Source: Ruminococcus flavefaciens (GTDB lineage: Bacteria; Bacteroidota; Bacteroidia; Bacteroidales; P3). Taken from it: a stretch of DNA of 64,000 bases. Position numbers and translations under genes: made by a program. Below are positions 1-64,000 of the stretch, in pieces; positions within the stretch are counted from its first letter, which is position 1, and every line of letters begins with the position of its first letter. The notes under the pieces were generated by a model. That model searched no databases, had not been told where the DNA came from, and saw nothing but the letters and a program-made list of their open reading frames with translations. The stretch covers positions 304,820 through 368,819 of the forward strand of contig JAMPAI010000001.1 in NCBI GenBank assembly GCA_023667315.1. Reading direction: 5' to 3'.

Positions 1-84
1 TTATCAGGCTTCGCCCCCGGCATCTACCTGCTGTGGCTCTCCACTAAAGAAGGCCTCGCCACGGTAAAGATAACGGTGCGGTAA
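1..84 (+). CDS. C-terminal end of a T9SS cargo protein (partial)
   Basis: Only the last 27 codons and the TAA stop lie in the window; the gene begins before position 1. The visible peptide ends in GIYLLWLSTKEG followed by ATVKITVR. That is the usual end of a type A T9SS sorting domain: a G-(I/L)-Y strand, a short turn and a basic terminal strand. Such domains direct an exported protein through the outer membrane and are removed at the surface. The identity of the rest of the protein cannot be told. It converges on dnaK, with a strong palindrome between the two stop codons. Confidence 0.75.
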   Translation, partial: LSGFAPGIYLLWLSTKEGLATVKITVR

Positions 85-107
85 AAAGGTAATTCGATTA
101 GAATGCG

Positions 108-135
108 AAGGGGCGGGCCTGCAGGCCCGCCCCTT
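108..135. terminator. Bidirectional terminator, perfect 28-bp palindrome
   Basis: The 14-base arm AAGGGGCGGGCCTG is followed directly by its exact reverse complement, so there is no spacer. It sits between the convergent stops of the T9SS fragment (84) and dnaK (163), which suits a shared terminator. The U-tracts on either side are weak. Confidence 0.7.
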
Positions 136-162
136 ACTTTACACAATCAATCAGCTTTCCGA

Positions 163-2100
163 TTACTTCACTTCCTCGAACGGAACGTCGGTTACGTTGC
201 CGTTGTCGGAGGCGCCCTGCGCACCTGCACCGGGGTTGGCACCGGCGTTCGGGTCGAAGCCCGCGGCACCTTGCGCGCCCTGTGCGCCGGCGGCCTGCTG
301 CTGGGCCTGGTACATCTCTTGCGAGGCAGCCTGCCAGGCTTCGTTCAACTTGGCCGTGGCCGCGTCGATTTGTGCTAGATCCTTGCTTTCGAGGGCAGCC
401 TTGGTGTCTTTCAAGGCCGCTTCGATGGCCGAGCGTTTTTCGGCAGGAATCTTGTCGCCGTATTCCTTAAGCTGCTTTTCGGTCTGGAACACCATGGCAT
501 CCGCGCCGTTCACCTTGTCGGCCTGTTCCTTGGCCTTCATGTCGGCGTCGCGGTTGGCTTCCGCCTCGGCCTTCATCTTCTTGATCTCGTCTTCGCTCAA
601 TCCCGAAGAAGCCTCGATGCGGATCTGCTGCATCTTGCCCGTGCCCTTGTCTTTGGCCGAAACGTTGAGGATACCGTTGGCGTCGATATCGAACGTAACC
701 TCGATTTGCGGCACACCGCGCGGAGCGGCCGGAATGCCGTCCAAGTGGAAGCGGCCGATGCTCTTGTTCTGGTTCGCCATGGGGCGTTCCCCTTGCAGGA
801 TATGGATTTCCACCGAAGGCTGGTTGTCGGCGGCCGTGCTGAACACTTCGCTCTTGCGGGTGGGAATGGTGGTGTTCGACTCAATCAATTTGGTGAACAC
901 GCCGCCCAGGGTCTCGATACCCAACGAAAGCGGGGTAACGTCGAGCAGCAGCACGTCCTTCACTTCGCCCGTGAGCACACCGCCCTGAATCGCGGCGCCC
1001 ATGGCCACCACTTCGTCGGGGTTCACGCCCTTGGAAGGCACCTTGCCGAAGTAGTTCTGCACCATTTCCTGCACCTTGGGGATACGGGTGGAACCGCCCA
1101 CGAGAATCACCTCGTCGATTTGCGAAGGTTGCAGCCCCGCATCCGCCATCGCCTTCTTGCAAGGCTCGATGGTGCGCTGGATCAGGTCGTCGCAGATCTG
1201 TTCGAACTTGGCGCGGGTAAGCTGTTTCACCAAGTGCTTGGGCGTACCGTCGATGGCTGTGATGTACGGCAGGTTGATTTCGGCGGTGGTGGAGCTCGAA
1301 AGCTCGATCTTGGCCTTTTCGGCGGCTTCTTTCAGACGTTGCAGCGCCATCGGATCCTTGCGCAGGTCGGTGTTCTCTTCCTTTTGGAATTCGTCGGCCA
1401 GCCATTCGATGATGCGTTGGTCGAAGTCGTCCCCGCCAAGGTGGGTGTCCCCGTTGGTCGATTTAACCTCGAACACGCCGTCGCCCAGTTCCAGTACCGA
1501 GATATCGAAGGTACCGCCGCCGAGGTCGAACACGGCGATTTTCTTGTCGCTCTGCGATTTGTCCAGGCCGTAGGCCAAGGCTGCCGCCGTAGGTTCGTTG
1601 ATGATACGCTTTACGGTCAAACCGGCAATTTCACCGGCTTCTTTCGTGGCCTGACGCTGGGAGTCGCTGAAGTAGGCGGGCACGGTGATCACCGCTTCGG
1701 TAACGGTGGTGCCGAGGTAGTCTTCGGCGGTCTTCTTCATTTTCTGAAGCACGATGGCCGAGATTTCCTGAGGCGTGTAGGCACGGTCGCCGATCTTTAC
1801 GCGCGGCGTGTTGTTGTCGCCCTTTTCCACCTTATAGGGCACGCGGCCCACTTCGTTGCTCACCTGGTCGAAGGTTTCGCCCATAAAACGCTTGATGGAG
1901 TAAACGGTGCCTTGCGGATTGGTAACGGCCTGACGCTTGGCGGGGTCGCCCACCTTGCGTTCGCCGTTATCTACAAAGGCAACGATGGAAGGAGTTGTCC
2001 TATGACCTTCGCTGTTGGGTATAACAACGGCTTCGCTGCCTTCCATAACAGCTACGCAGGAGTTGGTCGTTCCCAGGTCGATACCGATTATCTTTCCCAT
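163..2100 (-). CDS. dnaK: Molecular chaperone DnaK (Hsp70)
   Basis: This is a complete Hsp70 of 645 residues. It hydrolyses ATP to drive binding and release of unfolded polypeptides in the cytoplasm, together with DnaJ and GrpE. The start [16 protein letters not shown] was chosen because it is the canonical DnaK N-terminus; the 14 in-frame codons upstream look like untranslated leader. The phosphate-binding motif [14 protein letters not shown] and the [10 protein letters not shown] motif mark the nucleotide-binding domain. The substrate-binding domain follows, and the C-terminal lid ends in a Gly/Ala-rich linker and the tail DVPFEEVK. No dnaJ or grpE lies next to it. No clear TAnnTTTG box was found upstream, so heat-shock control may use another sigma factor. 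Confidence 0.97.
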
Positions 2101-2275
2101 GATTCTAAATTTTTTCTGTGTTAGACGGCTTTTGTTTTTCAAAAGCGCGATGCCTGTTACGGCAAAGTGCGTGCCATTCGGTTTGGCGTGTCAATATGGC
2201 AGGTTTTGGCCGCATCCGCTACGACAGAACGGCAAAATATGACAAAAAGAATGCCGTAAATTGCGGCGGATAGTG

Positions 2276-2283
2276 TAATTTCG
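2276..2283 (+). promoter_or_regulatory. Candidate -7 box of the dus gene
   Basis: TAATTTCG resembles the Bacteroidetes -7 element TAnnTTTG with one change. It ends 4 bases before the ATG, so transcription would begin at or very near the start codon. No matching TTTG was seen 19 bases upstream. Confidence 0.4.
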
Positions 2284-2287
2284 CCCA

Positions 2288-3247
2288 ATGGATCCGCTTT
2301 CGCACATCACATGGATTTTGGCGCCCATGGACGGGATTACCGACCGTTGCTACCGCAACGCATGGATGGAAGTGTTCGGCGCTTATTCGCGCATGCGCTG
2401 GGCGGTAAGTCCTTTCGTAACCTTGGTGCGCGGCGAGGCCGTAAAGCCCTCGCACCTGGTGGATCTGTGGCCGCAGCACAACCGCATGGAAATCGAGCCG
2501 CAGATTCTGGGCAACGAAACGGAGTTCTTTCCGCCTATGGCCAAGGCCCTGGAGGATATGGGCTATATTTCGGTAAACTGGAACTTGGGATGCCCCATGA
2601 AACGGGTCGCGCATAAAAGGCGCGGCAGCGGCCTGCTGCCGTATCCGCAGATGATAGACGCGTTCTTAGACAAGGCGTTTTCCACAGGCACGATAGGCAT
2701 TTCGGTAAAGATCCGTCTGGGCTATTACAAGAAAGAGGAAATCTATCCGGTAATGGAGGTCTTGAACCGTTACCCCCTGCGCTATGTGGCGGTGCATCCG
2801 CGTATCGGCACGCAACTGTACGGCGGACAGGTGGACTGGGATGCCTTGGAGGAAGCCCGCGCCCTTTGCCGCCACCCCTTGGTGCACAGCGGCGACATCG
2901 ATAGTGTAGGGCGTGCGGAAGCCTTCGCGCGGCGCTTTCCCGGCATAAGCCGCGTCATGATAGGGCGGGGCGTGATCGCCGACCCTTTCTTGCCCTGCCG
3001 TCTGTGCGGGGAAAGGTTTTCCGAAGAAAGCCAGCGAAGTCTGTTTGCCGGTTTCGTGGCCGCCCTGTTGCGCCATTACACGGAGTCGGATTATCCCGAA
3101 AGCACGGTGCTGCAACGGCAAAAGATGTTCTGGAGCCGTTTTTCGGGTGCATTCGTGCCGCAGGAAGGCTTCGACACCGTAAAACGCACCGAAAGCCTGG
3201 CGCAGTACAGGCAGGCCTGCAAGAAACTATTCGATAAAGATTTTTAA
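2288..3247 (+). CDS. tRNA-dihydrouridine synthase family protein
   Basis: The 319-residue protein belongs to the flavin-dependent Dus family, which reduces uridines in the tRNA D-loop to dihydrouridine using FMN and NADPH. The N-terminus has the LAPMDGITD motif typical of the FMN-binding TIM barrel. NWNLGCPMKRV carries the probable catalytic Cys at residue 102, followed by the RRGSGLL loop. The SVKIRLGY motif, near residue 148, supplies the usual Lys. VMIGRGVIADPFL is the phosphate-binding segment. Which uridines it modifies cannot be told. The DEDDh exonuclease starts 16 bases downstream on the same strand, so the two are probably co-transcribed. The start follows a candidate promoter by only 4 bases. 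Confidence 0.9.
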   Translation: MDPLSHITWILAPMDGITDRCYRNAWMEVFGAYSRMRWAVSPFVTLVRGEAVKPSHLVDLWPQHNRMEIEPQILGNETEFFPPMAKALEDMGYISVNWNLGCPMKRVAHKRRGSGLLPYPQMIDAFLDKAFSTGTIGISVKIRLGYYKKEEIYPVMEVLNRYPLRYVAVHPRIGTQLYGGQVDWDALEEARALCRHPLVHSGDIDSVGRAEAFARRFPGISRVMIGRGVIADPFLPCRLCGERFSEESQRSLFAGFVAALLRHYTESDYPESTVLQRQKMFWSRFSGAFVPQEGFDTVKRTESLAQYRQACKKLFDKDF

Positions 3248-3263
3248 AAGGAGATAAGCAATT

Positions 3264-4085
3264 ATGGAAACCACCGAATTTAAACTGAACCTTAACAAAC
3301 CCCTGTGCGTGTTCGATTTGGAAACCACCGGCCTGCATATCGGGCTCGACCGCATCATAGAGATAGGCATCGTAAAGGTCTTTCCCAACGGCCATACCGA
3401 AGAACTGGTGCAGCGCGTGAACCCCGAGATGCCCATTCCGCCCGAATCCTCGGCCGTGCATCATATCTACGATGCCGATGTGGCGCTGGAACCCACCTTC
3501 AAGGCCCTGGCGCCCAAACTCGCGCAGTTTATCGGCAACAGCGACCTGGCGGGCTTCAATTCCAATAAGTTCGACATTCCCGTGTTGGTGGAGGAATTCC
3601 TGCGGGTGGGGGTCGATTTCGACATGAAGAACCGCCGCTGCATCGACGTGCAGAACATCTACCACAAGATGGAGCCGCGCACGCTCTCGGCGGCCGTACG
3701 GCATTACCTGAACCGCGAGCTGGCCGACGCCCACGCGGCCATCGCCGATACCCGCGCCACCTTCGAGGTGCTCAAGGCGCAGGTTCAGCGCTACGAAAAT
3801 GTGGAATTTACCGATAAGAACGGCTCGACTTCCTGCCCGGTGCAGAACAGCGTGGCGGCCTTGGCCGATTTCTCCACGCAGCACAGGAGCGCCGACCTGG
3901 CGGGCTTTATCCAATACGACAAAGACGGTGCGGAAGTGTTCGGTTTCGGCAAGCACAAGGGCAAAAAAGTAGGGGAAGTCTTCCGTGATGAACCCTCGTA
4001 TTACGATTGGGTTCAAAAGGCCGACTTCCCCCTCTATACCAAGAAGGTACTTACCGAAATAAGGCTCCGGTCTATTAAAGCTTGA
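3264..4085 (+). CDS. DEDDh-family 3'-5' exonuclease (DnaQ/ExoX-like)
   Basis: The 273-residue protein is a member of the DnaQ-like exonuclease superfamily. The four metal-binding acidic residues are visible: D18 and E20 in VFDLETTGL, D104 in GFNSNKFDIP, and D162 with general base H157 in DAHAAIADTRAT. A short C-terminal module, roughly residues 220-265, with FGFGKHKGKKVGEV and DWVQKADFP, matches the tail found in ExoX-like proteins. It lacks a polymerase or GIY-YIG domain, so a free-standing exonuclease in repair or nucleic-acid turnover is more likely than the replicative proofreading subunit. Its 3' end overlaps the convergent protease gene by 11 bases. Confidence 0.88.
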   Translation: METTEFKLNLNKPLCVFDLETTGLHIGLDRIIEIGIVKVFPNGHTEELVQRVNPEMPIPPESSAVHHIYDADVALEPTFKALAPKLAQFIGNSDLAGFNSNKFDIPVLVEEFLRVGVDFDMKNRRCIDVQNIYHKMEPRTLSAAVRHYLNRELADAHAAIADTRATFEVLKAQVQRYENVEFTDKNGSTSCPVQNSVAALADFSTQHRSADLAGFIQYDKDGAEVFGFGKHKGKKVGEVFRDEPSYYDWVQKADFPLYTKKVLTEIRLRSIKA

Positions 4086-6246
4086 CGAACTTCTGCTGCA
4101 AGGTTCCGTTCTGGGTCTTCAGCATCACGATGTAGGTTCCGTTTTCGAGGTTCTGTACATCGAGCGTGTATTCCATGGCGTTCACCTTGTCGATCTGCCT
4201 GAGCGTGCGGCCCTGCAGGTCAACCACCGTAATGCGTTCGATAAGGGCGGGGCTGCCGATCTTGACGTTGTCGCGGGCGGGGTTGGGCGTAAGGCTGAAC
4301 GTCTGTTCGCCTTCCTGTTCGTTGGCCACGTCTTTTTCAAAGTAAGCGACGTAGGTTTCCTTTGAGTTTACCCGGAAGGTATAGGATGCGCGAGTCGATA
4401 CGGGGTTGCTGCTTCCTATGCGACCCCATTCAACAAAATGGTATCCTTCGTTGGGTGTGGCGACAAGAGTGGCAGTGGAACTGTTGGCGTATTTGCCGAT
4501 GCCGGTTACAGTTCCACCTTCTTTAGGTCTGATCAAAACGGAAATCTGATACATTTCGGGCGAAATGTAACGTGTTTCTTTACGGGTGGATACTACGTTG
4601 TTTTCATATACGGCGCTAACCAGGAAAACGTTCTGTCCGGCGGGAGCGGGGAAATATTTGTAGGTGGTGTCGGAAGTACAGGTGTCGAGCATCACGCCAT
4701 TACAGTACACGTTGTAACCCAAAACTTTATCGGAACTCTTGGGGTGGTTCCACTTAAACCAAACGGTATCGGCAATACCTTTTTCGATAGCCAGATTTTC
4801 GACGGGTGCACCGAATTTAGTGGTGGAAATGGCTTTGATGGCGGCTTCGGCATCGATGATACCGGCCAAAGGCGTAAAGCGGCCGTTGATGGGGTGTGAT
4901 GTGTTCTGCAGGATATCTTTGATTTGTGCGGGAGTGAGCGTAGAGTCTTTCGAAAGCATCAATGCGCACAGGGAGGCTACCAAAGGAGTGGCCATTGAGG
5001 TTCCCGACATTTCATCGTAATACTCATCGTTGAGTGCGGTAACGTTGCTGTACAGACGGAGGCTTTGGCTTTTGCAGAAGGTGGTACTTACCACGCCTAC
5101 GCCACCGTGAGCCGGAAGTGCCGAACCGCCTGGAGCCAAAATATCCACCCAATTGCCGTAATTGGAAAACGAAGATTTAGCCTTGTTTTCATCTACCGAA
5201 CCTACGGTAATCACATAGATGGAGCTGGCAGGTTCCCCTTTGTCACTAATGTTGTCGTTACCGGCGGCTGCCACGATGGTAATGCCTTTGTCGTAACATT
5301 CTTTCAATATGGAATTACCGACATCGGAACCCCCGGAGGTGCTACCCCAGGAGCAGCTTATAACCTTTGCACCGGCATCTTGGGCCGCCCAACGGATGCC
5401 TTCATAACCGGCCACTACGGAACCGGGCCATTGGGCGGTAGTGGCTCTTACGCCCAAAAGGGTTACGCCGGAAGCCAAAGACGCCATACCGATTTCATTG
5501 TCGTTGATGGCACCTACCACACCTGCGCAGTGCGTACCGTGCGACCATGTATAGACAGGGCAGGGATCTCCTCCGCTGGCCGGCGGATAGAGGGTCGTGC
5601 ATTGGGCATCCTGATTGACAGAAGAAACGGGTGCAGAACTTCCGACAGTCATGGTACAGGCGTTGTACTGATATTTTGAGGGAATCTTCAAATCGGGGTG
5701 CTCGCCCCAAACGGCACCGTCCACTACGGCCACCTTGATGTTGGAATCGCCTTTTTGCAGTGCCCATGCACCTTCGGCGTTAATCATCTTGAGGTACCAG
5801 AGAAGATCTTTGCCGTCAACTTCGGAGGTGTAGAAAGGGTCATTGGGAACGGATTGGGCGGGTTCGGCGGCAAGAAGTTTGAAGATAGGAACACGTTCCA
5901 CCAATTCCACGTTGGGATCGCTTTCCAGCATACGGATCACTTTGTTGATGTTAACCGTGCTGTCGAACTGGATTTTGAACGTTCTGTCCAAAAATTCGTT
6001 ATCAAACAAGCTCATCGAACTGGCTTCGCGGTGAAAACCGTTGTTGGCCATTTTTTTGTCCGAAATTTTAAGTTGAAGATATTCAATGGGTACGATGTCC
6101 CGTTGAAACTTCTTGGCACTGATGGAGGAAGTTTCCTTAAACTTTACGTACAGTGCGTTGTCTAGATACTCCTGGGCAAACAGGGCGGCGGAAGACAAGA
6201 TTCCGAAGCCCAGCACCGAGAGTACGATTCTCTTTAAAAAATTCAT
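4075..6246 (-). CDS. Secreted subtilisin-like (S8) protease with T9SS sorting domain
   Basis: The 723-residue precursor has an N-terminal signal peptide (charged MNFLKR, hydrophobic core, cut near ALFAQ). I chose this Met because it places the signal peptide first. The catalytic triad is complete: D176 in VAVVDGAVWG, H236 in SHGTHCAGV and S417 in SGTSMATP, with oxyanion N330 in AAAGNDN. After the catalytic domain come a fibronectin-III-like segment (about residues 500-560), an InlB-B-like repeat (GGTVTGIGKY through HFVEWG) and a type A T9SS domain beginning LTPNPARDNV and ending QQKFVKL. It is therefore probably displayed on or released from the outer membrane. It lies 36 bases downstream of sufS on the same strand, an odd functional pairing that may be simple read-through. 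Confidence 0.93.
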   Translation of the reverse strand: MNFLKRIVLSVLGFGILSSAALFAQEYLDNALYVKFKETSSISAKKFQRDIVPIEYLQLKISDKKMANNGFHREASSMSLFDNEFLDRTFKIQFDSTVNINKVIRMLESDPNVELVERVPIFKLLAAEPAQSVPNDPFYTSEVDGKDLLWYLKMINAEGAWALQKGDSNIKVAVVDGAVWGEHPDLKIPSKYQYNACTMTVGSSAPVSSVNQDAQCTTLYPPASGGDPCPVYTWSHGTHCAGVVGAINDNEIGMASLASGVTLLGVRATTAQWPGSVVAGYEGIRWAAQDAGAKVISCSWGSTSGGSDVGNSILKECYDKGITIVAAAGNDNISDKGEPASSIYVITVGSVDENKAKSSFSNYGNWVDILAPGGSALPAHGGVGVVSTTFCKSQSLRLYSNVTALNDEYYDEMSGTSMATPLVASLCALMLSKDSTLTPAQIKDILQNTSHPINGRFTPLAGIIDAEAAIKAISTTKFGAPVENLAIEKGIADTVWFKWNHPKSSDKVLGYNVYCNGVMLDTCTSDTTYKYFPAPAGQNVFLVSAVYENNVVSTRKETRYISPEMYQISVLIRPKEGGTVTGIGKYANSSTATLVATPNEGYHFVEWGRIGSSNPVSTRASYTFRVNSKETYVAYFEKDVANEQEGEQTFSLTPNPARDNVKIGSPALIERITVVDLQGRTLRQIDKVNAMEYTLDVQNLENGTYIVMLKTQNGTLQQKFVKL

Positions 6247-6282
6247 GGGTCTATTGTGTATTAAAGGTTTTACAATCAAATT

Positions 6283-7497
6283 CTATCTAAGCATTTCGGC
6301 TGCTTTCCTTATGCCGGAGAGCAGTTTCTCCACTTCTTCTTCGGTGTTGTAGAGGGCAAAGCTGGCGCGGATGCAGCCCGGAATGCCGAAGTGTTTCATC
6401 AGCGGCTGGGCGCAGTGGTGGCCGGTTCTCACGGCAACGCCCAACTGGTCGAGGATAACGCCGGCATCGTAGTGGTACGCCCCGTCTATGTTGAACGAAA
6501 CCACGCCCGAGTGGCCTTCGTCCTTGCCGTAGATCCGTACGCCCTCGATATGGTGCAGGCCGTCGATGGCCAGGCGGGTCAGTCCGGTTTCGTGTTTGCG
6601 TAAGGCATCGAAACCTATTCCCTGCACGAACTCTATCGCGTTCTTAAGCGTGATGGCTTCGGCGATGGGAGGCGTTCCGGCCTCGAACTTAAAGGGCAGG
6701 GCGGCGAAGGAGGTCTGTTGGAAATCCACTTCCTCGATCATTTCCCCGCCGAACTGGTAGGGCGGCAGCTTTTCCAGCCATTCAGTCTTGCCGTACAGCA
6801 CGCCGATGCCGGTGGAACCGTACATCTTGTGCGCCGACCAGCAGTAAAAATCGCAGTCCAAGTCAATTACATCCACCGGACAATGCGCGATACCCTGCGC
6901 CCCGTCCACGAGCACGGCCGCACCCTGGGCGTGCGCCATCGCGCACATCCGTTTAACCGGATTTTCCAGACCGAGCACGTTCGAGATATGCGGAAAGGCC
7001 ACGAGTTTGGGCTTCAAGGCCAGTTTCTGTTCAAAGAGGTTCAAATCCAAGGTGCCGTCTTCCTGCACCGGCATGATGTCGAATACCGCCCCGTTCTGCA
7101 GGCAGGCCTGCTGCCAGGGCACGAAATCGGAGTGATGGTCGGCCACCGTTACCAGCACCCGGTCGCCTTTTTTCAGCAAGGCGTGCGAGAATCCGTTCGC
7201 CACCAGGTTGATGGCCTCGGTGGTTCCCTTGGTGAAGATGATTTCCTCGTGACGGGCGGCGTTCATGAACCGGCGCACGCATTCGCGGCTTTCCTCGAAG
7301 GCGTCGGTGGCTTTTTGGCTCAGGTGATGGACACCCCGGTGGATATTGCTGTTGAGGGTGTGGTAATAGTGCAGCAGGGCATCCGTTACCACGCGCGGTT
7401 TCTGCGTGGTGGCGGCGTTGTCCAGGTAAACCAGCGGGCTGCCGTTGATTTTCTGCTCCAACAAGGGAAATTCTTTCCGTATGCTTGGTACGTCCAT
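6283..7497 (-). CDS. sufS: Cysteine desulfurase, SufS type
   Basis: The 404-residue PLP enzyme takes sulfur from cysteine as a persulfide for iron-sulfur cluster assembly. The start MDVPSIRKEFPLL is the family's normal N-terminus; the long upstream in-frame extension overlaps the divergent gene and is unlikely to be translated. Visible features are the LDNAATTQKP motif, the PLP-binding Lys K224 in CWSAHKMYGSTG, the VDGAQG motif that stacks on PLP, and the persulfide Cys C362 in RTGHHCAQPLM. That short loop is of the SufS group rather than the IscS group. No sufBCD genes adjoin it. CsdA-type function is possible. It is divergent from the DUF2723 pair. Confidence 0.9.
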   Translation of the reverse strand: MDVPSIRKEFPLLEQKINGSPLVYLDNAATTQKPRVVTDALLHYYHTLNSNIHRGVHHLSQKATDAFEESRECVRRFMNAARHEEIIFTKGTTEAINLVANGFSHALLKKGDRVLVTVADHHSDFVPWQQACLQNGAVFDIMPVQEDGTLDLNLFEQKLALKPKLVAFPHISNVLGLENPVKRMCAMAHAQGAAVLVDGAQGIAHCPVDVIDLDCDFYCWSAHKMYGSTGIGVLYGKTEWLEKLPPYQFGGEMIEEVDFQQTSFAALPFKFEAGTPPIAEAITLKNAIEFVQGIGFDALRKHETGLTRLAIDGLHHIEGVRIYGKDEGHSGVVSFNIDGAYHYDAGVILDQLGVAVRTGHHCAQPLMKHFGIPGCIRASFALYNTEEEVEKLLSGIRKAAEMLR

Positions 7498-7550
7498 TTC
7501 TTTAGGGTCTGAACCGGGCTTCCCGTTCGGGTGCGCCGGTTGAGCGGCTG

Positions 7551-7558
7551 CGAATATA
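7551..7558 (-). promoter_or_regulatory. Candidate -7 box of sufS
   Basis: On the minus strand this reads TATATTCG, a TAnnTTYG-type box. It lies 53 bases upstream of the sufS start and 13 bases from the divergent TAACTTTG box of the DUF2723 gene. Confidence 0.4.
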
Positions 7559-7571
7559 AGAAGAAAATGGT

Positions 7572-7579
7572 TAACTTTG
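7572..7579 (+). promoter_or_regulatory. -7 box of the tandem DUF2723 block
   Basis: TAACTTTG is an exact match to the Bacteroidetes -7 consensus TAnnTTTG, 26 bases before the chosen ATG at 7606. This supports that start over the in-frame upstream codon at 7531, which would lie ahead of the transcript. A clear TTTG at the -33 position is not present. Confidence 0.55.
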
Positions 7580-7605
7580 CTCCTTTTCGAAAATTGCCGC
7601 GAGAT

Positions 7606-10600
7606 ATGCGTACGTACAAGTTTTGGAACAACCTGATCGGATGGTTGGTGTGGGCGGTGGCCACAGCCGTTTTTGTGGGAACCGCCGAAAGGGCAGGCAG
7701 TTGGTGGGACTGCGGGGAATATATCTCCACCGCCAGCAAACTTATGGTGGGGCACCCTCCCGGAGCGCCCACCTTTCAGCTCATAGGCTGTCTGTTCGGC
7801 CTGTTGGCTTTCGGCGACCCCGCCAGGATAGGCTTCATGGTCAACGTGATGTCGGCGCTCTGCAGCAGTTTCACGATTCTTTTCCTGTTCTGGTCCATCA
7901 CCATGCTGGGCCGCAAATTAGTGTATTCCTTCTCGTTTTCCGTGAAAAAACAGGGCAGCCGCCGTATGGAAAAAAGCGCCGGCGCGCCGGAATATTCCGC
8001 CTGGCAGCCCGACCTGCCGCAACGCATCCTTATTTTCGCCGCCGGCATCGTGGGCGCCTTGGCCTACACTTTCAGCGATTCGTTCTGGTTCAGCGCCGTG
8101 GAAGGCGAAGTCTATGCCATGTCTTCGTTCTTTACCGCCGTCACCTTCTGGGCGATCCTCAAGTGGGAAGCCGTGGCCGACCAGCCACACAACCTGCGTT
8201 GGCTGGTGCTTATCGCCTTTATGATAGGCCTGGCCATCGGGGTTCACCTGTTGAACCTGCTGGTGATTCCCGCCATCGTGTTCGTGGTGTACTACAAGAA
8301 GTTCAAGCCCACCAGGAAACGTTTCTGGATCTCGCTGCTGCTTTCGTTCGTGCTGTTGGGCCTCACCCTTTGGGTCATCATTCCCTGGACGGTGAAACTG
8401 GCCGGCTATTTCGAGCTTTTCTTCGTAAACACCCTGCATCTTCCCTTTAACTTCGGCACAATATTCTTTTTCGTGCTGCTTATCGCGGGCCTGGTCTATG
8501 GGCTTTGGTATGCTTACAAAAAGCAGCGGGTGGTATTGCATACGGCTTTCCTGTGCCTGTGTTTCCTGCTTATCGGCTATTCCACCTTCCTTATCCTGGT
8601 AATCCGCGCCAACGCCAACGTGCCCCTCAACCAGGGCGAGGTAAAGACGGCCATCAGCCTGCTTTCCTATCTGAACCGCGACCAATACGGCTCGGTTCCC
8701 CTGGTCTATGGCCAGTTTTACAACGCCAGACTCACCGCGGTCGAATCGGCCAATCCACAGTACGTGCGCGACGACAGCACCGGCCGCTACGAACAGGCGG
8801 GCTATTCGTCCCAGAAACTCACCTACGATGCCGAACACTGCGGCCTGTTGCCCCGCATCCACTCCAATATGGAAAGCGGCGGCCGGCCCTGCGTCACCTA
8901 CAACAAGATATGGAGCGGACACAGCGGCGACAAGCGTCCTACCTTGGGGCAGAACCTACGCTTTCTGTGGAAGTACCAGATGGGCTGGATGTACGGCCGT
9001 TACTTTATGTGGAACTTCGTGGGACGTCAGAACGACATCATGGGGCGCGGCTTCAATCCCGACGGCTCGGTGGATGTGCTGCACGGCAACTGGATCAGCG
9101 GCATCAAGTTCATCGACGAGATGCGGCTCGGCCCCCAGGACGACCTTCCGCGCCACCTGGCCGAGAATCCCGCCCGCAACACCTTCTTCTTCCTGCCCTT
9201 GATTCTGGGTCTGATCGGTCTGTACTTCCAATACCGCTACGCACCCAAAGACACCTTCGTGGTGTTCCTGCTGTTCTTCATGACTGGTCTGGCCATTATC
9301 CTGTACCTGAACCAGCCCAGTACCGAACCCCGCGAGCGTGATTACGCCGTGGTGGGTTCTTTCTACGCCTTCGCCATCTGGATCGGTCTTGGCGTGGCGG
9401 GCATCGGTCAGGCCTGCAGGCGTGTTCTGGCCAATAAGGGCAAGGTGATGCAGGGCGCGGCCTATGCCGCCATCGGTGTGGTCTGCCTCTTTGCCGTTCC
9501 CGTGCTCATGGGGCAGCAGGGCTGGGACGACCACGACCGCTCGCACCGTACCTCCGCCCGCGACTTCGGCCGCAATATGATGCTTTCCTGTCCGCCCAAC
9601 GCGGTGCTGGTGTCCGACGGCGACAACGACACCTATCCCATGTGGTATTGCCAGCATGTGGAAGGCATACGACCCGACGTGCGTCTGATAAACAGCATCC
9701 TGGCCAACAGTTCGTGGCTTATCCAGCCGCTCTACCGCAAGGTATATGAATCCGGCCCGTTCAGGTTTACGCTCGACGCCAAGAACTACGGCGGCGGCAA
9801 GAACGAGGGCGTGTATATCGAGAACAAGATTCCGCAGGCCGTCGAGCTGCAGCAGCTGCTGGGCTTCGTGAATTCCGACAATCCCTCCACCAAGCTGATG
9901 GATCAGTCGGGCGAGAGGATTTCCTACCTGCCCTCGTCTTCGGTAAAGATGACCATCGACAAGGACAGGATGCGCCGGGGCGCTGCCTTTACCGAAGAAG
10001 AGATAAACCGTATGCCCGAACAGCTTTCGTGGAAACTGAACGGACGGAATATCAACAAGTCGCAATTGGTGATGCTCGACATTATCGCCAACAACCTCGA
10101 AGACCGTCCCATCTGCTTCGTAAGCCCCTACGTGCATCAGGATTACCTGCCCGCCCTGGCGCAGTCGCAGATGGAAGGCATGATATACCGTTTCGTGCCT
10201 TTCCGCAACGACAACCGCACGGCTCTGGATTCGCGCACCAACGGCATGAACACCGGCAAGACCTACGACCTGCTCGTGAACCAGTTCGACTGGGGCGAGA
10301 TAAACACCGGCAAGTCGAAACTGGATCCGGAAACCCGTTCGTGGACCGAACAGGCGCGCCACCAGTACGCCACGCTGGCCATGGCGCTGATTGCCGAACG
10401 CAAGACCGACTCGGCGGTAAAGGCCTTGGACAAGGGCTTGTTCTTCTTTCCCGACGAGGTGTTCGCCTATAACCGCAACATCCTGATCTATGCGCAGGCC
10501 TATGCCTTGTGCGGCGAGAAGGAAAAGGCTCTGGACATCCTGCAACGCGTGGCCGACACCTACGGGCATAACCTGCGCTACTACCTGAACTTCCCCGCCA

Positions 10601-10746
10601 AATACCGCCGTAGCCTGCAGTCCGAAGTGCAGGAATCCATCGATGTGCTGGGTTCGGTCAAATACCTGGCCGATGCTTACGGTATCGGGAACGTGGGCGA
10701 TCAGGTGGAGGAAGTGTTCAAGGTTTACAACATCCAAGCCAACTAA
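7606..10746 (+). CDS. DUF2723 / TMEM260-like polytopic membrane protein, copy 1
   Basis: The 1046-residue protein has a hydrophobic N-terminal half of about ten or more membrane helices (roughly residues 10-640) and a soluble C-terminal part with TPR-like helices (about 920-1040). DUF2723 is shared with human TMEM260, reported as a protein O-mannosyltransferase of GT-C architecture. The first extracytoplasmic loop carries the acidic pair D35 and E38 in SWWDCGEYI, where GT-C enzymes place their catalytic acid, followed by MVGHPPGAPTFQ. LNQPSTEPRERDYA and SDGDNDTYPMWYCQ are further conserved stretches. The start was fixed by alignment with the downstream paralogue, which begins in the same way, and by the promoter. 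A glycosyltransferase role is inference from the family. Confidence 0.85.
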   Translation: MRTYKFWNNLIGWLVWAVATAVFVGTAERAGSWWDCGEYISTASKLMVGHPPGAPTFQLIGCLFGLLAFGDPARIGFMVNVMSALCSSFTILFLFWSITMLGRKLVYSFSFSVKKQGSRRMEKSAGAPEYSAWQPDLPQRILIFAAGIVGALAYTFSDSFWFSAVEGEVYAMSSFFTAVTFWAILKWEAVADQPHNLRWLVLIAFMIGLAIGVHLLNLLVIPAIVFVVYYKKFKPTRKRFWISLLLSFVLLGLTLWVIIPWTVKLAGYFELFFVNTLHLPFNFGTIFFFVLLIAGLVYGLWYAYKKQRVVLHTAFLCLCFLLIGYSTFLILVIRANANVPLNQGEVKTAISLLSYLNRDQYGSVPLVYGQFYNARLTAVESANPQYVRDDSTGRYEQAGYSSQKLTYDAEHCGLLPRIHSNMESGGRPCVTYNKIWSGHSGDKRPTLGQNLRFLWKYQMGWMYGRYFMWNFVGRQNDIMGRGFNPDGSVDVLHGNWISGIKFIDEMRLGPQDDLPRHLAENPARNTFFFLPLILGLIGLYFQYRYAPKDTFVVFLLFFMTGLAIILYLNQPSTEPRERDYAVVGSFYAFAIWIGLGVAGIGQACRRVLANKGKVMQGAAYAAIGVVCLFAVPVLMGQQGWDDHDRSHRTSARDFGRNMMLSCPPNAVLVSDGDNDTYPMWYCQHVEGIRPDVRLINSILANSSWLIQPLYRKVYESGPFRFTLDAKNYGGGKNEGVYIENKIPQAVELQQLLGFVNSDNPSTKLMDQSGERISYLPSSSVKMTIDKDRMRRGAAFTEEEINRMPEQLSWKLNGRNINKSQLVMLDIIANNLEDRPICFVSPYVHQDYLPALAQSQMEGMIYRFVPFRNDNRTALDSRTNGMNTGKTYDLLVNQFDWGEINTGKSKLDPETRSWTEQARHQYATLAMALIAERKTDSAVKALDKGLFFFPDEVFAYNRNILIYAQAYALCGEKEKALDILQRVADTYGHNLRYYLNFPAKYRRSLQSEVQESIDVLGSVKYLADAYGIGNVGDQVEEVFKVYNIQAN

Positions 10747-10747
10747 G

Positions 10748-13700
10748 ATGAAGGATTACGCCAAATGGAACAACATCATCGGCTGGTTCGTATGGGCGAT
10801 CGCCACGGTGGTGTTCGTGGCCGCCGCCGAGCGCACCGTAAGTTGGTGGGATTGCGGTGAATATATCAGCACCTCGGGCAAATTGATGGTAGGCCACCCG
10901 CCCGGAGCGCCCACCTTTCAGATCTTGGGCTGTCTGGCGCAGATCTTCACGTTCGGCAATCATCAATACGCCGCCTTCGCCGTCAACGTGATGTCGGCCC
11001 TGTGCAGCAGCTTCACGATCCTCTTCCTGTTCTGGACCATCACGATGCTGGCCAAGAAACTCCTTTGTGTTGCGCGCAAGGATAAGGAAGACTTGGGTGT
11101 GTTTCACCAGATACTCATTTACGTTTGCGGGGCGATAGGCGCGTTGGCATATACGTTCAGCGATTCGTTCTGGTTCTCCTCGGCCGAGGGCGAGGTCTAT
11201 GCCATGTCGTCTTTCTTTACCGCCATCACCTTTTGGGCGATCCTCAAGTGGGAAACCGTGGCCGACGAACCGCACAACCTGCGCTGGCTCATCTTCATCG
11301 CCTTCCTGGTGGGGCTGGCCATCGGGGTACACCTGCTGAACCTGCTGGTGATTCCCGCCATGGTGTTCACCATCTACTACAAGAAATACCCGCATACCCG
11401 GAAAGGCTTCTGGTTGTCGGCATTCATCTCGCTCTTCCTGCTGGCGGCCATCCTCTGGGTTATCGTGCCCTGGACGGTAAAGCTGGCCGGTTATTTCGAA
11501 ATCTTTTTTGTCAATTCCATCGGCCTGCCGTTCAATTCGGGCACGGTCATCTATTTCGTGCTGCTGGTCGCCGCCCTGGTGTGGGGCTTGCGCTACGCTT
11601 ACCGGAAGAACCGCGTGGTGCTGCACACCTGTCTGCTGGGGCTGTGCTTCATGCTTATCGGCTATTCCACCTTCTTTACGCTCGTGATCCGTTCCAACGC
11701 GCAGGTGCCCATCAACGAGAATGAGCCCAAAGACGCATTGAGCCTCCTTGCCTACCTGAACCGTGAGCAATACGGCAGCCGTCCGCTCTTTTACGGGCAG
11801 TATTTCAACGCGCAGGCGGTGGATGTAAGGGAAACCTCGGCCCAGTATGTAAAGGATGAGGAATCGGGCAGGTACAAGGTGGTGGGGCACGGTATCGAGT
11901 ATGTCTATGACAAGGCGCACTGCGGACTTTTTCCACGTATGTATTCGAGCGAGAGCGGCGGCGGAAGGCCCCATGTGGAATACTACCGTTTCTGGAGCGG
12001 CACCGACGCCAAGGAAGGCACGGCCAAGCCCACGGCCTTGGAAAACATGCGCTTTTTGGTGCGCTACCATTTCGGCTGGATGTATTTCCGCTACTTCATG
12101 TGGAATTTTTCCGGACGTCAGAACAATATACAGGGGCTGGGCTACAACCGCGACGGCAGCCGCGACGTATTGCACGGCAACTGGATCAGCGGCATCAGAT
12201 TCCTGGACGAATGGCGTCTCGGGCCGCAGGACAACCTGCCCGGCTACCTCAAGAACAACCAAGGCAGGAACACCTTCTTCATGCTGCCGTTCCTGCTGGG
12301 GCTGTGCGGCCTGATCTATCATTGCAGGAAGCATAAGCAGGGCGCGTTCGTGGTGTTCCTGCTGTTCTTCATGACCGGCCTGGCCATTATCCTCTACCTG
12401 AACCAGCCCAGCACCGAGCCGCGCGAAAGGGATTACGCCTACGCCGGTTCGTTCTACGCCTACGCCATCTGGATCGGCCTGGGCGTGATGGCACTTACCG
12501 ACTGGTTGAGCCGAAAGCTGAACCGCAATATCGCGTTGGCAGGGGTGGGGGCGCTCTCGCTGGTGTTCGTGCCGGGACTTATGGCGCAGCAGGGCTGGGA
12601 CGACCACAACCGCTCGCACCGCACGGCCGCCTACGACTTCGCCAGGAACACGTTCGAATCCTGCGAGCCGAACGGCATCCTGATCGCCAACGGCGACAAC
12701 GACACCTTCCCCCTCTGGTACTGTCAGGAAATGGAGGGCATACGTACCGACGTGCGTATCGTAAACAGCGCGCTGGCCAACAGTTTCTGGCATATCCAGC
12801 CGCTTTTCCGCGCCATGTACGAGGCCGCCCCGCTCAAGTTCACGGTGCCTTACGAGGGCTACGGTCAGGGTGTGAACGATTACGTGTATATGGGCGATAT
12901 GGATCTGGGCGGACATATCGAGCTTTCCGACCTGTTGCGCGTGGTGGGCAGCGACAATCCCGCCACCAAGCAACGCAGCCGCGACGGTTCGCTGGTGTCG
13001 TTTTTCCCCACCCGCAAGGCCAAGGTAAGCCTTGATGTACAGGATATGCTGGCCAAGGGGCTTGTCACGCCCGAGCAGGCGCAGCGCGTTCCTTCCGAGA
13101 TCAACTACACGGTAAAGCCCGGTTCCTCGGTCATTTACCGCGCCGACCTGGCCTTCCTCGATATGTTCGCCACCAACAAGTTCGACCGGCCCATCCACGT
13201 GCTCAGCATCGGGGCGCAGTCGGGCGTGTTCCCGGTTAACGAACTGGCCTCCGTGCAGGGCAATGTATATCGTCTGGTGCCCTACCGCAACGCCAACCGT
13301 GCCTATGTGGGTGCCAACGGTATGGAAACCGACAAGACCTACGACCTGTTCGTCAACAAATTCCGCTGGGGCAACCTGCAGGATCCTAAAACGGCGGTGG
13401 ATCCCGAAAGCGCGGGCTACGCCAACACCATCCGCTACCAGTATTCCATGCTGGCGCGCGCCCTTAACTTCGAGGGCAAGCGCGATTCGGCGGTGCGCGC
13501 GGTAGACAGGTGCCTGGAACTCTTTCCCGATGAGAAGGTGCCGTTCGAAGGCATCATGATCTATCTGCTGGAAGAATATTTCCGCGCCGGAGCCTACGAA
13601 AAGGGGCTGGCCCTGGCCGAGAAGATGCAGCAGATCTATACCGAGCGCCTGCAATACATGGCGCGTTTCCCCGCGCGTTTCTCGCGCAGCGTGCGCTACG

Positions 13701-13828
13701 AACAGGGCGACTGCCTGGGCGTGCTGCACGAGATGAACCGCCGCATAAAACCCTTCGCTTCGTTAGACAAGACGGTGTCGGACTTCGTGGCCCGATCCGA
13801 ACAAACATTAAACGCTTATGGACTCTGA
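10748..13828 (+). CDS. DUF2723 / TMEM260-like polytopic membrane protein, copy 2
   Basis: The 1026-residue protein is a tandem paralogue of the preceding gene, starting one base after its stop. It begins MKDYAKWNNIIGWFVWAIAT, against MRTYKFWNNLIGWLVWAVAT in copy 1, and the acidic pair falls at the same residues, D35 and E38. The membrane helices, LNQPSTEPRERDYA and NGDNDTFPLWYCQ are also shared. The loops and the soluble C-terminal part have diverged more. The one-base gap means the two are co-transcribed and perhaps translationally coupled, so a heteromeric or sequential function is plausible. No substrate can be read from the sequence. Confidence 0.85.
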   Translation: MKDYAKWNNIIGWFVWAIATVVFVAAAERTVSWWDCGEYISTSGKLMVGHPPGAPTFQILGCLAQIFTFGNHQYAAFAVNVMSALCSSFTILFLFWTITMLAKKLLCVARKDKEDLGVFHQILIYVCGAIGALAYTFSDSFWFSSAEGEVYAMSSFFTAITFWAILKWETVADEPHNLRWLIFIAFLVGLAIGVHLLNLLVIPAMVFTIYYKKYPHTRKGFWLSAFISLFLLAAILWVIVPWTVKLAGYFEIFFVNSIGLPFNSGTVIYFVLLVAALVWGLRYAYRKNRVVLHTCLLGLCFMLIGYSTFFTLVIRSNAQVPINENEPKDALSLLAYLNREQYGSRPLFYGQYFNAQAVDVRETSAQYVKDEESGRYKVVGHGIEYVYDKAHCGLFPRMYSSESGGGRPHVEYYRFWSGTDAKEGTAKPTALENMRFLVRYHFGWMYFRYFMWNFSGRQNNIQGLGYNRDGSRDVLHGNWISGIRFLDEWRLGPQDNLPGYLKNNQGRNTFFMLPFLLGLCGLIYHCRKHKQGAFVVFLLFFMTGLAIILYLNQPSTEPRERDYAYAGSFYAYAIWIGLGVMALTDWLSRKLNRNIALAGVGALSLVFVPGLMAQQGWDDHNRSHRTAAYDFARNTFESCEPNGILIANGDNDTFPLWYCQEMEGIRTDVRIVNSALANSFWHIQPLFRAMYEAAPLKFTVPYEGYGQGVNDYVYMGDMDLGGHIELSDLLRVVGSDNPATKQRSRDGSLVSFFPTRKAKVSLDVQDMLAKGLVTPEQAQRVPSEINYTVKPGSSVIYRADLAFLDMFATNKFDRPIHVLSIGAQSGVFPVNELASVQGNVYRLVPYRNANRAYVGANGMETDKTYDLFVNKFRWGNLQDPKTAVDPESAGYANTIRYQYSMLARALNFEGKRDSAVRAVDRCLELFPDEKVPFEGIMIYLLEEYFRAGAYEKGLALAEKMQQIYTERLQYMARFPARFSRSVRYEQGDCLGVLHEMNRRIKPFASLDKTVSDFVARSEQTLNAYGL

Positions 13829-13833
13829 AAACT

Positions 13834-14304
13834 TTGAAACCTTCGGACAGGAAGAACGGAAGCCCGAATCCCGAATCCCGAAGGACCACGCTTCTAAGCT
13901 TCCTCTGCATACTCAGCTTTATCGGCAGCGGTTTCTCGTTCCTGTCGTATTTCTCGATGGGAATGAGCTTCGAGACCCTCCGCAGCCTGGTGTTCGAGAC
14001 CGATACCTACGAGGCCTATTTCGCGATGGCGCCGAATGTAAAGAGCTCGATGGAACTGATGTTCTCCCTGCCGCGCTGGTATTTCCTGCTGAGCGGGCTG
14101 CTCTACGCCGCCTCCTTTGCCGGGGCGCTCTTGATGTGGCGGCTGCGGCGCGTGGGATTCCATACCTACACCATCGCCCAATGCCTTCTGATATTGCTGG
14201 GCATGCTTGTCGTTCCCGGTGCGGGCGTTCCCTATGCCGGCATCCTCTGGACGGGACTGTTCGTGGCCGGCTATGCCTCCAACCTCAAACACATGAATAA
14301 CTAA
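13834..14304 (+). CDS. Small four-helix membrane protein of unknown function
   Basis: The 156-residue protein has a short polar N-terminus and four predicted membrane helices (about residues 20-45, 80-105, 112-132 and 136-150). I do not recognise a family. The reading frame has no ATG near its beginning; the most upstream plausible start is a TTG at 13834, five bases after the stop of the DUF2723 copy. A competing frame does have an ATG at 13818, but its product is Arg/Leu-rich with no membrane pattern and looks like a shadow. It is followed 20 bases later by the MFS transporter, so it probably belongs to the same transcript. Confidence 0.65.
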   Translation: MKPSDRKNGSPNPESRRTTLLSFLCILSFIGSGFSFLSYFSMGMSFETLRSLVFETDTYEAYFAMAPNVKSSMELMFSLPRWYFLLSGLLYAASFAGALLMWRLRRVGFHTYTIAQCLLILLGMLVVPGAGVPYAGILWTGLFVAGYASNLKHMNN

Positions 14305-14324
14305 TCCATAAAAAACCTTACCTC

Positions 14325-15743
14325 ATGGTCGAAAAAATCCAACTCACTTTACGTGATTCCAAAGCCGCCCGTTGGACAGCCTTGGTGCTCATCGCTCTGA
14401 TGATGTTCTTTGCCTACATGTTCGTCGATGTCATGTCGCCCTTGCAGACGCTTATCGAATCGAGCCGCAACTGGACGCCCGACGTGTTCGGCACCTACGC
14501 CGCCTCCGAGTATATCCTCAATGTGTGCGGGTTCCTGATTCTGGCAGGCATCATCCTCGATAAATGCGGCATCCGCTTTACCGGAACCCTGTCCGCCTCC
14601 TTGATGGTGGCCGGCGCGGTCATCAAGTATGTGGCCGTTAGCGATGCCTTTCAGGGCACCGCTTTCTGCGGCTGGCTCAACTCGTTCTGGACGGCGCTTC
14701 CCGGCAACGCGAAATTGGCCTGTCTGGGCTTCATGATTTTCGGCTGCGGCTGCGAGATGGCGGGTATCACCGTTTCGCGCGCCATCGCCAAATGGTTCGC
14801 GGGCAAGGAAATGGCCTTGGCCATGGGTCTGGAAATGGCCATCGCCCGCCTGGGCGTATTCGCCGTGCTCTCGCTCTCCCCGTTCCTGGCCGCCAAATTC
14901 GACGGCTCGGTGGTGGCTCCCCTGGCGTTCTGCACCGCGCTGCTGCTTATCGGCCTCATCAACTTTATCGTGTTCACCTTTATGGACCGCAAGCTCGACC
15001 GCCAGCTGGGCGCCGATGCCGAAGCCGCTTCCGACGAAGACCAGTTCAAGTTCAGCGACATCAAGTACATTTTCGGCAGCAAGATGTTCTGGCTGATCGC
15101 CCTGCTTTGCGTGCTGTACTATTCGGCCATCTTCCCCTTCCAGCGCTACGCCACCAACTTCCTCGAATCCACGCTGAGCATTCCTTCGGTGGAAGCCGCC
15201 AACATCTTCCGCTGGTTCCCCATCCTGGCCATGATCCTGACCCCGGTATTGGGTTCGTTCATCGACTACAAGGGTAAGGGCGCCTCGATGCTTATGTACG
15301 GCGCCCTCATCATGATTGCCTGCCACCTTTCTTATGCGTTTATCCTGCCCATGTTCCCCTCCAAGTTCCTGGCCTTGCTGATTACGGTGATTCTGGGCGT
15401 TTCGTTCAGCCTCGTGCCCGCCGCCCTCTGGCCCAGCGTGCCCAAGGTGATCGACGGCAAGATCCTGGGCAGTGCCTACGCGCTTATCTTCTGGATTCAG
15501 AACATCGGCCTCTGCTTCGTGCCCAAGATTATCGGCAACGTGCTCAACGCCAGCAATCCCGGCGTGGCCGAAGCCCGCGAGGCGGCGATGGCGGCCGGCG
15601 ATGCGCTTCCCGCCTACGACTACACGATGCCCATGATTATCTTCGCCTCTTTCGGGGTGATCGCCTTCCTTCTGGGTATCTGGCTCAAGCGCGAAGACGT
15701 GGTGAAGGGTTACGGCCTGGAACTGCCCAATATCAAGAAATAG
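14325..15743 (+). CDS. MFS transporter
   Basis: The 472-residue protein has about twelve hydrophobic helices in two halves, split by a polar cytoplasmic loop near residues 220-245 (DRQLGADAEAASDEDQF). This is the layout of the major facilitator superfamily. The loop after helix 2 has ILDKCGIRFTG, a variant of the MFS motif A (G-x-L-a-D-r-x-G-r-k). The substrate cannot be inferred. It is the last clear member of the rightward block that begins with the DUF2723 pair, and it is followed by a good terminator. Confidence 0.85.
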   Translation: MVEKIQLTLRDSKAARWTALVLIALMMFFAYMFVDVMSPLQTLIESSRNWTPDVFGTYAASEYILNVCGFLILAGIILDKCGIRFTGTLSASLMVAGAVIKYVAVSDAFQGTAFCGWLNSFWTALPGNAKLACLGFMIFGCGCEMAGITVSRAIAKWFAGKEMALAMGLEMAIARLGVFAVLSLSPFLAAKFDGSVVAPLAFCTALLLIGLINFIVFTFMDRKLDRQLGADAEAASDEDQFKFSDIKYIFGSKMFWLIALLCVLYYSAIFPFQRYATNFLESTLSIPSVEAANIFRWFPILAMILTPVLGSFIDYKGKGASMLMYGALIMIACHLSYAFILPMFPSKFLALLITVILGVSFSLVPAALWPSVPKVIDGKILGSAYALIFWIQNIGLCFVPKIIGNVLNASNPGVAEAREAAMAAGDALPAYDYTMPMIIFASFGVIAFLLGIWLKREDVVKGYGLELPNIKK

Positions 15744-15763
15744 ATTTTTTGAACTTATCTTTG

Positions 15764-15793
15764 GGGGCGTGTTTTTACACGCCCCTTTTTTTT
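15764..15793 (+). terminator. Rho-independent terminator after the MFS gene
   Basis: An 8-bp stem GGGGCGTG/CACGCCCC with a 6-base loop is followed by eight T residues. A TATCTTTG box at 15756-15763 directly abuts the stem, so a promoter for the DUF2130 gene may overlap it. Confidence 0.85.
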
Positions 15794-15806
15794 AACCGTA
15801 TCTTGT

Positions 15807-17144
15807 ATGAAAGAGTTGAAATGCCCCAAATGCGGCAGCGTGTTCAGCGTGGACGAAGCCGACTACGCCCTTATCATGAACCAGGTAAAGAACGCCGAGT
15901 TTCAGGCAGAGGTGGAGCGCCGCACCCAAGAGCTTAAGAAACAGCAGCAGGCCGAACAGAGCGCGGCCGAAGAAAAGCTCAAGCAACTCTACATACAGCG
16001 CCTGGGCGAGAACAAGGTTTTGCTGACCCAGAAGGAAAGCCAGATCGAGAGCCTCAACAGGCAGCTGCAGGAAGTGGCCGAGAACACCCGCCTGCAGATG
16101 GATGTGGTGCTTTCCAAGAAAGACCGGGAGATCGCCGAGCTCAAGAGCGCCATCAGCCAGAACGACAGTCGGCGCGACCTGGCACTGATGGAGGAACGCA
16201 ACAAGGCCAAAGACGCCCTGCACGAAAGGGAGACCCGCATCGCCGAACTCGAGAACAAGGTAAAGACAGCGGTGGATGCCGCCAAACTGCGCGAGAACGA
16301 GTTAAAGCAACGTTACGAACTGCAGATTAAGGAAAAGCAGGAACTGGTGGATTTCTACAAGGACATGAAGGCCAAGCTCTCCACCAAGATGATCGGGGAG
16401 AGCCTCGAAGTGCACTGCAGCACCGAGTTCAACCGGGTGCGCACCTCCATGTATCCCGAGGCCTATTTCGAGAAAGACAACGATGCGCGGGGCGGCAGCA
16501 AGGGCGACTTTGTCTTCAAGGATTTCGCCGACGGCGTGGAATACGTTTCCATTATGTTCGAGATGAAGAACGAGATGGACGAGACCGCCACCAAGCACAA
16601 GAACGAAGACTTCTTCGCCAAGTTAGACAAAGACCGCAACGAGAAGAACTGCGAGTACGCGGTGCTGGTGTCCCTGCTCGAACCCGAAAGCGAGCTCTAC
16701 AACGAAGGCATCGTGGACGTGTCGTACCGCTACCCCAAGATGTATGTGGTGAGGCCCCAGTTCTTCATGCCCATCATCTCCCTTTTGACCCAGGCTTCCA
16801 AAAAGAGCATCGAGTACAAGCGGCAGCTGGCCCTGGCCAGGCAGCAGAGCGTGGACGTAACCAATTTCGAGAACCAGCTGGCCGAGTTCAAAGACAAGTT
16901 CGGGCGCAACTACCGCCTGGCTTCCGACAAGTTCGCCAAGGCCATCGAGGAGATCGACAAGTCGATCGACCACCTGCAGAAGATAAAGGACGCGCTGATA
17001 GGTTCCGAAAACAACCTGCGGCTGGCCAACGACAAGGTGGAAGACCTCTCCATCAAGAAACTTACGCGGAACAATCCCACGATGAAGGCCAAATTCGACG
17101 AGGCGCGGCTCTCATCCGCGCAAGACGCGCCGGAAGATAATTAA
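15807..17144 (+). CDS. DUF2130 domain protein with coiled coil
   Basis: The 445-residue soluble protein starts with a CPKCGS zinc-ribbon-like half-site (C6, C9). It continues as a long charged coiled coil (about residues 25-190) and then the DUF2130 domain (about 195-345), with [29 protein letters not shown] and [18 protein letters not shown]. The pattern of acidic residue, E-x-K and surrounding strands has been compared with restriction-endonuclease-like folds, so nucleic-acid cleavage is possible, but no function is established. A second coiled coil closes the protein. It stands alone between two terminator-like regions. Confidence 0.85.
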
Positions 17145-17176
17145 CCGACATTACGGTAAAAAGGCCGCAAAAGGGC

Positions 17177-19099
17177 TTATTTGCGGTCGAATTTCGAAAA
17201 TTCGGAGTTGTTGCTGATATACTCCGGCACGATTTCCTTGGCGATCTGAACCGTTTCCTCGCTCCGGCAGGCACGGGCGGCTTCTTCCAGGCGGTTGTAA
17301 AGCGGCTGCAACTCGTTGAACCCGTAGCTCTCGGCTTCGGCGATACGTATCTTCTCGTGCGAGGTGGGGTGGGTCGATTCCTCCGAACTGAGCACTTCCT
17401 CGTAAAGTTTCTCGCCCGGACGCAATCCGATGTATTCTATCTTGACATCGCTTTCCTCGTGCCCCGAAAGCAGGATCATCTTCTTGGCCAGGTCGGCTAT
17501 CTTTACGGGCGTTCCCATATCGAACACCAGGATATCGCCGCCGTTTCCGATCACCGAGGCTTCCAGCATCAGCAGGCAGGCCTCCTTGATGGTCATGAAG
17601 TAGCGCGTTATTTCGGGATGGGTCACCGTTACCGGCCCGCCTTTCTCAATCTGCGACTTAAAGAGCGGAATCACCGAACCCTGGCTTCCCAATACATTGC
17701 CGAAACGGGTCGTGATGTAGCGGGTGTTGCCCGGCAGCAGGCCGTTCTTTACCGCCTGGTTCAGGCTCTGCACATAGATTTCGGCCAAGCGTTTCGAGGC
17801 CCCCATCACATTGGTGGGATTCACCGCCTTGTCGGTCGAGACCATCAGGAATTTCTCGACCCCGTAATCCAATGCCATATGGGCGATGTTGCGCGTGCCG
17901 ATGGCGTTCACCATAAAGGCTTCGTTGGGGTTTTCCTCCATAAGCGGCACATGCTTGTAGGCGGCGGCATGGAAAACGATTTGCGGATGATGCTTTTCGA
18001 AAACGAACTTCAGGCGTTCATTGGAACGCACGTCGCCGATAACGACCCCCAGCTGCAGGTTCGGGAACTTTTCTTCCAGTTCCAGGCTCAGGTTGTGCAG
18101 CCCGGTCTCGCAATTATCCAACAGCACCAGTTTCCGGATCTGGAACGTGGCGATCTGCCGGCATAGTTCGCTGCCGATAGAGCCGGCCGCCCCGGTAACC
18201 AACACGGCCTTATCCTTGAAATCCTGTTCGATCTTGTTGGTGTTGATGTTGATCTCGTCCCGTCCCAGCAGGTCGGCGATATCCAGGCTGCGCAGTTGCG
18301 GCGCGGTATGTTGCCATTTTCCGATGGGCGGAATCGTAAACATCTTCAGTTTCTTGGAAAGGCAATAGGGAATAAGGCGGTTGCGTTCCTTAAGGATGTC
18401 TTTCTGGTTCATGAACAGAATAATGCCCTGGATTTCTTCCTTATCGACGATCTTGCGTAGCGTGGAGTTCTTTTCCACCACGAAGATGGGCAGCGTTCCG
18501 ATCGAATAGGTGGCCTTCTTGGAATCGAAGCACAGGAAGCCGCCGATCGTATAGTTAGACTGCGTGTTGAGGTTCAACAGGTTGCTGAGCGTTATATCGT
18601 TCGGGTTGGCGCTGTAGAGCAGCACCTTCTGCTGCGATTTGGTAAATCCGTTGAGTGTGTAGGTGTAGAACAGAACCACCACCAGGCGGGCCGACACCAG
18701 GATGCAGAACGAGAGCAGGGCATCCAGCAGCAAGGCGGCGAGCAACTGGTTTGTGGCGGGAAATGTCCGGGTTATCATGTAGGCGGCCGTAACGAACACC
18801 ATTTTGGTGATTACGGCTGCGGCGATACGCCAGATAGACTGAAAGGACGAGTGGCGTATGATGTTCTTGTAGGTCTTGAACAGCAGGAAGCCGATGGCGC
18901 CCGACAGCAGGCTGAAGCAGCCCACCAGCAGGGAGGTTTCCCTAAGTACCGGCTGGGCGAACAAGGAACAGACGGCAATATAGGAACCCACCGTGCAGAA
19001 GCACGACACCAGCAAATCGAACGTAAGCACGAACCATCGGTTCATATAGGGGATTCCGGCGATTCTTTTAGACAGACTGTATCCTAACAGGCGCGACAT
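17177..19099 (-). CDS. Membrane-bound nucleotide-sugar 4,6-dehydratase (CapD/WbpM/PglF-like)
   Basis: The 640-residue protein has four N-terminal membrane helices (about residues 22-145). A CoA-binding-like Rossmann segment follows (about 155-280), then a short-chain dehydrogenase domain. The latter has the NAD motif TGAAGSIGSE at residues 302-311 and the VSTDKAVNPTNVMGASKR active-site region near 410-430. Family members act on UDP-GlcNAc as the first step toward bacillosamine, QuiNAc or FucNAc residues in capsules, O-antigen or glycoproteins. The exact product here is unknown. No glycan-synthesis neighbours are present, so it is an orphan locus. Its start is supported by a TATCTTCG box 20 bases upstream. 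Confidence 0.9.
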   Translation of the reverse strand: MSRLLGYSLSKRIAGIPYMNRWFVLTFDLLVSCFCTVGSYIAVCSLFAQPVLRETSLLVGCFSLLSGAIGFLLFKTYKNIIRHSSFQSIWRIAAAVITKMVFVTAAYMITRTFPATNQLLAALLLDALLSFCILVSARLVVVLFYTYTLNGFTKSQQKVLLYSANPNDITLSNLLNLNTQSNYTIGGFLCFDSKKATYSIGTLPIFVVEKNSTLRKIVDKEEIQGIILFMNQKDILKERNRLIPYCLSKKLKMFTIPPIGKWQHTAPQLRSLDIADLLGRDEININTNKIEQDFKDKAVLVTGAAGSIGSELCRQIATFQIRKLVLLDNCETGLHNLSLELEEKFPNLQLGVVIGDVRSNERLKFVFEKHHPQIVFHAAAYKHVPLMEENPNEAFMVNAIGTRNIAHMALDYGVEKFLMVSTDKAVNPTNVMGASKRLAEIYVQSLNQAVKNGLLPGNTRYITTRFGNVLGSQGSVIPLFKSQIEKGGPVTVTHPEITRYFMTIKEACLLMLEASVIGNGGDILVFDMGTPVKIADLAKKMILLSGHEESDVKIEYIGLRPGEKLYEEVLSSEESTHPTSHEKIRIAEAESYGFNELQPLYNRLEEAARACRSEETVQIAKEIVPEYISNNSEFSKFDRK

Positions 19100-19119
19100 A
19101 CTCTACCGACAAAGGATTG

Positions 19120-19127
19120 CGAAGATA
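19120..19127 (-). promoter_or_regulatory. Candidate -7 box of the dehydratase gene
   Basis: The minus strand reads TATCTTCG, one base from the TAnnTTTG consensus, and lies 20 bases upstream of the ATG. Confidence 0.45.
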
Positions 19128-19136
19128 CAAAAAAAG

Positions 19137-19158
19137 CGCGTGGATTTGAATCCACGCG
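19137..19158 (-). terminator. Terminator of the susCD operon
   Basis: A 10-bp perfect stem (CGCGTGGATT and its complement) has a two-base loop and T-tracts on both strands. On the minus strand it follows the SusD stop by about 23 bases and separates the operon from the dehydratase gene. Confidence 0.85.
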
Positions 19159-19181
19159 TTTTTTTTATGAAGGAAGAACGC

Positions 19182-20849
19182 TTAGTTGTCGGCGTTTGTG
19201 TAATCGTCGCCTTCAATGGGAAGGGTTACGGTCGGACTGTAGGTATCGCCTTGTTTTTCATCCCAGGCGTTATTCTGCCAGTTTCCGGATTTATCATTGC
19301 CGTTGTCGCCAAGACCCTTCTTCCATTGTTCGGTGGAAGTTTCACCGTAAGGAATAGGCAAGGCAAACGTGGACAGAGGATAGTTCTTGAAGTGAGTCGG
19401 GAATTTCTTGCTTTCGGAGGAACCTTCACGGGTCAGGCGGGCACCGTTGCGGCGCAGGTCGGACCAGCGGTGTCCTTCGCACAAGAATTCGCGGGCGTTT
19501 TCATCCAAAATGGTCTGCATGATGTCTTCTTCTCCCAACTTGTATTTGGCTTCCATCTTTTCCAGATCGCCGGCAATGGAAGTGTCGCGAACTCCAAGAA
19601 CCTGCAACAAGGCTTCTTTGGCTCCGGGATAATCCTTTAAGGCGGCACGGGCTTCAGCCTGAACCATATAGATTTCGGGAACACGCAAGAGAGGTACATT
19701 GAAGACCGCGTTTTCGTTGGGATACTTCATGCAGTACGACTTCATATTGCCGGGCAGGGAATGAGTGCTTCCGTCATAGTGCAGGACATAGCGGATGTCG
19801 TCTTTGGAGAACAAACTGAGGGCATAGCTGCTGGGGTTGAAACCGTAGCTGCTGAACAGGTTTTGGAGCGAGTTGGCCGACAGGTTGTCCTGGTTGGTGT
19901 AGTTCAAACTCCAAACATCTTCGCTCGATAAGGTTGCGCCATATGCGTTAAGCAAGGCTTCCGGATTGGAAATCAAATTGCCGGAGGCCCCGGAAGGCAG
20001 GTTGGCCAACGCGTTGGCAGCTGCTTCGTCAGCTTTTTCATACTCGTGTTGAGCCAGGTAGATACGAGCCTGAATCATGTAAGCGGCGCACTGGGTGGGA
20101 TAGTAACGCGTTTCTCCGGCCAAGGTAAAGCTTTTGCTGCCGGATTCGTCGTAGTACTTGATGGCTTCCTCGATTTCGTCTTGCAGGAACTTGTAGGTAT
20201 CCTTCAAGGAGGAGATGTTGGCGGGATCGGTCAAGCCAAGAGGTTTGCCGGGCAGCAACATAATGCCCACCAATGTACCGGGCATATTGCCGGGTACATT
20301 ATAGTTGTTGTCGAAGGCGTACTCTTTTTTAGGAACGTTTACGTCCACGCAGAAGAACTGGGTGACAAAATATTCCGCATAGGCCTTGATGGTCAACGAA
20401 GCGGCGATGGCACTTTTCAGGTTATTCTTTTGCGTGTTCGTCATGGAAGCCGAGTCGCTGGCCAACTTTTTCTTGGCGGCCTCGATGGTACGCGCTGCAG
20501 CTGCGGCAATCTGGAAGCTGGCACCATACAAGGTTTCCACATCGGAGGTCGATTGGTTGATGTTCCATTCTTCCATATCCTTGAACGAACCGTTGCTACC
20601 GCGAACGGAAGTAATCATATCGGTCATGATATCCCCTATGACAGTGGCGTATTTTCCACCGAAACTGGAGGAGTACATCATACGCATCGTACCCACAACA
20701 GTGGAGGGAATCATGTCGGTAGTGGTCAGCACCATATTGGTGTCCAAAGCGGTGGTCGGCATTCTGTCCAGATACTCTTTCGAGCACGAGGACAGCAACA
20801 TGGCCGGAACCACGGCAACCAACAAAGCTATATCTTTAATCTTTTTCAT
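19182..20849 (-). CDS. SusD/RagB-like outer-membrane lipoprotein
   Basis: The 555-residue protein has a lipoprotein signal peptide (hydrophobic core then LSSC, lipid-attachment C22) and the SusD opening KEYLDRMPTTALD. The C-terminal part has the conserved LRVPEIYMVQAEARAAL and REFLCEGHRWSDLRRNG segments. SusD proteins form the lid over a SusC barrel and bind nutrients such as glycans or peptides at the surface. It lies 38 bases downstream of its susC partner and is read from the same promoter. No glycoside hydrolase, protease or regulator accompanies the pair, so its substrate is open; RagAB-type peptide import is one possibility. Confidence 0.95.
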   Translation of the reverse strand: MKKIKDIALLVAVVPAMLLSSCSKEYLDRMPTTALDTNMVLTTTDMIPSTVVGTMRMMYSSSFGGKYATVIGDIMTDMITSVRGSNGSFKDMEEWNINQSTSDVETLYGASFQIAAAAARTIEAAKKKLASDSASMTNTQKNNLKSAIAASLTIKAYAEYFVTQFFCVDVNVPKKEYAFDNNYNVPGNMPGTLVGIMLLPGKPLGLTDPANISSLKDTYKFLQDEIEEAIKYYDESGSKSFTLAGETRYYPTQCAAYMIQARIYLAQHEYEKADEAAANALANLPSGASGNLISNPEALLNAYGATLSSEDVWSLNYTNQDNLSANSLQNLFSSYGFNPSSYALSLFSKDDIRYVLHYDGSTHSLPGNMKSYCMKYPNENAVFNVPLLRVPEIYMVQAEARAALKDYPGAKEALLQVLGVRDTSIAGDLEKMEAKYKLGEEDIMQTILDENAREFLCEGHRWSDLRRNGARLTREGSSESKKFPTHFKNYPLSTFALPIPYGETSTEQWKKGLGDNGNDKSGNWQNNAWDEKQGDTYSPTVTLPIEGDDYTNADN

Positions 20850-20887
20850 AATCCTTTTTGTGTTTTAAATGTTAGCAATGCTTGCTG

Positions 20888-23800
20888 TTAAAAACCTACA
20901 TTAATACCGAAGGTGTAGTTTACGGGCACCGGATAGTTCGAGGTCTGAATGGCGCTCAAACCGGATTCGGGGTCGTAACCGCGGAAGTTCTTGCTGCAAG
21001 CAGTGAACAGGTTATCGATGCTGGCGTAGAAACGCAGGCTCTTCAAGAAAATCTTCTCGCAGTTTTTCTTGGAAAGCGTGTAACCCACAACGATAGACTT
21101 GATACGGAAGTAAGAACCGTCCGTACGGCAGTATGTACTCAAGTTGCGGGAGTTCTTGTTACCGCCCACCATAATCTGGGGAACATCCACATTGTCGCCG
21201 GGACGTTGCCAACGGTTGTCCATTACGTAGTACGTGGTAACGCGTCCCTGTTGGGTACCTTCGTTTTCGAGGTAGGTAAGGTCGTTCGACAGGAGGTAGT
21301 TGCCGGCGTTGTAGTTGAACTGGAGGCTGATATCCACGTTGTAGAAGTCGAAACGGGTCTGGAGACCACCGTAAACCTTGGGGTCGCTGGTGCCTACAAA
21401 ACGATAGGCGGCTTCACCGTAGTTGAACACGTATTGACCGTTCTGGCCATACCAACGCGGACGACCCGTGGCGGGATCGGCGCCGGCCCATTCGGGCATA
21501 TACAGCTGGGCGGAGGAACGGCCTTCGCGCAACAGACCGATGGTACCGTTACGGATATCGTTGCCACCGGGCAATTTCAGGATCTTGTTGTCGTTGGTGG
21601 TCAGGTTGAAGCCCAAGGTCCACTTGAAGTTCTTGCGGTTGATCAGCATGGCGCTCAACTGCAATTCAACCCCTTGGTTACGCATCTTGCCCACGTTGTA
21701 GGCGATGGAGCCGAAACCGGTACCATACGACAGAGGACGGCTGAAAATCATGTCTTTCGTAACGTCGTTATAGTAATCCAATTCGACGGTCAAGGCGTTG
21801 AAAATCGTGAATTCCAGACCTACGTCGAACTTGTTTCTCGATTCCCACTGCAGATCGGGGTTTTCCAGCTGCGAGGGGGCGAAACCAGTGATGCCGCCGT
21901 AACGCGAGGTGGCATATACACCGCGGGCCTGGTAGTAACCTACATTCTGGTTACCGGAGGTACCGTAGCTTACACGGATAGAAAGGTTGTTCAACCAGTT
22001 CTGGGTCGTGGCCATGAATTTTTCGCCCGTGATACGGTACTTGGCACCTACCGAGTAGAACGTACCCCAACGTTTGTCTTCACCGAAACGGGAAGAACCG
22101 TCGCGACGGACACTGGCCGATACATAGTAGCGGCTGTCGTAGTCGTATTCCACATTGGCGAAGTAGGAGGCCAGGGTGGCGTCGGCACGCACGGTAGAAC
22201 CGCTGGTTTCACCGGCATTGGCGATTTCCATCAGGTCGGGTACCGCGTAGTCGTTACCGGCAATAAAGCCTTCGTACTGATTGAAACGCTGCGCTTCCTG
22301 ACCAACCAGGATGTTGAAGTTGTTTTTCTTGATGGAGGGCATCCAGTTGATGGTGTTGGCGATGTTCATGTAAGCGATGCTCTGTTCATCCACCTGCATC
22401 AAACCGCCCAAACTGGAGCCTTGCGGGTTCACCACCTTAGACCATACGTTCTTTTCGCGCAAGTCAACGTAGTCGATACCGATCTTGGACTGAACGTACA
22501 GGTTTTTGTAGAGCTTAACACGCAGGTAGGGGCTGAACAAGGCCTTGTACTGCTGTTGGAAAGCCTCGTCGTGGTATTTGTCCTTACGCAGGGCCACCGG
22601 GTTGTAGCCGGAGGAGAAGGGGTTGGTGGTGGTGTTCCAGGTCTTTTTGCCATCCACTTCGGTGTAAACCGGGTCGGTAGGACGCATCATGGAAGCACCC
22701 CAGATAGGAGCCGCGTAAGCCAATTCGGTAGGAATGGTGTTGATTTCGGCATAGGCACCGCTTAAGTTAGCCCCGAAACTCAACCATTTGGTGGGATTGA
22801 TGTCCAGGTTCAAACGGGCGTTGTAACGGGTATAGTCGGAACCGATCACGATACCCTTGTTCTGGAAGTAACCCACCGAAGCGTAATAGTTAACGGTCTT
22901 GGTACCGCCGGAGGCCGAGATGGAGTAGTCTTGAATGATACCGTTGCGGGTAACTTCATCCCACCAGTCCGTGTTGGTCGTGCTGGCGATAGAATTGGGG
23001 TCCGTGAAGTCCAATCCCCAGTGCATGTTCTTGTAGTATTTCCAAACTTCAGCCCTGTTTTTATAAGCTTCTTTCAACGCACGGCTGCTGGCTGTGTTTT
23101 TGCGGGACTCGTAAAGGAAAGTCTGGAAGTCTTCCAGGTTTACCTTTTGGAAACGGTGCTTAACCATAGGAGGCGTGGCGATACCGATCTTGGCGTTCAG
23201 GGTAAAGTTGACCTTGCCTTCCTGACCCTTCTTGGTGGTAACCACGATAACCCCGTTGGAGGCACGCGAACCGTAGATAGAGGTGGCACTGGCGTCTTTC
23301 AACAACTGGATGCTTTCGATATCTTCAGGGTTCAAGGCAGCCAAGGGGTCGGTACCTTCACCGCCCGAATAGTCGCTCATACCCATGGCACCGGTTACGA
23401 TAGGCACCCCGTCGATTACGTACAAGGGGTCGTTACCGGAACTCAAAGAGCTCTTACCGCGGATACGCACCGTGGTGGACGAACCGGGCTGGCCGGAAGC
23501 GGTACTTACCTGCATACCGGGAACGCTACCCTGCAAGGAGTTGATGACGTTCGACTCGGTCTGGCGCTTTACCACTTCTTCGCCTACGGCCACGGCCGAA
23601 CCTACATTGTCCACTTTCTTGCGGACACCGTAGCCGCTACCGGAAATCTGAACTTCCTGCAACGCGATGGCCTGCGATTCCATAACCACATTGACCACGC
23701 CGCCGGTAATGGGCACTACCTTGTCTTTCATACCCATGGCCGAGAACTTGAGGTTCTTGGCATTGGCAGGAACGTTGTTCAATGTGTAAACCCCGTTAAG

Positions 23801-23968
23801 GTCGGTGGAAGTACCGATGGTGGTACCATCCACTTGAACAGCTACCATAGGCACGCCCATGGGGTCTTCCGCGCTGGTGACCTTCCCTGTTACGGTGCGC
23901 TGCCCCAAGGCCACGTTGGCCGCTCCCAAAAGGAAAAGGGACACCACAAAGAGCACTAGTTTTTTCAT
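20888..23968 (-). CDS. SusC/RagA-like TonB-dependent outer-membrane transporter
   Basis: The 1026-residue precursor has a signal peptide (about 1-22) and a carboxypeptidase-regulatory-like domain (about 24-100: TVTGKVTSAEDPMGVPM). A plug domain (about 115-245) carries SLQGSVPGMQV, the TTVRIRGKSSL signature and SIYGSRASNGVIVVTTKKG. The rest is a 22-strand barrel ending in an aromatic strand (NYTFGINVGF). It imports a substrate across the outer membrane using energy passed from TonB. It is the first gene of the two-gene susCD operon and has an upstream region of about 300 bases with a likely promoter. No N-terminal STN domain is seen, so anti-sigma signalling is unlikely. Confidence 0.95.
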   Translation of the reverse strand: MKKLVLFVVSLFLLGAANVALGQRTVTGKVTSAEDPMGVPMVAVQVDGTTIGTSTDLNGVYTLNNVPANAKNLKFSAMGMKDKVVPITGGVVNVVMESQAIALQEVQISGSGYGVRKKVDNVGSAVAVGEEVVKRQTESNVINSLQGSVPGMQVSTASGQPGSSTTVRIRGKSSLSSGNDPLYVIDGVPIVTGAMGMSDYSGGEGTDPLAALNPEDIESIQLLKDASATSIYGSRASNGVIVVTTKKGQEGKVNFTLNAKIGIATPPMVKHRFQKVNLEDFQTFLYESRKNTASSRALKEAYKNRAEVWKYYKNMHWGLDFTDPNSIASTTNTDWWDEVTRNGIIQDYSISASGGTKTVNYYASVGYFQNKGIVIGSDYTRYNARLNLDINPTKWLSFGANLSGAYAEINTIPTELAYAAPIWGASMMRPTDPVYTEVDGKKTWNTTTNPFSSGYNPVALRKDKYHDEAFQQQYKALFSPYLRVKLYKNLYVQSKIGIDYVDLREKNVWSKVVNPQGSSLGGLMQVDEQSIAYMNIANTINWMPSIKKNNFNILVGQEAQRFNQYEGFIAGNDYAVPDLMEIANAGETSGSTVRADATLASYFANVEYDYDSRYYVSASVRRDGSSRFGEDKRWGTFYSVGAKYRITGEKFMATTQNWLNNLSIRVSYGTSGNQNVGYYQARGVYATSRYGGITGFAPSQLENPDLQWESRNKFDVGLEFTIFNALTVELDYYNDVTKDMIFSRPLSYGTGFGSIAYNVGKMRNQGVELQLSAMLINRKNFKWTLGFNLTTNDNKILKLPGGNDIRNGTIGLLREGRSSAQLYMPEWAGADPATGRPRWYGQNGQYVFNYGEAAYRFVGTSDPKVYGGLQTRFDFYNVDISLQFNYNAGNYLLSNDLTYLENEGTQQGRVTTYYVMDNRWQRPGDNVDVPQIMVGGNKNSRNLSTYCRTDGSYFRIKSIVVGYTLSKKNCEKIFLKSLRFYASIDNLFTACSKNFRGYDPESGLSAIQTSNYPVPVNYTFGINVGF

Positions 23969-24070
23969 AAGAGCTGATTTGGATTGTGTATTTAAAAAAT
24001 TCGTTATTTAACCGTGTTCATTTTTGCTAAGGCACGCCACATTGGGCGTGCAACGCGCAACAGCAAGCGA

Positions 24071-24078
24071 CAAATTTA
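24071..24078 (-). promoter_or_regulatory. -7 box of the susCD operon
   Basis: The minus strand reads TAAATTTG, an exact TAnnTTTG match, about 103 bases upstream of the susC start. The -33 region is a poor match. Confidence 0.5.
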
Positions 24079-24226
24079 GGCAAATTTTCCATTACGGAAA
24101 AGGTGCCGGGGCTCCGGGTTTCTTAACAAAACTTAATGGGTTTGGCTAAATGGGTTGATTTTGTATGGATTGTAAATGTTAAGACGGTTGAAAAATAGTT
24201 AATAAATGTTAAAATTTTGGGAACCC

Positions 24227-24257
24227 CTTGTTTGGAATAAAAAAAGTTGTATCTTTG
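24227..24257 (+). promoter_or_regulatory. Promoter of tRNA-Arg
   Basis: TATCTTTG at 24250-24257 matches the -7 consensus, and CTTG at 24227-24230 lies 19 bases upstream in the -33 position. The tRNA begins 16 bases after the box. Confidence 0.7.
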
Positions 24258-24273
24258 CCCCCACAAAAAACGA

Positions 24274-24347
24274 GGCACCGTAGCTCAACTGAATAGAGCA
24301 TCTGACTACGGATCAGAAGGTTGCGGGTTTGAATCCCACCGGTGTCA
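24274..24347 (+). tRNA. tRNA-Arg (anticodon ACG)
   Basis: The 74-base gene folds as a cloverleaf. The acceptor stem is GGCACCG with CGGTGTC (one G-U pair), followed by discriminator A. The anticodon stem TCTGA/TCAGA encloses the loop CTACGGA, giving anticodon ACG, read after deamination as ICG for CGU, CGC and CGA. The T-loop is TTTGAAT. The CCA end is not encoded. A strong promoter precedes it and a terminator follows. Confidence 0.95.
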
Positions 24348-24373
24348 CATTTCATAGTTTTAGTTTTTGGTTG

Positions 24374-24405
24374 CCGGTCGTTCGTTCTGAACGGCCGGTT
24401 TTTTT
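24374..24405 (+). terminator. Terminator of tRNA-Arg
   Basis: A 10-bp stem (CCGGTCGTTC with GAACGGCCGG, one G-U pair) with a 5-base loop is followed by seven T residues. Confidence 0.85.
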
Positions 24406-24418
24406 ATGGATAATTCGG

Positions 24419-24426
24419 TAATTTTG
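24419..24426 (+). promoter_or_regulatory. -7 box of the YeiH-type transporter gene
   Basis: TAATTTTG is an exact TAnnTTTG match, 39 bases before the ATG and 13 bases after the tRNA terminator T-tract. Confidence 0.5.
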
Positions 24427-24465
24427 CCGGGTGGAATATCCGTTAAATAGTAAAGTATCAGAACT

Positions 24466-25512
24466 ATGGTGAAGCTCAGCGAATCGAAGGGCAATATGCT
24501 GCATGGCATACTCCTTATCGCCTTGTTTTCGTGCGCGGCCTTTTACATCGCCCAATTCCCGTTTATCCAGAAACTGTCTTTCAGCCCCCTTATCATAGGT
24601 ATCCTGCTGGGTATGCTGTACGCCAACAGCTTGCGCAACCGCCTGCCCGAAACCTGGGTGCCCGGCATTCAGTTCAGTGCCAAGCAGTTGCTGCGGCTCG
24701 GCATTATCCTCTACGGCTTCCGGCTTACGTTGGGCGACATCGTGGAGGTGGGTTGGAGCGCCCTGGCTGTGGATGCCGTCATCGTGGCCGGCACCATCCT
24801 CTTAGGGCTGGCCTTCGGCAAACTGCTCAAGATGGATAGGGACACGGCCCTGCTTACCTCGGTGGGCAGTTCCATCTGCGGGGCGGCGGCAGTTTTGGGG
24901 GCGGACGCCACGATTAGGCCCAAGCCTTACAAAACGGCGGTGGCGGTTTCCACGGTGGTTATTTTCGGCACGGTATCCATGTTCCTTTATCCCTTTCTGT
25001 ACAGGAACGGCTGGCTGAGCTTAGATCCGCAGCAGATGGGGCTTTACACGGGGGCGACCCTGCACGAGGTGGCGCACGTGGTGGGTGCGGGCAACGCGAT
25101 GGGCGAGGAAATACAGGACACGGCCACCATTGTCAAGATGATACGGGTCATGATGCTGGTGCCCGTGCTGTTGGTGCTGGCCTTTACCGTGCGCCCGGAA
25201 GAAGATACGGAAGCCCCCAAATTGCCCGAGGCCGGAGGTAAACGCAAGATAGCCATTCCCTGGTTCGCCTTTGTCTTTTTATTGGTGATATGCCTTAACT
25301 CGCTGAATCTCTTGCCCGAAGTCTGTATCGATTATATCAATTCGTTCGATACCTTCCTTTTAACGATGGCCATGACCGCCCTGGGAACCGAAACGAGTTT
25401 CGACAAGTTCAGGAAGGCTGGCCCCCGTCCGTTTCTGTTGGCGTTTTTGCTGTATATTTGGCTGTTCGCGGGCGGATACGCGCTGGTTCGCTATCTGGCG
25501 CCCCTCTTATAA
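24466..25512 (+). CDS. YeiH family (UPF0324) membrane protein, putative sulfate exporter
   Basis: The 348-residue protein has about ten to eleven membrane helices. The recognisable family stretches are IQFSAKQLLRLGIILYGFRL, LTSVGSSICGAAAVLGAD and GATLHEVAHVVGAG. The family is labelled putative sulfate exporter, but direct evidence for a substrate is thin. The Nfu-type iron-sulfur scaffold starts 18 bases downstream on the same strand, which hints at a tie to sulfur or cysteine metabolism. It has its own promoter after the tRNA terminator. Confidence 0.9.
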   Translation: MVKLSESKGNMLHGILLIALFSCAAFYIAQFPFIQKLSFSPLIIGILLGMLYANSLRNRLPETWVPGIQFSAKQLLRLGIILYGFRLTLGDIVEVGWSALAVDAVIVAGTILLGLAFGKLLKMDRDTALLTSVGSSICGAAAVLGADATIRPKPYKTAVAVSTVVIFGTVSMFLYPFLYRNGWLSLDPQQMGLYTGATLHEVAHVVGAGNAMGEEIQDTATIVKMIRVMMLVPVLLVLAFTVRPEEDTEAPKLPEAGGKRKIAIPWFAFVFLLVICLNSLNLLPEVCIDYINSFDTFLLTMAMTALGTETSFDKFRKAGPRPFLLAFLLYIWLFAGGYALVRYLAPLL

Positions 25513-25530
25513 AATATAAAGAAGAAAGAT

Positions 25531-25788
25531 ATGGATAGGCAGGAAATAAAACGATTGGAAGAAAAGGCGGAAAAAGCGGTGGTGGACAAGATAGCCCCTC
25601 CGCTGTTCGACGAATGCGCCGCCGAGGTTAAGTTTTATGAGATAACCGAAGAGGGCAAGGCCAAGCTTGGCCTGAAAACCACCTGCGGCAACTGCCCGCG
25701 CGCCCACGCCACCATAAAGCAGAGTGTGGAGGTGGCCTTGCGCACCATCCTGCCCGAAGTCACGGGCATAGAACCTTTCTTCTTGTAG
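25531..25788 (+). CDS. NifU-like (Nfu) C-terminal-domain protein
   Basis: The 85-residue protein is the stand-alone NifU C-terminal domain. The TTCGNCPRA motif provides C52 and C55, the pair that bridges a [4Fe-4S] cluster between two subunits. The downstream pattern TIKQSVEVALRTILPEV matches the family helix. Such proteins carry or transfer assembled iron-sulfur clusters in the cytoplasm. It lies 18 bases after the YeiH-type transporter and ends at a bidirectional terminator. Confidence 0.88.
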   Translation: MDRQEIKRLEEKAEKAVVDKIAPPLFDECAAEVKFYEITEEGKAKLGLKTTCGNCPRAHATIKQSVEVALRTILPEVTGIEPFFL

Positions 25789-25812
25789 CGTTTTTAACTT
25801 CTCCCGATAAGG

Positions 25813-25850
25813 CAAACGCCCCGAAAGTCCGATAACTTCCGGGGCGTTTG
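25813..25850. terminator. Bidirectional terminator
   Basis: An 11-bp perfect outer stem CAAACGCCCCG/CGGGGCGTTTG surrounds a partly paired loop. It serves the convergent Nfu and Omp28-like genes. Confidence 0.8.
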
Positions 25851-25883
25851 TGTACAAGGTCGGGGCAGGAGTAAAGCCTCGGT

Positions 25884-27740
25884 TTACCGGCGCTGCAGTT
25901 TGGTGCGGTAAACTTGTCGGGATGTACGTACTTCCAGGATATACAGGCCGGAAGGCAGCCTTTCCACATCGATTTCGGCGGTGTTCCCCTTTACGCGGAA
26001 CACTTCGATTCCATTAACCGACAGAATCCGTATGTGGAGTATCTTTCCGCAGTTTTCCAAACCGGCTATATGCACCGTGTTCCGGCAGGGGTTCGGGTAG
26101 ATATGGAGCGTGCCGGCATCCGTGCGTTCTAACGAAAGCGTGTCCGTAGGATTGGGATTGTCGGGAATCGTGTCGGCGGGGTCTTCGGGCAGGGTGGGGC
26201 GGTCGGGTTGGTTCGGGTCCACTGTTTCTGCCTTGCCGATACACAGCATGATGACGGCGCTGTCCTTGTATTTGCCGTCGAGTTCGGCAAAAATGCGGTC
26301 GTTCTTTTCGGTAAAGCGCACGAAGCCTTCGCCCGAACCGTTGTTGATGCCGTCGCGCTGCTTATCGTGAATGACAAAGGTGTGGCAGGCATCCGAGATA
26401 TGCAGGTTATAGGTGTGCAGTTCGGTGCCTCTCGAGGCCAGATCCTCATAAGGGCCGTCTTGGGCCACCGTATCCCCTTGCCCGTTCTTCAAGACCCACG
26501 AGATATCTGACCCGAAACGGTCTTGCTGCACGGCCAGGCTTATGTCGGGGTTCTCCGTAAGGCCGAAATGTTTTATGGCCGAACCCTCGGTGTACTGCGC
26601 CTGGCGGTTCAGGAACTCGCCTCCGTTTACCGACACGATGGAGAAATAGAGGGTTTCGTTGCGGTTGGCCTGGGCCAGGGCGATGGGCTGTGTTTCAACG
26701 TATGCGGATTCCCCGGCGGGTATGGGCCGGTCGAGGCTGTAGGTGTGCTGCGTGCTTTCTGCAACGCCCAGGCTTTCGAGCACCAGGCTTGAAATGGGCT
26801 CCGTGGAGAGATGATGGTTGTTTATGCGCACCGAAAAGCGCACGTCTTTGTTGCAGGTGTTCTGGGCAATCTGCACGGGGTCGGAGAGGTAGGCGATGCG
26901 GGCGGGGCGGTTCACGTCCTGTACCGTGACGGGGCAGACGTTCAAGATTTCCTCCTTGCTTTCAGACACGAAGGCGATAAGCTGCAGGTCGCACAGGTTC
27001 AGCTTTACCTTGCCTATCTTGGACGGCAGGGTCTTGGTGAAAGTCTTTTCGATCAAGGTGCCGTTTCCTTGCGGGTTTACTTCCTCGCCCCATTGTCCGG
27101 TAAGGAAGTCGCGGAAAACGTGCATGTGCAGGTAGCGGTCGTCGGGCGTTACCTGTGTCGGGTTCAGGTAGGAACCGTTCTGGTAGCCGATAATGCTGTC
27201 TTGTAGAACGGCCACGTGGATAAAGTTCTTCTGGGACGGCGTGCCCGTGTAGTACAGCTGCACCTTTACCGATAGTTCGCGCGTTTCCCAGTTCAGGATG
27301 GCTTGGGCGGCAATGTTCACGTAGGACGGCATGGCCAGAAGTTCGGCCGCGCGCTCATTCCAAACGTCCCGGTTGAGCGCCGTTGTGGTATTGGGAGCGA
27401 ATATATGGCGGTTCAGTGAACCTGTGGGAATGGACAAGGCGCTGGCCTGGAGAATCAGCTCTTCGCCGTAGGCGGTGCGCAAATCGATCTCGTTGGCCGA
27501 TACGGGGGCGGCAAGGCCGGTGCCGTGAACATTCATCAGAAATACCTGTTGCGGATGTTCGGCCATAAGTTCGGCCGCCCTTTTGTGGCCGTCGGGGCAG
27601 TTGCCGCAGTTTATGGCGGTATATTCTTCCAGCAAGACATTTCTGTTTTGTGGCACATCGCTTACAAAGCGAGTCTGGGCGTTGGCGGCAAAGAGACAGG
27701 AAAGCGCCGTCAGTGGCAGCAGGAAGCGGAGTTTTTTCAT
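25884..27740 (-). CDS. Omp28-like secreted protein with CxxC and T9SS sorting domain
   Basis: The 618-residue precursor starts with a signal peptide (MKKLRFLLPL, cut near NAQ); the longer in-frame extension upstream is rejected because it would bury the signal peptide. LLEEYTAINCGNCPDGHKRA places a thioredoxin-like C45-x-x-C48 at the start of the Omp28-type domain (about residues 30-240). Middle segments form beta-rich domains of unknown family. A Pro/Asp-rich linker (PDRPTLPEDPADTIPDNP) leads to the type A T9SS domain, which contains LHIYPNPCRNTV and LPSGLYILEVRTS. It is probably a surface-exposed protein; a redox role is suggested by the CxxC only. It follows the 1115-residue T9SS protein on the same strand. 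Confidence 0.88.
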   Translation of the reverse strand: MKKLRFLLPLTALSCLFAANAQTRFVSDVPQNRNVLLEEYTAINCGNCPDGHKRAAELMAEHPQQVFLMNVHGTGLAAPVSANEIDLRTAYGEELILQASALSIPTGSLNRHIFAPNTTTALNRDVWNERAAELLAMPSYVNIAAQAILNWETRELSVKVQLYYTGTPSQKNFIHVAVLQDSIIGYQNGSYLNPTQVTPDDRYLHMHVFRDFLTGQWGEEVNPQGNGTLIEKTFTKTLPSKIGKVKLNLCDLQLIAFVSESKEEILNVCPVTVQDVNRPARIAYLSDPVQIAQNTCNKDVRFSVRINNHHLSTEPISSLVLESLGVAESTQHTYSLDRPIPAGESAYVETQPIALAQANRNETLYFSIVSVNGGEFLNRQAQYTEGSAIKHFGLTENPDISLAVQQDRFGSDISWVLKNGQGDTVAQDGPYEDLASRGTELHTYNLHISDACHTFVIHDKQRDGINNGSGEGFVRFTEKNDRIFAELDGKYKDSAVIMLCIGKAETVDPNQPDRPTLPEDPADTIPDNPNPTDTLSLERTDAGTLHIYPNPCRNTVHIAGLENCGKILHIRILSVNGIEVFRVKGNTAEIDVERLPSGLYILEVRTSRQVYRTKLQRR

Positions 27741-27775
27741 CGTGTGTTCGGTTAGAAGGTTGGTTTGGAAAGTGT

Positions 27776-27815
27776 AAAAAAGAGAGGGGCGTTCCCATAG
27801 GGATGCGCCCCTCTC
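27776..27815 (-). terminator. Terminator between two T9SS cargo genes
   Basis: A stem of at least 10 bp (GAGAGGGGCG with CGCCCCTCTC) has an inner CCC/GGG pair and is followed on the minus strand by six T residues. It ends the transcript of the 1115-residue gene, so the Omp28-like gene needs its own promoter. Confidence 0.8.
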
Positions 27816-27834
27816 CGAGTGCAAGGAAAAACGG

Positions 27835-30800
27835 TTATCGAACGATAAAGCGTTTAACGGTAACGCCCCTTTCGGTGGAAATGCGGGCAAAATATAGACC
27901 TGAAACCAAACCGCCTACGTTGTAGCGGTAATTGTTGGTGTTGAGATTGCCTGCCGAGCGGTGCAGCTGGTTGCCTGTGGCGTTGAAGATAACCACTTCA
28001 TCGATGTTTACATCGGGAGAAACAAAGCTGACCATATCCTTAACGGGGTTGGGATAGACCGAGATACGGAAATTGGCATCCTGTGCGTTTTCGTTGCCGG
28101 AAGGAATGTTGGAACCGTCGCCGATTACGATGTCGTCGATCATGAACATGGGCGCATCGAGCGATACGCAGCGGATAGCGATGTGTATTTCCTGATTGTT
28201 GTATTGGTCTAACTTAAAGGTTACGTTTTCCCAATCGGAACTTGCCCGCAGTTCGTCGGCACCTTCGGGATAAACCATATAGAAATCACCGGCCCGGGGA
28301 TCACCGTTTCCTTCGGATACCCAGATTTCGTAAGATTCCTTGTAGGTCTTGTCGAACGATTTTACCCACATCGAAAGCTGGGTGTTGCTGGCGGGCATCT
28401 TCAATTTGGGAGAGATCAACCAGTCGTCTTTAGGCATATCGCCATCGTTTATACCGAGCGAGGCTCCGAAGCGGGAACCGCTGTGGGAACGGCAGCTGTT
28501 GTAGTATTCGTACAGCAGCATGGAAGGTTCGGTCGTTACGGGATTGAATACGACAAAGCCTAAATCGGTTTCGCAGCCGGGAAATTCGATGTAGTGGAAC
28601 TGGGCTTCCAGCACGTGACGTAAAGGCAGAACGGGGGTTTGGTCAAGGCTGAGCGAGGTCCAGGAGGGGTTCAGGCCTTCGGTGGCGAAATCCAGAGAGG
28701 ATTCGAAGTCCATAATGTAGGGATCGGCGGGAACCAACGAAATAACTTCTTTGGTGAGGCTGTCGTTGAGTGTGTTTTCGTCGTTTGCCAAAGTGGTAAA
28801 GGCGGTAATGGTGATGTTCCGGTTCTCGTTTTTGGCGGCCAGATTGGCTTTAAAGCTTACGATGCCCGAGGTATACGGTTCCAAGGTTACGGTCTCGGTG
28901 GCATCCAGCACCAGGTCGTCCACGCGAACCCGGACCGGAATCTCCACTTTCTCGATACCGTTGTTGCGGACGCTTACCATGATGGGCTCGTTGTCAGAAA
29001 ACACCCCTCCGGCAAGAGGTTGGGAAATGGCTTCAACCGAGGCGTCCTTGTTGTATAAGGTGGCGTCGGAACCGAACACGGCGCGGATGGCGGGATAACC
29101 GGCTTCGGTTTTGGCGGTCCAGGTTTCCTTGTCCTTGTCGAAAAGCATAAAGCTGCCGTTTTCGGAGGCATCTACGGCCAACCTGAAGCCATCGAGGCCT
29201 AACTGTTCCACCGAAATGAAATAATAGCCCGGTTCGAGTAAAAAGCCGGGCAGGCTGTATGTCCTTTCTCCGGCCAACATACCCCTGCGGGTCTTGGTTT
29301 CGTAAATCAGTTCCCTGGCCTCGATCTCGTTACCGCTCATCTTTACGCGTTGTATGGCGATATTGATATCCTTGTTTTCGGTCATTTCACCCCAGCCAAC
29401 GGTAATGGCCGTAAGGGTGTCTTTCTTCATAACGGGATAAATCAAACCGATGCGGCTTCCGATAGAACCCGATTCCAATATCTTTGCCTGGGAATAATCC
29501 GAAATATTGTCGAATGCAGCCACATTTTGCGATACTTCGGGTACGGATTTCGCATTGGCCTTTCCGGCCGATTCGGTACCGGCCAGCACTTCGGCCGAAA
29601 TGGTGATGGCGTCGTTTGTCTTCAGTCCGGGAACGGGCACTTCTATGGCGATTTCGGTCGTTTTTGCCGAATCCAGCGAGAAGGGTTCCCGTTTGGCTTC
29701 GGTTCCGTTAACAGACATCACCAATACCGCGTTGTCGAGTTTTTTCAAGCCACGGTTCTCGATTTTTACCGGCACGGTCCAGGAGGCGTTGGTCCAATCC
29801 TGGGGAATGATGCGGGGGATGTTGAGTTCTATATTCAAACGGGCCGAAAAATCGCTTACTTCCTGCATCAGTATGTTGCGGAACTTGAGGTTGTCTTGGT
29901 CGTTGACGCGTTCGGCGTAAATGCAGAAGGCGTAGTCGCCGGGTTCGTCCAGTTTAAAGACCACTTCGTTAACCGTAAATTCATCGTAGTTCGACGAGCC
30001 GGTAATGGTGGAGTCGGCTTCGATAACCTTCCAGTCCTGCCAGTTTTCGGACGTCTTGCCGATACGGATCTTGTGTACATCTACATTGTAAACCAGCACT
30101 TCGCCGTCGGGAAAGATTACGCTGCGGCCGCTGATGTATTCGTAGCTCAGGCGGAAGGTTCCGGCGTTTTCAACGCGGAAACAAGGCGAGAATGCAGGCG
30201 TGGAAGCTCCTTTGGAAGCCGTCAGGGCGCCGTTCTGATCCAATGCCCAGTCTTCGGCCTTGGGGGCGTGCATCTTCCGGGTGTCCACCTGCAGCGGAAG
30301 TTCCGACGTTTCCACGTACAATGCCGTATATTGGCCGTAGTTGTTGGCGGTTTCTGTTTCGCCTTCGGCCATGATACCCGCTTTAACCTGTTTGGCCACC
30401 CCGTTTTCCAAATGGAGTTTCTGGGTAAAGGTTACCACGGCCGATTTATCGGGAGCCAGAACGGTATTGAATGTTTCCCGTACCGTGTCGGTGCCTACGG
30501 CATAGTAGGCTTTAATTTGGGAAACATTATTGGAACCGATATTGGAAATGGCCAGGCGTACTTCCATATCTTCCGCTTCGCAGGAGGGCTTTTCGGAACC
30601 CATTATGGCGTCCAATTGTAAATCGACCGGGACGATGAGCATTGCATGCGCTCCGTCTTTGCGGAATGTTATCTGAAAGGTGTAGGTCTGCCCTGCTTCA
30701 AGGGAGAGATCATCCACATAAAAGGGATTGCTTGTGCCTTGGTCCAAGACATTACGGATAACGTCGGTCGTTTCATTCCACTCATAAGACTGAAGTAGGA

Positions 30801-31182
30801 AAATATCATACAGGCCAGGCTCAACGGAGATGGATGCTTCCGCATCGGGATTCACACCGGTAGCGAGGTTGGTGGCGGAAAGACCGGCGGGAATCGTGGC
30901 GCTGGCCGATTCGTACAGGCGTGGAAGGATGCTTTGATCCATATAGTAACCAATATAGGAAAGATCTTCTTTGTATGTGTCCGCAAGCTTGTGCTGGTTG
31001 TCGAGCAACAATTGGTATTGGTTGCGGTCCATGTAGGGGTTGTTTTCACCGTCCACCACCAAACGGACGGTGGCTTTGGTGGGTTCGGGGGTCGTTCCTT
31101 CCGCTTTGTTTTGAGCGAACCCCAAAGCGGTAAATGCCAGTGCCGAAAAGGCACAGGCCATACATTTAATAATTCGTTTCAT
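27835..31182 (-). CDS. Large T9SS surface protein with cleaved-adhesin-type domain
   Basis: The 1115-residue precursor has a signal peptide (MKRIIKCMACAFSALAF, cut near GFAQ). The middle contains repeated CARDB-like beta-sandwich segments (for example around ENRGLKKLDNAVLVMSVNG and VRNNGIEKVEIPVRVRVDD). A cleaved-adhesin/choice-of-anchor J domain covers about residues 845-1030: YIMDFESSLDF, then MPKDDWLISPKL, and finally FMIDDIVIGDGS. This is the jelly-roll fold known from gingipain adhesins. The type A T9SS domain has ISVYPNPVKDM and ends VKRFIVR. No catalytic domain is visible, so binding or matrix formation is the likely task. Its stop is followed by a good terminator. Confidence 0.88.
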   Translation of the reverse strand: MKRIIKCMACAFSALAFTALGFAQNKAEGTTPEPTKATVRLVVDGENNPYMDRNQYQLLLDNQHKLADTYKEDLSYIGYYMDQSILPRLYESASATIPAGLSATNLATGVNPDAEASISVEPGLYDIFLLQSYEWNETTDVIRNVLDQGTSNPFYVDDLSLEAGQTYTFQITFRKDGAHAMLIVPVDLQLDAIMGSEKPSCEAEDMEVRLAISNIGSNNVSQIKAYYAVGTDTVRETFNTVLAPDKSAVVTFTQKLHLENGVAKQVKAGIMAEGETETANNYGQYTALYVETSELPLQVDTRKMHAPKAEDWALDQNGALTASKGASTPAFSPCFRVENAGTFRLSYEYISGRSVIFPDGEVLVYNVDVHKIRIGKTSENWQDWKVIEADSTITGSSNYDEFTVNEVVFKLDEPGDYAFCIYAERVNDQDNLKFRNILMQEVSDFSARLNIELNIPRIIPQDWTNASWTVPVKIENRGLKKLDNAVLVMSVNGTEAKREPFSLDSAKTTEIAIEVPVPGLKTNDAITISAEVLAGTESAGKANAKSVPEVSQNVAAFDNISDYSQAKILESGSIGSRIGLIYPVMKKDTLTAITVGWGEMTENKDINIAIQRVKMSGNEIEARELIYETKTRRGMLAGERTYSLPGFLLEPGYYFISVEQLGLDGFRLAVDASENGSFMLFDKDKETWTAKTEAGYPAIRAVFGSDATLYNKDASVEAISQPLAGGVFSDNEPIMVSVRNNGIEKVEIPVRVRVDDLVLDATETVTLEPYTSGIVSFKANLAAKNENRNITITAFTTLANDENTLNDSLTKEVISLVPADPYIMDFESSLDFATEGLNPSWTSLSLDQTPVLPLRHVLEAQFHYIEFPGCETDLGFVVFNPVTTEPSMLLYEYYNSCRSHSGSRFGASLGINDGDMPKDDWLISPKLKMPASNTQLSMWVKSFDKTYKESYEIWVSEGNGDPRAGDFYMVYPEGADELRASSDWENVTFKLDQYNNQEIHIAIRCVSLDAPMFMIDDIVIGDGSNIPSGNENAQDANFRISVYPNPVKDMVSFVSPDVNIDEVVIFNATGNQLHRSAGNLNTNNYRYNVGGLVSGLYFARISTERGVTVKRFIVR

Positions 31183-31219
31183 GTTTCGGTTGGTTATTTA
31201 TTGGTTGGTTAATCGAGAG

Positions 31220-31258
31220 AAATCCCCAAGTCCTGTGGTTCAAAGGGCTTGGGGATTT
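31220..31258 (-). terminator. Terminator of the repeat-protein gene
   Basis: AAATCCCCAAG and its perfect complement CTTGGGGATTT form an 11-bp stem around a 17-base loop. It lies just after the stop of the 984-residue gene on the minus strand. Confidence 0.7.
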
Positions 31259-31269
31259 TAAGTGTCAGA

Positions 31270-34224
31270 CTATCGTACGATTACGCGTTTAACAGCCATC
31301 AGGCCGTTGTCGGCGGTAAGGCGAACGAAATAGATGCCGCTGTGTTCGAGGCGCACTTCCGTTACCCCGGCGGGCATCGTAAAGGTCTTTGCAATCATGC
31401 CGTTGGCGGTAAAGATTTCCACCTTGGCGGCTACGGGCGCTTCAATCTTAAAGTTGCCGTCGTTCGGGTTCGGGTAGAGGTGAACACCGGCCAGTTCTCC
31501 GTTTTCGTTGGCGGTGTTTTTCTTAACGGTGTAGGCGGCTTCGGCTACCGCAGAGTTCACCAGACCGTCCTTAATGGCGATGGCCTTGATGGTCATTGCG
31601 CTGTCGATCTTGATTTTGGCGGTGTACTTGGTGCTCTTGTCGGTAGGCGTGGTGCCGTCGGTGGTGTAGTAGATGTCGGCTCCGGCGGTGTCGCAGAGAA
31701 TTTCCACTTCCGTACCGGCTTTCACTTCTCCCGCGCCCGGGTTGAATCTCGGCGCGGCCACCGTATCCTTTTCCTGTTCTACCGCTTTCACTTTGTATTC
31801 GGCATAGAACCAACGGAAGATAGGTTCACCTTCTTCCGTCATATCGGCCATATAACCGGCCTTGAGAACGGGTTTTTCGGCATGGAATACGGGGTAGGCG
31901 TATTGGTCGTCTTCTTCGTCGGGCTCACCGTAGAAGAATACTTCCACGTCTTCGCCGTTCAGCATGGCTTCGTCGGTGCAGGCTTCTGCGGAAGCCTTGC
32001 TGGGGAACCAGGCAAAGAAAATCTCGGTATCCAGTTCGTCCGAAGGCGTGATCGTTATCGTGTCGTTTTCTTCCAGTTCGGTACCGGTGGCGGGGGTAAA
32101 GCTCAGGGTAACTTCCGGTTCGGGTTCTTCTTCGGCCACCGTGTAGGTAATCTTGGCGATGTCGGAGGTAATCAGGCCTTCCTTAACGGCAATGGCCCAG
32201 ATGGTCATGTCCGAGTCGATCGAGATGGGGTCTTCGTACCGGGTGCTGTTAACCGTTACGGTATCGGCGTTCACGGAGTAGTAAATCGTAACATCGGCGG
32301 TGTCGCAGCTAATTTCCACTTCCGTGCCCACAGGCACTTCGCCTTCTTCCACGCTGAACTGGGGCATGTCCACCTTGTCCATAACGTTGTATTCGGCATA
32401 GAAGTTCGTGGCGACCCAGGCTTCATCATCCGAGTTCCAGATACCGGCGCGGATAACGCGTTGGTCTTTCTGCAGAACCGGAAACTTGGTTTTTGATTCT
32501 ACTAGGGTTTCGGCATCATAGCCATCCCAAAATCCATCCGCATTCTTGAACAGATCGCTCGCTTCGGCTTGCGTTCTGGAGTAGAACAGTGCATAGTAGA
32601 TGAGTTCGTCGTCTGATAAACCGACGCCTTCGATTTCGACTTCAGTTCCGGGGAGAACGGTGGTGTCGTCCGCCGGAGAGAATTTTACTTCAACGGCTCC
32701 CCCTATGGTGTATTCGGCATAGAAGTCGGTCTTGGTGAATTCGCCGGTTGCGGCAACGGCAATACCGGCTCGGATAATGGTGTGGTCTTCATCAATGGTA
32801 ACGGTAGTGGTAGGAGCCGCATTCGTTAAACTTGGGAGTTGGAATGCCCCCCAATTTTGCGACCATAAAGCATCGGCCTCGGCTTCGGCTTTCGTCTTAT
32901 AGAGCTGGTAGTAGTAAGCATCGATGTTTTTCGCATTGTTTACCCTAATGGTTACTTGGGCTCTAGAAGCAACCGTACCGCCGTTGGGGCTGAAGTTAAA
33001 GGATGCATCGGCTGCAATGGTGTAGGCCGCCGTCGCAACCTCCGAGATCTTGCCGTCTTTAATGGCGATGGCCTTGATGGTCATCTCTTCGTTTACGATG
33101 ATACCGTCTTCTTCGTTATACAAGGTGCTGGAGGCGGTCGGTTCGCTGTTGTCGGTGGTGTAACGGATTTCGACATCCTTATCTACTCCATCCGGACCTA
33201 TGTAAATAATGCTAACTTTCGTTCCCTTAGAAACTGCCCCGGCTTCCGGTCGGAATTCGGGCTGGCGAACCTCTTCGGCAGGTTTTTTAACGGTGTAGGA
33301 AGCGTAAGCGGGTTCCGACCACGTTGTATAATTCAAACAAAGGGAAACCCTAAATACCGGTTTGTCGGCAGAGATGGCAATAGGTTTGTTGACTATAGCG
33401 ATGCCTGCGTCGCTATAATTTTCATCGGGCCAGGTATCGGCTTTGGCTTCATCAAGGGTGGCGTAACATTTATAATAGGCAAAGCCTTTGCCACTGCTGA
33501 CAGTCCCTGTAATAGTACATGTAGTACCGGGTTCCACTTCTGTACCGCTAACGGGATCGAAAGTAACCGTTACAACCACAGGTTCCTTAACGGTATAGCT
33601 GGCTTCGGCCACTTCCGATTCCGAGCCATCTAAAATGGCGATGGCCTTGATGGTGACTGCTTCGGTAATTTTGATAGGCGCCGTGTATTCCGTGCTGGAA
33701 GCGGTGGGCGTGCTCCCATCGGTGGTGTAGTAAATGGAGGCACCGTTTGTGGTGCACGTAATCGTTACCTCGGTGTTGGGATCCACTTCACTGCCCGCAG
33801 GGGTAAAGGTCGGGGTGGCCACATTTATATCTGGATTCTCGGAACCTCCGGCAATGGTGTATTTGGCGAGAAAAAATGGCTCAGTTAATGTTTCGTTGTC
33901 ATCGTCAAACATACCTACACGGATAACGGTTTTTCCTTCAGAAATGGTAGGTACTGTACTTCCTATATCAACGAGTGCAGAACCCCATTCATCCCAAAAA
34001 CCATCACTGCTTTTGAAATACTCACTGTTTAGGGCTTCTTCTTCGGATGAGGACAGTGCATAATAGTACGTATGCGAATTGTCCGTACTCTTAATTTCAA
34101 TTGGTGTTCCGGAAGAAACTTCAGAACCAGAGGGTGGGTTAAACGTTACTTGTGCTGTTGCTAATCCCATGGTGGCAAATAGCACGCTTAGGGCCGCTAA
34201 GGCCCGGCAAAATAACTTTTTCAT
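31270..34224 (-). CDS. T9SS surface protein built of alternating chitobiase-C-like and variant repeats
   Basis: The 984-residue precursor has a signal peptide (MKKLFCRALAALSVLF, cut near ATAQ). Nine tandem beta-sandwich repeats follow. Four are chitobiase/hexosaminidase C-terminal-like (type B), with the core SIYYTTDGSTPT, then TIKAIAI and ASYTV. Five are a longer variant (type A), with YYYAL or YYALFYS, an AEA helix-like insert, VIRAG and FYAEYTV. The order appears to be A-B-A-B-A-A-B-A-B, followed by the T9SS domain (HLYPNPNDGNF, ending VKRVIVR). No enzyme domain is present. Carbohydrate or surface binding is plausible for such folds but not shown. The coding sequence is somewhat less G+C-rich in the last repeats. 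Confidence 0.87.
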   Translation of the reverse strand: MKKLFCRALAALSVLFATMGLATAQVTFNPPSGSEVSSGTPIEIKSTDNSHTYYYALSSSEEEALNSEYFKSSDGFWDEWGSALVDIGSTVPTISEGKTVIRVGMFDDDNETLTEPFFLAKYTIAGGSENPDINVATPTFTPAGSEVDPNTEVTITCTTNGASIYYTTDGSTPTASSTEYTAPIKITEAVTIKAIAILDGSESEVAEASYTVKEPVVVTVTFDPVSGTEVEPGTTCTITGTVSSGKGFAYYKCYATLDEAKADTWPDENYSDAGIAIVNKPIAISADKPVFRVSLCLNYTTWSEPAYASYTVKKPAEEVRQPEFRPEAGAVSKGTKVSIIYIGPDGVDKDVEIRYTTDNSEPTASSTLYNEEDGIIVNEEMTIKAIAIKDGKISEVATAAYTIAADASFNFSPNGGTVASRAQVTIRVNNAKNIDAYYYQLYKTKAEAEADALWSQNWGAFQLPSLTNAAPTTTVTIDEDHTIIRAGIAVAATGEFTKTDFYAEYTIGGAVEVKFSPADDTTVLPGTEVEIEGVGLSDDELIYYALFYSRTQAEASDLFKNADGFWDGYDAETLVESKTKFPVLQKDQRVIRAGIWNSDDEAWVATNFYAEYNVMDKVDMPQFSVEEGEVPVGTEVEISCDTADVTIYYSVNADTVTVNSTRYEDPISIDSDMTIWAIAVKEGLITSDIAKITYTVAEEEPEPEVTLSFTPATGTELEENDTITITPSDELDTEIFFAWFPSKASAEACTDEAMLNGEDVEVFFYGEPDEEDDQYAYPVFHAEKPVLKAGYMADMTEEGEPIFRWFYAEYKVKAVEQEKDTVAAPRFNPGAGEVKAGTEVEILCDTAGADIYYTTDGTTPTDKSTKYTAKIKIDSAMTIKAIAIKDGLVNSAVAEAAYTVKKNTANENGELAGVHLYPNPNDGNFKIEAPVAAKVEIFTANGMIAKTFTMPAGVTEVRLEHSGIYFVRLTADNGLMAVKRVIVR

Positions 34225-34483
34225 AGTGAAAAGTTGTTTGTGTTAATAAATTTGTGTGTTTCGGTTGTACCCTCCGAACGGCATCTTTTGGCAAAAAGAC
34301 ACTGCCCGAAAGGCGCTATAAAGGTATTAAAAATTTGCAGAGAAACAACGTATTTGCCTAATAACTATCGACATTTTTTTGCCATCAGGGGCAAAAAAGG
34401 CATTGGGTTATGCTGTACGTTGTTTTGCCGGCAAAAAAGTTTTTTGCTAAGGAGGGGCAATCTAAGGAAGCCTAAAAGAGATG
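34225..34483. other. AT-rich intergenic region with three T-GCC/GGC-A dyads
   Basis: These 259 bases hold no gene. Three short dyads of the same design occur: TTTTGGCAAAA at 34286-34296, TTTTTTGCC-ATCAGG-GGCAAAAAA at 34375-34398, and TTTTGCCGGCAAAA at 34423-34436. They lie 3' of the AlbA_2 gene and 5' of the repeat-protein gene. Confidence 0.6.
34375..34398 (-). terminator. Possible terminator of the AlbA_2 regulator gene
   Basis: A 9-bp stem with a 6-base loop is flanked by A and T runs, about 86 bases after the AlbA_2 gene stop on the minus strand. The stem is weak apart from its three G-C pairs. Confidence 0.45.
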
Positions 34484-36007
34484 TTATTTTTGTAACAGCA
34501 ACCGGCCTTTTTCAGTAAGGAGGTACTTTTGCTTCGGATGATTAGGGGTTTGGGGATATAACGGAGCGACAAGACCCGCTTGTTGGGCAGGGGTCAGGTA
34601 GTTGTTTAGAAAATTTTCCCTATCCTTCAATCGCAGCAAATCCATCATTTCTTTAACTGAAAGTTGTTGTAACCCAATGGTTTCAATAAGAAAAAGTACT
34701 TGTCGGGTACTTGTCGGGTACTTGTCGGGTACTTGTCGGGTACTTGTCGGGATTTGCTTGGAACTTGTTCGGTATTCAAATGTGCTTTCCGCGCATTTCA
34801 AAGAATCCCCACCATCTGCCGAATATCCGGCCACCTTTCTTGTATAACGGAATATCACCCACGAAAAATTGCCATCGGTATGAAATTCGGGTTCAGGAAG
34901 ACCCACACGGAGGCACTCGTTAATCATCAGACTAATGCCACGCCCCCAGTTTTCCAAAACATCGCTTCGATACAATACGTTGGCAATAATAGGGTTATGT
35001 GGGTCTGAACGATGTTCAACCTTTATCTTTTCGATATCTACGTGTTGCGAAAAGGTTCCGGAATTTTCAATTTCCACCCTATCGTCATAAATGGCAATAC
35101 CTACCGAACTGCCAGGACGGTGGTAGGCACGATGGCAGAAAGCATTGATGCAGCATTCTCGCAACGCCTTATACGGAATGCTGAGTTCTTCTTCGCGATA
35201 TAGGCCTTCTATCTTGCCTGAAAGCGATAAGTGCTTAAAGAAGAATGTCATAGCGGCATCTAATAAAGCGTAAATGTTACCTTGGACTCGTTGGTTGTCA
35301 AAAAATTCATCTTTGGTGGTTCCCTTAAATCGAGCCAAACGAAGAACGCATTGCGGGTAATTATAAAACCTATGGCCAAACAGAACGGCAGCTGCGTTGT
35401 TCAACATGCCTTGATGTCGCAAATCGAATTTGTCGAGGATTACCGGAATTTCTTCCCGTATTGTGGTTTCGGGCAAACGTCCGCTGCGGATTCCGGCTCT
35501 TACGGCTCCCATAATGGCATTGTTGTCGAGGTCATCCAATCCAAGCTCGGGATTTATTATCGATTCCCAACTGTTTTTGCCTCCATGTTGCATCAAAAGT
35601 TGGTGATAGAGGGTTTGTGGCATGGTAGAGGTTACGCTTTCAATCCGTTGATAGGGTCGTCCCTTGTAACAGAATGGACGTGAGTACCGGGCGTTTTCTA
35701 CATGCAGTGCAACCACCATTTTGGAAGAATTCGGCAATGCGGTGTAGGAAACTTGTACATCAGCCCTTGGTTCCAGCCGGTTAATTGCGTCCGCTATATT
35801 CCGTTTGGTATTGTCTGCAACTTCTTGCCCTGTGATTTTGCCTTTGTCGTTTATGCCGAACAATACGGTACCACCCGAATCATTCAGAAAAGCACACAGG
35901 GTTTCCATGCCACGTTCCAATTGCCCGGTAGTTTCTTTAAACTCTACCTGCTCGTTTTCCTTATTGGCAATCAATCTCTGTATCGTGTCAAGATTATCTA
36001 TTTCCAT
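34484..36007 (-). CDS. AlbA_2/Schlafen-type ATP-binding regulator containing an 11-bp repeat
   Basis: The 507-residue protein begins with an AlbA_2 domain (about residues 12-130: ENEQVEFKETTGQ, then GGTVLFGINDKG). A HATPase-like C-terminal segment follows (about 260-400: ALRECCINAFCHRAYHRPG and VLENWGRGISLMINE). This is the architecture of COG2865-type putative transcriptional regulators. The last 70 residues look like a winged-helix region. Between the ATPase part and this tail, residues about 419-437 (PTSTRQVPDKYPTSTRQV) are encoded by five exact copies of an 11-bp unit. Copy change would shift the frame and remove the tail. The gene is visibly richer in A+T than its neighbours, which hints at horizontal transfer. 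It stands alone and has its own promoter. Confidence 0.85.
   Translation of the reverse strand: MEIDNLDTIQRLIANKENEQVEFKETTGQLERGMETLCAFLNDSGGTVLFGINDKGKITGQEVADNTKRNIADAINRLEPRADVQVSYTALPNSSKMVVALHVENARYSRPFCYKGRPYQRIESVTSTMPQTLYHQLLMQHGGKNSWESIINPELGLDDLDNNAIMGAVRAGIRSGRLPETTIREEIPVILDKFDLRHQGMLNNAAAVLFGHRFYNYPQCVLRLARFKGTTKDEFFDNQRVQGNIYALLDAAMTFFFKHLSLSGKIEGLYREEELSIPYKALRECCINAFCHRAYHRPGSSVGIAIYDDRVEIENSGTFSQHVDIEKIKVEHRSDPHNPIIANVLYRSDVLENWGRGISLMINECLRVGLPEPEFHTDGNFSWVIFRYTRKVAGYSADGGDSLKCAESTFEYRTSSKQIPTSTRQVPDKYPTSTRQVLFLIETIGLQQLSVKEMMDLLRLKDRENFLNNYLTPAQQAGLVAPLYPQTPNHPKQKYLLTEKGRLLLQK
34697..34751. repeat. Five perfect tandem copies of an 11-bp unit (VNTR)
   Basis: The unit TACTTGTCGGG occurs five times without a mismatch inside the AlbA_2 gene, and a degenerate copy (ACTTGTTCGG) lies just upstream in the gene. 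Eleven is not a multiple of three, so each gain or loss changes the reading frame. None of the three frames contains a stop within the repeat. Confidence 0.97.
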
Positions 36008-36025
36008 ACGTAAATATATACACAA

Positions 36026-36033
36026 CAAAGGTA
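36026..36033 (-). promoter_or_regulatory. -7 box of the AlbA_2 regulator gene
   Basis: The minus strand reads TACCTTTG, an exact TAnnTTTG match, 18 bases upstream of the chosen ATG. This supports that start over the in-frame ATG seven codons earlier. Confidence 0.5.
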
Positions 36034-36082
36034 CGCGATTTACTTGGGAATCTTTTTATATGTCCATAATAACTTTTTTTGG

Positions 36083-36090
36083 TAAATTCG
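36083..36090 (+). promoter_or_regulatory. Candidate -7 box of the ferritin gene
   Basis: TAAATTCG, a TAnnTTYG-type box, lies 73 bases before the ferritin ATG. No operator for an iron or peroxide regulator was recognised. Confidence 0.4.
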
Positions 36091-36163
36091 CCCTTGCATT
36101 CTGTTTCTCTTTATGTTGGGGAAATAGGTGCGCTTAGATTGACAACTTTAAAATTTTAAAGCC

Positions 36164-36649
36164 ATGGTGATTTCAAAAAAACTCGAAAAGGCTCTTAACG
36201 AACAGATTGCCGCCGAAATGTGGTCGGCCAACCTGTACACTTCCATGTCGTTCTTTTGCGAAAAGGAAGGATTCAACGGTTTTGGCAGCTGGCTCAGAAA
36301 GCAGGCCGCCGAAGAAATGGAACATGCCTATATGATGGCCAACTTCCTGATTCAACGCGGCGGCACGGCCAAGGTGAGCAAGCTTAACGAAGTGCCGGGT
36401 TCGTGGAAAACCCTGCTCGATATGTTCAAGGCCGTATATGCCCACGAATGCCACGTGTCCGACCTGATCAACAAGCTGCTCGATATGGCGGTGGCCGACA
36501 AGGACAAGGCCAGCGAAGACTTTTTCTGGCAGTTCGTGCGCGAGCAGGTGGAAGAAGAAGCTACGGCCTCCGACATCGTTTCCAAGATTGAGAAATTCGG
36601 TCAGACCGCACTTTTCCAATTGGACAACAAGTTCGGCGAACGCAAGTAA
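36164..36649 (+). CDS. ftnA: Bacterial non-heme ferritin
   Basis: The 161-residue protein matches FtnA in length and in its four-helix pattern. The ferroxidase-centre residues are visible: E in NEQIAAEMWSANLYTSM, the E-x-x-H pair in EEMEHAYMMANF, and E in REQVEEEATASDIV. Twenty-four subunits form a hollow shell that oxidises and stores iron in the cytoplasm. It is transcribed alone. A hairpin 22 bases after the stop is a weak terminator candidate. With the rubrerythrin at 53394 it is one of two iron/oxygen-protection genes in the window. Confidence 0.95.
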   Translation: MVISKKLEKALNEQIAAEMWSANLYTSMSFFCEKEGFNGFGSWLRKQAAEEMEHAYMMANFLIQRGGTAKVSKLNEVPGSWKTLLDMFKAVYAHECHVSDLINKLLDMAVADKDKASEDFFWQFVREQVEEEATASDIVSKIEKFGQTALFQLDNKFGERK

Positions 36650-36670
36650 ACCACGAAATTCAAAACAAGG

Positions 36671-36701
36671 ATGCCAAGGGGAGCAAGTCTTTCCTTGGCA
36701 T
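36671..36701 (+). terminator. Weak terminator after ferritin
   Basis: ATGCCAAGG and CCTTGGCAT form a perfect 9-bp stem around 13 bases, but only a short mixed T-rich tail follows. Confidence 0.45.
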
Positions 36702-36742
36702 TTATAATGCAAGGGCTTCAATGCCCGTTAAAACACGGATAA

Positions 36743-37270
36743 ATGGAACGTATTGAATATTTGAAACAACAGGTGCGCGAGGTGCAGGATTTTCCCAAGG
36801 AAGGCATCCTGTTCCGCGATTTGACCACGCTCTTCAAAGATCCCCGTTCTATTGAACTGGCCACCGACCTGTTGGTGCAGCGCTATGCCGGAAAGGGAAT
36901 CACGAAAGTGGTGGGCATCGAGTCGAGAGGGTTCATCTTCGGCAGCATCCTGGCCTACAAGCTCAACGCGGGCTTCGTGCCGGTGCGCAAGAAGGGCAAA
37001 CTGCCCGCCGAGAAACTGTCTTACACCTATCAGCTGGAATATGGGGAAGACAGCATCGAGATCCATAAGGACGCGCTCAATCCCAAAGACAAGGTGCTGC
37101 TGCACGACGACCTGCTGGCCACCGGCGGAACCACGGTGGCGGCCCTGGAACTTATCAAACAGCTGGGGGTTACCGATATCAAGATCTGCTATCTACTGGA
37201 ACTGGACGCCTTGAAGGGCCGGACCAAGATAGGCCCCGACTACGAGGTGTTCTCGCTGCTTAAATACTAA
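36743..37270 (+). CDS. apt: Adenine phosphoribosyltransferase
   Basis: The 175-residue enzyme converts adenine and PRPP to AMP in purine salvage. The PRPP-binding motif VLLHDDLLATGGTT (about residues 116-129) and the N-terminal QDFPKEGILFRDLTTLF stretch are diagnostic, as is VVGIESRGFIFGS. The length is usual for the family. It converges with nadD: the TAA of apt and the TAG of nadD overlap, so the two genes share four bases. Confidence 0.97.
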   Translation: MERIEYLKQQVREVQDFPKEGILFRDLTTLFKDPRSIELATDLLVQRYAGKGITKVVGIESRGFIFGSILAYKLNAGFVPVRKKGKLPAEKLSYTYQLEYGEDSIEIHKDALNPKDKVLLHDDLLATGGTTVAALELIKQLGVTDIKICYLLELDALKGRTKIGPDYEVFSLLKY

Positions 37271-37860
37271 GGGATAAGGTTTTCGGGGTCGGGAACCTTC
37301 CAGGGCACGAGCCCCGAGACATCTTCTTTTTCCGCCATCATCTTCCGTATCTGCGTGGAAGATATATCCAGGAGCGGAAGATTTTCCAACACGTTTATTT
37401 TTTCGCCGAAACGCTCCAGAATCGGGTAGGCATCCGGTTTCGGGGCGTTTCCTTTTGTGTCTTTCCGCGGATACACGAGAATGCGGCAGAGGTTCATTAT
37501 TTCATCGACCGCCTTCCATCTGTGCAGTCCGGCCAGGTTGTCCTCTCCCATCAGGATAAGGAAGTCCGTGCCGGGATATTCGTGCTGCAGGTGGTTCAGG
37601 GTGTTTATCGTGTAGGAGGGTTTGGGCAGCTGCAGTTCGGCATCGCAGAAGCGAAGCGAAGGGTGGGGGTGAAGCGCCTCTTTCAACAGCCGCGCCCGCA
37701 CCTGTTCGCTCCAGAGGTTCAGGTCTTGCTTGAAGGGGTTTTGGGGCGAGAGCACGAACCACACTTCGGCCTTGTAGATTCGGGAAACGGCCTCCGCCAG
37801 CGCGATATGCCCGTTGTGCACGGGGTTGAACGACCCGAAGTAGAGGATGACGGTCGGCAT
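37267..37860 (-). CDS. nadD: Nicotinate-nucleotide adenylyltransferase
   Basis: The 197-residue enzyme joins ATP and nicotinate mononucleotide to give deamido-NAD. The nucleotidyltransferase motif GSFNPVHNGH (H15, H18) opens the protein and the ISSTQIRKM motif closes the active site. It is the last gene of a three-gene leftward operon after the coiled-coil protein and gmk, starting 15 bases after the gmk stop. The gmk-nadD order is common in Bacteroidetes. Confidence 0.96.
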   Translation of the reverse strand: MPTVILYFGSFNPVHNGHIALAEAVSRIYKAEVWFVLSPQNPFKQDLNLWSEQVRARLLKEALHPHPSLRFCDAELQLPKPSYTINTLNHLQHEYPGTDFLILMGEDNLAGLHRWKAVDEIMNLCRILVYPRKDTKGNAPKPDAYPILERFGEKINVLENLPLLDISSTQIRKMMAEKEDVSGLVPWKVPDPENLIP

Positions 37861-37875
37861 GCTTTCCGTCGTGGG

Positions 37876-38454
37876 TTAGATTTCTTTGGCGAGGAATGCC
37901 TCCACTAAGCGGCGGGTCTCGTCGATGGCCTGCTGCAGGTTGTCGTTCACCACGATACGGTCGAACAGGGGCGCCGATTTCATTTCCTCTTCGGCTTTGC
38001 CCACCCGTTTCCTTAGGCTTTCCTCGGTTTCGGTACCCCGCTTGCGCAGGCGGTTCTCGAGTTCCTGCAGGGAGGGCGGCGCCACGAAAACGGCCAGGGT
38101 GCGTTCGGGGAACTTGTGCTTTATGTTCAGACCGCCTTTCACGTCCACGTCGAACACCACGTGCCCGCCTGCGTTCCAGATCTTTTCCACCTCGCTCATC
38201 AATGTGCCGTAAAACTGGTTGGTATACACTTCCTCCCATTCGAGGAACTTGTCTTGGTCGCGGTAACGCTTGAATTCCTCCACCGAAAGGAAGTGGTAGT
38301 CCTTGCCGTCTTGTTCGCCGGGGCGCATGGCGCGCGAAGTGGCCGAAACCGAGAACTTCAGTTGCGGAAAATCCGACAGCAGCCGGTGTACGATCGTGGT
38401 CTTGCCCGAACCGGAGGGTGCGGAGAAGATAATGAGTTTGCCGTTGTGTTCCAT
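37876..38454 (-). CDS. gmk: Guanylate kinase
   Basis: The 192-residue enzyme phosphorylates GMP to GDP. The P-loop SAPSGSGKTT lies at residues 11-20. The GMP-binding region contains SVSATSRAMRPGEQDGKDYHF, and VVFDVDVKGG is also characteristic. It is the middle gene of the operon, 25 bases after the stop of the 342-residue protein and 15 bases before nadD. Confidence 0.97.
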   Translation of the reverse strand: MEHNGKLIIFSAPSGSGKTTIVHRLLSDFPQLKFSVSATSRAMRPGEQDGKDYHFLSVEEFKRYRDQDKFLEWEEVYTNQFYGTLMSEVEKIWNAGGHVVFDVDVKGGLNIKHKFPERTLAVFVAPPSLQELENRLRKRGTETEESLRKRVGKAEEEMKSAPLFDRIVVNDNLQQAIDETRRLVEAFLAKEI

Positions 38455-38479
38455 GGCTCGAAGATAATGAAAACCCGCA

Positions 38480-39508
38480 TTACGCCCATTGGGGGGCGCA
38501 GCCGAACTTCTTTTTTATGATGTCGGAAAGGGTGATGTAGGCCAGCGATTTCTCGTTCCAGGCGTACTTCTGCTGCAGGTTGCGCACCACTTCGTTCATG
38601 GCCGGGGTGTCTTGTGCATCTTCTAAGGCTTGCAGCATGTCGCCGTATTCCTTGATGTTGCCCTTAAACAGTTCGTTGATGAACAGGAACTTTTCGTTGA
38701 TGCCGATCAAGGATCGCAGGTCGTCGGAAGTCGGCTGGTGTGCGTCGTTTACGGTTTTGTTGCCTTTGAGCCTGTCCACCAGCGATTTGAGCGCGTTCTG
38801 GTCGGAGCAGATGGGCATCTGTCCGGTTTCCTTGAGTTTGGTGAAGATGTCGGAGCGCTGTTCCACCTGCTTCACCACCTTTTCGTCGGGCATGGCGGTG
38901 GAGAAAACCGCCACCTGCGACATATCCTGCTCGCCGGCATGGGCCTGCGCCATGGCGGTGAGGTTGGTTACGTAGGAGGTGGGCTCGTCGTCGGGGCGGG
39001 CGATGAAGTCGGACAGGTCGGGTTCGGGTATCTGCGCCTGCGGCTTCTCTTCCTCGGGTGCGGGAAAAACGGGTTCGAAGGCGGGAACGGTTTCGGCCAC
39101 TGGTTCGGCTTCAACCGCCATCGGTTCGGGCTTAGGTTCGGGTTCCGCTTCGGCTTCCGGTGCGGTGTTTGCCTGCGTGCTCCGGATGGGCAGCACATCG
39201 GCTTCGTCGGCAAGTTTTTCTTCGGGTTCCTGCCTGTGGCCGGCTTCGGGTTCTCCGGCCTCGAAATTGGCCAGCTTGCGTTTGAGTTCCTCCACCGAAT
39301 CCTTCATCTTGCGCACCGAGCTTTCGGGGCTTTCCAGTTCGGCCTTTTCTATTTCCTGCACTACTTGGAGCAGGTGTTCTATGTCGGATTTGAGGGTGTC
39401 TATGCCAACGCGGGTCACGGCGTTCGTGTCGGTAACCATATCTTCCACGTGCGCCACCACGTGGTCCAGACTATCGATAAGCTGCAGTTGCAATTCCTTG
39501 CTTTTCAT
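38480..39508 (-). CDS. Unknown coiled-coil protein upstream of gmk-nadD
   Basis: The 342-residue soluble protein has an amphipathic helical N-terminus (about residues 1-75), a Glu/Pro/Ala-rich low-complexity linker (about 80-165) and a compact C-terminal helical domain (about 220-335). The last of these includes DLRSLIGINEKFLFINELF and QQKYAWNEKSLAYITLSDII. No signal peptide is seen. I believe similar C-terminal domains occur in other Bacteroidetes hypothetical proteins, but I cannot name a family. Position as first gene before gmk and nadD suggests a housekeeping link; in many bacteria yicC occupies this place, and this is not YicC. Confidence 0.75.
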   Translation of the reverse strand: MKSKELQLQLIDSLDHVVAHVEDMVTDTNAVTRVGIDTLKSDIEHLLQVVQEIEKAELESPESSVRKMKDSVEELKRKLANFEAGEPEAGHRQEPEEKLADEADVLPIRSTQANTAPEAEAEPEPKPEPMAVEAEPVAETVPAFEPVFPAPEEEKPQAQIPEPDLSDFIARPDDEPTSYVTNLTAMAQAHAGEQDMSQVAVFSTAMPDEKVVKQVEQRSDIFTKLKETGQMPICSDQNALKSLVDRLKGNKTVNDAHQPTSDDLRSLIGINEKFLFINELFKGNIKEYGDMLQALEDAQDTPAMNEVVRNLQQKYAWNEKSLAYITLSDIIKKKFGCAPQWA

Positions 39509-39547
39509 GAGAAAACAAATTAGTATTCCGCATCCACAAATTAATTG

Positions 39548-39555
39548 TAAATTCG
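39548..39555 (+). promoter_or_regulatory. Candidate -7 box of tdk
   Basis: TAAATTCG, the same octamer found upstream of ferritin, lies 57 bases before the tdk ATG. Confidence 0.4.
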
Positions 39556-39612
39556 CAATCGTTCCGTGCGTTCCCGTTTTTAGTTTTAAACATTAAAGAG
39601 TTAACAGAAACC

Positions 39613-40194
39613 ATGTATTTCGACGGTTCGGATTGGGTGCATCGGCCTGCGGGCGGCATCGAGGTGATTTGCGGCTCCATGTTCTCGGGCAAGACCGAGG
39701 AACTGATACGCCGCCTGAAACGTGCCCGCTTCGCCCGTCAGAAGGTGGAGATCTTCAAGCCGGCCATCGATACGCGCTACGATGTGGTGCGGGTGGTTTC
39801 GCACGACGAGAAGGCGGTGGACTCGATGCCGGTGCAGAGCGCGGCCGAAATCCTGCTGCACCTGAGCGATGCCGAGGTGGTGGCCATCGACGAGGCGCAG
39901 TTCTTCGACGCCGATATCGTGGATGTGTGCAGCCGTCTGGCCAACCAGGGGATACGGGTTATCGTGGCGGGGCTGGACATGGACTACGAGGGCAAGCCTT
40001 TCGGCCCGATGCCGGCGCTGATGGCCATCGCCGAGTCGGTAACCAAGGTGCATGCGGTCTGCGTGCATTGCGGCAATCCCGCCCAATACTCCCACCGTTT
40101 TTCGGGCAGTCGCAACCTGGTGCAGTTGGGCGAGACCGAATCTTACGAACCCCTTTGCCGTGCCTGCTACCTCAAGGCCACGGGCGGAAAATAA
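39613..40194 (+). CDS. tdk: Thymidine kinase
   Basis: The 193-residue type II thymidine kinase phosphorylates thymidine with ATP in pyrimidine salvage. The P-loop [10 protein letters not shown] lies at residues 21-30. IDEAQFFD is the Walker B-like motif carrying the general base. The zinc-binding pairs CVHC and CRAC lie in the lasso region near the C-terminus. It is monocistronic and ends at a strong bidirectional terminator. Confidence 0.97.
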
Positions 40195-40240
40195 GGGTGA
40201 AATCCTTGCATTGCCTTGAATATCGATAGGGCTTTACGGC

Positions 40241-40274
40241 AAAAAAGGCGGCTGAATCTTCAGCCGCCTTTTTT
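40241..40274. terminator. Bidirectional terminator between tdk and the M13 peptidase
   Basis: A perfect stem, with GGCGGCTGAA paired to TTCAGCCGCC, is flanked by six A and six T residues, so it works in both directions. Confidence 0.92.
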
Positions 40275-40293
40275 GTATTGTCTGCGAGAAACA

Positions 40294-42321
40294 CTACCAG
40301 ATGTGGGCGCGTTTTTCGGGAGCCAGCCACATGGGGTCGCCTTCGTTGATGTCGAAAGCTTCGAGGAATGCATCCACGTGGGGCAGCGTGCCGTTTACAC
40401 GCCATTTGCCGAGCGAGTGAACGTCGAGCATCGTGAGACGCTTGATTTCTTCGTCGCGGATATTGGAAGCCCAAAGGGTGGCGTACGACAGGAAGAAGCG
40501 CTGGGCGGGCGTGAATCCGTCGATATCGCCTTCGGGCTTTTCCTGCAGGGCTTTCTGCAGGGCGGCGAACGAAACGTTCAGACCGCCGTTGTCGGCGATG
40601 TTTTCGCCCAAGGTAAGCGAACCGTTGGCCATGATGCCGGGGAACACCTCGATGTTGTTGAAGTGGTCAACCAGCAGTTGGGCGCGGGCTTCGAAGTTCT
40701 TGGCGTCTTCTTCCTGCCACCAGTCGTTGAGGTTGCCTTCCTTGTCGAAGAGGCGGCCCTTGTCGTCGAAACCGTGCGAGAGCTCGTGGGCGATCACCAC
40801 GCCGATACCGCCGTAGTTGATGGCGTCATCGCCGTTGGCATAGAAGAAGGGCGGTTGCAGGATGGCGGCCGGGAAGCAGATTTCGTTGGTGGTGGGGTTG
40901 TAGTAGGCGTTCACGATCTGGGGCGTCATCTGCCATTCGTCGCGGTCCACCGGCTTGCCCAGTTTGTCGAGCATGTGGCGGGTTTCGAACAGGGAGTAGC
41001 GCTTCACGTTGTCCCAGTAGCTGTCGTCCTTTATCTCGAGCGCCGAGTAATCGCGCCATTTGTCGGGATATCCCACCTTGACCAGGATGGCGTCTAATTT
41101 TTCCTGACCCTTTGCCTTGGTTTCGTCGCTCATCCAGGTGTTGGCGGCCATGCGTTCGCCCATCGCGAAACGGATGTTGTCCACCAGTTTGGTGATGCGC
41201 TGTTTGGCGGCGGCCGGGAAGTACTTTTCTACATAGAGCTTGCCCACGGCTTCGCCCAACATGCTGTTGACCGCGCTCACGCAGCGTTTCCAGCGGGGTT
41301 TCATTTCGGTCTGACCCGACATTACCTTGCCGTAGAAGTCGAAGTTGGCCTGGTTCAGTTCGTCGCTCAAGTCGCCGGCGGCCGAGTTGATGATGTTCCA
41401 TTCAAAGTAGGCCTTCATCGTTTCCAGGTCGGCATTGGCGTAGATCTTGCCCATGCCTTTCATAAAGTCCACCTGACCGGCGGAGAGTTCAGTAACTTCA
41501 AAATCGGGCGAGATGTTCTTCAGGTAGGCGTTCCAGTCGATTTCGGGAACGAGTTTCTGGAATTCGGCCACCGTCATCTTGTTGTAGCTGGCGTGCGGGT
41601 CGCGCAGCAGCACGCGGTCGTACTGCACCTTGGCCAGTTCCTTTTCGAGTTTGAGCACCTTCTGCGTCTTGGCGGCGGCGTCTTCCTTGGAGAAACCGCA
41701 GAGTTCGAACATACGCTGAACGTGCGCCTGATAGGCTTCGAAGATGGCCTTGTGATCTTTTTCCAGATAGTAGTCGCGGTCGGGCAGACCGGTGCCGGCC
41801 TGGTAGAACTGGAACAGGTTCTGCTTGCTGTTGCCGGGGTCGGAAGCCACATAGAACGCAAAGAAGGGATTGGCGATGCTCAGGTGCATGCGGCACATCA
41901 GGTCGAAGGCTTCTTCCTTGTTGGTTAAAGCGGCCACGGCGGCCAGGTCTTCCTTGATGGGTTCGATGCCCTGGGCGTTTCGTTTGGCCGAGTCCATGGC
42001 GATATTGAAGAGGGTTCCGATCTGGAGGGCTTCACCTTTGGCGCCCTTTACGTTGGCGGCCAGGTTTTCGATCAGGCTCTTGATCTGTTCCTGATTGTCT
42101 TCGCCCAACTTGTCGAACGCGCCGTAACGCGAGTATTCGCCGGTAAGCGGGTGCTGTTCCATCCAGCCGCCGCAAGCGTACTGGTAGAAGTTCTGCTTGG
42201 GATTCACCGTGGTGTCTAAGTTAGACAAATCCAGAGATTGCATGTTTTCCACTTTTTGGGGTGTACACGACACTCCCCATACCAGCAAGGCGGCAAGGGG
42301 AATCAGACACAGTTTTTTCAT
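40294..42321 (-). CDS. pepO: M13-family metallopeptidase (PepO/neprilysin-like)
   Basis: The 675-residue protein has a lipoprotein-type signal (WGVSC, lipid-attachment C19). Zinc ligands lie in VIAHELSHGFDD (HExxH near residue 508) and in GENIADNGGL, which supplies the third ligand. NAYYNPTTNEICFPAAILQ is the substrate-binding strand, and the family C-terminus KRAHIW is intact. Such enzymes cleave oligopeptides up to about 40 residues, here probably in the periplasm or at the outer membrane. It is transcribed alone, with a TACCTTTG box 57 bases upstream. Confidence 0.95.
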   Translation of the reverse strand: MKKLCLIPLAALLVWGVSCTPQKVENMQSLDLSNLDTTVNPKQNFYQYACGGWMEQHPLTGEYSRYGAFDKLGEDNQEQIKSLIENLAANVKGAKGEALQIGTLFNIAMDSAKRNAQGIEPIKEDLAAVAALTNKEEAFDLMCRMHLSIANPFFAFYVASDPGNSKQNLFQFYQAGTGLPDRDYYLEKDHKAIFEAYQAHVQRMFELCGFSKEDAAAKTQKVLKLEKELAKVQYDRVLLRDPHASYNKMTVAEFQKLVPEIDWNAYLKNISPDFEVTELSAGQVDFMKGMGKIYANADLETMKAYFEWNIINSAAGDLSDELNQANFDFYGKVMSGQTEMKPRWKRCVSAVNSMLGEAVGKLYVEKYFPAAAKQRITKLVDNIRFAMGERMAANTWMSDETKAKGQEKLDAILVKVGYPDKWRDYSALEIKDDSYWDNVKRYSLFETRHMLDKLGKPVDRDEWQMTPQIVNAYYNPTTNEICFPAAILQPPFFYANGDDAINYGGIGVVIAHELSHGFDDKGRLFDKEGNLNDWWQEEDAKNFEARAQLLVDHFNNIEVFPGIMANGSLTLGENIADNGGLNVSFAALQKALQEKPEGDIDGFTPAQRFFLSYATLWASNIRDEEIKRLTMLDVHSLGKWRVNGTLPHVDAFLEAFDINEGDPMWLAPEKRAHIW

Positions 42322-42378
42322 ATCGTTAGGTGTTTTTGTTTCTTTGATACGCCTCTACCTGAGGCGCGTAAAGGCTTG

Positions 42379-42386
42379 CAAAGGTA
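42379..42386 (-). promoter_or_regulatory. -7 box of the M13 peptidase gene
   Basis: The minus strand reads TACCTTTG, an exact consensus match, just after the stop of the upstream gene. Confidence 0.5.
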
Positions 42387-42396
42387 GTAAAAATGC

Positions 42397-44139
42397 CTAT
42401 AAGGAAAGCGACTTCCCGATTTGTTTTTCGGAGGTGAACCGCCAGACCGATTCTTCCGCTTTGCCGGCATCCCTTACGTTCAGCACCGCTTCCCCGCCTC
42501 CGATGTCGAGTTGTCCGTGGGCTTCGGGATAGCGGAATTTAAGGATATTGAACAGCAGGATGGCTTTCTCGATGCCGTCGCCGCGCTTAAAGTTCCATAC
42601 TTCGTCGGGTTGTGCCAGACGGTTCCCCTCGTAGATCGACTGGTCGGGAAATCCGCCGATGGTTTCTGCAAGCTGTTCCACGCTAAGGTTCTCCGCACCC
42701 AGGCAGCAAACGGGATTGCGCTCGAAAGCGGCCTTGAGGAAGGGGCGCCAGTCGGTGGCGTCCATGTCGCGCCACGCGTAGAGGCTCAACACGGCCAGGC
42801 TGTGCCCTTCTTCGGCCTTTTGGCGCAGGTAGCCGCAAATCTGCTCGCGGCTCTGGTCGGGCGTTACGCTCAGTTCGGGATGGCTCGTGAACTCTTTTTG
42901 GGCGGCGTCCGGCAAGCGGGGCGTAATCTTTAGGAACGCGCCCAGTTCCTGAATCATCTTTTGTTTGTCCACGCAGCACTGCCCTTGCAGCATCTGCGAG
43001 AAGAAACCGGTAAGGCTTCCGAAGCTTTGGTTGGGATGGGCGCCGAGGTATTCCTCAATCTCGTTGATCAGGATGCGGTCTTTTATCGGTGAGAGCGAGA
43101 AACACTGGCTGTCCATTTCTTCGATCAGGGCGGCGCGGCTTTCGTTGTCGAAGCGGTTCTTGCTTGAACGCTGGGTATTGAAGATGCAGTTGAGCGGAAT
43201 GTAACATTCGCGCCCGTTGCGGATGTGGCGGTATTGGAAACAACTCCAGTAGCATTCGCGGCTGTAGAGGAAATTGGCGAAATACTCGAAGTTGATTCCG
43301 GCCTCTAAGTAATGGCTGAAGCTTTTCTTGAAATAGTCGAACCTTTCGGGTTTCATGTCCGCTTCCTTATAGAACGTGTGCACCACGCCGCTGAGGTGCG
43401 ACACAATCGTGATCCGTTCGTTCTCGATGCTCCGCCTTGCCTTGGCCGAGAGTTCGGTGCCGTTGTACCACATCTTCTTGGTGACGATGCGGCGGTTGTT
43501 GGTGATGAACCCGTCTTTTTCGGCAATGAAGTTCTGGGAATGCAGAGGGGTGGCGATCATAAAGATGTTGTCGAGCGGAACGCGCCCCACCACGAACAGC
43601 GCGGCCACATAGAGCGCCGACAGCGACACGCATTCGCCCGCTCCCGTGGTGTATCCCTCCTTGAAGCGGAAGGCGTCCATGGCTTCCACCGTTTCGGTTT
43701 TCCAGTAAGGCACGATGTCGGAATCGTATTTATCCAGGCCGAAATGCCGGCGGATATCCACGTCGTAATAGTATTTGTCGCCCTCGTAGCCGAAAAGCGC
43801 GTTCGACTGCGCCAAGGCCGCCGGGTCGATAAAGGCGTTGAATCGTTTCAGCTCCTTTTCTTTGGTGGTGAGCCCCCAGGTCTCCAAGTCGAGGTTGAAC
43901 ACATAGTGGTCCATTACATATTGCCGGATGCGGTTTATCTTGTAGCTGAGCGATTTTCTCTCGATGCCCTCGAACCATTTCTCCTCGCGCCATTTCCACA
44001 GCACGGGCGACATGATGTTGGCCAGCACCAGCGCGTACATCAGTTCGGGAAAGATAAAGATCTCCATGTCGGAAAGGCTGGACGCACTCGAATACAGTTC
44101 CAGTTCCTTTTCATTCTTGGGCGAAAAGCGGTTTTGCAT
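42397..44139 (-). CDS. Unknown protein with transglutaminase-like Cys/His site
   Basis: The 580-residue protein has no signal peptide or clear membrane helix. I do not recognise it as a named family. The segment around GAGECVSLSALYVAALF places a Cys (C170) at the start of a hydrophobic helix. PLHSQNF supplies a His (H200) 30 residues later, and D209 follows. This is the order and rough spacing of the transglutaminase-like Cys-His-Asp triad. The rest is helical, with Cys residues near the C-terminal third (RNPVCCLGAENL). It starts only 2 bases after the stop of the LD-carboxypeptidase gene, so the two are co-transcribed. A thiol peptidase or amidase acting on peptide substrates is a reasonable hypothesis, unproven. 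Confidence 0.6.
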   Translation of the reverse strand: MQNRFSPKNEKELELYSSASSLSDMEIFIFPELMYALVLANIMSPVLWKWREEKWFEGIERKSLSYKINRIRQYVMDHYVFNLDLETWGLTTKEKELKRFNAFIDPAALAQSNALFGYEGDKYYYDVDIRRHFGLDKYDSDIVPYWKTETVEAMDAFRFKEGYTTGAGECVSLSALYVAALFVVGRVPLDNIFMIATPLHSQNFIAEKDGFITNNRRIVTKKMWYNGTELSAKARRSIENERITIVSHLSGVVHTFYKEADMKPERFDYFKKSFSHYLEAGINFEYFANFLYSRECYWSCFQYRHIRNGRECYIPLNCIFNTQRSSKNRFDNESRAALIEEMDSQCFSLSPIKDRILINEIEEYLGAHPNQSFGSLTGFFSQMLQGQCCVDKQKMIQELGAFLKITPRLPDAAQKEFTSHPELSVTPDQSREQICGYLRQKAEEGHSLAVLSLYAWRDMDATDWRPFLKAAFERNPVCCLGAENLSVEQLAETIGGFPDQSIYEGNRLAQPDEVWNFKRGDGIEKAILLFNILKFRYPEAHGQLDIGGGEAVLNVRDAGKAEESVWRFTSEKQIGKSLSL

Positions 44140-44141
44140 GG

Positions 44142-45077
44142 CTAAACGTAAAATGTAAGTTGCGATGTGGTCTGCGCCGAGTTTTCCACGTCCAGGCAGG
44201 CGGGAATACCCATGTAGAGGGCGCGGTTAAAGGGTACGTGTCCCGCCGGGAACCCGTAGCAGACGGGGTAGCCGTAGGGGGCGGCGTAACTGCTTATGAT
44301 TTCCCATACGTCGCGGGTGTAGGGATGCGCGCCTTTCTTTATCTGCGTGAACGTGCCCACGATAAGCCCGGAAATGCGCTCGAACCAGCCGCCGCGTTCC
44401 AGGTTCATCATCATGCGGTCGATATGGTAGTCGAATTCGTCGAGGTCTTCGATAAAGAGGATCTTGCCCGTGGGGTCGATGTCGGTGGGCGTGCCGCGCA
44501 GGCTATATAATATGGAGAGGTTGCCGCCGATAAGGGGGGCGGTTACGCTGCCGGGGCGGTTCAGGAACTGGTTGCGGAACCTGTGCACGAGGCTCTCGCC
44601 GAAAAGGGCTTTCCTGAGCGAGCCCACGGAGGCTTCGTAGTCGGGATTCTCTACGGAAGGGTAGGTCTGCGGCATGCACGAATGCAGGGAGGCCACGCCT
44701 AAGTTCTGCTGCAAATGCGAAAGCAGCACGGTAATGTCGCTGAAGCCCACGATCCATTTAGGATGCTGCATGAATGCGGTAAAGTCGAGGCGGTCGATGA
44801 GGCGTACCGAGCCGTAGCCTCCCCGCGTGCAGATAACGGCGTGGATTTCGGGATTGTCCAAGGCGGCCTGCAGGTCTTCCAGACGTTCGGCATCGGTGCC
44901 AGCGAACGGCCCGAAATTCTTCAGCACATTGGCGCCTACCTCTACCTGCAAGCCCCAGGAAGTGAGTACGCTCAACCCGCGTTCCAGACAGGCCGGCTCG
45001 ATGCAGCCGGCAGGCGACACCAACGCCACTTTCTGCCCCTTTTCCAAAAACGGAGGAATTTGAATACTGGAAAGCAT
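44142..45077 (-). CDS. LD-carboxypeptidase (S66 family)
   Basis: The 311-residue enzyme has the S66 catalytic triad: S113 in GFSDITVLL, E210 in LFIEDLDEFDYH and H280 in GFPAGH. The ICTRGGYGSVRL motif is typical. Members remove the terminal D-Ala from L,D-bonded murein tetrapeptides during peptidoglycan recycling; a MccF-like subgroup instead cleaves microcin C-type compounds. No signal peptide is present, so it acts in the cytoplasm. It is the first gene of a two-gene operon with the transglutaminase-like protein. A NlpC/P60 peptidase gene lies beyond the two tRNA genes. Confidence 0.92.
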   Translation of the reverse strand: MLSSIQIPPFLEKGQKVALVSPAGCIEPACLERGLSVLTSWGLQVEVGANVLKNFGPFAGTDAERLEDLQAALDNPEIHAVICTRGGYGSVRLIDRLDFTAFMQHPKWIVGFSDITVLLSHLQQNLGVASLHSCMPQTYPSVENPDYEASVGSLRKALFGESLVHRFRNQFLNRPGSVTAPLIGGNLSILYSLRGTPTDIDPTGKILFIEDLDEFDYHIDRMMMNLERGGWFERISGLIVGTFTQIKKGAHPYTRDVWEIISSYAAPYGYPVCYGFPAGHVPFNRALYMGIPACLDVENSAQTTSQLTFYV

Positions 45078-45081
45078 GGGG

Positions 45082-45089
45082 TAAAGTTA
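45082..45089 (-). promoter_or_regulatory. Candidate -7 box of the LD-carboxypeptidase operon
   Basis: The minus strand reads TAACTTTA, one base from TAnnTTTG, and ends 4 bases before the ATG. This would give a leaderless message. Confidence 0.35.
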
Positions 45090-45112
45090 AAGAAAAATCT
45101 GCAAGGAACGTA

Positions 45113-45143
45113 TTTGCTGTTTTGATAAAAAGTAGTATCTTTG
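45113..45143 (+). promoter_or_regulatory. Promoter of the tRNA-Leu pair
   Basis: TTTG at 45113-45116, a 19-base gap and TATCTTTG at 45136-45143 match both elements of the Bacteroidetes consensus. The first tRNA starts 11 bases later. Confidence 0.8.
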
Positions 45144-45153
45144 CACCCCTGTT

Positions 45154-45237
45154 GCCCAGGTGGCGGAATTGGTAGACGCGCTACTTTGAGGGGGTAGTGT
45201 CGGTTTCGACGTGCAAGTTCGAGTCTTGTTCTGGGCA
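45154..45237 (+). tRNA. tRNA-Leu (anticodon GAG)
   Basis: This 84-base class II tRNA has a long variable arm. The acceptor stem is GCCCAGG with TCTGGGC (one G-U pair) and discriminator A. The anticodon stem CTACT/GGTAG encloses the loop TTGAGGG, giving GAG, which reads CUC and CUU. The T-loop is TTCGAGT. The CCA end is not encoded. Confidence 0.95.
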
Positions 45238-45275
45238 CAAAAAAAATATCAGCTAAGGGTCTTCGGCTCTTAACT

Positions 45276-45359
45276 GCCCAAATGGCGGAATTGGTAGACG
45301 CGCTAGTTTCAGGGACTAGTTCCAGCAATGGAGTGCAAGTTCGAGTCTTGTTTTGGGCA
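45276..45359 (+). tRNA. tRNA-Leu (anticodon CAG)
   Basis: This 84-base class II tRNA lies 38 bases after the first and is probably cut from the same transcript. The acceptor stem GCCCAAA/TTTGGGC is perfect and the discriminator is A. The stem CTAGT/ACTAG encloses TTCAGGG, giving CAG, which reads CUG. The D-arm is identical to that of the first copy, and the T-arm also matches in most positions, so the pair probably arose by duplication. Confidence 0.95.
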
Positions 45360-45367
45360 CTAAAAAA

Positions 45368-45398
45368 GGCGGTCAGCTCATAGAGTTGACCGCCTTTT
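45368..45398. terminator. Bidirectional terminator of the tRNA-Leu pair
   Basis: GGCGGTCA pairs with TGACCGCC, extended inward by a G-U and a CTC/GAG pair. A-rich sequence precedes it and TTTT follows. On the minus strand it follows the NlpC/P60 gene. Confidence 0.85.
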
Positions 45399-45422
45399 AC
45401 TTTATTTGCCCCCTTCAGGCGG

Positions 45423-46214
45423 CTACAGCATGCGCCGTATCAGGCGCAGGTGGTGGGAGTAGGTGCCGAGATCCTGGCGGTAGATGCCTTCGTGATCCAC
45501 AGGGTCTATGCGCACGCAGCCGCTGGAATGCAGCACGTGGCCGTTTCCGTTGTAGATGCCCACGTGCACGATCTGTTCGTTCTCGTTGTCGAAAAACAGC
45601 AGGTCGCCCGCCTGGGCTTCGGCCAGCAGGTTGATGAGTGTTCCTTGCGTGGCCTGTTGGGAAGCGTCGCGCAACAGGTTTATACCGCAGGTTCTGTAGA
45701 TAAGCTGGGTGAAACCCGAACAATCGATACCTGCCGACGATTTGCCGCCCCAGAGGTAGGGCGTGTTTATCAGCATCGAGGCTCGTTCCAGAATGGCCTT
45801 TTTCTTCTGTTCGGCATCGGAGGGAACTTCCAGCACCGGACTTTTGTAGGTGTAATCCAGATTGCCGAGTCTGAACGATCCCTGATTGAACAAAGGCAGT
45901 TTGCAGCCCATGCCGATACGGAATACGGCGTGGTCGGTGTCGCGTTCCACCTCCGAAACGAATCCGGCGCTGAAGACATGGCTTTTGTCTGCCTTGTAGG
46001 TTTCGAAATCTTCCTGTTCCAAAGGAATGAACTGCTTTTCGTCCAGCCAACCCTCGTAACCGTCAAAAACCGATTCCACCTTGTGCCAGTTCTGGTACTT
46101 GTCCTTGATTTCCACGACATCGCCGAAAAGCACCTGCGAAATCATTTCGGAAGAATGTGAAATGGTATCGCGTAAGGGAGCCTGTGCCAGATGGCAGATT
46201 CCGTATTTGCTCAT
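45423..46214 (-). CDS. NlpC/P60 (C40) peptidase with SH3-like N-terminus
   Basis: The 263-residue protein has an SH3-like domain (about residues 1-65, with EGWLDEKQF) and a second SH3-like stretch to about 130. The catalytic NlpC/P60 domain covers about 140-260. The Cys-His-His triad is visible: C165 in GIDCSGFTQL, H217 in IVHVGIY and H229 in VLHSSGCVRI. No signal peptide is seen, which fits the YkfC-type group that cuts gamma-D-Glu-L-Lys or meso-DAP bonds in recycled murein peptides. The nearby LD-carboxypeptidase supports that role. Its stop faces the tRNA terminator. Confidence 0.92.
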   Translation of the reverse strand: MSKYGICHLAQAPLRDTISHSSEMISQVLFGDVVEIKDKYQNWHKVESVFDGYEGWLDEKQFIPLEQEDFETYKADKSHVFSAGFVSEVERDTDHAVFRIGMGCKLPLFNQGSFRLGNLDYTYKSPVLEVPSDAEQKKKAILERASMLINTPYLWGGKSSAGIDCSGFTQLIYRTCGINLLRDASQQATQGTLINLLAEAQAGDLLFFDNENEQIVHVGIYNGNGHVLHSSGCVRIDPVDHEGIYRQDLGTYSHHLRLIRRML

Positions 46215-46287
46215 AATGATACCGTATTATCAAAAAGGGACTGCCCAATTTAAAATATCAGACAATCCCTAAAGAACTATTTCGGAT

Positions 46288-46410
46288 AAAAATTGATTTA
46301 AAGGCTTAGATGCAAGGCACTGCTTGAAACAGCTGAGGGAGCGTACTTGCGTACGTGACCGAACCTGTTTTAAGCAGTAACGCAGCAGGTGAGCATTTAA
46401 ATCGATTTTT
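46288..46410. repeat. 123-base imperfect palindrome (MITE- or REP-like, or structured RNA)
   Basis: The outer arms AAAAATTGATTTAAA and TTTAAATCGATTTTT pair over 15 positions with one G-T. Inner arms CACTGCTTGAAACAG (46318-46332) and CTGTTTTAAGCAGTA (46365-46379) pair over 15 positions with G-T pairs. A small tip hairpin CGTAC-TTGC-GTACG closes the structure. The right end overlaps the stop codon of the TonB-like gene. The remaining parts of 46215-46408 show no gene. Confidence 0.7.
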
Positions 46411-47092
46411 AATTCAGGTTGAAGATGACGGGGATGGAGTAGAGCACACGCACCGGACGTCCGCGCTGCTTGCCGGGATTCCACTTGGGCATCGCCTTCA
46501 CCACGCGCACCGCTTCTTCGTCGCAACCGCCGCCGATACCGCGTATCACCTTTACATCGGTAATGCTGCCGTCTTTCTCAACCACGAAGTTGATATAGAC
46601 ACGACCCTGGATACCGCTTTCCAAGGCGGCAATCGGGTAACGGATATTCTTGCTCAGATATTCGTAGAGTGCCTGTGTGCCACCCGCCGGACCGGGCATC
46701 TCTTCCACAATCTGGAAAATCTCTTCTTCGGCCACTTCGTCTTCTTCCACTACCGGAGGAGCCACATAGTCTTCCACCACGGTGTTTTCGTTCGACTCGG
46801 CGTTGATTTCCACTTCGTTTTCAATTTCCACATCGTCTTCCACGATTTCGATTTCCTGGGAAATCTGGGCGGGAGGAGGCGGAGGGGGAGGAGGAAGGTT
46901 CTGTTCGGTTTGGATAATAACGTCTTCTTCCATATCGACCGCTGTTCTGGCCGCAACCTGGATTTGCTCCTGGTCGTAAGACTTCCACTCGAACGCCACC
47001 AAGGTGATGACGAGTGCCAGAACCAAACCGAAGGTGCCGAACATCCCCTTTTGGCTTTCGAGATCCGCTTTGGGAGATTTTTTGAGTTCCAT
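46409..47092 (-). CDS. TonB-like energy-transducing protein
   Basis: The 227-residue protein has a single N-terminal membrane helix (about residues 19-36) and then a proline run (PPPPPPPP near 67-74). A Glu/Val-rich periplasmic spacer follows, then a C-terminal TonB domain (about 140-227) with YPIAALESGIQGRVYINFVV and MPKWNPGKQRGRPV. It would couple the proton-motive force, with ExbB and ExbD, to outer-membrane transporters such as the SusC protein at 20888. The exb genes are not in the window. The N-terminal KKSPKADLESQKG is of the kind common in Bacteroidetes TonB proteins. A TATATTTG box lies 22 bases upstream. Confidence 0.92.
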   Translation of the reverse strand: MELKKSPKADLESQKGMFGTFGLVLALVITLVAFEWKSYDQEQIQVAARTAVDMEEDVIIQTEQNLPPPPPPPPAQISQEIEIVEDDVEIENEVEINAESNENTVVEDYVAPPVVEEDEVAEEEIFQIVEEMPGPAGGTQALYEYLSKNIRYPIAALESGIQGRVYINFVVEKDGSITDVKVIRGIGGGCDEEAVRVVKAMPKWNPGKQRGRPVRVLYSIPVIFNLN

Positions 47093-47114
47093 ACTACATG
47101 GTTGTTAAGGGTCG

Positions 47115-47122
47115 CAAATATA
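47115..47122 (-). promoter_or_regulatory. -7 box of the TonB-like gene
   Basis: The minus strand reads TATATTTG, an exact TAnnTTTG match, 22 bases upstream of the ATG. Confidence 0.5.
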
Positions 47123-47176
47123 GTAAATTTTCTCCGGTTGGCAACGTTCCGCCGTCCATTTGTCCGGAATCCCCTG

Positions 47177-48175
47177 TCATTCACCGAAAACCACGGCCAG
47201 CACCACGTCGCCCACGGTCTTGAGCGTGGGCGGACAGATGTTCCCGATATTGTCCTGGCGGGTGTGCCAGTGCGGAAAGAAACCGCTGCCGGTCTTGTTG
47301 TCGTAATGGATAATGTCGATGGTGGGGATATTGGCGATGTTGTTCACGAACAGATGGTCGTCGATCAAGGCCCCCGAGGAACGGTTCACGAAAATGTTGC
47401 CGTAGCCCATCAGCGCCGCCTTTTCCCAGACCTTGCGCATGATGTCGGGCGCGTAATACATAGAGGTGGCCTCCATCACGAAACAGGGATTTTCCGTGCC
47501 CACCATATCCAGCAGTATGCCGAACATGGGGCAGGTTCCTTCGAGGTTTTCGCTCCAATGCTGCGATCCGAGGCACCATGTGTATTCATCGCCCTGCGTA
47601 TGAGGCAGGTTGCCCGGTTTGCCCGAGTCCTCCAGGTCGAACAGCACGATGTCCACGCCCACGGCCGGACGCTGTTGCTGCAACAGCCGGGCCACCTCCA
47701 ACAATACCGCCGTGCCGCTGGCGCCGTCGTTCGCCCCGTCGATGGGCGTTCCGGCCGCCTTGGGGTCGGGGTCGTGGTCGGCGTAGGGGCGCGAGTCCCA
47801 GTGGGCGCAGAGCAGCACCCGCCGCGTTTTTTCGGGTTCAAACGAAGCGATGATGTTGTATCCCTTAAGGCGCACCTTGTCCCAGCGTGGACGTTCGAAT
47901 TCCTGCACGCTCACCGTGGCTCCGAAACTTTCCAGTTTGGAACGCAGGTATCCGGCGCAGGCTTTCTGTGCCTTGGAATTGGGAACGCGCGGGCCGAAAT
48001 CCGTCTGTGCCTTTACGAAGGCCAGCAGCGAGTCGGGTTCGCAAACGGGAATGCTTACGGCCTGTGTGGGCGCGCTTTTTTGCGGCACGGGGGCTTTCCT
48101 GCCCTGGCATGCCCACAACAGGCAGCCCGCCAGCACTAAGGGTAAAAGACGCAAGATGCAGAATCTTGATCGCAT
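47177..48175 (-). CDS. M28-family zinc peptidase / glutaminyl cyclase-like lipoprotein
   Basis: The 332-residue protein has a lipoprotein signal (LVLAGC, C18; a second LLWAC at C23). I chose the ATG giving MRSRFCILRL; a TTG four codons earlier is possible. Metal-binding residues are visible: H125 in CAHWDSRP, D150 in GANDGASG, the acidic pair in FDLEDSG (E182, D183), and a late His in HWHTRQDN. Members are aminopeptidases or glutaminyl-peptide cyclotransferases; the CAHWDSRPYADHD segment and overall size fit the latter well. It likely works in the periplasm or at the outer membrane. It starts 12 bases after the pheS stop. Confidence 0.88.
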   Translation of the reverse strand: MRSRFCILRLLPLVLAGCLLWACQGRKAPVPQKSAPTQAVSIPVCEPDSLLAFVKAQTDFGPRVPNSKAQKACAGYLRSKLESFGATVSVQEFERPRWDKVRLKGYNIIASFEPEKTRRVLLCAHWDSRPYADHDPDPKAAGTPIDGANDGASGTAVLLEVARLLQQQRPAVGVDIVLFDLEDSGKPGNLPHTQGDEYTWCLGSQHWSENLEGTCPMFGILLDMVGTENPCFVMEATSMYYAPDIMRKVWEKAALMGYGNIFVNRSSGALIDDHLFVNNIANIPTIDIIHYDNKTGSGFFPHWHTRQDNIGNICPPTLKTVGDVVLAVVFGE

Positions 48176-48187
48176 GGCCGGTTTCAA

Positions 48188-49213
48188 TTAGAATTGCGCC
48201 AAAAAGCGGCGGTCGTTTTCGGAGAAAAGCCGCAGGTCGTTGACGCGGTACAGCAGGTTGGCGATACGTTCCACCCCCATGCCGAACGCGAAACCGCTGT
48301 AGGTGTCGGGGTCGATGCCGCAGTTTTCCAACACGTTGGGGTCCACCATGCCGCAGCCCAGGATTTCCACCCAGCCCGTACCCTTGCACAGCTGGCAGCC
48401 CTTGCCGCCGCAGATCGAGCAGGCGATATCCATTTCGGCCGAAGGCTCTGTAAAGGGGAAGTAAGACGGGCGGAGCCGGATCTCGGTCTTGGAACCGAAC
48501 ATTTCCTTGGCGAAATACAGCAGGACCTCGCGCAAGTCGGCGTAAGACACGCCCTTGTCCACGTACAGGCCTTCCACCTGATGGAAAAAGCAGTGGGCGC
48601 GCGCCGAAACCGCCTCGTTGCGGTACACCCGGCCGGGGCAGAGCGTGCGGATGGGCAGCGGCTTGCTCTGCATCGTGCGTATCTGCACCGAAGAAGTGTG
48701 GGTGCGCAAGGCTACGTCGTTTGTGCCGTTCTTTTCCACAAAAAAGGTGTCCTGCATATCGCGGGCGGGGTGTTCGGGCGGAAAGTTGAGCGCGGTGAAC
48801 AGATGCCAGTCGTCTTCTATCTCCGGGCCGTCCGACACGTCGAAGCCTATCTTGCCGAAAATGCGGTAGATTTCCTCGCGGATCAGCGAAAGGGGATGGC
48901 GGTGCCCCACCAGGTCGTCCACGGGGCGGCTCATGTCGAAGTCTTCCTGATTTTCGGAGGATCTGCCGGCTGAACCGAAGTCGTTCTTGGCCTGCTGTAT
49001 CTTTTCCTGTACGGCGGTCTTCAGTTCGTTCAGCGCCTGGCCGATGTTCTTTTTCAGTTCGGGCTGAATCTTCTTGAACTCTTCGAAAAGTTCGTTCATT
49101 TCGCCCTTCTTGCCCAGAATGCGGATGCGGTATTTCTCGGATTCCTCCGCCGAAGCCAGCTTGATCTTGCGGGCTTCTTCCAGCAGATTGTCTATGCGTT
49201 CCTTGAGGCTCAT
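48188..49213 (-). CDS. pheS: Phenylalanine-tRNA ligase alpha subunit
   Basis: The 341-residue protein is the catalytic subunit that charges tRNA-Phe as part of an alpha2-beta2 enzyme. The N-terminal coiled coil (about 1-85) is followed by class II motifs. HPLSLIREEIYRIFGKIGF starts the core, RTHTSSVQIRTM precedes motif 2 (RVYRNEAVSARAHCFFHQVE), and FGMGVERIANLLY is motif 3. The beta subunit gene pheT is not adjacent, as in many Bacteroidetes. A cyclophilin gene ends 7 bases upstream, so the order of the leftward transcript is cyclophilin, pheS, M28 peptidase. Confidence 0.97.
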   Translation of the reverse strand: MSLKERIDNLLEEARKIKLASAEESEKYRIRILGKKGEMNELFEEFKKIQPELKKNIGQALNELKTAVQEKIQQAKNDFGSAGRSSENQEDFDMSRPVDDLVGHRHPLSLIREEIYRIFGKIGFDVSDGPEIEDDWHLFTALNFPPEHPARDMQDTFFVEKNGTNDVALRTHTSSVQIRTMQSKPLPIRTLCPGRVYRNEAVSARAHCFFHQVEGLYVDKGVSYADLREVLLYFAKEMFGSKTEIRLRPSYFPFTEPSAEMDIACSICGGKGCQLCKGTGWVEILGCGMVDPNVLENCGIDPDTYSGFAFGMGVERIANLLYRVNDLRLFSENDRRFLAQF

Positions 49214-49220
49214 CGGTTTG

Positions 49221-49913
49221 TTATTTCAAGGTAATGGTCATCGGAATGTCTTCGAGCGGCCGGTCGCGGGGGTCGGTGGCCTGGTTAGCGATACGGTCTA
49301 TGATTTCAAGGCCTTCCACCACTTCGCCGAACACGGTGTATTCGCCGTCTAAGAAGGGCGTTCCGCCCACGGTGGTGTAGATGGCTTCGTTTTCGGGGCT
49401 TATCTTGATGCCGCGTTCACGCAGCATGTTTATTTCCTGCGGGGTATATACGCGGCCCTGCACTAAGTAGAACTGCGAGGCCGAGGATTCCTTGGCGGGG
49501 TTCACGTTGTCGCCCAGACGGGCCGCCGAAAGCGCGCCTTTCTTGTGGATTTTGCCGGAAACGAATTCGGCCGGAATCGTGTAGCCCAGGTCGCCCGAAC
49601 CCAGCATCTGTCCCGGTTGGGCGTTCTTCGACTGCGGGTCGCCGCCCTGCACCATAAAGTTCTTGATGACGCGGTGAAAGAGCGTTCCGTCGAAAATCTG
49701 CGCCTTTACCAACTTTATGAAGTTGTCGCGGTGTTGGGGCGTTTCGTTATACAGTTTGATGGTCATATCGCCGAAAGGCGTGTGGATAACGGCCATCTGT
49801 TCGCTCTGGGCGGTTGGGCTCGGGTAGGCGGAGGTGTTGTCTTGCGCTTGCATGAAAGTAAGGTTTAAGGTGGCGGCGATTACTGCGAGAATCGCCCGTT
49901 TGATACATTTCAT
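49221..49913 (-). CDS. Secreted peptidyl-prolyl isomerase, cyclophilin type
   Basis: The 230-residue protein has a signal peptide (MKCIKRAILAVIAATL, cut near MQAQ) and a cyclophilin domain (about residues 40-228). RDNFIKLVKAQIFDGTLFHR and NFMVQGGDPQSKNAQ hold the active-site Arg, Phe and Gln. SSASQFYLVQG and EYTVFGEVVEGLEIIDRIA are conserved as well. It should speed proline isomerisation of exported proteins in the periplasm. Its promoter is TATCTTCG on the minus strand, and pheS follows 7 bases after its stop. Confidence 0.95.
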   Translation of the reverse strand: MKCIKRAILAVIAATLNLTFMQAQDNTSAYPSPTAQSEQMAVIHTPFGDMTIKLYNETPQHRDNFIKLVKAQIFDGTLFHRVIKNFMVQGGDPQSKNAQPGQMLGSGDLGYTIPAEFVSGKIHKKGALSAARLGDNVNPAKESSASQFYLVQGRVYTPQEINMLRERGIKISPENEAIYTTVGGTPFLDGEYTVFGEVVEGLEIIDRIANQATDPRDRPLEDIPMTITLK

Positions 49914-49956
49914 AATTGTGTACGTTTATAGTGCGGCAAAACGCCGTTTTAACCTG

Positions 49957-49964
49957 CGAAGATA
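49957..49964 (-). promoter_or_regulatory. Candidate -7 box of the cyclophilin-pheS operon
   Basis: The minus strand reads TATCTTCG, identical to the box upstream of the dehydratase gene, 43 bases before the ATG. Confidence 0.45.
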
Positions 49965-49981
49965 CGGCAAATGGCGCGTAA

Positions 49982-50707
49982 CTACAAGGGCGTGGCCACG
50001 GCGGCCACCGATACGCGGCTGCCGGGAATCCTCAGCAGCTGGCGCACGCAGCTTTCGATGGTGGCGCCGGTGGTGATCACGTCATCCACCAATAGAAAAT
50101 GTCTGCCTTGCAGTGCGGGGTCGTGCTCGGCCGCTTCGTTCAGCACGAAGGTGGTCTTTACGTTCTCCCAGCGTGAGAGGCGGTTTTTCTTGGTCTGGCT
50201 CTGTGTTTCTTCCCGTTTCAGCAGGATGTCTTCCCTTATGAAGGCTTGGGGAAACGATTCCCGGATGCCTTGGGCAATGCAGAGGCTTTGGTTGTAGCCC
50301 CGCTTCTTTAGTTTCTTCCTGTGCAGGGGCACGGGAACGATGAGGTCGGGCGGCGTGAAGAGGCCTGCGCGGGCGAGCCTTTCTCCGGCGATCTTCCCCA
50401 GAAAGCGGCCTATGTCGGGACGCCCCTTGTACTTGAGTTCGTGCAGCAGCTGCTGTACGATGCCGTCTTTCGTAAAGTTGAACACCGCCGTGGCGTACAG
50501 CACCGGCACCCGTCCGGCGATATTGATGAACATGGGGTTGTCCGCCTCGTTTTCGAGCCGCAGGAAGGGCAGCTGGCTCATGCAGTCGGCGCAGAGCAGG
50601 CTTTCTTCGGCCATCAGTTCGTGCCCGCAGCCCATACAGCGGGCGGGGTAGAAGAAGTTGAGCAGGCTTTTTAAGGCCAACGCGAATAGGGGCAGACGTG
50701 TTTGCAT
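49982..50707 (-). CDS. ComF family phosphoribosyltransferase-like protein
   Basis: The 241-residue protein has an N-terminal zinc-ribbon (C-x-x-C pairs in ARCMGCGH and LCADC, about residues 24-42) and a phosphoribosyltransferase fold. The PRPP-type motif LLVDDVITTGATIESC lies near residues 203-218. VPVPLHRKKLKKRGYNQS is the family signature. ComF is needed for DNA uptake in competent bacteria, where it works with primosome or helicase proteins; in non-competent species its task is unclear. No other competence genes are nearby. A TATTTTTG box ends 5 bases before its ATG. Confidence 0.93.
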   Translation of the reverse strand: MQTRLPLFALALKSLLNFFYPARCMGCGHELMAEESLLCADCMSQLPFLRLENEADNPMFINIAGRVPVLYATAVFNFTKDGIVQQLLHELKYKGRPDIGRFLGKIAGERLARAGLFTPPDLIVPVPLHRKKLKKRGYNQSLCIAQGIRESFPQAFIREDILLKREETQSQTKKNRLSRWENVKTTFVLNEAAEHDPALQGRHFLLVDDVITTGATIESCVRQLLRIPGSRVSVAAVATPL

Positions 50708-50731
50708 GTTGGCAAAAATACGCTAACTTTG
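50701..50731 (+). promoter_or_regulatory. Promoter of the coiled-coil membrane protein gene
   Basis: TTTG at 50701-50704, a 19-base gap and TAACTTTG at 50724-50731 match both consensus elements. The ATG at 50791 lies 59 bases downstream. It overlaps the comF start codon region. Confidence 0.8.
50713..50720 (-). promoter_or_regulatory. -7 box of comF
   Basis: The minus strand reads TATTTTTG, an exact consensus match, 5 bases before the comF ATG and 3 bases from the divergent TAACTTTG box. Confidence 0.5.
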
Positions 50732-50790
50732 TTCTCTTGCGTGTTAAAAAAAACTTAAAAACGCGCGTTCACCTAAAAAAAGATAAAACG

Positions 50791-51684
50791 ATGGCATCTC
50801 CTCGAAGAACGAACAGAATCCTTTGGATTATCATTGTATTGTTGCTGGCCACTTTGGTGTATATGTTTGTACGCAGCCAGAAGGCAGTGAGCGAACGCAA
50901 CGAAAGTTTTACCCGAGGCGTTGAACTGAAAGGGGAACTGGACAAGGTGATGGACGAATACACCGCCATCAAGATGGAAAACCAGGACCTGTCCGCCCAG
51001 ATGTCCGAAAAAGACAGCATTATCCTGGCCAACCGCGCCGAAATCGAAAAACTGATCGCGACCCAGGCCGACTACAACAAGATTCGCCGCAAACTCGACC
51101 TGCTGCGCAAGATCACGCAGGATTATGTGGCCCGGATCGACTCGCTGGTGGTCGTGAACCAGACCCTTACCGAAGAAAACACCCAGCTTGCCGAGACCGT
51201 TACCCAGTTCAAGGCGCAGAACAACAAACTGGAAGCCGACAAATCGCGCCTGCAGGAAAAGGTAACGATGGCTTCGGCGCTCAAGGCCTACGACTTGCAG
51301 GCCTTTACGGTGCGCGTGCTGCCCAACGGTAAGGAAAAGGGCACCGACCGCGCCGCCCGCGTTACCCGCATCAACCTGCAGTTTACCGTTGGCGAGAACA
51401 AGGTGGTGGAACCGGGGCTCAAGACAATCTACGCCCGCATTTCCCGTCCCGACGGACAGGTGATGTCGCTGGGCACGGAAGACAACTACTCGTTCGAACT
51501 GAACGGACAGACGCTGCAATACACGCTTAAGCAGGAAATCGACTACCGCAACGAGGCCCAGGACGTAAAGATGTTCTGGGACCGCAAGAATGTAAGCACG
51601 CCGGCCATGGCGGGTACCTACGAAGTGATGCTCTATGCCGAAGGCGCCGAAATTGGTCGCGCCTCGTTCATGATTCGCGAATAA
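50791..51684 (+). CDS. Coiled-coil membrane-anchored protein of unknown function
   Basis: The 297-residue protein has one N-terminal membrane helix (about residues 10-27) and a long coiled coil (about 35-185, rich in E, K, Q and N). A beta-rich C-terminal domain (about 190-297) contains LQAFTVRVLPNGKEKGT and ends in EVMLYAEGAEIGRASFMIRE. The start MASPRRTNR was chosen because it follows the promoter and leads directly into the membrane helix. No family is recognised with certainty; comparable proteins are annotated as hypothetical in Bacteroidetes. The ROK-family gene begins 9 bases downstream, so the two are co-transcribed. Confidence 0.8.
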   Translation: MASPRRTNRILWIIIVLLLATLVYMFVRSQKAVSERNESFTRGVELKGELDKVMDEYTAIKMENQDLSAQMSEKDSIILANRAEIEKLIATQADYNKIRRKLDLLRKITQDYVARIDSLVVVNQTLTEENTQLAETVTQFKAQNNKLEADKSRLQEKVTMASALKAYDLQAFTVRVLPNGKEKGTDRAARVTRINLQFTVGENKVVEPGLKTIYARISRPDGQVMSLGTEDNYSFELNGQTLQYTLKQEIDYRNEAQDVKMFWDRKNVSTPAMAGTYEVMLYAEGAEIGRASFMIRE

Positions 51685-51693
51685 CGTAAGGCC

Positions 51694-52620
51694 ATGTTCT
51701 GCGGGGTAGATATCGGCGGCACCAACGCCAAAGTGGGCTTGGTGGACGAGACCGGCCGTCTGGTGGATCACGACAACATAAAGACGGGGCTGTACAAGAC
51801 CCCCTCCGATCTGGTGCTTACCCTGGCCTACACCATTTTGCGCCTGCAAAAGGTAAACAAGGTAAAGGTGGAGGCCATCGGGGTGTGCTGCCCCAACGCC
51901 TGCGCCCTGGACGGCACGGTAAACGGCTCGGCCAACCTTAAATTCCAGGAAAAGTTCTCGCTTACCGAACTCTTCGGAACCTATTTCTCGAACCTGCCTA
52001 TCGCGGTGGACAACGATGCCAATGCCGCCACCCTGGGCGAGATGTTCTACGGAAAGGCACGTAACCTAAAAGACTTTCTGTTCGTTACCCTCGGTACGGG
52101 CGTGGGCGGAGGCGTGGTGTCCAACGGTCAGTTGGTGTATGGACTGAACGCGATGGCGGGCGAGATCGGGCACATCGTGGTGGAACCCGGCGGCAGGGCC
52201 TGCGGCTGCGGGCGCAAGGGCTGTCTGGAACGCTACGTGGCGGCTCCGGGCGCGGTGGAAACCTACCTCGGAATCTGCGCGGAGCAGAATATCGCGCCCA
52301 AAACCGACAACTACCGGGGCTTGGCCGACTTGGCTTTGGCCGGCGATGAACAGGCGCTTCAGACCTATCGGAGCATGGGGCGTTACCTGGGGGCTTTCCT
52401 GGCCAATCTGGCCTGTGTGACCGCACCCACTCATATCTTCCTGTTCGGCGGCGTGGCGCGGGTGGGAGACATCTTGCTCGAACCTGTGCGCGAGGCCTTT
52501 AACGAGAACCTGCTGTTCTGTTATAAAGACGGTATAAAGATCGAGTTGTCGGGCTTGATGGATTCTATGGCGGATGCTGCCATCATGGGGGCGGCGGCGC
52601 TTGCCAAGGCGCATCGATAG
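51694..52620 (+). CDS. ROK-family sugar kinase (glucokinase-like)
   Basis: The 308-residue protein has the ROK ATP-binding motif FCGVDIGGTNAKVGLVDE and the catalytic AVDNDANAATLGE with the general-base Asp. The phosphate loop is VTLGTGVGGGVV. The zinc motif is GHIVVEPGGRACGCGRKGC with the three conserved Cys. It has no DNA-binding domain, so it is a kinase rather than a NagC/XylR-type repressor. Glucose or another hexose is the likely substrate. It follows the coiled-coil gene by 9 bases. Confidence 0.93.
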   Translation: MFCGVDIGGTNAKVGLVDETGRLVDHDNIKTGLYKTPSDLVLTLAYTILRLQKVNKVKVEAIGVCCPNACALDGTVNGSANLKFQEKFSLTELFGTYFSNLPIAVDNDANAATLGEMFYGKARNLKDFLFVTLGTGVGGGVVSNGQLVYGLNAMAGEIGHIVVEPGGRACGCGRKGCLERYVAAPGAVETYLGICAEQNIAPKTDNYRGLADLALAGDEQALQTYRSMGRYLGAFLANLACVTAPTHIFLFGGVARVGDILLEPVREAFNENLLFCYKDGIKIELSGLMDSMADAAIMGAAALAKAHR

Positions 52621-52847
52621 TAAAATTTTATTTCTCTGAAAATCATTTTCTTGTTTCCTGTTTCCTGAGGCGGGCTTCGATAAAATCGTCCTTTCTGGAT
52701 TCTATAAGAAAACCTTCGCCAAGGCCGGGCGCACCTTTCGGGTTTGCCTGTACGATGCCGGGGTGGGGTATTCAAAAAAATCAACGCTTTATGGAAACGG
52801 GAAACGGATTGCGCTTCGGCGAGGGCTTCAATACCTGCCGGGTGGTG

Positions 52848-53261
52848 ATGAAACATGGCGGGGAACAGGATTCCGCGCCTTTCGGGGCAAACAAGAGAAA
52901 CGACTACCGGATCGGCATGGCGGGAGAGGTGCTGGCCGCGGCCTACCTTAAGAACAAGGGCTACGAGCTGCTTACGTCCAATTACCGCTTCGCCCACCGC
53001 GAGATAGACCTTATCTTGCGCAAGGACGGCGAGCTGGTGTTCGTGGAGGTAAAGACCCGCGCGCCCAACAGCCTTGTTACGGCGCCCGGCTCGGTGGACA
53101 TGCGCAAGCAGATGTTCCTTTATTCGGTGGCTTCCAAATACATACATGAGAACCGTTGCCGGGAGAACGTGCGTTTCGATATCGTTTGGATCGAACGCCG
53201 GGGCAGTGCGTGCCGCGTGGTGGAGCATATCCGGAACGCTTTTTCGCCTTTCGGAGGCTGA
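52848..53261 (+). CDS. YraN/UPF0102 family endonuclease-like protein
   Basis: The chosen start gives 137 residues, close to the family's usual 120. In-frame ATGs at 52755 and 52791 would add poorly conserved sequence, so the start remains uncertain. The domain has RIGMAGEVLAAAYLKNKGY, then the PD-(D/E)xK-like pattern HREIDLILRK and LVFVEVKTR, the probable metal site. Family members resemble Holliday-junction resolvases, but their activity is not settled. The 52621-52847 region upstream shows no other gene or clear promoter. Confidence 0.87.
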   Translation: MKHGGEQDSAPFGANKRNDYRIGMAGEVLAAAYLKNKGYELLTSNYRFAHREIDLILRKDGELVFVEVKTRAPNSLVTAPGSVDMRKQMFLYSVASKYIHENRCRENVRFDIVWIERRGSACRVVEHIRNAFSPFGG

Positions 53262-53393
53262 GGGTTGAACCGCCTTTCGGGCTGGATGATTTTTTAGGGG
53301 AAAGGTGTTCTCCATATCTGAAATTTTACCTATCATTGCGTGCCCGAAAGTCGGGTAAGAAATTTATTGTAAAAACCTTAAAAACATACAGTC

Positions 53394-53954
53394 ATGGTTA
53401 AGACGAAAAAATGGATCTGCACCGTTTGCGGATTTGTTTACGAAGGCGCGAACCCTCCTGCCAACTGCCCTCAGTGCAAGGCTCCCGCCGAAAAATTCAA
53501 GGAATTGGTGGAAGAAGAAGGCGTGCTCGCTTTCGTTACCGAACATCAGATCGGCATCGCCAAGGATTGCGACGACGAAATGAAGAAAGACCTCAATAAC
53601 CATTTTATGGGCGAAGCCACCGAAGTGGGCATGTACCTGGCCATGAGCCGTCAGGCCGACCGCGAAGGCTATCCCGAAGTGGCCGAGGCCTTTAAGCGCT
53701 ACGCGTTCGAAGAAGCCGAACACTGCGCCAAGTTCGCCGAACTCTTGGGTGAGATGGTTTGGGACACCAAGACCAACCTCGAAAAGAGAATGTATGCCGA
53801 AGCCGGCGCCAACGCCGATAAGATGCGCATCGCCAAACGCGCCAAGGAATTGAACCTGGATGCCATCCACGACACGGTTCACGAAATGGCCAAAGACGAA
53901 GCGCGGCATGGCCAGGGCTTTGCCGGGCTTTACAAGCGGTATTTCAAGAAGTAG
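53394..53954 (+). CDS. Rubrerythrin with N-terminal rubredoxin domain (reverse type)
   Basis: The 186-residue protein starts with a rubredoxin-like domain (C9 and C12 in CTVCGF, C25 and C28 in NCPQCKAP). A ferritin-like diiron domain follows (about residues 50-186), with [31 protein letters not shown] and [10 protein letters not shown] giving the iron ligands. Classical rubrerythrin has the rubredoxin domain at the C-terminus; the reversed order marks reverse rubrerythrin. This group reduces hydrogen peroxide in anaerobes, which fits an anaerobic host. It is monocistronic with a clear terminator after it. Confidence 0.94.
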
Positions 53955-54262
53955 CGGCGCTTCTGCACAGAAACCGTGCAGAAATGAAAAAGCCTGTCCG
54001 GGAGGACGGGCTTTTTTTGTAGTGGGACGATGAGGATAATGCTTTTAATAGTTGATATCCATATGATTTGTAGGTAATGTTTTGTTGATGCTTGTTTGTT
54101 TCGATTTTGTATTTTATTTTTACAAAACATTTTCCTCTGATGCATCGGTTTAGTGTTCCGGGAATATGAAGAGTTTCTTGTATTTGCCTTACACAGACCG
54201 GAAGAACGAGAGGAAAAGGGGTGATCAGGAAGGAGTATTAACCAATATTTAAATAAACAAGA
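53955..54262 (+). other. Long intergenic region upstream of the 1228-residue adhesin
   Basis: These 308 bases hold a small hairpin (TCTGCAC/GTGCAGA at 53961-53981) and the rubrerythrin terminator. About 240 bases of mostly AT-rich sequence follow. No gene and no full TAnnTTTG/TTTG promoter was found. AAGGAG at 54230 is over 25 bases from the next ATG and is unlikely to be its ribosome-binding site. Confidence 0.5.
53989..54018 (+). terminator. Terminator of the rubrerythrin gene
   Basis: GCCTGTCC pairs with GGACGGGC (one G-U) around a GGGA loop, followed by seven T residues. Confidence 0.9.
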
Positions 54263-57200
54263 ATGAAAAACACTTATCTATTCAGGAAAGTCTTGATTTT
54301 CCTGATGGTCGCCTTGGGTGTTTGCACGCTTAAGGCACAGACAAACAGGGTCTTCTACGAAGACTTTGAGGGCAACGCGTTTCCGCCTGAGGATTGGCAG
54401 GTAATCGAAGACCATGGAGACTCCATATATTTCCACTGGCAGATTTTCTCCTACGATGATGATTATCCCACACTTGGCGGCGGGTTGCGCACTCCCTACA
54501 TCGACACGAAAACCATTCAGACGGACAACGACTATCCGGAAAAACCGAAAACCGAATGGTTGATTACGCCCGACATCGATCTTCCGGCGGAGGATTCCTG
54601 CAAGCTTTCTTTCCTTTGGCAGGCACACAAGGAGGCCTACGAAAAGGAGAGTTACAACACATGGGTGTTGGTAAGCTCCAACAAGGGCATCACCTGGGAT
54701 ACGCTGTGGCATCTTCTGGATCCCCGCATCATGACCAACAGCGGAACGCCCTGGCCTTGGGAAAGTTTCGGCGAACGGCGGGCCGACCTCGACCTGACCA
54801 AATACAAGGGAAAGAGCATAAGGATTGCGTGGCTGTACAGGAACTTCCGGAAAGGGGAGGGCAACCTTTTCAAGGTGGACAACGTCTCGGTCGAGAAGTG
54901 GTCTCCGCTTACGGGACCCGTTGCCCGGCTGACGCCCGCCACCTATACTTTCCCCGAATCATACCTGAACCTTTCGGTTTCTTCCGGACCCGAGTTCAGG
55001 CTGACCAACGCGGGAATCGACACGCTCAGGATAAATTCGGTCAAAGGGCTTGACGGCACCGATTTCCGCATTCCCGGCGATTTCTCGGAGGTGCGTCTGC
55101 TCCGTAACGAAGCGGTCGCTTTCAGCGTGGTTTACACACCTACGAAAGACGGAGGCCGCCGAGCCACCGCGACTTTCGAGACCAACGGAGGGAGCGTCTC
55201 GGTGGAATTGGACGGAATCAAGACCATTCCCCCTTCAGGTTATACGGTAGAAAGTTTCGAGGGCGATTTCTTCCCGCCGGCGGGCTGGACGGGACAAGGC
55301 TGGAAACGTCTGCCGGAAATGGCGGCTTCGGGCGCGGCCTGCGCTGTTCCAACCATGCTGTCCGACAACATGGTGCTGCAGTCTCCCCGTCTGGATCTGT
55401 CGAAAGGATCTACGGAGCATTACATCGTTTTCGATTGGGCAGACCTCATGGCCACGGAGCAGACCGGCAACGATAACGCGGATGTGGTCGAGTTTTCGGA
55501 GGACGGCGGCAAGACCTGGAAGACCGTTTTCACGACCACCCCTTCCGATGAATCGTCCTGGCAGCGTAATAAAATCATGCTCGGCTCCCGTTCCGACAAC
55601 GCGTATGTGCGTTTCGTTGTAAAGACGGAGGGACTGACCAGCGACAGCGAGGTTTCCTCCTGGCGTCTCGACAACGTGGTGCTTCCTCCCCTGTACGGTT
55701 CCGATGCCGTTCCCGGCGCCGCGACCAATCCCAGCCCCGCCGACAAGGCGGAAGGCATATACGTGAACAACCTCGTTCTCTCCTGGGATCCTGTGTTGCA
55801 CGCCACTTCCTACAAGATAAGGGTAGGTACGGCCTCCGACAAACTTACCGATGTGTTGGATACCGAATTGACCGAATGCACCAAAACCATTTCCGGTCTT
55901 GACTACGGAAAAACCTATTACTGGCAGGTGATTCCCGTGAACGCGGCCGGGCAGGCCGCCCCGATCCCCACCTGGACCTTCTCCACCATGGCCGATCCTT
56001 CCGTCCAAGGATTCCCCTACAGTGAAGGTTTCGAAGGGGAAGCCTTCCCGCCGCAGGGCTGGAGGACAAGCGGCAACAAGTGGACGCAGGGAAGTATCAG
56101 TCCCTACGAAGGTGACCATTCGGCGGTCTCTTCTTCCAGCAATGGGCTGTCCATCCTTTCCATGCCTCCGGTGCGGATTCCCTCCGAACCGGCCATGCAG
56201 GTATCGTTCGTGTGGGGCAACGCCTATCCGGTGAACCTCAGCGTGCCCGACGGCCCGATGAAAGGAGGCGCGGATGCCAAGCGCCACGGTGCGGACACCG
56301 TCTATTTTGAAATATCCACCGACGAAAACGAATGGAAGGTCGTCTCGTTCGTGAGCGACGAACCCGATGAAGAAGGCAGGTATTACTGGCATCGCTGCAA
56401 GTATGCCCTGACCGATTACGCCGGGAAGACGGTGTACATGCGCTGGCGGTATTCCTGCGTGAATTATTCCCGATCGAAAGGATCGGCCTTGGACAACGTG
56501 TTCATCGGCGAGTACTCCTCCAACGGACAGGTCATCTTCAGTCAGGGCGGATTCGATGCCGGCGTGGTGAATTACCGGCAGACGGTATCGTCCCGGAACC
56601 TGTATTTCCTCAACGACGGCGCGGTGGACCTCAAGGTGAAGTCTGTCTCCTTCGCCAGCGGAAATTTCACGACCGACATTGCCCCGGGCGATGAGGTCAA
56701 GATCGACAGGACCAAGCCATACAGCATATTCTTCACCGCCACGGATGCCGGCGTGTTCACCGACACCATGCGCATCGAGTTCGAGAACGGGCTGGTTGCC
56801 AGACAGCCGGCCGGAGGACACGCGCTGGATTCCAACAACCGCTGCTTTACCTTCGAGCAGGACGAGGCCTTCGCCACCAACACCATCAGGAACTTTACCA
56901 CCGTGGACGTGGACGGCAGGGCCACCTGCGAGCCGGGATGGATTGAATATCCCGGCAGAGGGTCTTCCTTCGCGTGGATGGTGATGAACGTGGAAAAGGC
57001 AGGATGGCGCAGCGTAAGTCCTGTTTCGGGAATCCAGTGCCTGTATGCCGCATGTCCGTCATCCAGCAGCGACAACTCGGCCGTGTCCGACGACTGGCTG
57101 ATTTCCGACCCGATGACGGCCACCGCCCAGTCCAAGTTCCGTTTCTACGCCAAGTCCTACGGCGATGAGAAAGAATACGAACTTCACAGGCTCACCGTCC

Positions 57201-57949
57201 TTGTGAGCGAAACCGACAACAGCACCGGCAGCTTCACCCCGCTCAAGGGATTCACCGACGTGAAGATTCCCTACTCGCCCACCGGCGGGTTCACCGAGTT
57301 CAGTGTGGATCTTTCCGATTACGCCGGCAAGAAGATTTACGTGGCCGTCCGCCATACGGCGAATCAGGACGGTTTCGCGCTGTTCATGGACGACCTGTGG
57401 TTCGAGAACTTCGGTTTCGGAGCCCCGGCCGAAAACCAGGCTCCCCGCTTCCTCACCACGCCGCCCTCCGAAGCCACCGAGGGTCAGGAATTCTCTTATA
57501 CGTTCCGTGCCATCGACCCCGACGGGGATAAGATTACCTTTACCACCAAGGGTCTGCCCGGTTGGTTGACGCTGGAACTCAACGGAACCGACGGCGGAAC
57601 CGTTCGCGGCGTGCCCACCCAGACCGGCGAGGTGATGTTCGTGATTACGGCCAGCGACAACGTCCTTTCCAACAGTCAGGAAGTTATCTTTAACGTAAAA
57701 CCGGGCGTGGGCAACGAAGAAGCCGCACAGAGCAAGGTGGCGCTTTATCCCAATCCCGTAAAGGACGTTCTGAACATCGATGTGGATGCCGACAGCTATC
57801 AGGTGATTCTGGTGGGCACAGACGGACGTATCGCCGCCAAGGGCATGAACCTGAAGAGCGTCGACATGCGTTCGATGAACGCGGGTCTCTACATCATGCA
57901 GGTTCGCACCTCGACCCAGGTGATGAATTTCCGCGTGGTGAAATACTAA
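54263..57949 (+). CDS. Large T9SS surface protein with four cleaved-adhesin-type domains
   Basis: The 1228-residue precursor has a signal peptide (MKNTYLFRKVLIFLMVAL, cut near LKAQ). Cleaved-adhesin/choice-of-anchor J domains begin at FYEDFEGNAFPPEDW (about residue 31), VESFEGDFFPPAGW (about 331), YSEGFEGEAFPPQGW (about 588) and CFTFEQDEAF (about 863). Between them lie ASH/DUF1573-like beta sandwiches and a fibronectin-III domain (about 490-575, VLSWDPVLHATSYKI). A He_PIG-type putative Ig domain (about 1055-1145, FRAIDPDGDKITF) precedes the type A T9SS domain (VALYPNPVKDVLNI, ending FRVVKY). No protease domain is seen. It is probably a surface adhesin or binding protein, comparable to gingipain haemagglutinin regions. 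The next giant gene follows after a terminator. Confidence 0.92.
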   Translation: MKNTYLFRKVLIFLMVALGVCTLKAQTNRVFYEDFEGNAFPPEDWQVIEDHGDSIYFHWQIFSYDDDYPTLGGGLRTPYIDTKTIQTDNDYPEKPKTEWLITPDIDLPAEDSCKLSFLWQAHKEAYEKESYNTWVLVSSNKGITWDTLWHLLDPRIMTNSGTPWPWESFGERRADLDLTKYKGKSIRIAWLYRNFRKGEGNLFKVDNVSVEKWSPLTGPVARLTPATYTFPESYLNLSVSSGPEFRLTNAGIDTLRINSVKGLDGTDFRIPGDFSEVRLLRNEAVAFSVVYTPTKDGGRRATATFETNGGSVSVELDGIKTIPPSGYTVESFEGDFFPPAGWTGQGWKRLPEMAASGAACAVPTMLSDNMVLQSPRLDLSKGSTEHYIVFDWADLMATEQTGNDNADVVEFSEDGGKTWKTVFTTTPSDESSWQRNKIMLGSRSDNAYVRFVVKTEGLTSDSEVSSWRLDNVVLPPLYGSDAVPGAATNPSPADKAEGIYVNNLVLSWDPVLHATSYKIRVGTASDKLTDVLDTELTECTKTISGLDYGKTYYWQVIPVNAAGQAAPIPTWTFSTMADPSVQGFPYSEGFEGEAFPPQGWRTSGNKWTQGSISPYEGDHSAVSSSSNGLSILSMPPVRIPSEPAMQVSFVWGNAYPVNLSVPDGPMKGGADAKRHGADTVYFEISTDENEWKVVSFVSDEPDEEGRYYWHRCKYALTDYAGKTVYMRWRYSCVNYSRSKGSALDNVFIGEYSSNGQVIFSQGGFDAGVVNYRQTVSSRNLYFLNDGAVDLKVKSVSFASGNFTTDIAPGDEVKIDRTKPYSIFFTATDAGVFTDTMRIEFENGLVARQPAGGHALDSNNRCFTFEQDEAFATNTIRNFTTVDVDGRATCEPGWIEYPGRGSSFAWMVMNVEKAGWRSVSPVSGIQCLYAACPSSSSDNSAVSDDWLISDPMTATAQSKFRFYAKSYGDEKEYELHRLTVLVSETDNSTGSFTPLKGFTDVKIPYSPTGGFTEFSVDLSDYAGKKIYVAVRHTANQDGFALFMDDLWFENFGFGAPAENQAPRFLTTPPSEATEGQEFSYTFRAIDPDGDKITFTTKGLPGWLTLELNGTDGGTVRGVPTQTGEVMFVITASDNVLSNSQEVIFNVKPGVGNEEAAQSKVALYPNPVKDVLNIDVDADSYQVILVGTDGRIAAKGMNLKSVDMRSMNAGLYIMQVRTSTQVMNFRVVKY

Positions 57950-57977
57950 CCGTTCACCGACATTTTAAATCAGAAGG

Positions 57978-58010
57978 AAGGAGGGGTTACGCAAGCAGCC
58001 CCTCCTTTGC
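57978..58010 (+). terminator. Terminator between the two giant surface-protein genes
   Basis: AAGGAGGGG and CCCCTCCTT form a perfect 9-bp stem around 12 bases, but the downstream T-tract is short. Confidence 0.6.
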
Positions 58011-58046
58011 TTTATTCATTCAACCCTTTACTTAAACACAATCAAC

Positions 58047-61000
58047 ATGAAACGATTATATAAGATCCTCGGGCTTTTGTGTCTCGTGCTCTTGCCGATT
58101 ATCGGTAAGGCGCAGGAAACAATGACCGTGGGTGGCGCCTGGGTCAATGAACCGGGTACGCTGCAGGCCTGTCCGATAGGTTTCTTCTATAGAAACAGTA
58201 TTTCTCAGGTTATTTATACGAGAGAGGAACTGTCGGAATTGAGCGGCAATATGATAACGGCTTTAACCTATACCCTGAGTGAGAAAGCAACGAAAAATTT
58301 CTCGGTAGTGGATATTTATATCGGGGAAATTGAGTCGGAGGCCTTTACTGAACAAAAGTTCATCTCTACGATGGGAATGGAAAAGGTCGCTACGATTAAT
58401 CTGGGAACCTTCGACAGCAAAACGCTTCAGTTGCCGTTAGACAATCCATATATGTACGATGGAGGTTCCAATCTGATAGTAAGCATTATCAGAAAGAATG
58501 ACCCGATTTATGAAAACCGGATTTTTGAGAGTTTTGACAATGGAACCAGCGGAGATGAGGTAAAGAATCAGTGTATATATGCCAATACGGATCACTCGGA
58601 ATTGGAAGCGGAGGACATCAGCGACATCGATTTCCATAGAATTTCCGACAACAAGAAGGGTTATGGAAAGATACGCCCCATCACCACCTTTACCTACGAA
58701 ATCCGTTCCGAAGAGGCGGTGCTCAAGCTTTCGCACAGGGAACTGGCTTTCGGCTGGCAGCGTGCCGGCCAAACGGGGGCGCAGATGGCTTTCAAGGTGG
58801 TCAATCCGGGTGCCAAGACCCTTACCATCGGCAGCGTGACGATACCGGAGGGTCTGGGTACGATTACGCCCGATCCAGCAGGGGTTACCGTCGCCACGGA
58901 TGGCGAAAAGGAATTTACGTTTACCCTTTCAGGAACACAGGGAACCTACAGCGGCGACGTGGTCTTTAACGCTCCCGGCGCCGACCCTGCCGCCAATACG
59001 GCCACAATGCATGTTTCCGGCATGGTTTATCCGCAGACGGCGCTTCTGGAAAGCTTTGAAGGAAGCGGAATCCTGCCGCCCTTGTTCAGGAACCGTACCG
59101 GCGGCTGTTCCGTAAGGGAGAACGGGGGGCCGGATGTGGCGCACTATGGGGAAAGGTGTGTTGGATTTGGAAGTTCGGCCGACACGCTGGTTTTTCCGAA
59201 GATGAGAGGTACGGTGTATATGCACCTGAAAGCGGACATCGGTGAACCGGCCGTTTCCATCCTGCAATCTTCCGACCTGCGGACATGGAGCGAGGTGGAA
59301 TGGGATAAACCTACCCTGACCACCACCTACCAGGAGGTAAAAATTGACTTGACTTCTCAAGAGGCTTCGTTTCTGGCGGTTGCCGGAAAGGCGTTCAGCC
59401 TCGACCATATCCTGATTCCCGATCCGGTGATTCCCGCGCACGACCTGAACTTCGTTTCGTGGACCACGCCCGATGTGTTGAACGAGAGGAGCGAGGCGGA
59501 ATTTACCGTTACGGTTTCCAACTGGGGAACATCCGAAGAAACGGTGGTGTTGGAACTCATTGACCAGGAGAACCGGGTGCTGGCCACGAAGAACGGCGGC
59601 GCGCTGGCGGCTAAGGAAAGCAAGGAATACACCATGGCATGGACTCCGGGCGAGGGCGACCGCAACATATCTTCGCTGCAATGCCGCATCGTGCTGGCCG
59701 GCGACGAAGACGCCACCAACCAGACCTCGCCGGTAAAGCCGGCCAAGGTGGTGCCTTATCTGCCGGTGGCGGTTTTCTCTCCGGCAAGCCTCTTTTTCGA
59801 TGCCCTGCCCCTGAATGTCGGGAGCGCGACCCTCGACCTGAAGATTTCCAACACCGGCATCGCGCCCCTGAATGTAAGCGGCATCGCGGTTCCGGCCCCG
59901 TTCTCGCTTGACGTGGAGGCTCCCTTTACGGTAAAGGCAAAGGCGGACACCACGGTCAAGGTAAGGATGGAACGGAAAGACTTCGCCGGCGTTTATGCCG
60001 GGAAGGTGGTGGTTTCCTATGAGGGGGGGACGCATGAAGTTTCGGTGGCGGGACTGGTGAGGACGCGAAGCAGCCTGTGCGAATCGTTCGAGAGTGACGA
60101 ATGGCTGCCTCTGGGATGGAGCAGGGGTGCGGCGGACAAAGGATGGAAAAGGGCGCAATATGGAGCCCAAAACGGCAGTTATTATGCCGAATGTGGTTCG
60201 GAAGCCGACACTTTGGTTACCCCCAGGCTGAACGTGAAAAACGGCGACAGGCTGCTTTTCTGGGCGCAGAGGGGCAGTGAGCTTGCGGTTCTGTACAGTG
60301 CCGACCTCAAGACATGGAAGGAACTGGGTCGTTACCGGGATCTCGGTTTCGGATGGAAGGGTTTCTGCGTGGAGTTTCCCGAAGGAGGGGAACTGTATGT
60401 GGCGTTCGCGGGCAGCGGATCCCCCTGGGTGGATTATGTACAGGGGCCTGAACGCGTGGTGGCGGAAAGAGACCTGCGTGTCGTGGGCGTTCCCGTGTGT
60501 CCGGCGGCCGGCAACAAATACGCCGATGTGGAATACGGGGTATATGTGCAGAATCTGGGTTCTCTCCCCGCCGTAGACTATACCGTGCAACTCCTGCAGG
60601 GCGACAAGGTGCTGGCGAGCCAACCGGGTGTCGCCGTGGAACATATGGACACGGCCACCGTCCGTGTAGTGTATCTGCCTATGGAGGAAGGATTGCTGGA
60701 GGACCTCCGCTTCAGGGTGGTGTATGCGGGCGATGCCGACGAAAGCAACAACGGCTCGGCGCCTTTCTCCCTGCTGGTACGTCCCGAATTCTACGGGGAA
60801 ATTGTGGTGGGACAGACGGAAGATGTTTACACAAACACGACGACCGGCTTTTGGAAAAGTTTCTACAAATATTCGCTGAGCGAGTTCCTTTATCCTGAAG
60901 CGCGGCTGGGAATCAGGAAAGGGAGCGAGATAAAGACGCTTTCGTACGCGGTAACCTTGCAGGACAACGAGGCCGTTGTGCCGTTGCGGGTCTGGATGGG

Positions 61001-64000
61001 AACGAGGGAAGGCGGCCGGCAGGTGTCTTCCGGCTGGACCGATCCGGACGGACTGACCCTGGTGTATGACGCCGAGAGCACGGTGTCCAGGACGGAACGG
61101 GGAGAATTCAAATGGAATGACGTGGTTCTGAATGAACCGTACGTCTACGATGGCGGGGATCTGGTGATTATGGTGGAACACAAAGGCAACGACAAAAAGA
61201 ATTACTTCCTGAAGAACACCGCCGCACAGGACATCCACAGGAGTTACGCCAAAGACAGACCGGAAGAGGCGTGCACCGTGGAGGCCGCCTTAAAGGAAAA
61301 CGCAAGCCCCGACAGGGAGTACCCGACCCTCAGGTTCATCTACGATATGCCCAGCGTCATCGTAACGGGCAAGGTGGTGGATGAGGACGGTCTTCCCGTG
61401 GCTGAGGCCGCGGTGTTGCTTGCCGGCGGCGGGGTCGTGTACCGCGCCCGGACAGCGGGCGACGGTGCCTTTTCCATGAACATAGGCCGGATGGGTATGG
61501 ACTATGTGCTGACGGTCGAAGCCGACGGACTGTTCTTCGCTCCCGAGACCGTTCAGGTGGCAGAAGGGGATATGGATCTCGGAACGCTCGAGATGACGGC
61601 GCATCCGGTCAGGCTTTCCGTGGCCGTGGATGGCGGCGAAGGTCTGCCCCTGAACGGCTTGACGGCGGTTGTGAAGGCCGACGGATCGACCAGGACCTAT
61701 ACGCAAAAAAGCGATGCCGAAACCACCCGGGACACCCTTGTTTTCGAAAACCTCAAGGCCGGCCTGTATCATGCCACCTTGACGCATCCCGCCTATAAGG
61801 ACACCACATTTGACGTTGATTTGGAAAGAGATACGGTGCTGCGGGTGGGCATCAAGGGCAACGACCCCCTGTATGTTGCCGGAAAGGTGTTGTCGTCGGT
61901 CAACGACAGGCCGCTGGCGGGTGCCGACGTCCGTTTGCATGATGTGTTGTACGGCTTTGGATACGAAGCCACCACCGGAACCGACGGCACCTACCGCATG
62001 GCGGTGCGTATCGCCGGCAAGTATGTCCGCACGGTTACCGCGCTCTCGCACCGCAAGGGCGTGGATACGGTAACGGTGGCCGCTTCGGAGCAGGATGTTC
62101 CGTTGAGCGACGTTACCTTGCGCCTCGACAATATCGTGGTGGTGCTTAACGTTACCTCCAGCCAGAACCTGAACGGAGCCGTGGCGGTGCTTACCGACAA
62201 TGCGGATGCCCGGAACACGCAAACGGCCAGCATCTCCGGCACCCGCTTCGTGTTCGACAACCTGCTGCCCGCCGTCTATACCCTTACCGTCAAACGCGGC
62301 GAAACGGTGCTTTACACCGATGATGAATTCGAAGTCGTCGCCAGCCGCGACGAAGACATCACCATCGGCCAGATTGCCGGAAACGGCACGCTTACCGTAA
62401 AGGTGGCCACCGACAACGGCGATGAGGCCACCGGAGCCGAAATCTATCTGATGAACGAGTACAGCGGAATCGTTTACGATGAATTCGTGGGCAGTGCGGG
62501 TGTTATGGTGTTCGAGGATATTTCTTTCGGAACCTATCGGTTCGGCGTGTATAAGGACGGTTTCCTCCCGCACGAGGAACTGCTGGAATTCGTTTCCGAC
62601 GCCACGATCGAAATCACGCTGAAGGAACACCGTATCGCGCCCTACGCCCTCAATGCCGAAGCCGTTTACAATACCGGGAACGGAAAGGCCGATATCCGGA
62701 TGGAATGGAACAATATCGGTGAATACTACTACGACGGTTTCGAAGACCACGAAGACTTCGCCATCGAATTCGAGCCCTGGACATTGATCGACGGCGACGG
62801 CCTGGGTACGGCCGCCGTCAGGAACGCGGTTTATCCGCACAGGGGCGAACCTGTGGCCGCCATGGTGTTCAATCCCTATTCCACCACGCCGGCCAGCACC
62901 AACGCCGCCTTCGCCCCGCTTACGGGTGCCAAGTACATGGCCCTCTTCAATGCCGTGGGTGGACCCAGCGACGACTGGGCCATCGCCCCCAAGCGCATGA
63001 TACGCAAGGGCGACATGCTGATGGTAAGTTTCCGTCAGTTGATGGAAGGCGCGCTGCCCGAACACTTTACGATTTGCGTTTCCACCACGGGAACCGACCC
63101 GGAAGACTTTATGGTGGTTTCGAATGGAAACTACATCGCTTCCGAAGCACGCTGGATGACGTTTACGGGTGATATGTCTTCTTTTGCCGGACAAGAGGTT
63201 TACGTGGCCATCCACTGCATTTCCGACAATACGGGCGACATGCTGATGATCGACGACTTCTTTATCGGCGCCGTGCCAGACAAGATGGCTTCCGTTCCGG
63301 CGGGCAAGTGGCTGAACCAGCCTAAGGCCGGCGAGTTCCGCATTTACCTCGACGGAGAATTCGTAAAGAGCGTGAACACCACTTCGTACACCTTTGCCGA
63401 TATGGCTCCCGGCGTTCACACCGTGGGCGTTTCGCAGATGTACAAGGGTGGAGAGTCCGAAATCACCACGGCGCAGGTTACCGTCGACGACTACAAGACA
63501 GTATCGGGCAAATGGGAACTGAACCTTTCGACCAACACGAACGAATCCTGTCAGGACGCCCAGGTAAGCCTTACGGATAAAGACGGAAACCGTACCGTCT
63601 ATACCGTGGACGCCGACAACAAGGTAACGGTGAACTACCTCCGTTACGGCGACTACACGCTCCGGGTGAACCTGAACGGTTTCGATCCGGTTTCGCAGAC
63701 GATTTCGCATAAGACGGCCTCGGTTACCGACATCGAGCTGGTGGAAAGCATCATCGCGCCCGCCAATCTGTTCGTAAGTCTGTCTAAGTCCGGAGAATCG
63801 TATCTGGGTACATTCACCTGGAACACGAAGGACGGCTTCAACGAAAGTTTCGAATCCTACGCCGACTTTACGCAGGACATCGGGGACTGGAAGAACATCG
63901 ACCGCGACGGACTGAAGAATTTCGGCGTTTCCAATTGCTCTTTCCCAGGCATGGGCGAGGCTTCAGCGGCTATCGTGTACAATCCTTCGGCCACCACGCC
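58047..64000 (+). CDS. Giant modular surface protein (partial, runs past the window end)
   Basis: An open frame of at least 1984 codons starts at ATG 58047 and is still open at 64000. I checked the frame by reading across it and met no stop. It begins with a signal peptide (MKRLYKILGLLCLVLLPIIG, then KAQ). A Bacteroidetes surface domain (FFYRNSISQVIYTREEL, about residues 45-150) recurs at about 915-1053 (FYKYSLSEFLYPEARLG). Cleaved-adhesin-like segments begin at LLESFEG, LCESFESDEWLPLGW, YYYDGFEDHEDF and FNESFESYADF. From about residue 1105, carboxypeptidase-regulatory-like repeats appear (VTGKVVDEDGLPVAEAAV; VAGKVLSSVNDRPLAGADV). A T9SS sorting domain is expected at the unseen C-terminus. 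Binding to host or food polymers is likely but not shown. Confidence 0.88.
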   Translation, partial: MKRLYKILGLLCLVLLPIIGKAQETMTVGGAWVNEPGTLQACPIGFFYRNSISQVIYTREELSELSGNMITALTYTLSEKATKNFSVVDIYIGEIESEAFTEQKFISTMGMEKVATINLGTFDSKTLQLPLDNPYMYDGGSNLIVSIIRKNDPIYENRIFESFDNGTSGDEVKNQCIYANTDHSELEAEDISDIDFHRISDNKKGYGKIRPITTFTYEIRSEEAVLKLSHRELAFGWQRAGQTGAQMAFKVVNPGAKTLTIGSVTIPEGLGTITPDPAGVTVATDGEKEFTFTLSGTQGTYSGDVVFNAPGADPAANTATMHVSGMVYPQTALLESFEGSGILPPLFRNRTGGCSVRENGGPDVAHYGERCVGFGSSADTLVFPKMRGTVYMHLKADIGEPAVSILQSSDLRTWSEVEWDKPTLTTTYQEVKIDLTSQEASFLAVAGKAFSLDHILIPDPVIPAHDLNFVSWTTPDVLNERSEAEFTVTVSNWGTSEETVVLELIDQENRVLATKNGGALAAKESKEYTMAWTPGEGDRNISSLQCRIVLAGDEDATNQTSPVKPAKVVPYLPVAVFSPASLFFDALPLNVGSATLDLKISNTGIAPLNVSGIAVPAPFSLDVEAPFTVKAKADTTVKVRMERKDFAGVYAGKVVVSYEGGTHEVSVAGLVRTRSSLCESFESDEWLPLGWSRGAADKGWKRAQYGAQNGSYYAECGSEADTLVTPRLNVKNGDRLLFWAQRGSELAVLYSADLKTWKELGRYRDLGFGWKGFCVEFPEGGELYVAFAGSGSPWVDYVQGPERVVAERDLRVVGVPVCPAAGNKYADVEYGVYVQNLGSLPAVDYTVQLLQGDKVLASQPGVAVEHMDTATVRVVYLPMEEGLLEDLRFRVVYAGDADESNNGSAPFSLLVRPEFYGEIVVGQTEDVYTNTTTGFWKSFYKYSLSEFLYPEARLGIRKGSEIKTLSYAVTLQDNEAVVPLRVWMGTREGGRQVSSGWTDPDGLTLVYDAESTVSRTERGEFKWNDVVLNEPYVYDGGDLVIMVEHKGNDKKNYFLKNTAAQDIHRSYAKDRPEEACTVEAALKENASPDREYPTLRFIYDMPSVIVTGKVVDEDGLPVAEAAVLLAGGGVVYRARTAGDGAFSMNIGRMGMDYVLTVEADGLFFAPETVQVAEGDMDLGTLEMTAHPVRLSVAVDGGEGLPLNGLTAVVKADGSTRTYTQKSDAETTRDTLVFENLKAGLYHATLTHPAYKDTTFDVDLERDTVLRVGIKGNDPLYVAGKVLSSVNDRPLAGADVRLHDVLYGFGYEATTGTDGTYRMAVRIAGKYVRTVTALSHRKGVDTVTVAASEQDVPLSDVTLRLDNIVVVLNVTSSQNLNGAVAVLTDNADARNTQTASISGTRFVFDNLLPAVYTLTVKRGETVLYTDDEFEVVASRDEDITIGQIAGNGTLTVKVATDNGDEATGAEIYLMNEYSGIVYDEFVGSAGVMVFEDISFGTYRFGVYKDGFLPHEELLEFVSDATIEITLKEHRIAPYALNAEAVYNTGNGKADIRMEWNNIGEYYYDGFEDHEDFAIEFEPWTLIDGDGLGTAAVRNAVYPHRGEPVAAMVFNPYSTTPASTNAAFAPLTGAKYMALFNAVGGPSDDWAIAPKRMIRKGDMLMVSFRQLMEGALPEHFTICVSTTGTDPEDFMVVSNGNYIASEARWMTFTGDMSSFAGQEVYVAIHCISDNTGDMLMIDDFFIGAVPDKMASVPAGKWLNQPKAGEFRIYLDGEFVKSVNTTSYTFADMAPGVHTVGVSQMYKGGESEITTAQVTVDDYKTVSGKWELNLSTNTNESCQDAQVSLTDKDGNRTVYTVDADNKVTVNYLRYGDYTLRVNLNGFDPVSQTISHKTASVTDIELVESIIAPANLFVSLSKSGESYLGTFTWNTKDGFNESFESYADFTQDIGDWKNIDRDGLKNFGVSNCSFPGMGEASAAIVYNPSATT

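Follow-up and report, generated by a model that had tools for sequence, protein, structure and literature searches.

A gene for an AlbA_2/ATPase regulator contains a perfect tandem repeat with a unit of 11 bp, located directly before the region encoding the C-terminal domain. The repeat raises the question of what keeps it there: is it a switch that turns the C-terminal part of the protein on and off by slippage, as was proposed in an initial annotation made from the letters alone, or does it serve a purpose which lies in the DNA itself, in the messenger or in the encoded peptide? We approached this question computationally, starting from the 64,000 nucleotide stretch of DNA that harbors the gene (the window) and comparing the repeat with those of related genes.

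The array and its gene

The regulator had been described as an AlbA_2 and an ATPase part followed by a winged-helix-like tail, and the Pfam matches bear this out, since all three domains lie above their cut-offs (SLFN_AlbA_2 70.3 versus 25.3 bits, HATPase_c_4 78.6 versus 26 bits and Fic-like_C 67.8 versus 27 bits; Table 1). The five exact copies claimed within the coding sequence ahead of this tail are also present: a scan of the window gave TACTTGTCGGG five times at 34697-34751 without a single mismatch. The array is the top of the 19 tandem-repeat rows of the window (score 112, 100% matches). When one mismatch was allowed, six matches to TACTTGTCGGG were found in the window with the sixth at position 25911, compared with a mean of 1.18 and a largest number of 4 in 100 shuffles of the window. 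The 251 bases around the start of the gene contain one CAAG word and no array. NCBIfam gave no match, and PADLOC gave only partial ones, the models being those of pAgo and SIR2-Argonaute. The next gene downstream (31270-34224, minus strand) encodes a 984-aa protein with four CHB_HEX_C_1/Fn3_assoc stretches and a Por secretion tail.

Table 1. Features of the array gene in the window
Feature	Position	Strand	Remarks
Gene of the 507-aa protein SLFN_AlbA_2/HATPase_c_4/Fic-like_C winged helix	34484..36007	-	ATG at 36007
SLFN_AlbA_2 domain, PF04326	35624..35959	-	E 2.6e-19
HATPase_c_4 domain, PF13749	34850..35113	-	E 3.5e-22
Fic-like_C winged-helix domain, PF21247	34514..34702	-	E 7.4e-19; its start is the end of the array
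Array, five exact copies of CCCGACAAGTA (11 bp, coding strand)	34697..34751	-	Exact-match and tandem-repeat search
Two more CAAG cores, 34764-34767 and 34757-34760, directly 5′ of the perfect copies	34752..34767	-	

A DNA core common to the relatives

An exact double unit is present in one of 393 genomes across the order, namely in the window's own genome. As the exact copies are thus private to this genome, the core was compared between genes instead. A protein search for relatives of the window protein gave matches in 45 of 61 genomes, and in many of these relatives the same linker contains a tandem repeat, whose period is mostly 11 or 12 bp and whose sequence differs from gene to gene, while some have none. 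Because linker repeats are common to the relatives and yet differ in sequence, we collected the genes by the winged helix itself. PF21247 is found in 60 of the 149 genomes of the family. A purpose-built profile recognized the winged-helix domain in 98 of 128 loci, and after identical linkers were dropped and near-identical ones kept 81 linkers were left. CAAG is present in 73 of these 81 linkers, the other eight being without CAAG despite the winged helix, and ACAAGT is present in 42, its frequency in the linkers being about 50-fold that in the gene bodies. A later set, collected after the motif had been seen, is made up of 80 relatives from public genomes, the best of 476 and mostly of Bacteroidales, and of two viral loci whose linkers are identical to each other. 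Less four duplicates and one truncated locus this set comprises 77 linkers, all 77 of which contain CAAG and 73 ACAAGT.

The units are composed of ACAAGTAC and three to four variable bases (AGG, CCC, CCCG etc.), which are often mixed within one array, and the coding-strand core common to the arrays reads (A)CAAGT(A)CC. The relatives with the Fic-like_C winged helix, mostly Fic proteins, have their arrays at the same place. At the level of the sequences, the conserved feature is this DNA core common to the genes and not the perfect copies seen in the window.

Spacing, strand and reading frame

The position, orientation and spacing of the units can be read directly from the sequences, as can the sharing of the core across genes and frames and its association with the winged helix. 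Nearest-neighbour spacing of CAAG in 157 linkers is 11 bp in 212 cases, 12 bp in 152 and 13 bp in 13, with none at 10, one at 9 and one at 14 bp, and there are smaller peaks at 5 and 22 bp with 12 each. The respective numbers for the gene bodies are 0, 2 and 2 at 11, 12 and 13 bp among 412 spacings. A linker holds from 0 to 10 chained units. The arrays are direct repeats with a common core, spaced about one helical turn apart. Of the 77 linkers derived from the best 80 of 476 relatives and the two viral loci, 52 have CAAG in each of the three reading frames, compared with only 19 of the 81 linkers of the first set.

The words were also counted in 141 linkers and compared with synonymous recoding and with a stricter control, in which the synonymous codons were permuted within each linker. 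ACAAGT was observed 288 times, as compared with 35.0 (sd 5.9, max 51) after recoding and 132.3 (max 155) after permutation; ACAAGTAC was observed 189 times versus 10.1 and 72.4 (max 88), respectively, and CAAG 557 times versus 196.9 and 379.8. The excess over recoding is therefore 8-fold for ACAAGT and 19-fold for ACAAGTAC, and 2- to 3-fold under the permutation. The reverse-strand word CTTG was found 55 times versus 44.0 (max 59) after recoding and 41.2 (max 53) after permutation. As CTTG is near expectation and ACAAGT far above it, the excess is confined to the coding strand. Tandem duplication inflates the counts of a repeat, so that the recoding tests are not independent of slippage. The stronger argument is that one core recurs in different genes and frames, part of which is explained by shared ancestry. 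Selection on the array at the DNA level is well supported.

Association with the winged helix

ACAAGT was not found in the examined region of any of 30 Fic loci that are not PF21247 places; these controls, the highest-scoring Fic loci of 61 genomes of the family, are members of other Fic groups, and the comparison hence does not keep the enzyme domain constant. They do hold single CAAG words, 0-5 each. AlbA_2-type genes with other C-termini served as a further control, of which 27 were collected, 21 scored (L057 in a wrong frame) and six left unscored, among the latter L058 with a CAAG chain of three. CAAG chains are present in 131 of 156 winged-helix loci versus 2 of the 21 scored controls, and ACAAGT in 119 of 156 versus 3 of 21. 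A crude motif sort of 117 long-frame loci gave chains in 83 of 86 Fic-type, 5 of 10 AlbA_2-type and 10 of 21 unsorted loci, and the evidence is thus strongest for the Fic-type genes; the window gene is an AlbA_2-type member with a strong array. For 18 loci no enzyme part was recognized by motif within 600 bases, and 14 of these have a chain (e.g., L173, L215, and L226). All in all the array tracks the DNA-binding domain and not the enzyme domain, the exceptions being L136 and L058.

Both exceptions are from the window's own genome. At L136 (G000:C14 ~4684) three 12-bp ACAAGTACCCCG-like units lie within about ten bases past the stop codon of a Fic gene, and this gene bears a different winged helix (HTH_24-type) beside the array. 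At L131/L058 (G000:C11 ~103190) an AlbA_2-type gene ends in CAAGTGACGGAA repeats, and more CAAGTGACGGAA units follow behind the stop at the start of the next open frame.

A loose array pattern was found at 24 places in the own genome versus 14 for the reversed control, and nine of the 24 belong to the window gene, its relative on C77 and the L136 and L131 genes. A strict pattern gave 49 places in 23 of the 149 genomes of the family, the reversed control 15 places in 13 genomes, and in 17 of the 23 genomes a strict-pattern place coincides with a winged-helix place. The places in the other six genomes are of several kinds. L238 is an inverted repeat, like L263 in one of the 17 genomes, L255 is coding DNA rich in lysine and threonine, and the array at L257 is accompanied by a truncated winged helix. 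Genome G523 contains 16 copies of one 19-bp sequence, ACAAGTACTGTACAAGTAC, which is also present in G515; the copy at L240 (G523) lies within an inverted repeat resembling that of a mobile element. At L253 (G404:C4 ~1503) three ACAAGTACAGG-like units are situated between genes, and no Fic or AlbA_2 gene was recognized in the stretch read there.

What looks like a second array type was seen at nine loci (L007, L011, L017, L026, L053, L056, L285, L291, and L300), at which another type of winged helix is accompanied by 12-bp arrays of other sequences encoding single-frame tetrapeptides (NVGK, SSGK, STEK, KSNQ). At L045, L112, and L272, the 12-bp repeats are CAAGTGTATAAG-like and fall within the winged helix (VYKQVYKQVYK).

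Plasmids and a second phylum

Of 52 plasmid records with a match nine were read. The array is CCCCCCAAGTCA with 3.0 copies in a Deinococcus plasmid, CCGGACAAGTTG with 3.8 copies in a plasmid of Legionella anisa and CCCCTCAAGTCA with 3.9 copies in a Methylomonas plasmid. A plasmid of Legionella adelaidensis has 7.1 copies of GTCAAGGCATGA with CAAG in another context, plasmids of Synechococcus and Prosthecochloris have related degenerate forms, and an Azotobacter plasmid has a 12-bp array without CAAG. No array was seen at the Acinetobacter plasmid locus. In an oral Prevotella the repeats are inside the winged helix.

In a second phylum, that of the Lentisphaerae locus of G537, the domain is present in 61 of 194 genomes. 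Of 29 loci read here, 20 have a CAAG chain and four are without any CAAG. Many of the arrays are 12-bp arrays in one frame, encoding x-V-T-x; L334, L335, L337, and L340 are 11-bp arrays in three frames, and the linker of L335 is that of L229 from the set of 77. Judged by their sequences, related arrays are present in plasmids of Deinococcus and Gammaproteobacteria and in this second phylum. For threonine the array uses ACC in 18 of 19 loci (17 from the second phylum and two from plasmids) versus 37-40% in the gene bodies; a loose search gave ACC in 23 of 29 loci, some of which are not arrays. Synonymous sites thus look constrained even in single-frame arrays, although these loci share ancestry and the peptide may also have a role there.

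Some of the relatives have neighbors of a particular kind. The Azotobacter plasmid relative (L266) is situated between brxC and pglX and the Synechococcus plasmid relative (L267) is flanked by the genes for subunits S and R of a type I restriction system. Past the stop of a Citrobacter relative (L274, 1797-1952) there are two CTTG pairs with a spacing of 11 bp, which precede a type I restriction R gene and may be due to chance.

Copy number and reading frame

The window gene was translated with 1-11 units. With 2, 5, 8, or 11 units the full protein is obtained with the winged helix in frame, confirming the earlier statement that only copy numbers equal to five modulo three keep the tail. With 1, 4, 7, or 10 units the protein ends in TFSY, a stop within five codons as had been predicted. 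With 3, 6, or 9 units the predicted early stop is encountered as well, 16 codons past the array and not about 18 codons as estimated. The unit of the window array therefore shifts the frame and the other frames have stops, as is required of a phase-variable locus.

Among the relatives, however, out-of-frame alleles are not common. The enzyme part is visible at 71 loci that have one or more steps of 11 or 13 bp; 67 of them keep the frame and four do not (L107, L164, L184, and L114, the last one being broken inside the winged helix and not at the array), whereas about one third would be expected in frame if frames were random. Pure 12-bp arrays are in frame at 45 loci and out of frame at one (L071); loci without a chain are in frame in 20 cases and out of frame in three (L175; L031 with an N gap; L041 with a stop), the frame states of short loci having been assigned by hand. 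In five cases (L164, L175, L184, L107, and L071) a break in the linker region puts the winged helix into another frame than the enzyme part. Two 13-bp units and a 45-bp stretch distinguish the otherwise near-identical loci L049 and L107 of two genomes, L049 being in frame and L107, a remnant of a gene, out of frame, and the similar loci L116 and L117 differ in the number of their 12-bp units. From such differences in unit number and frame we conclude that slippage happens. In-frame pure 11-bp arrays have 2 (four loci), 3 (17 loci), 4 (22 loci), 5 (11 loci), or 6 copies (three loci); changes in the flanks thus compensate, and no copy-number class modulo three is fixed. Sampling was one genome per species with regard to phase variation. 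A Citrobacter relative was matched by 24 of 5426 E. coli genomes, and of four of these E. coli regions three have the gene annotated as short or split; the DNA of the Azotobacter gene gave no match to E. coli.

Discussion

The relatives share a motif at one-turn spacing, often in three frames, and the repeat in the window is therefore probably an intragenic site for protein binding and not primarily a slippage switch. We lean slightly towards the more specific reading that it is a direct-repeat array acting at the DNA level, i.e., an intragenic operator or iteron, which belongs to the Fic-like_C winged helix.

Simple-sequence contingency loci, the basis of phase variation, have a repeat unit that is not a multiple of three inside a coding sequence, and in this respect the window repeat is alike. 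Slippage of 11-bp units toggling the winged-helix tail would agree with the frame arithmetic of the window gene, with the five perfect copies, which suggest a recent expansion, with the five loci out of frame at the linker region and with the varying unit numbers of L049/L107 (13 bp) and L116/L117 (12 bp). Unlike at contingency loci, however, 67 of 71 relatives with 11/13-bp steps have retained the frame, and different genes have a conserved core in common while the remainder of the unit varies; about two fifths of the spacings are 12 bp (152 compared with 212 of 11 bp) and unable to shift the frame, and L107 at least is a remnant gene. On the frame counts we reject phase variation as the main and sufficient account. 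What stands of the original proposal are the frame arithmetic and the existence of out-of-frame alleles, but not the switch as the main function, which we regard as unlikely. Phase variation is possible without being the rule among the relatives, and frame shifts by gain or loss of units would mostly be a side effect that is removed by selection. It is hardly credible that the array is a neutral minisatellite in a tolerant linker that gathers duplications: the wide range of 0 to 10 chained units would be accounted for, but one core at one spacing is not expected of unrelated linkers, and here the core is common to the genes, the spacing is nearly confined to 11-13 bp and the orientation is fixed.

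The repeat could also be of use to the protein, with an x-V-T-x tetrapeptide linker that binds a partner or spaces the winged helix and with the DNA pattern resulting from codon use and duplication. The many 12-bp one-frame arrays of the second phylum and the plasmids (QVTP, EVTG, HVTP, and similar) point in this direction, as do the HTH_24-type winged-helix relatives with their likewise in-frame tetrapeptides. We nevertheless consider this explanation quite unlikely since a core that is read in all three frames, as in 52 of the 77 linkers of the later set, does not keep a single peptide, and since there is constraint on the synonymous positions (ACC at 18 of 19 loci). A signal at the RNA level, such as a target in the messenger for a nuclease or a regulator or a cause of ribosome stalling, would be consistent with the strand specificity of the core and with the location of the arrays in or just behind coding regions. 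Winged helices, however, are a fold that normally binds double-stranded DNA, and the arrays track a winged helix across genes with different enzyme parts. In addition one array (L253) lies between genes and Rfam gave no match over 34300-36300, which makes an RNA signal distinctly improbable in our view.

In the preferred reading as an intragenic operator or iteron, the cores of one orientation, 11-13 bp or about one DNA turn from each other in the linker-coding DNA next to the winged-helix domain, would be bound side by side, perhaps as a filament, by the winged helix of the encoded protein, similar to TubR or BldC. The protein's own winged helix would be the most likely ligand of the array. 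Binding inside the transcribed gene might then limit expression, i.e., lead to autoregulation, for example by a roadblock to RNA polymerase. Alternatively, binding might tether the protein to its own locus.

Winged helices that bind arrays are already known, and in the ParR/parC system ParR acts in repression. At the plasmid centromere array tubC the small winged-helix protein TubR binds several direct repeats beside its own operon and represses this operon (PMC5016525). The likeness to TubR/tubC consists in a winged helix and a direct-repeat array near its own genes, with presumed binding in our case, whereas tubC is upstream of the operon and the array described here is within the Fic or AlbA_2/ATPase coding sequence. 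BldC lines up along the DNA with one DNA turn between the molecules, and BldC and RdfS form head-to-tail winged-helix oligomers at promoters and an att site with weak or absent motifs, as far as stated in the excerpted text (PMC11963761). Compared with the sites described in that excerpt, the arrays reported here have a strong core and sit inside a gene. The C-terminal domain of PDB entry 4rgl matches the window protein with E 1.7e-8 (profile E 6.2e-17) and is of the same family by sequence; 4rgl is named a Fic protein, whereas the window protein has AlbA_2 and ATPase domains instead. Literature searches, in which subscription journals are thinly covered, gave no description of such an array, and the matches listed in a search with the core letters and PF21247 look unrelated and are without PF21247. 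In our reading the new aspect is an array that is written through a coding sequence, across frames, beside a DNA-binding domain.

A more far-reaching proposal, which we put forward only tentatively and with some doubt, is that Fic and AlbA_2/ATPase proteins of several phyla sharing one winged helix carry an array for their self-recognition. If true, the protein would read the gene that encodes it, and its expression would be set by the presence, copy number or replication state of this gene; the array might even hold the enzyme inactive with the DNA acting as an antitoxin. The unit length could drift (11, 12, 13 bp) because the core and not the peptide is under selection.

A frame-shifting repeat need not mean a phase switch. 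If the arrays are indeed operators or iterons, widespread bacterial Fic and AlbA_2 genes, some of which adjoin restriction or BREX genes, would carry a regulatory site across their own protein code, and a repetitive peptide linker which looks frame tolerant would have been shaped by selection on the DNA. The arrays would then offer a direct route to the control of these little-studied Fic and AlbA_2 winged-helix proteins.
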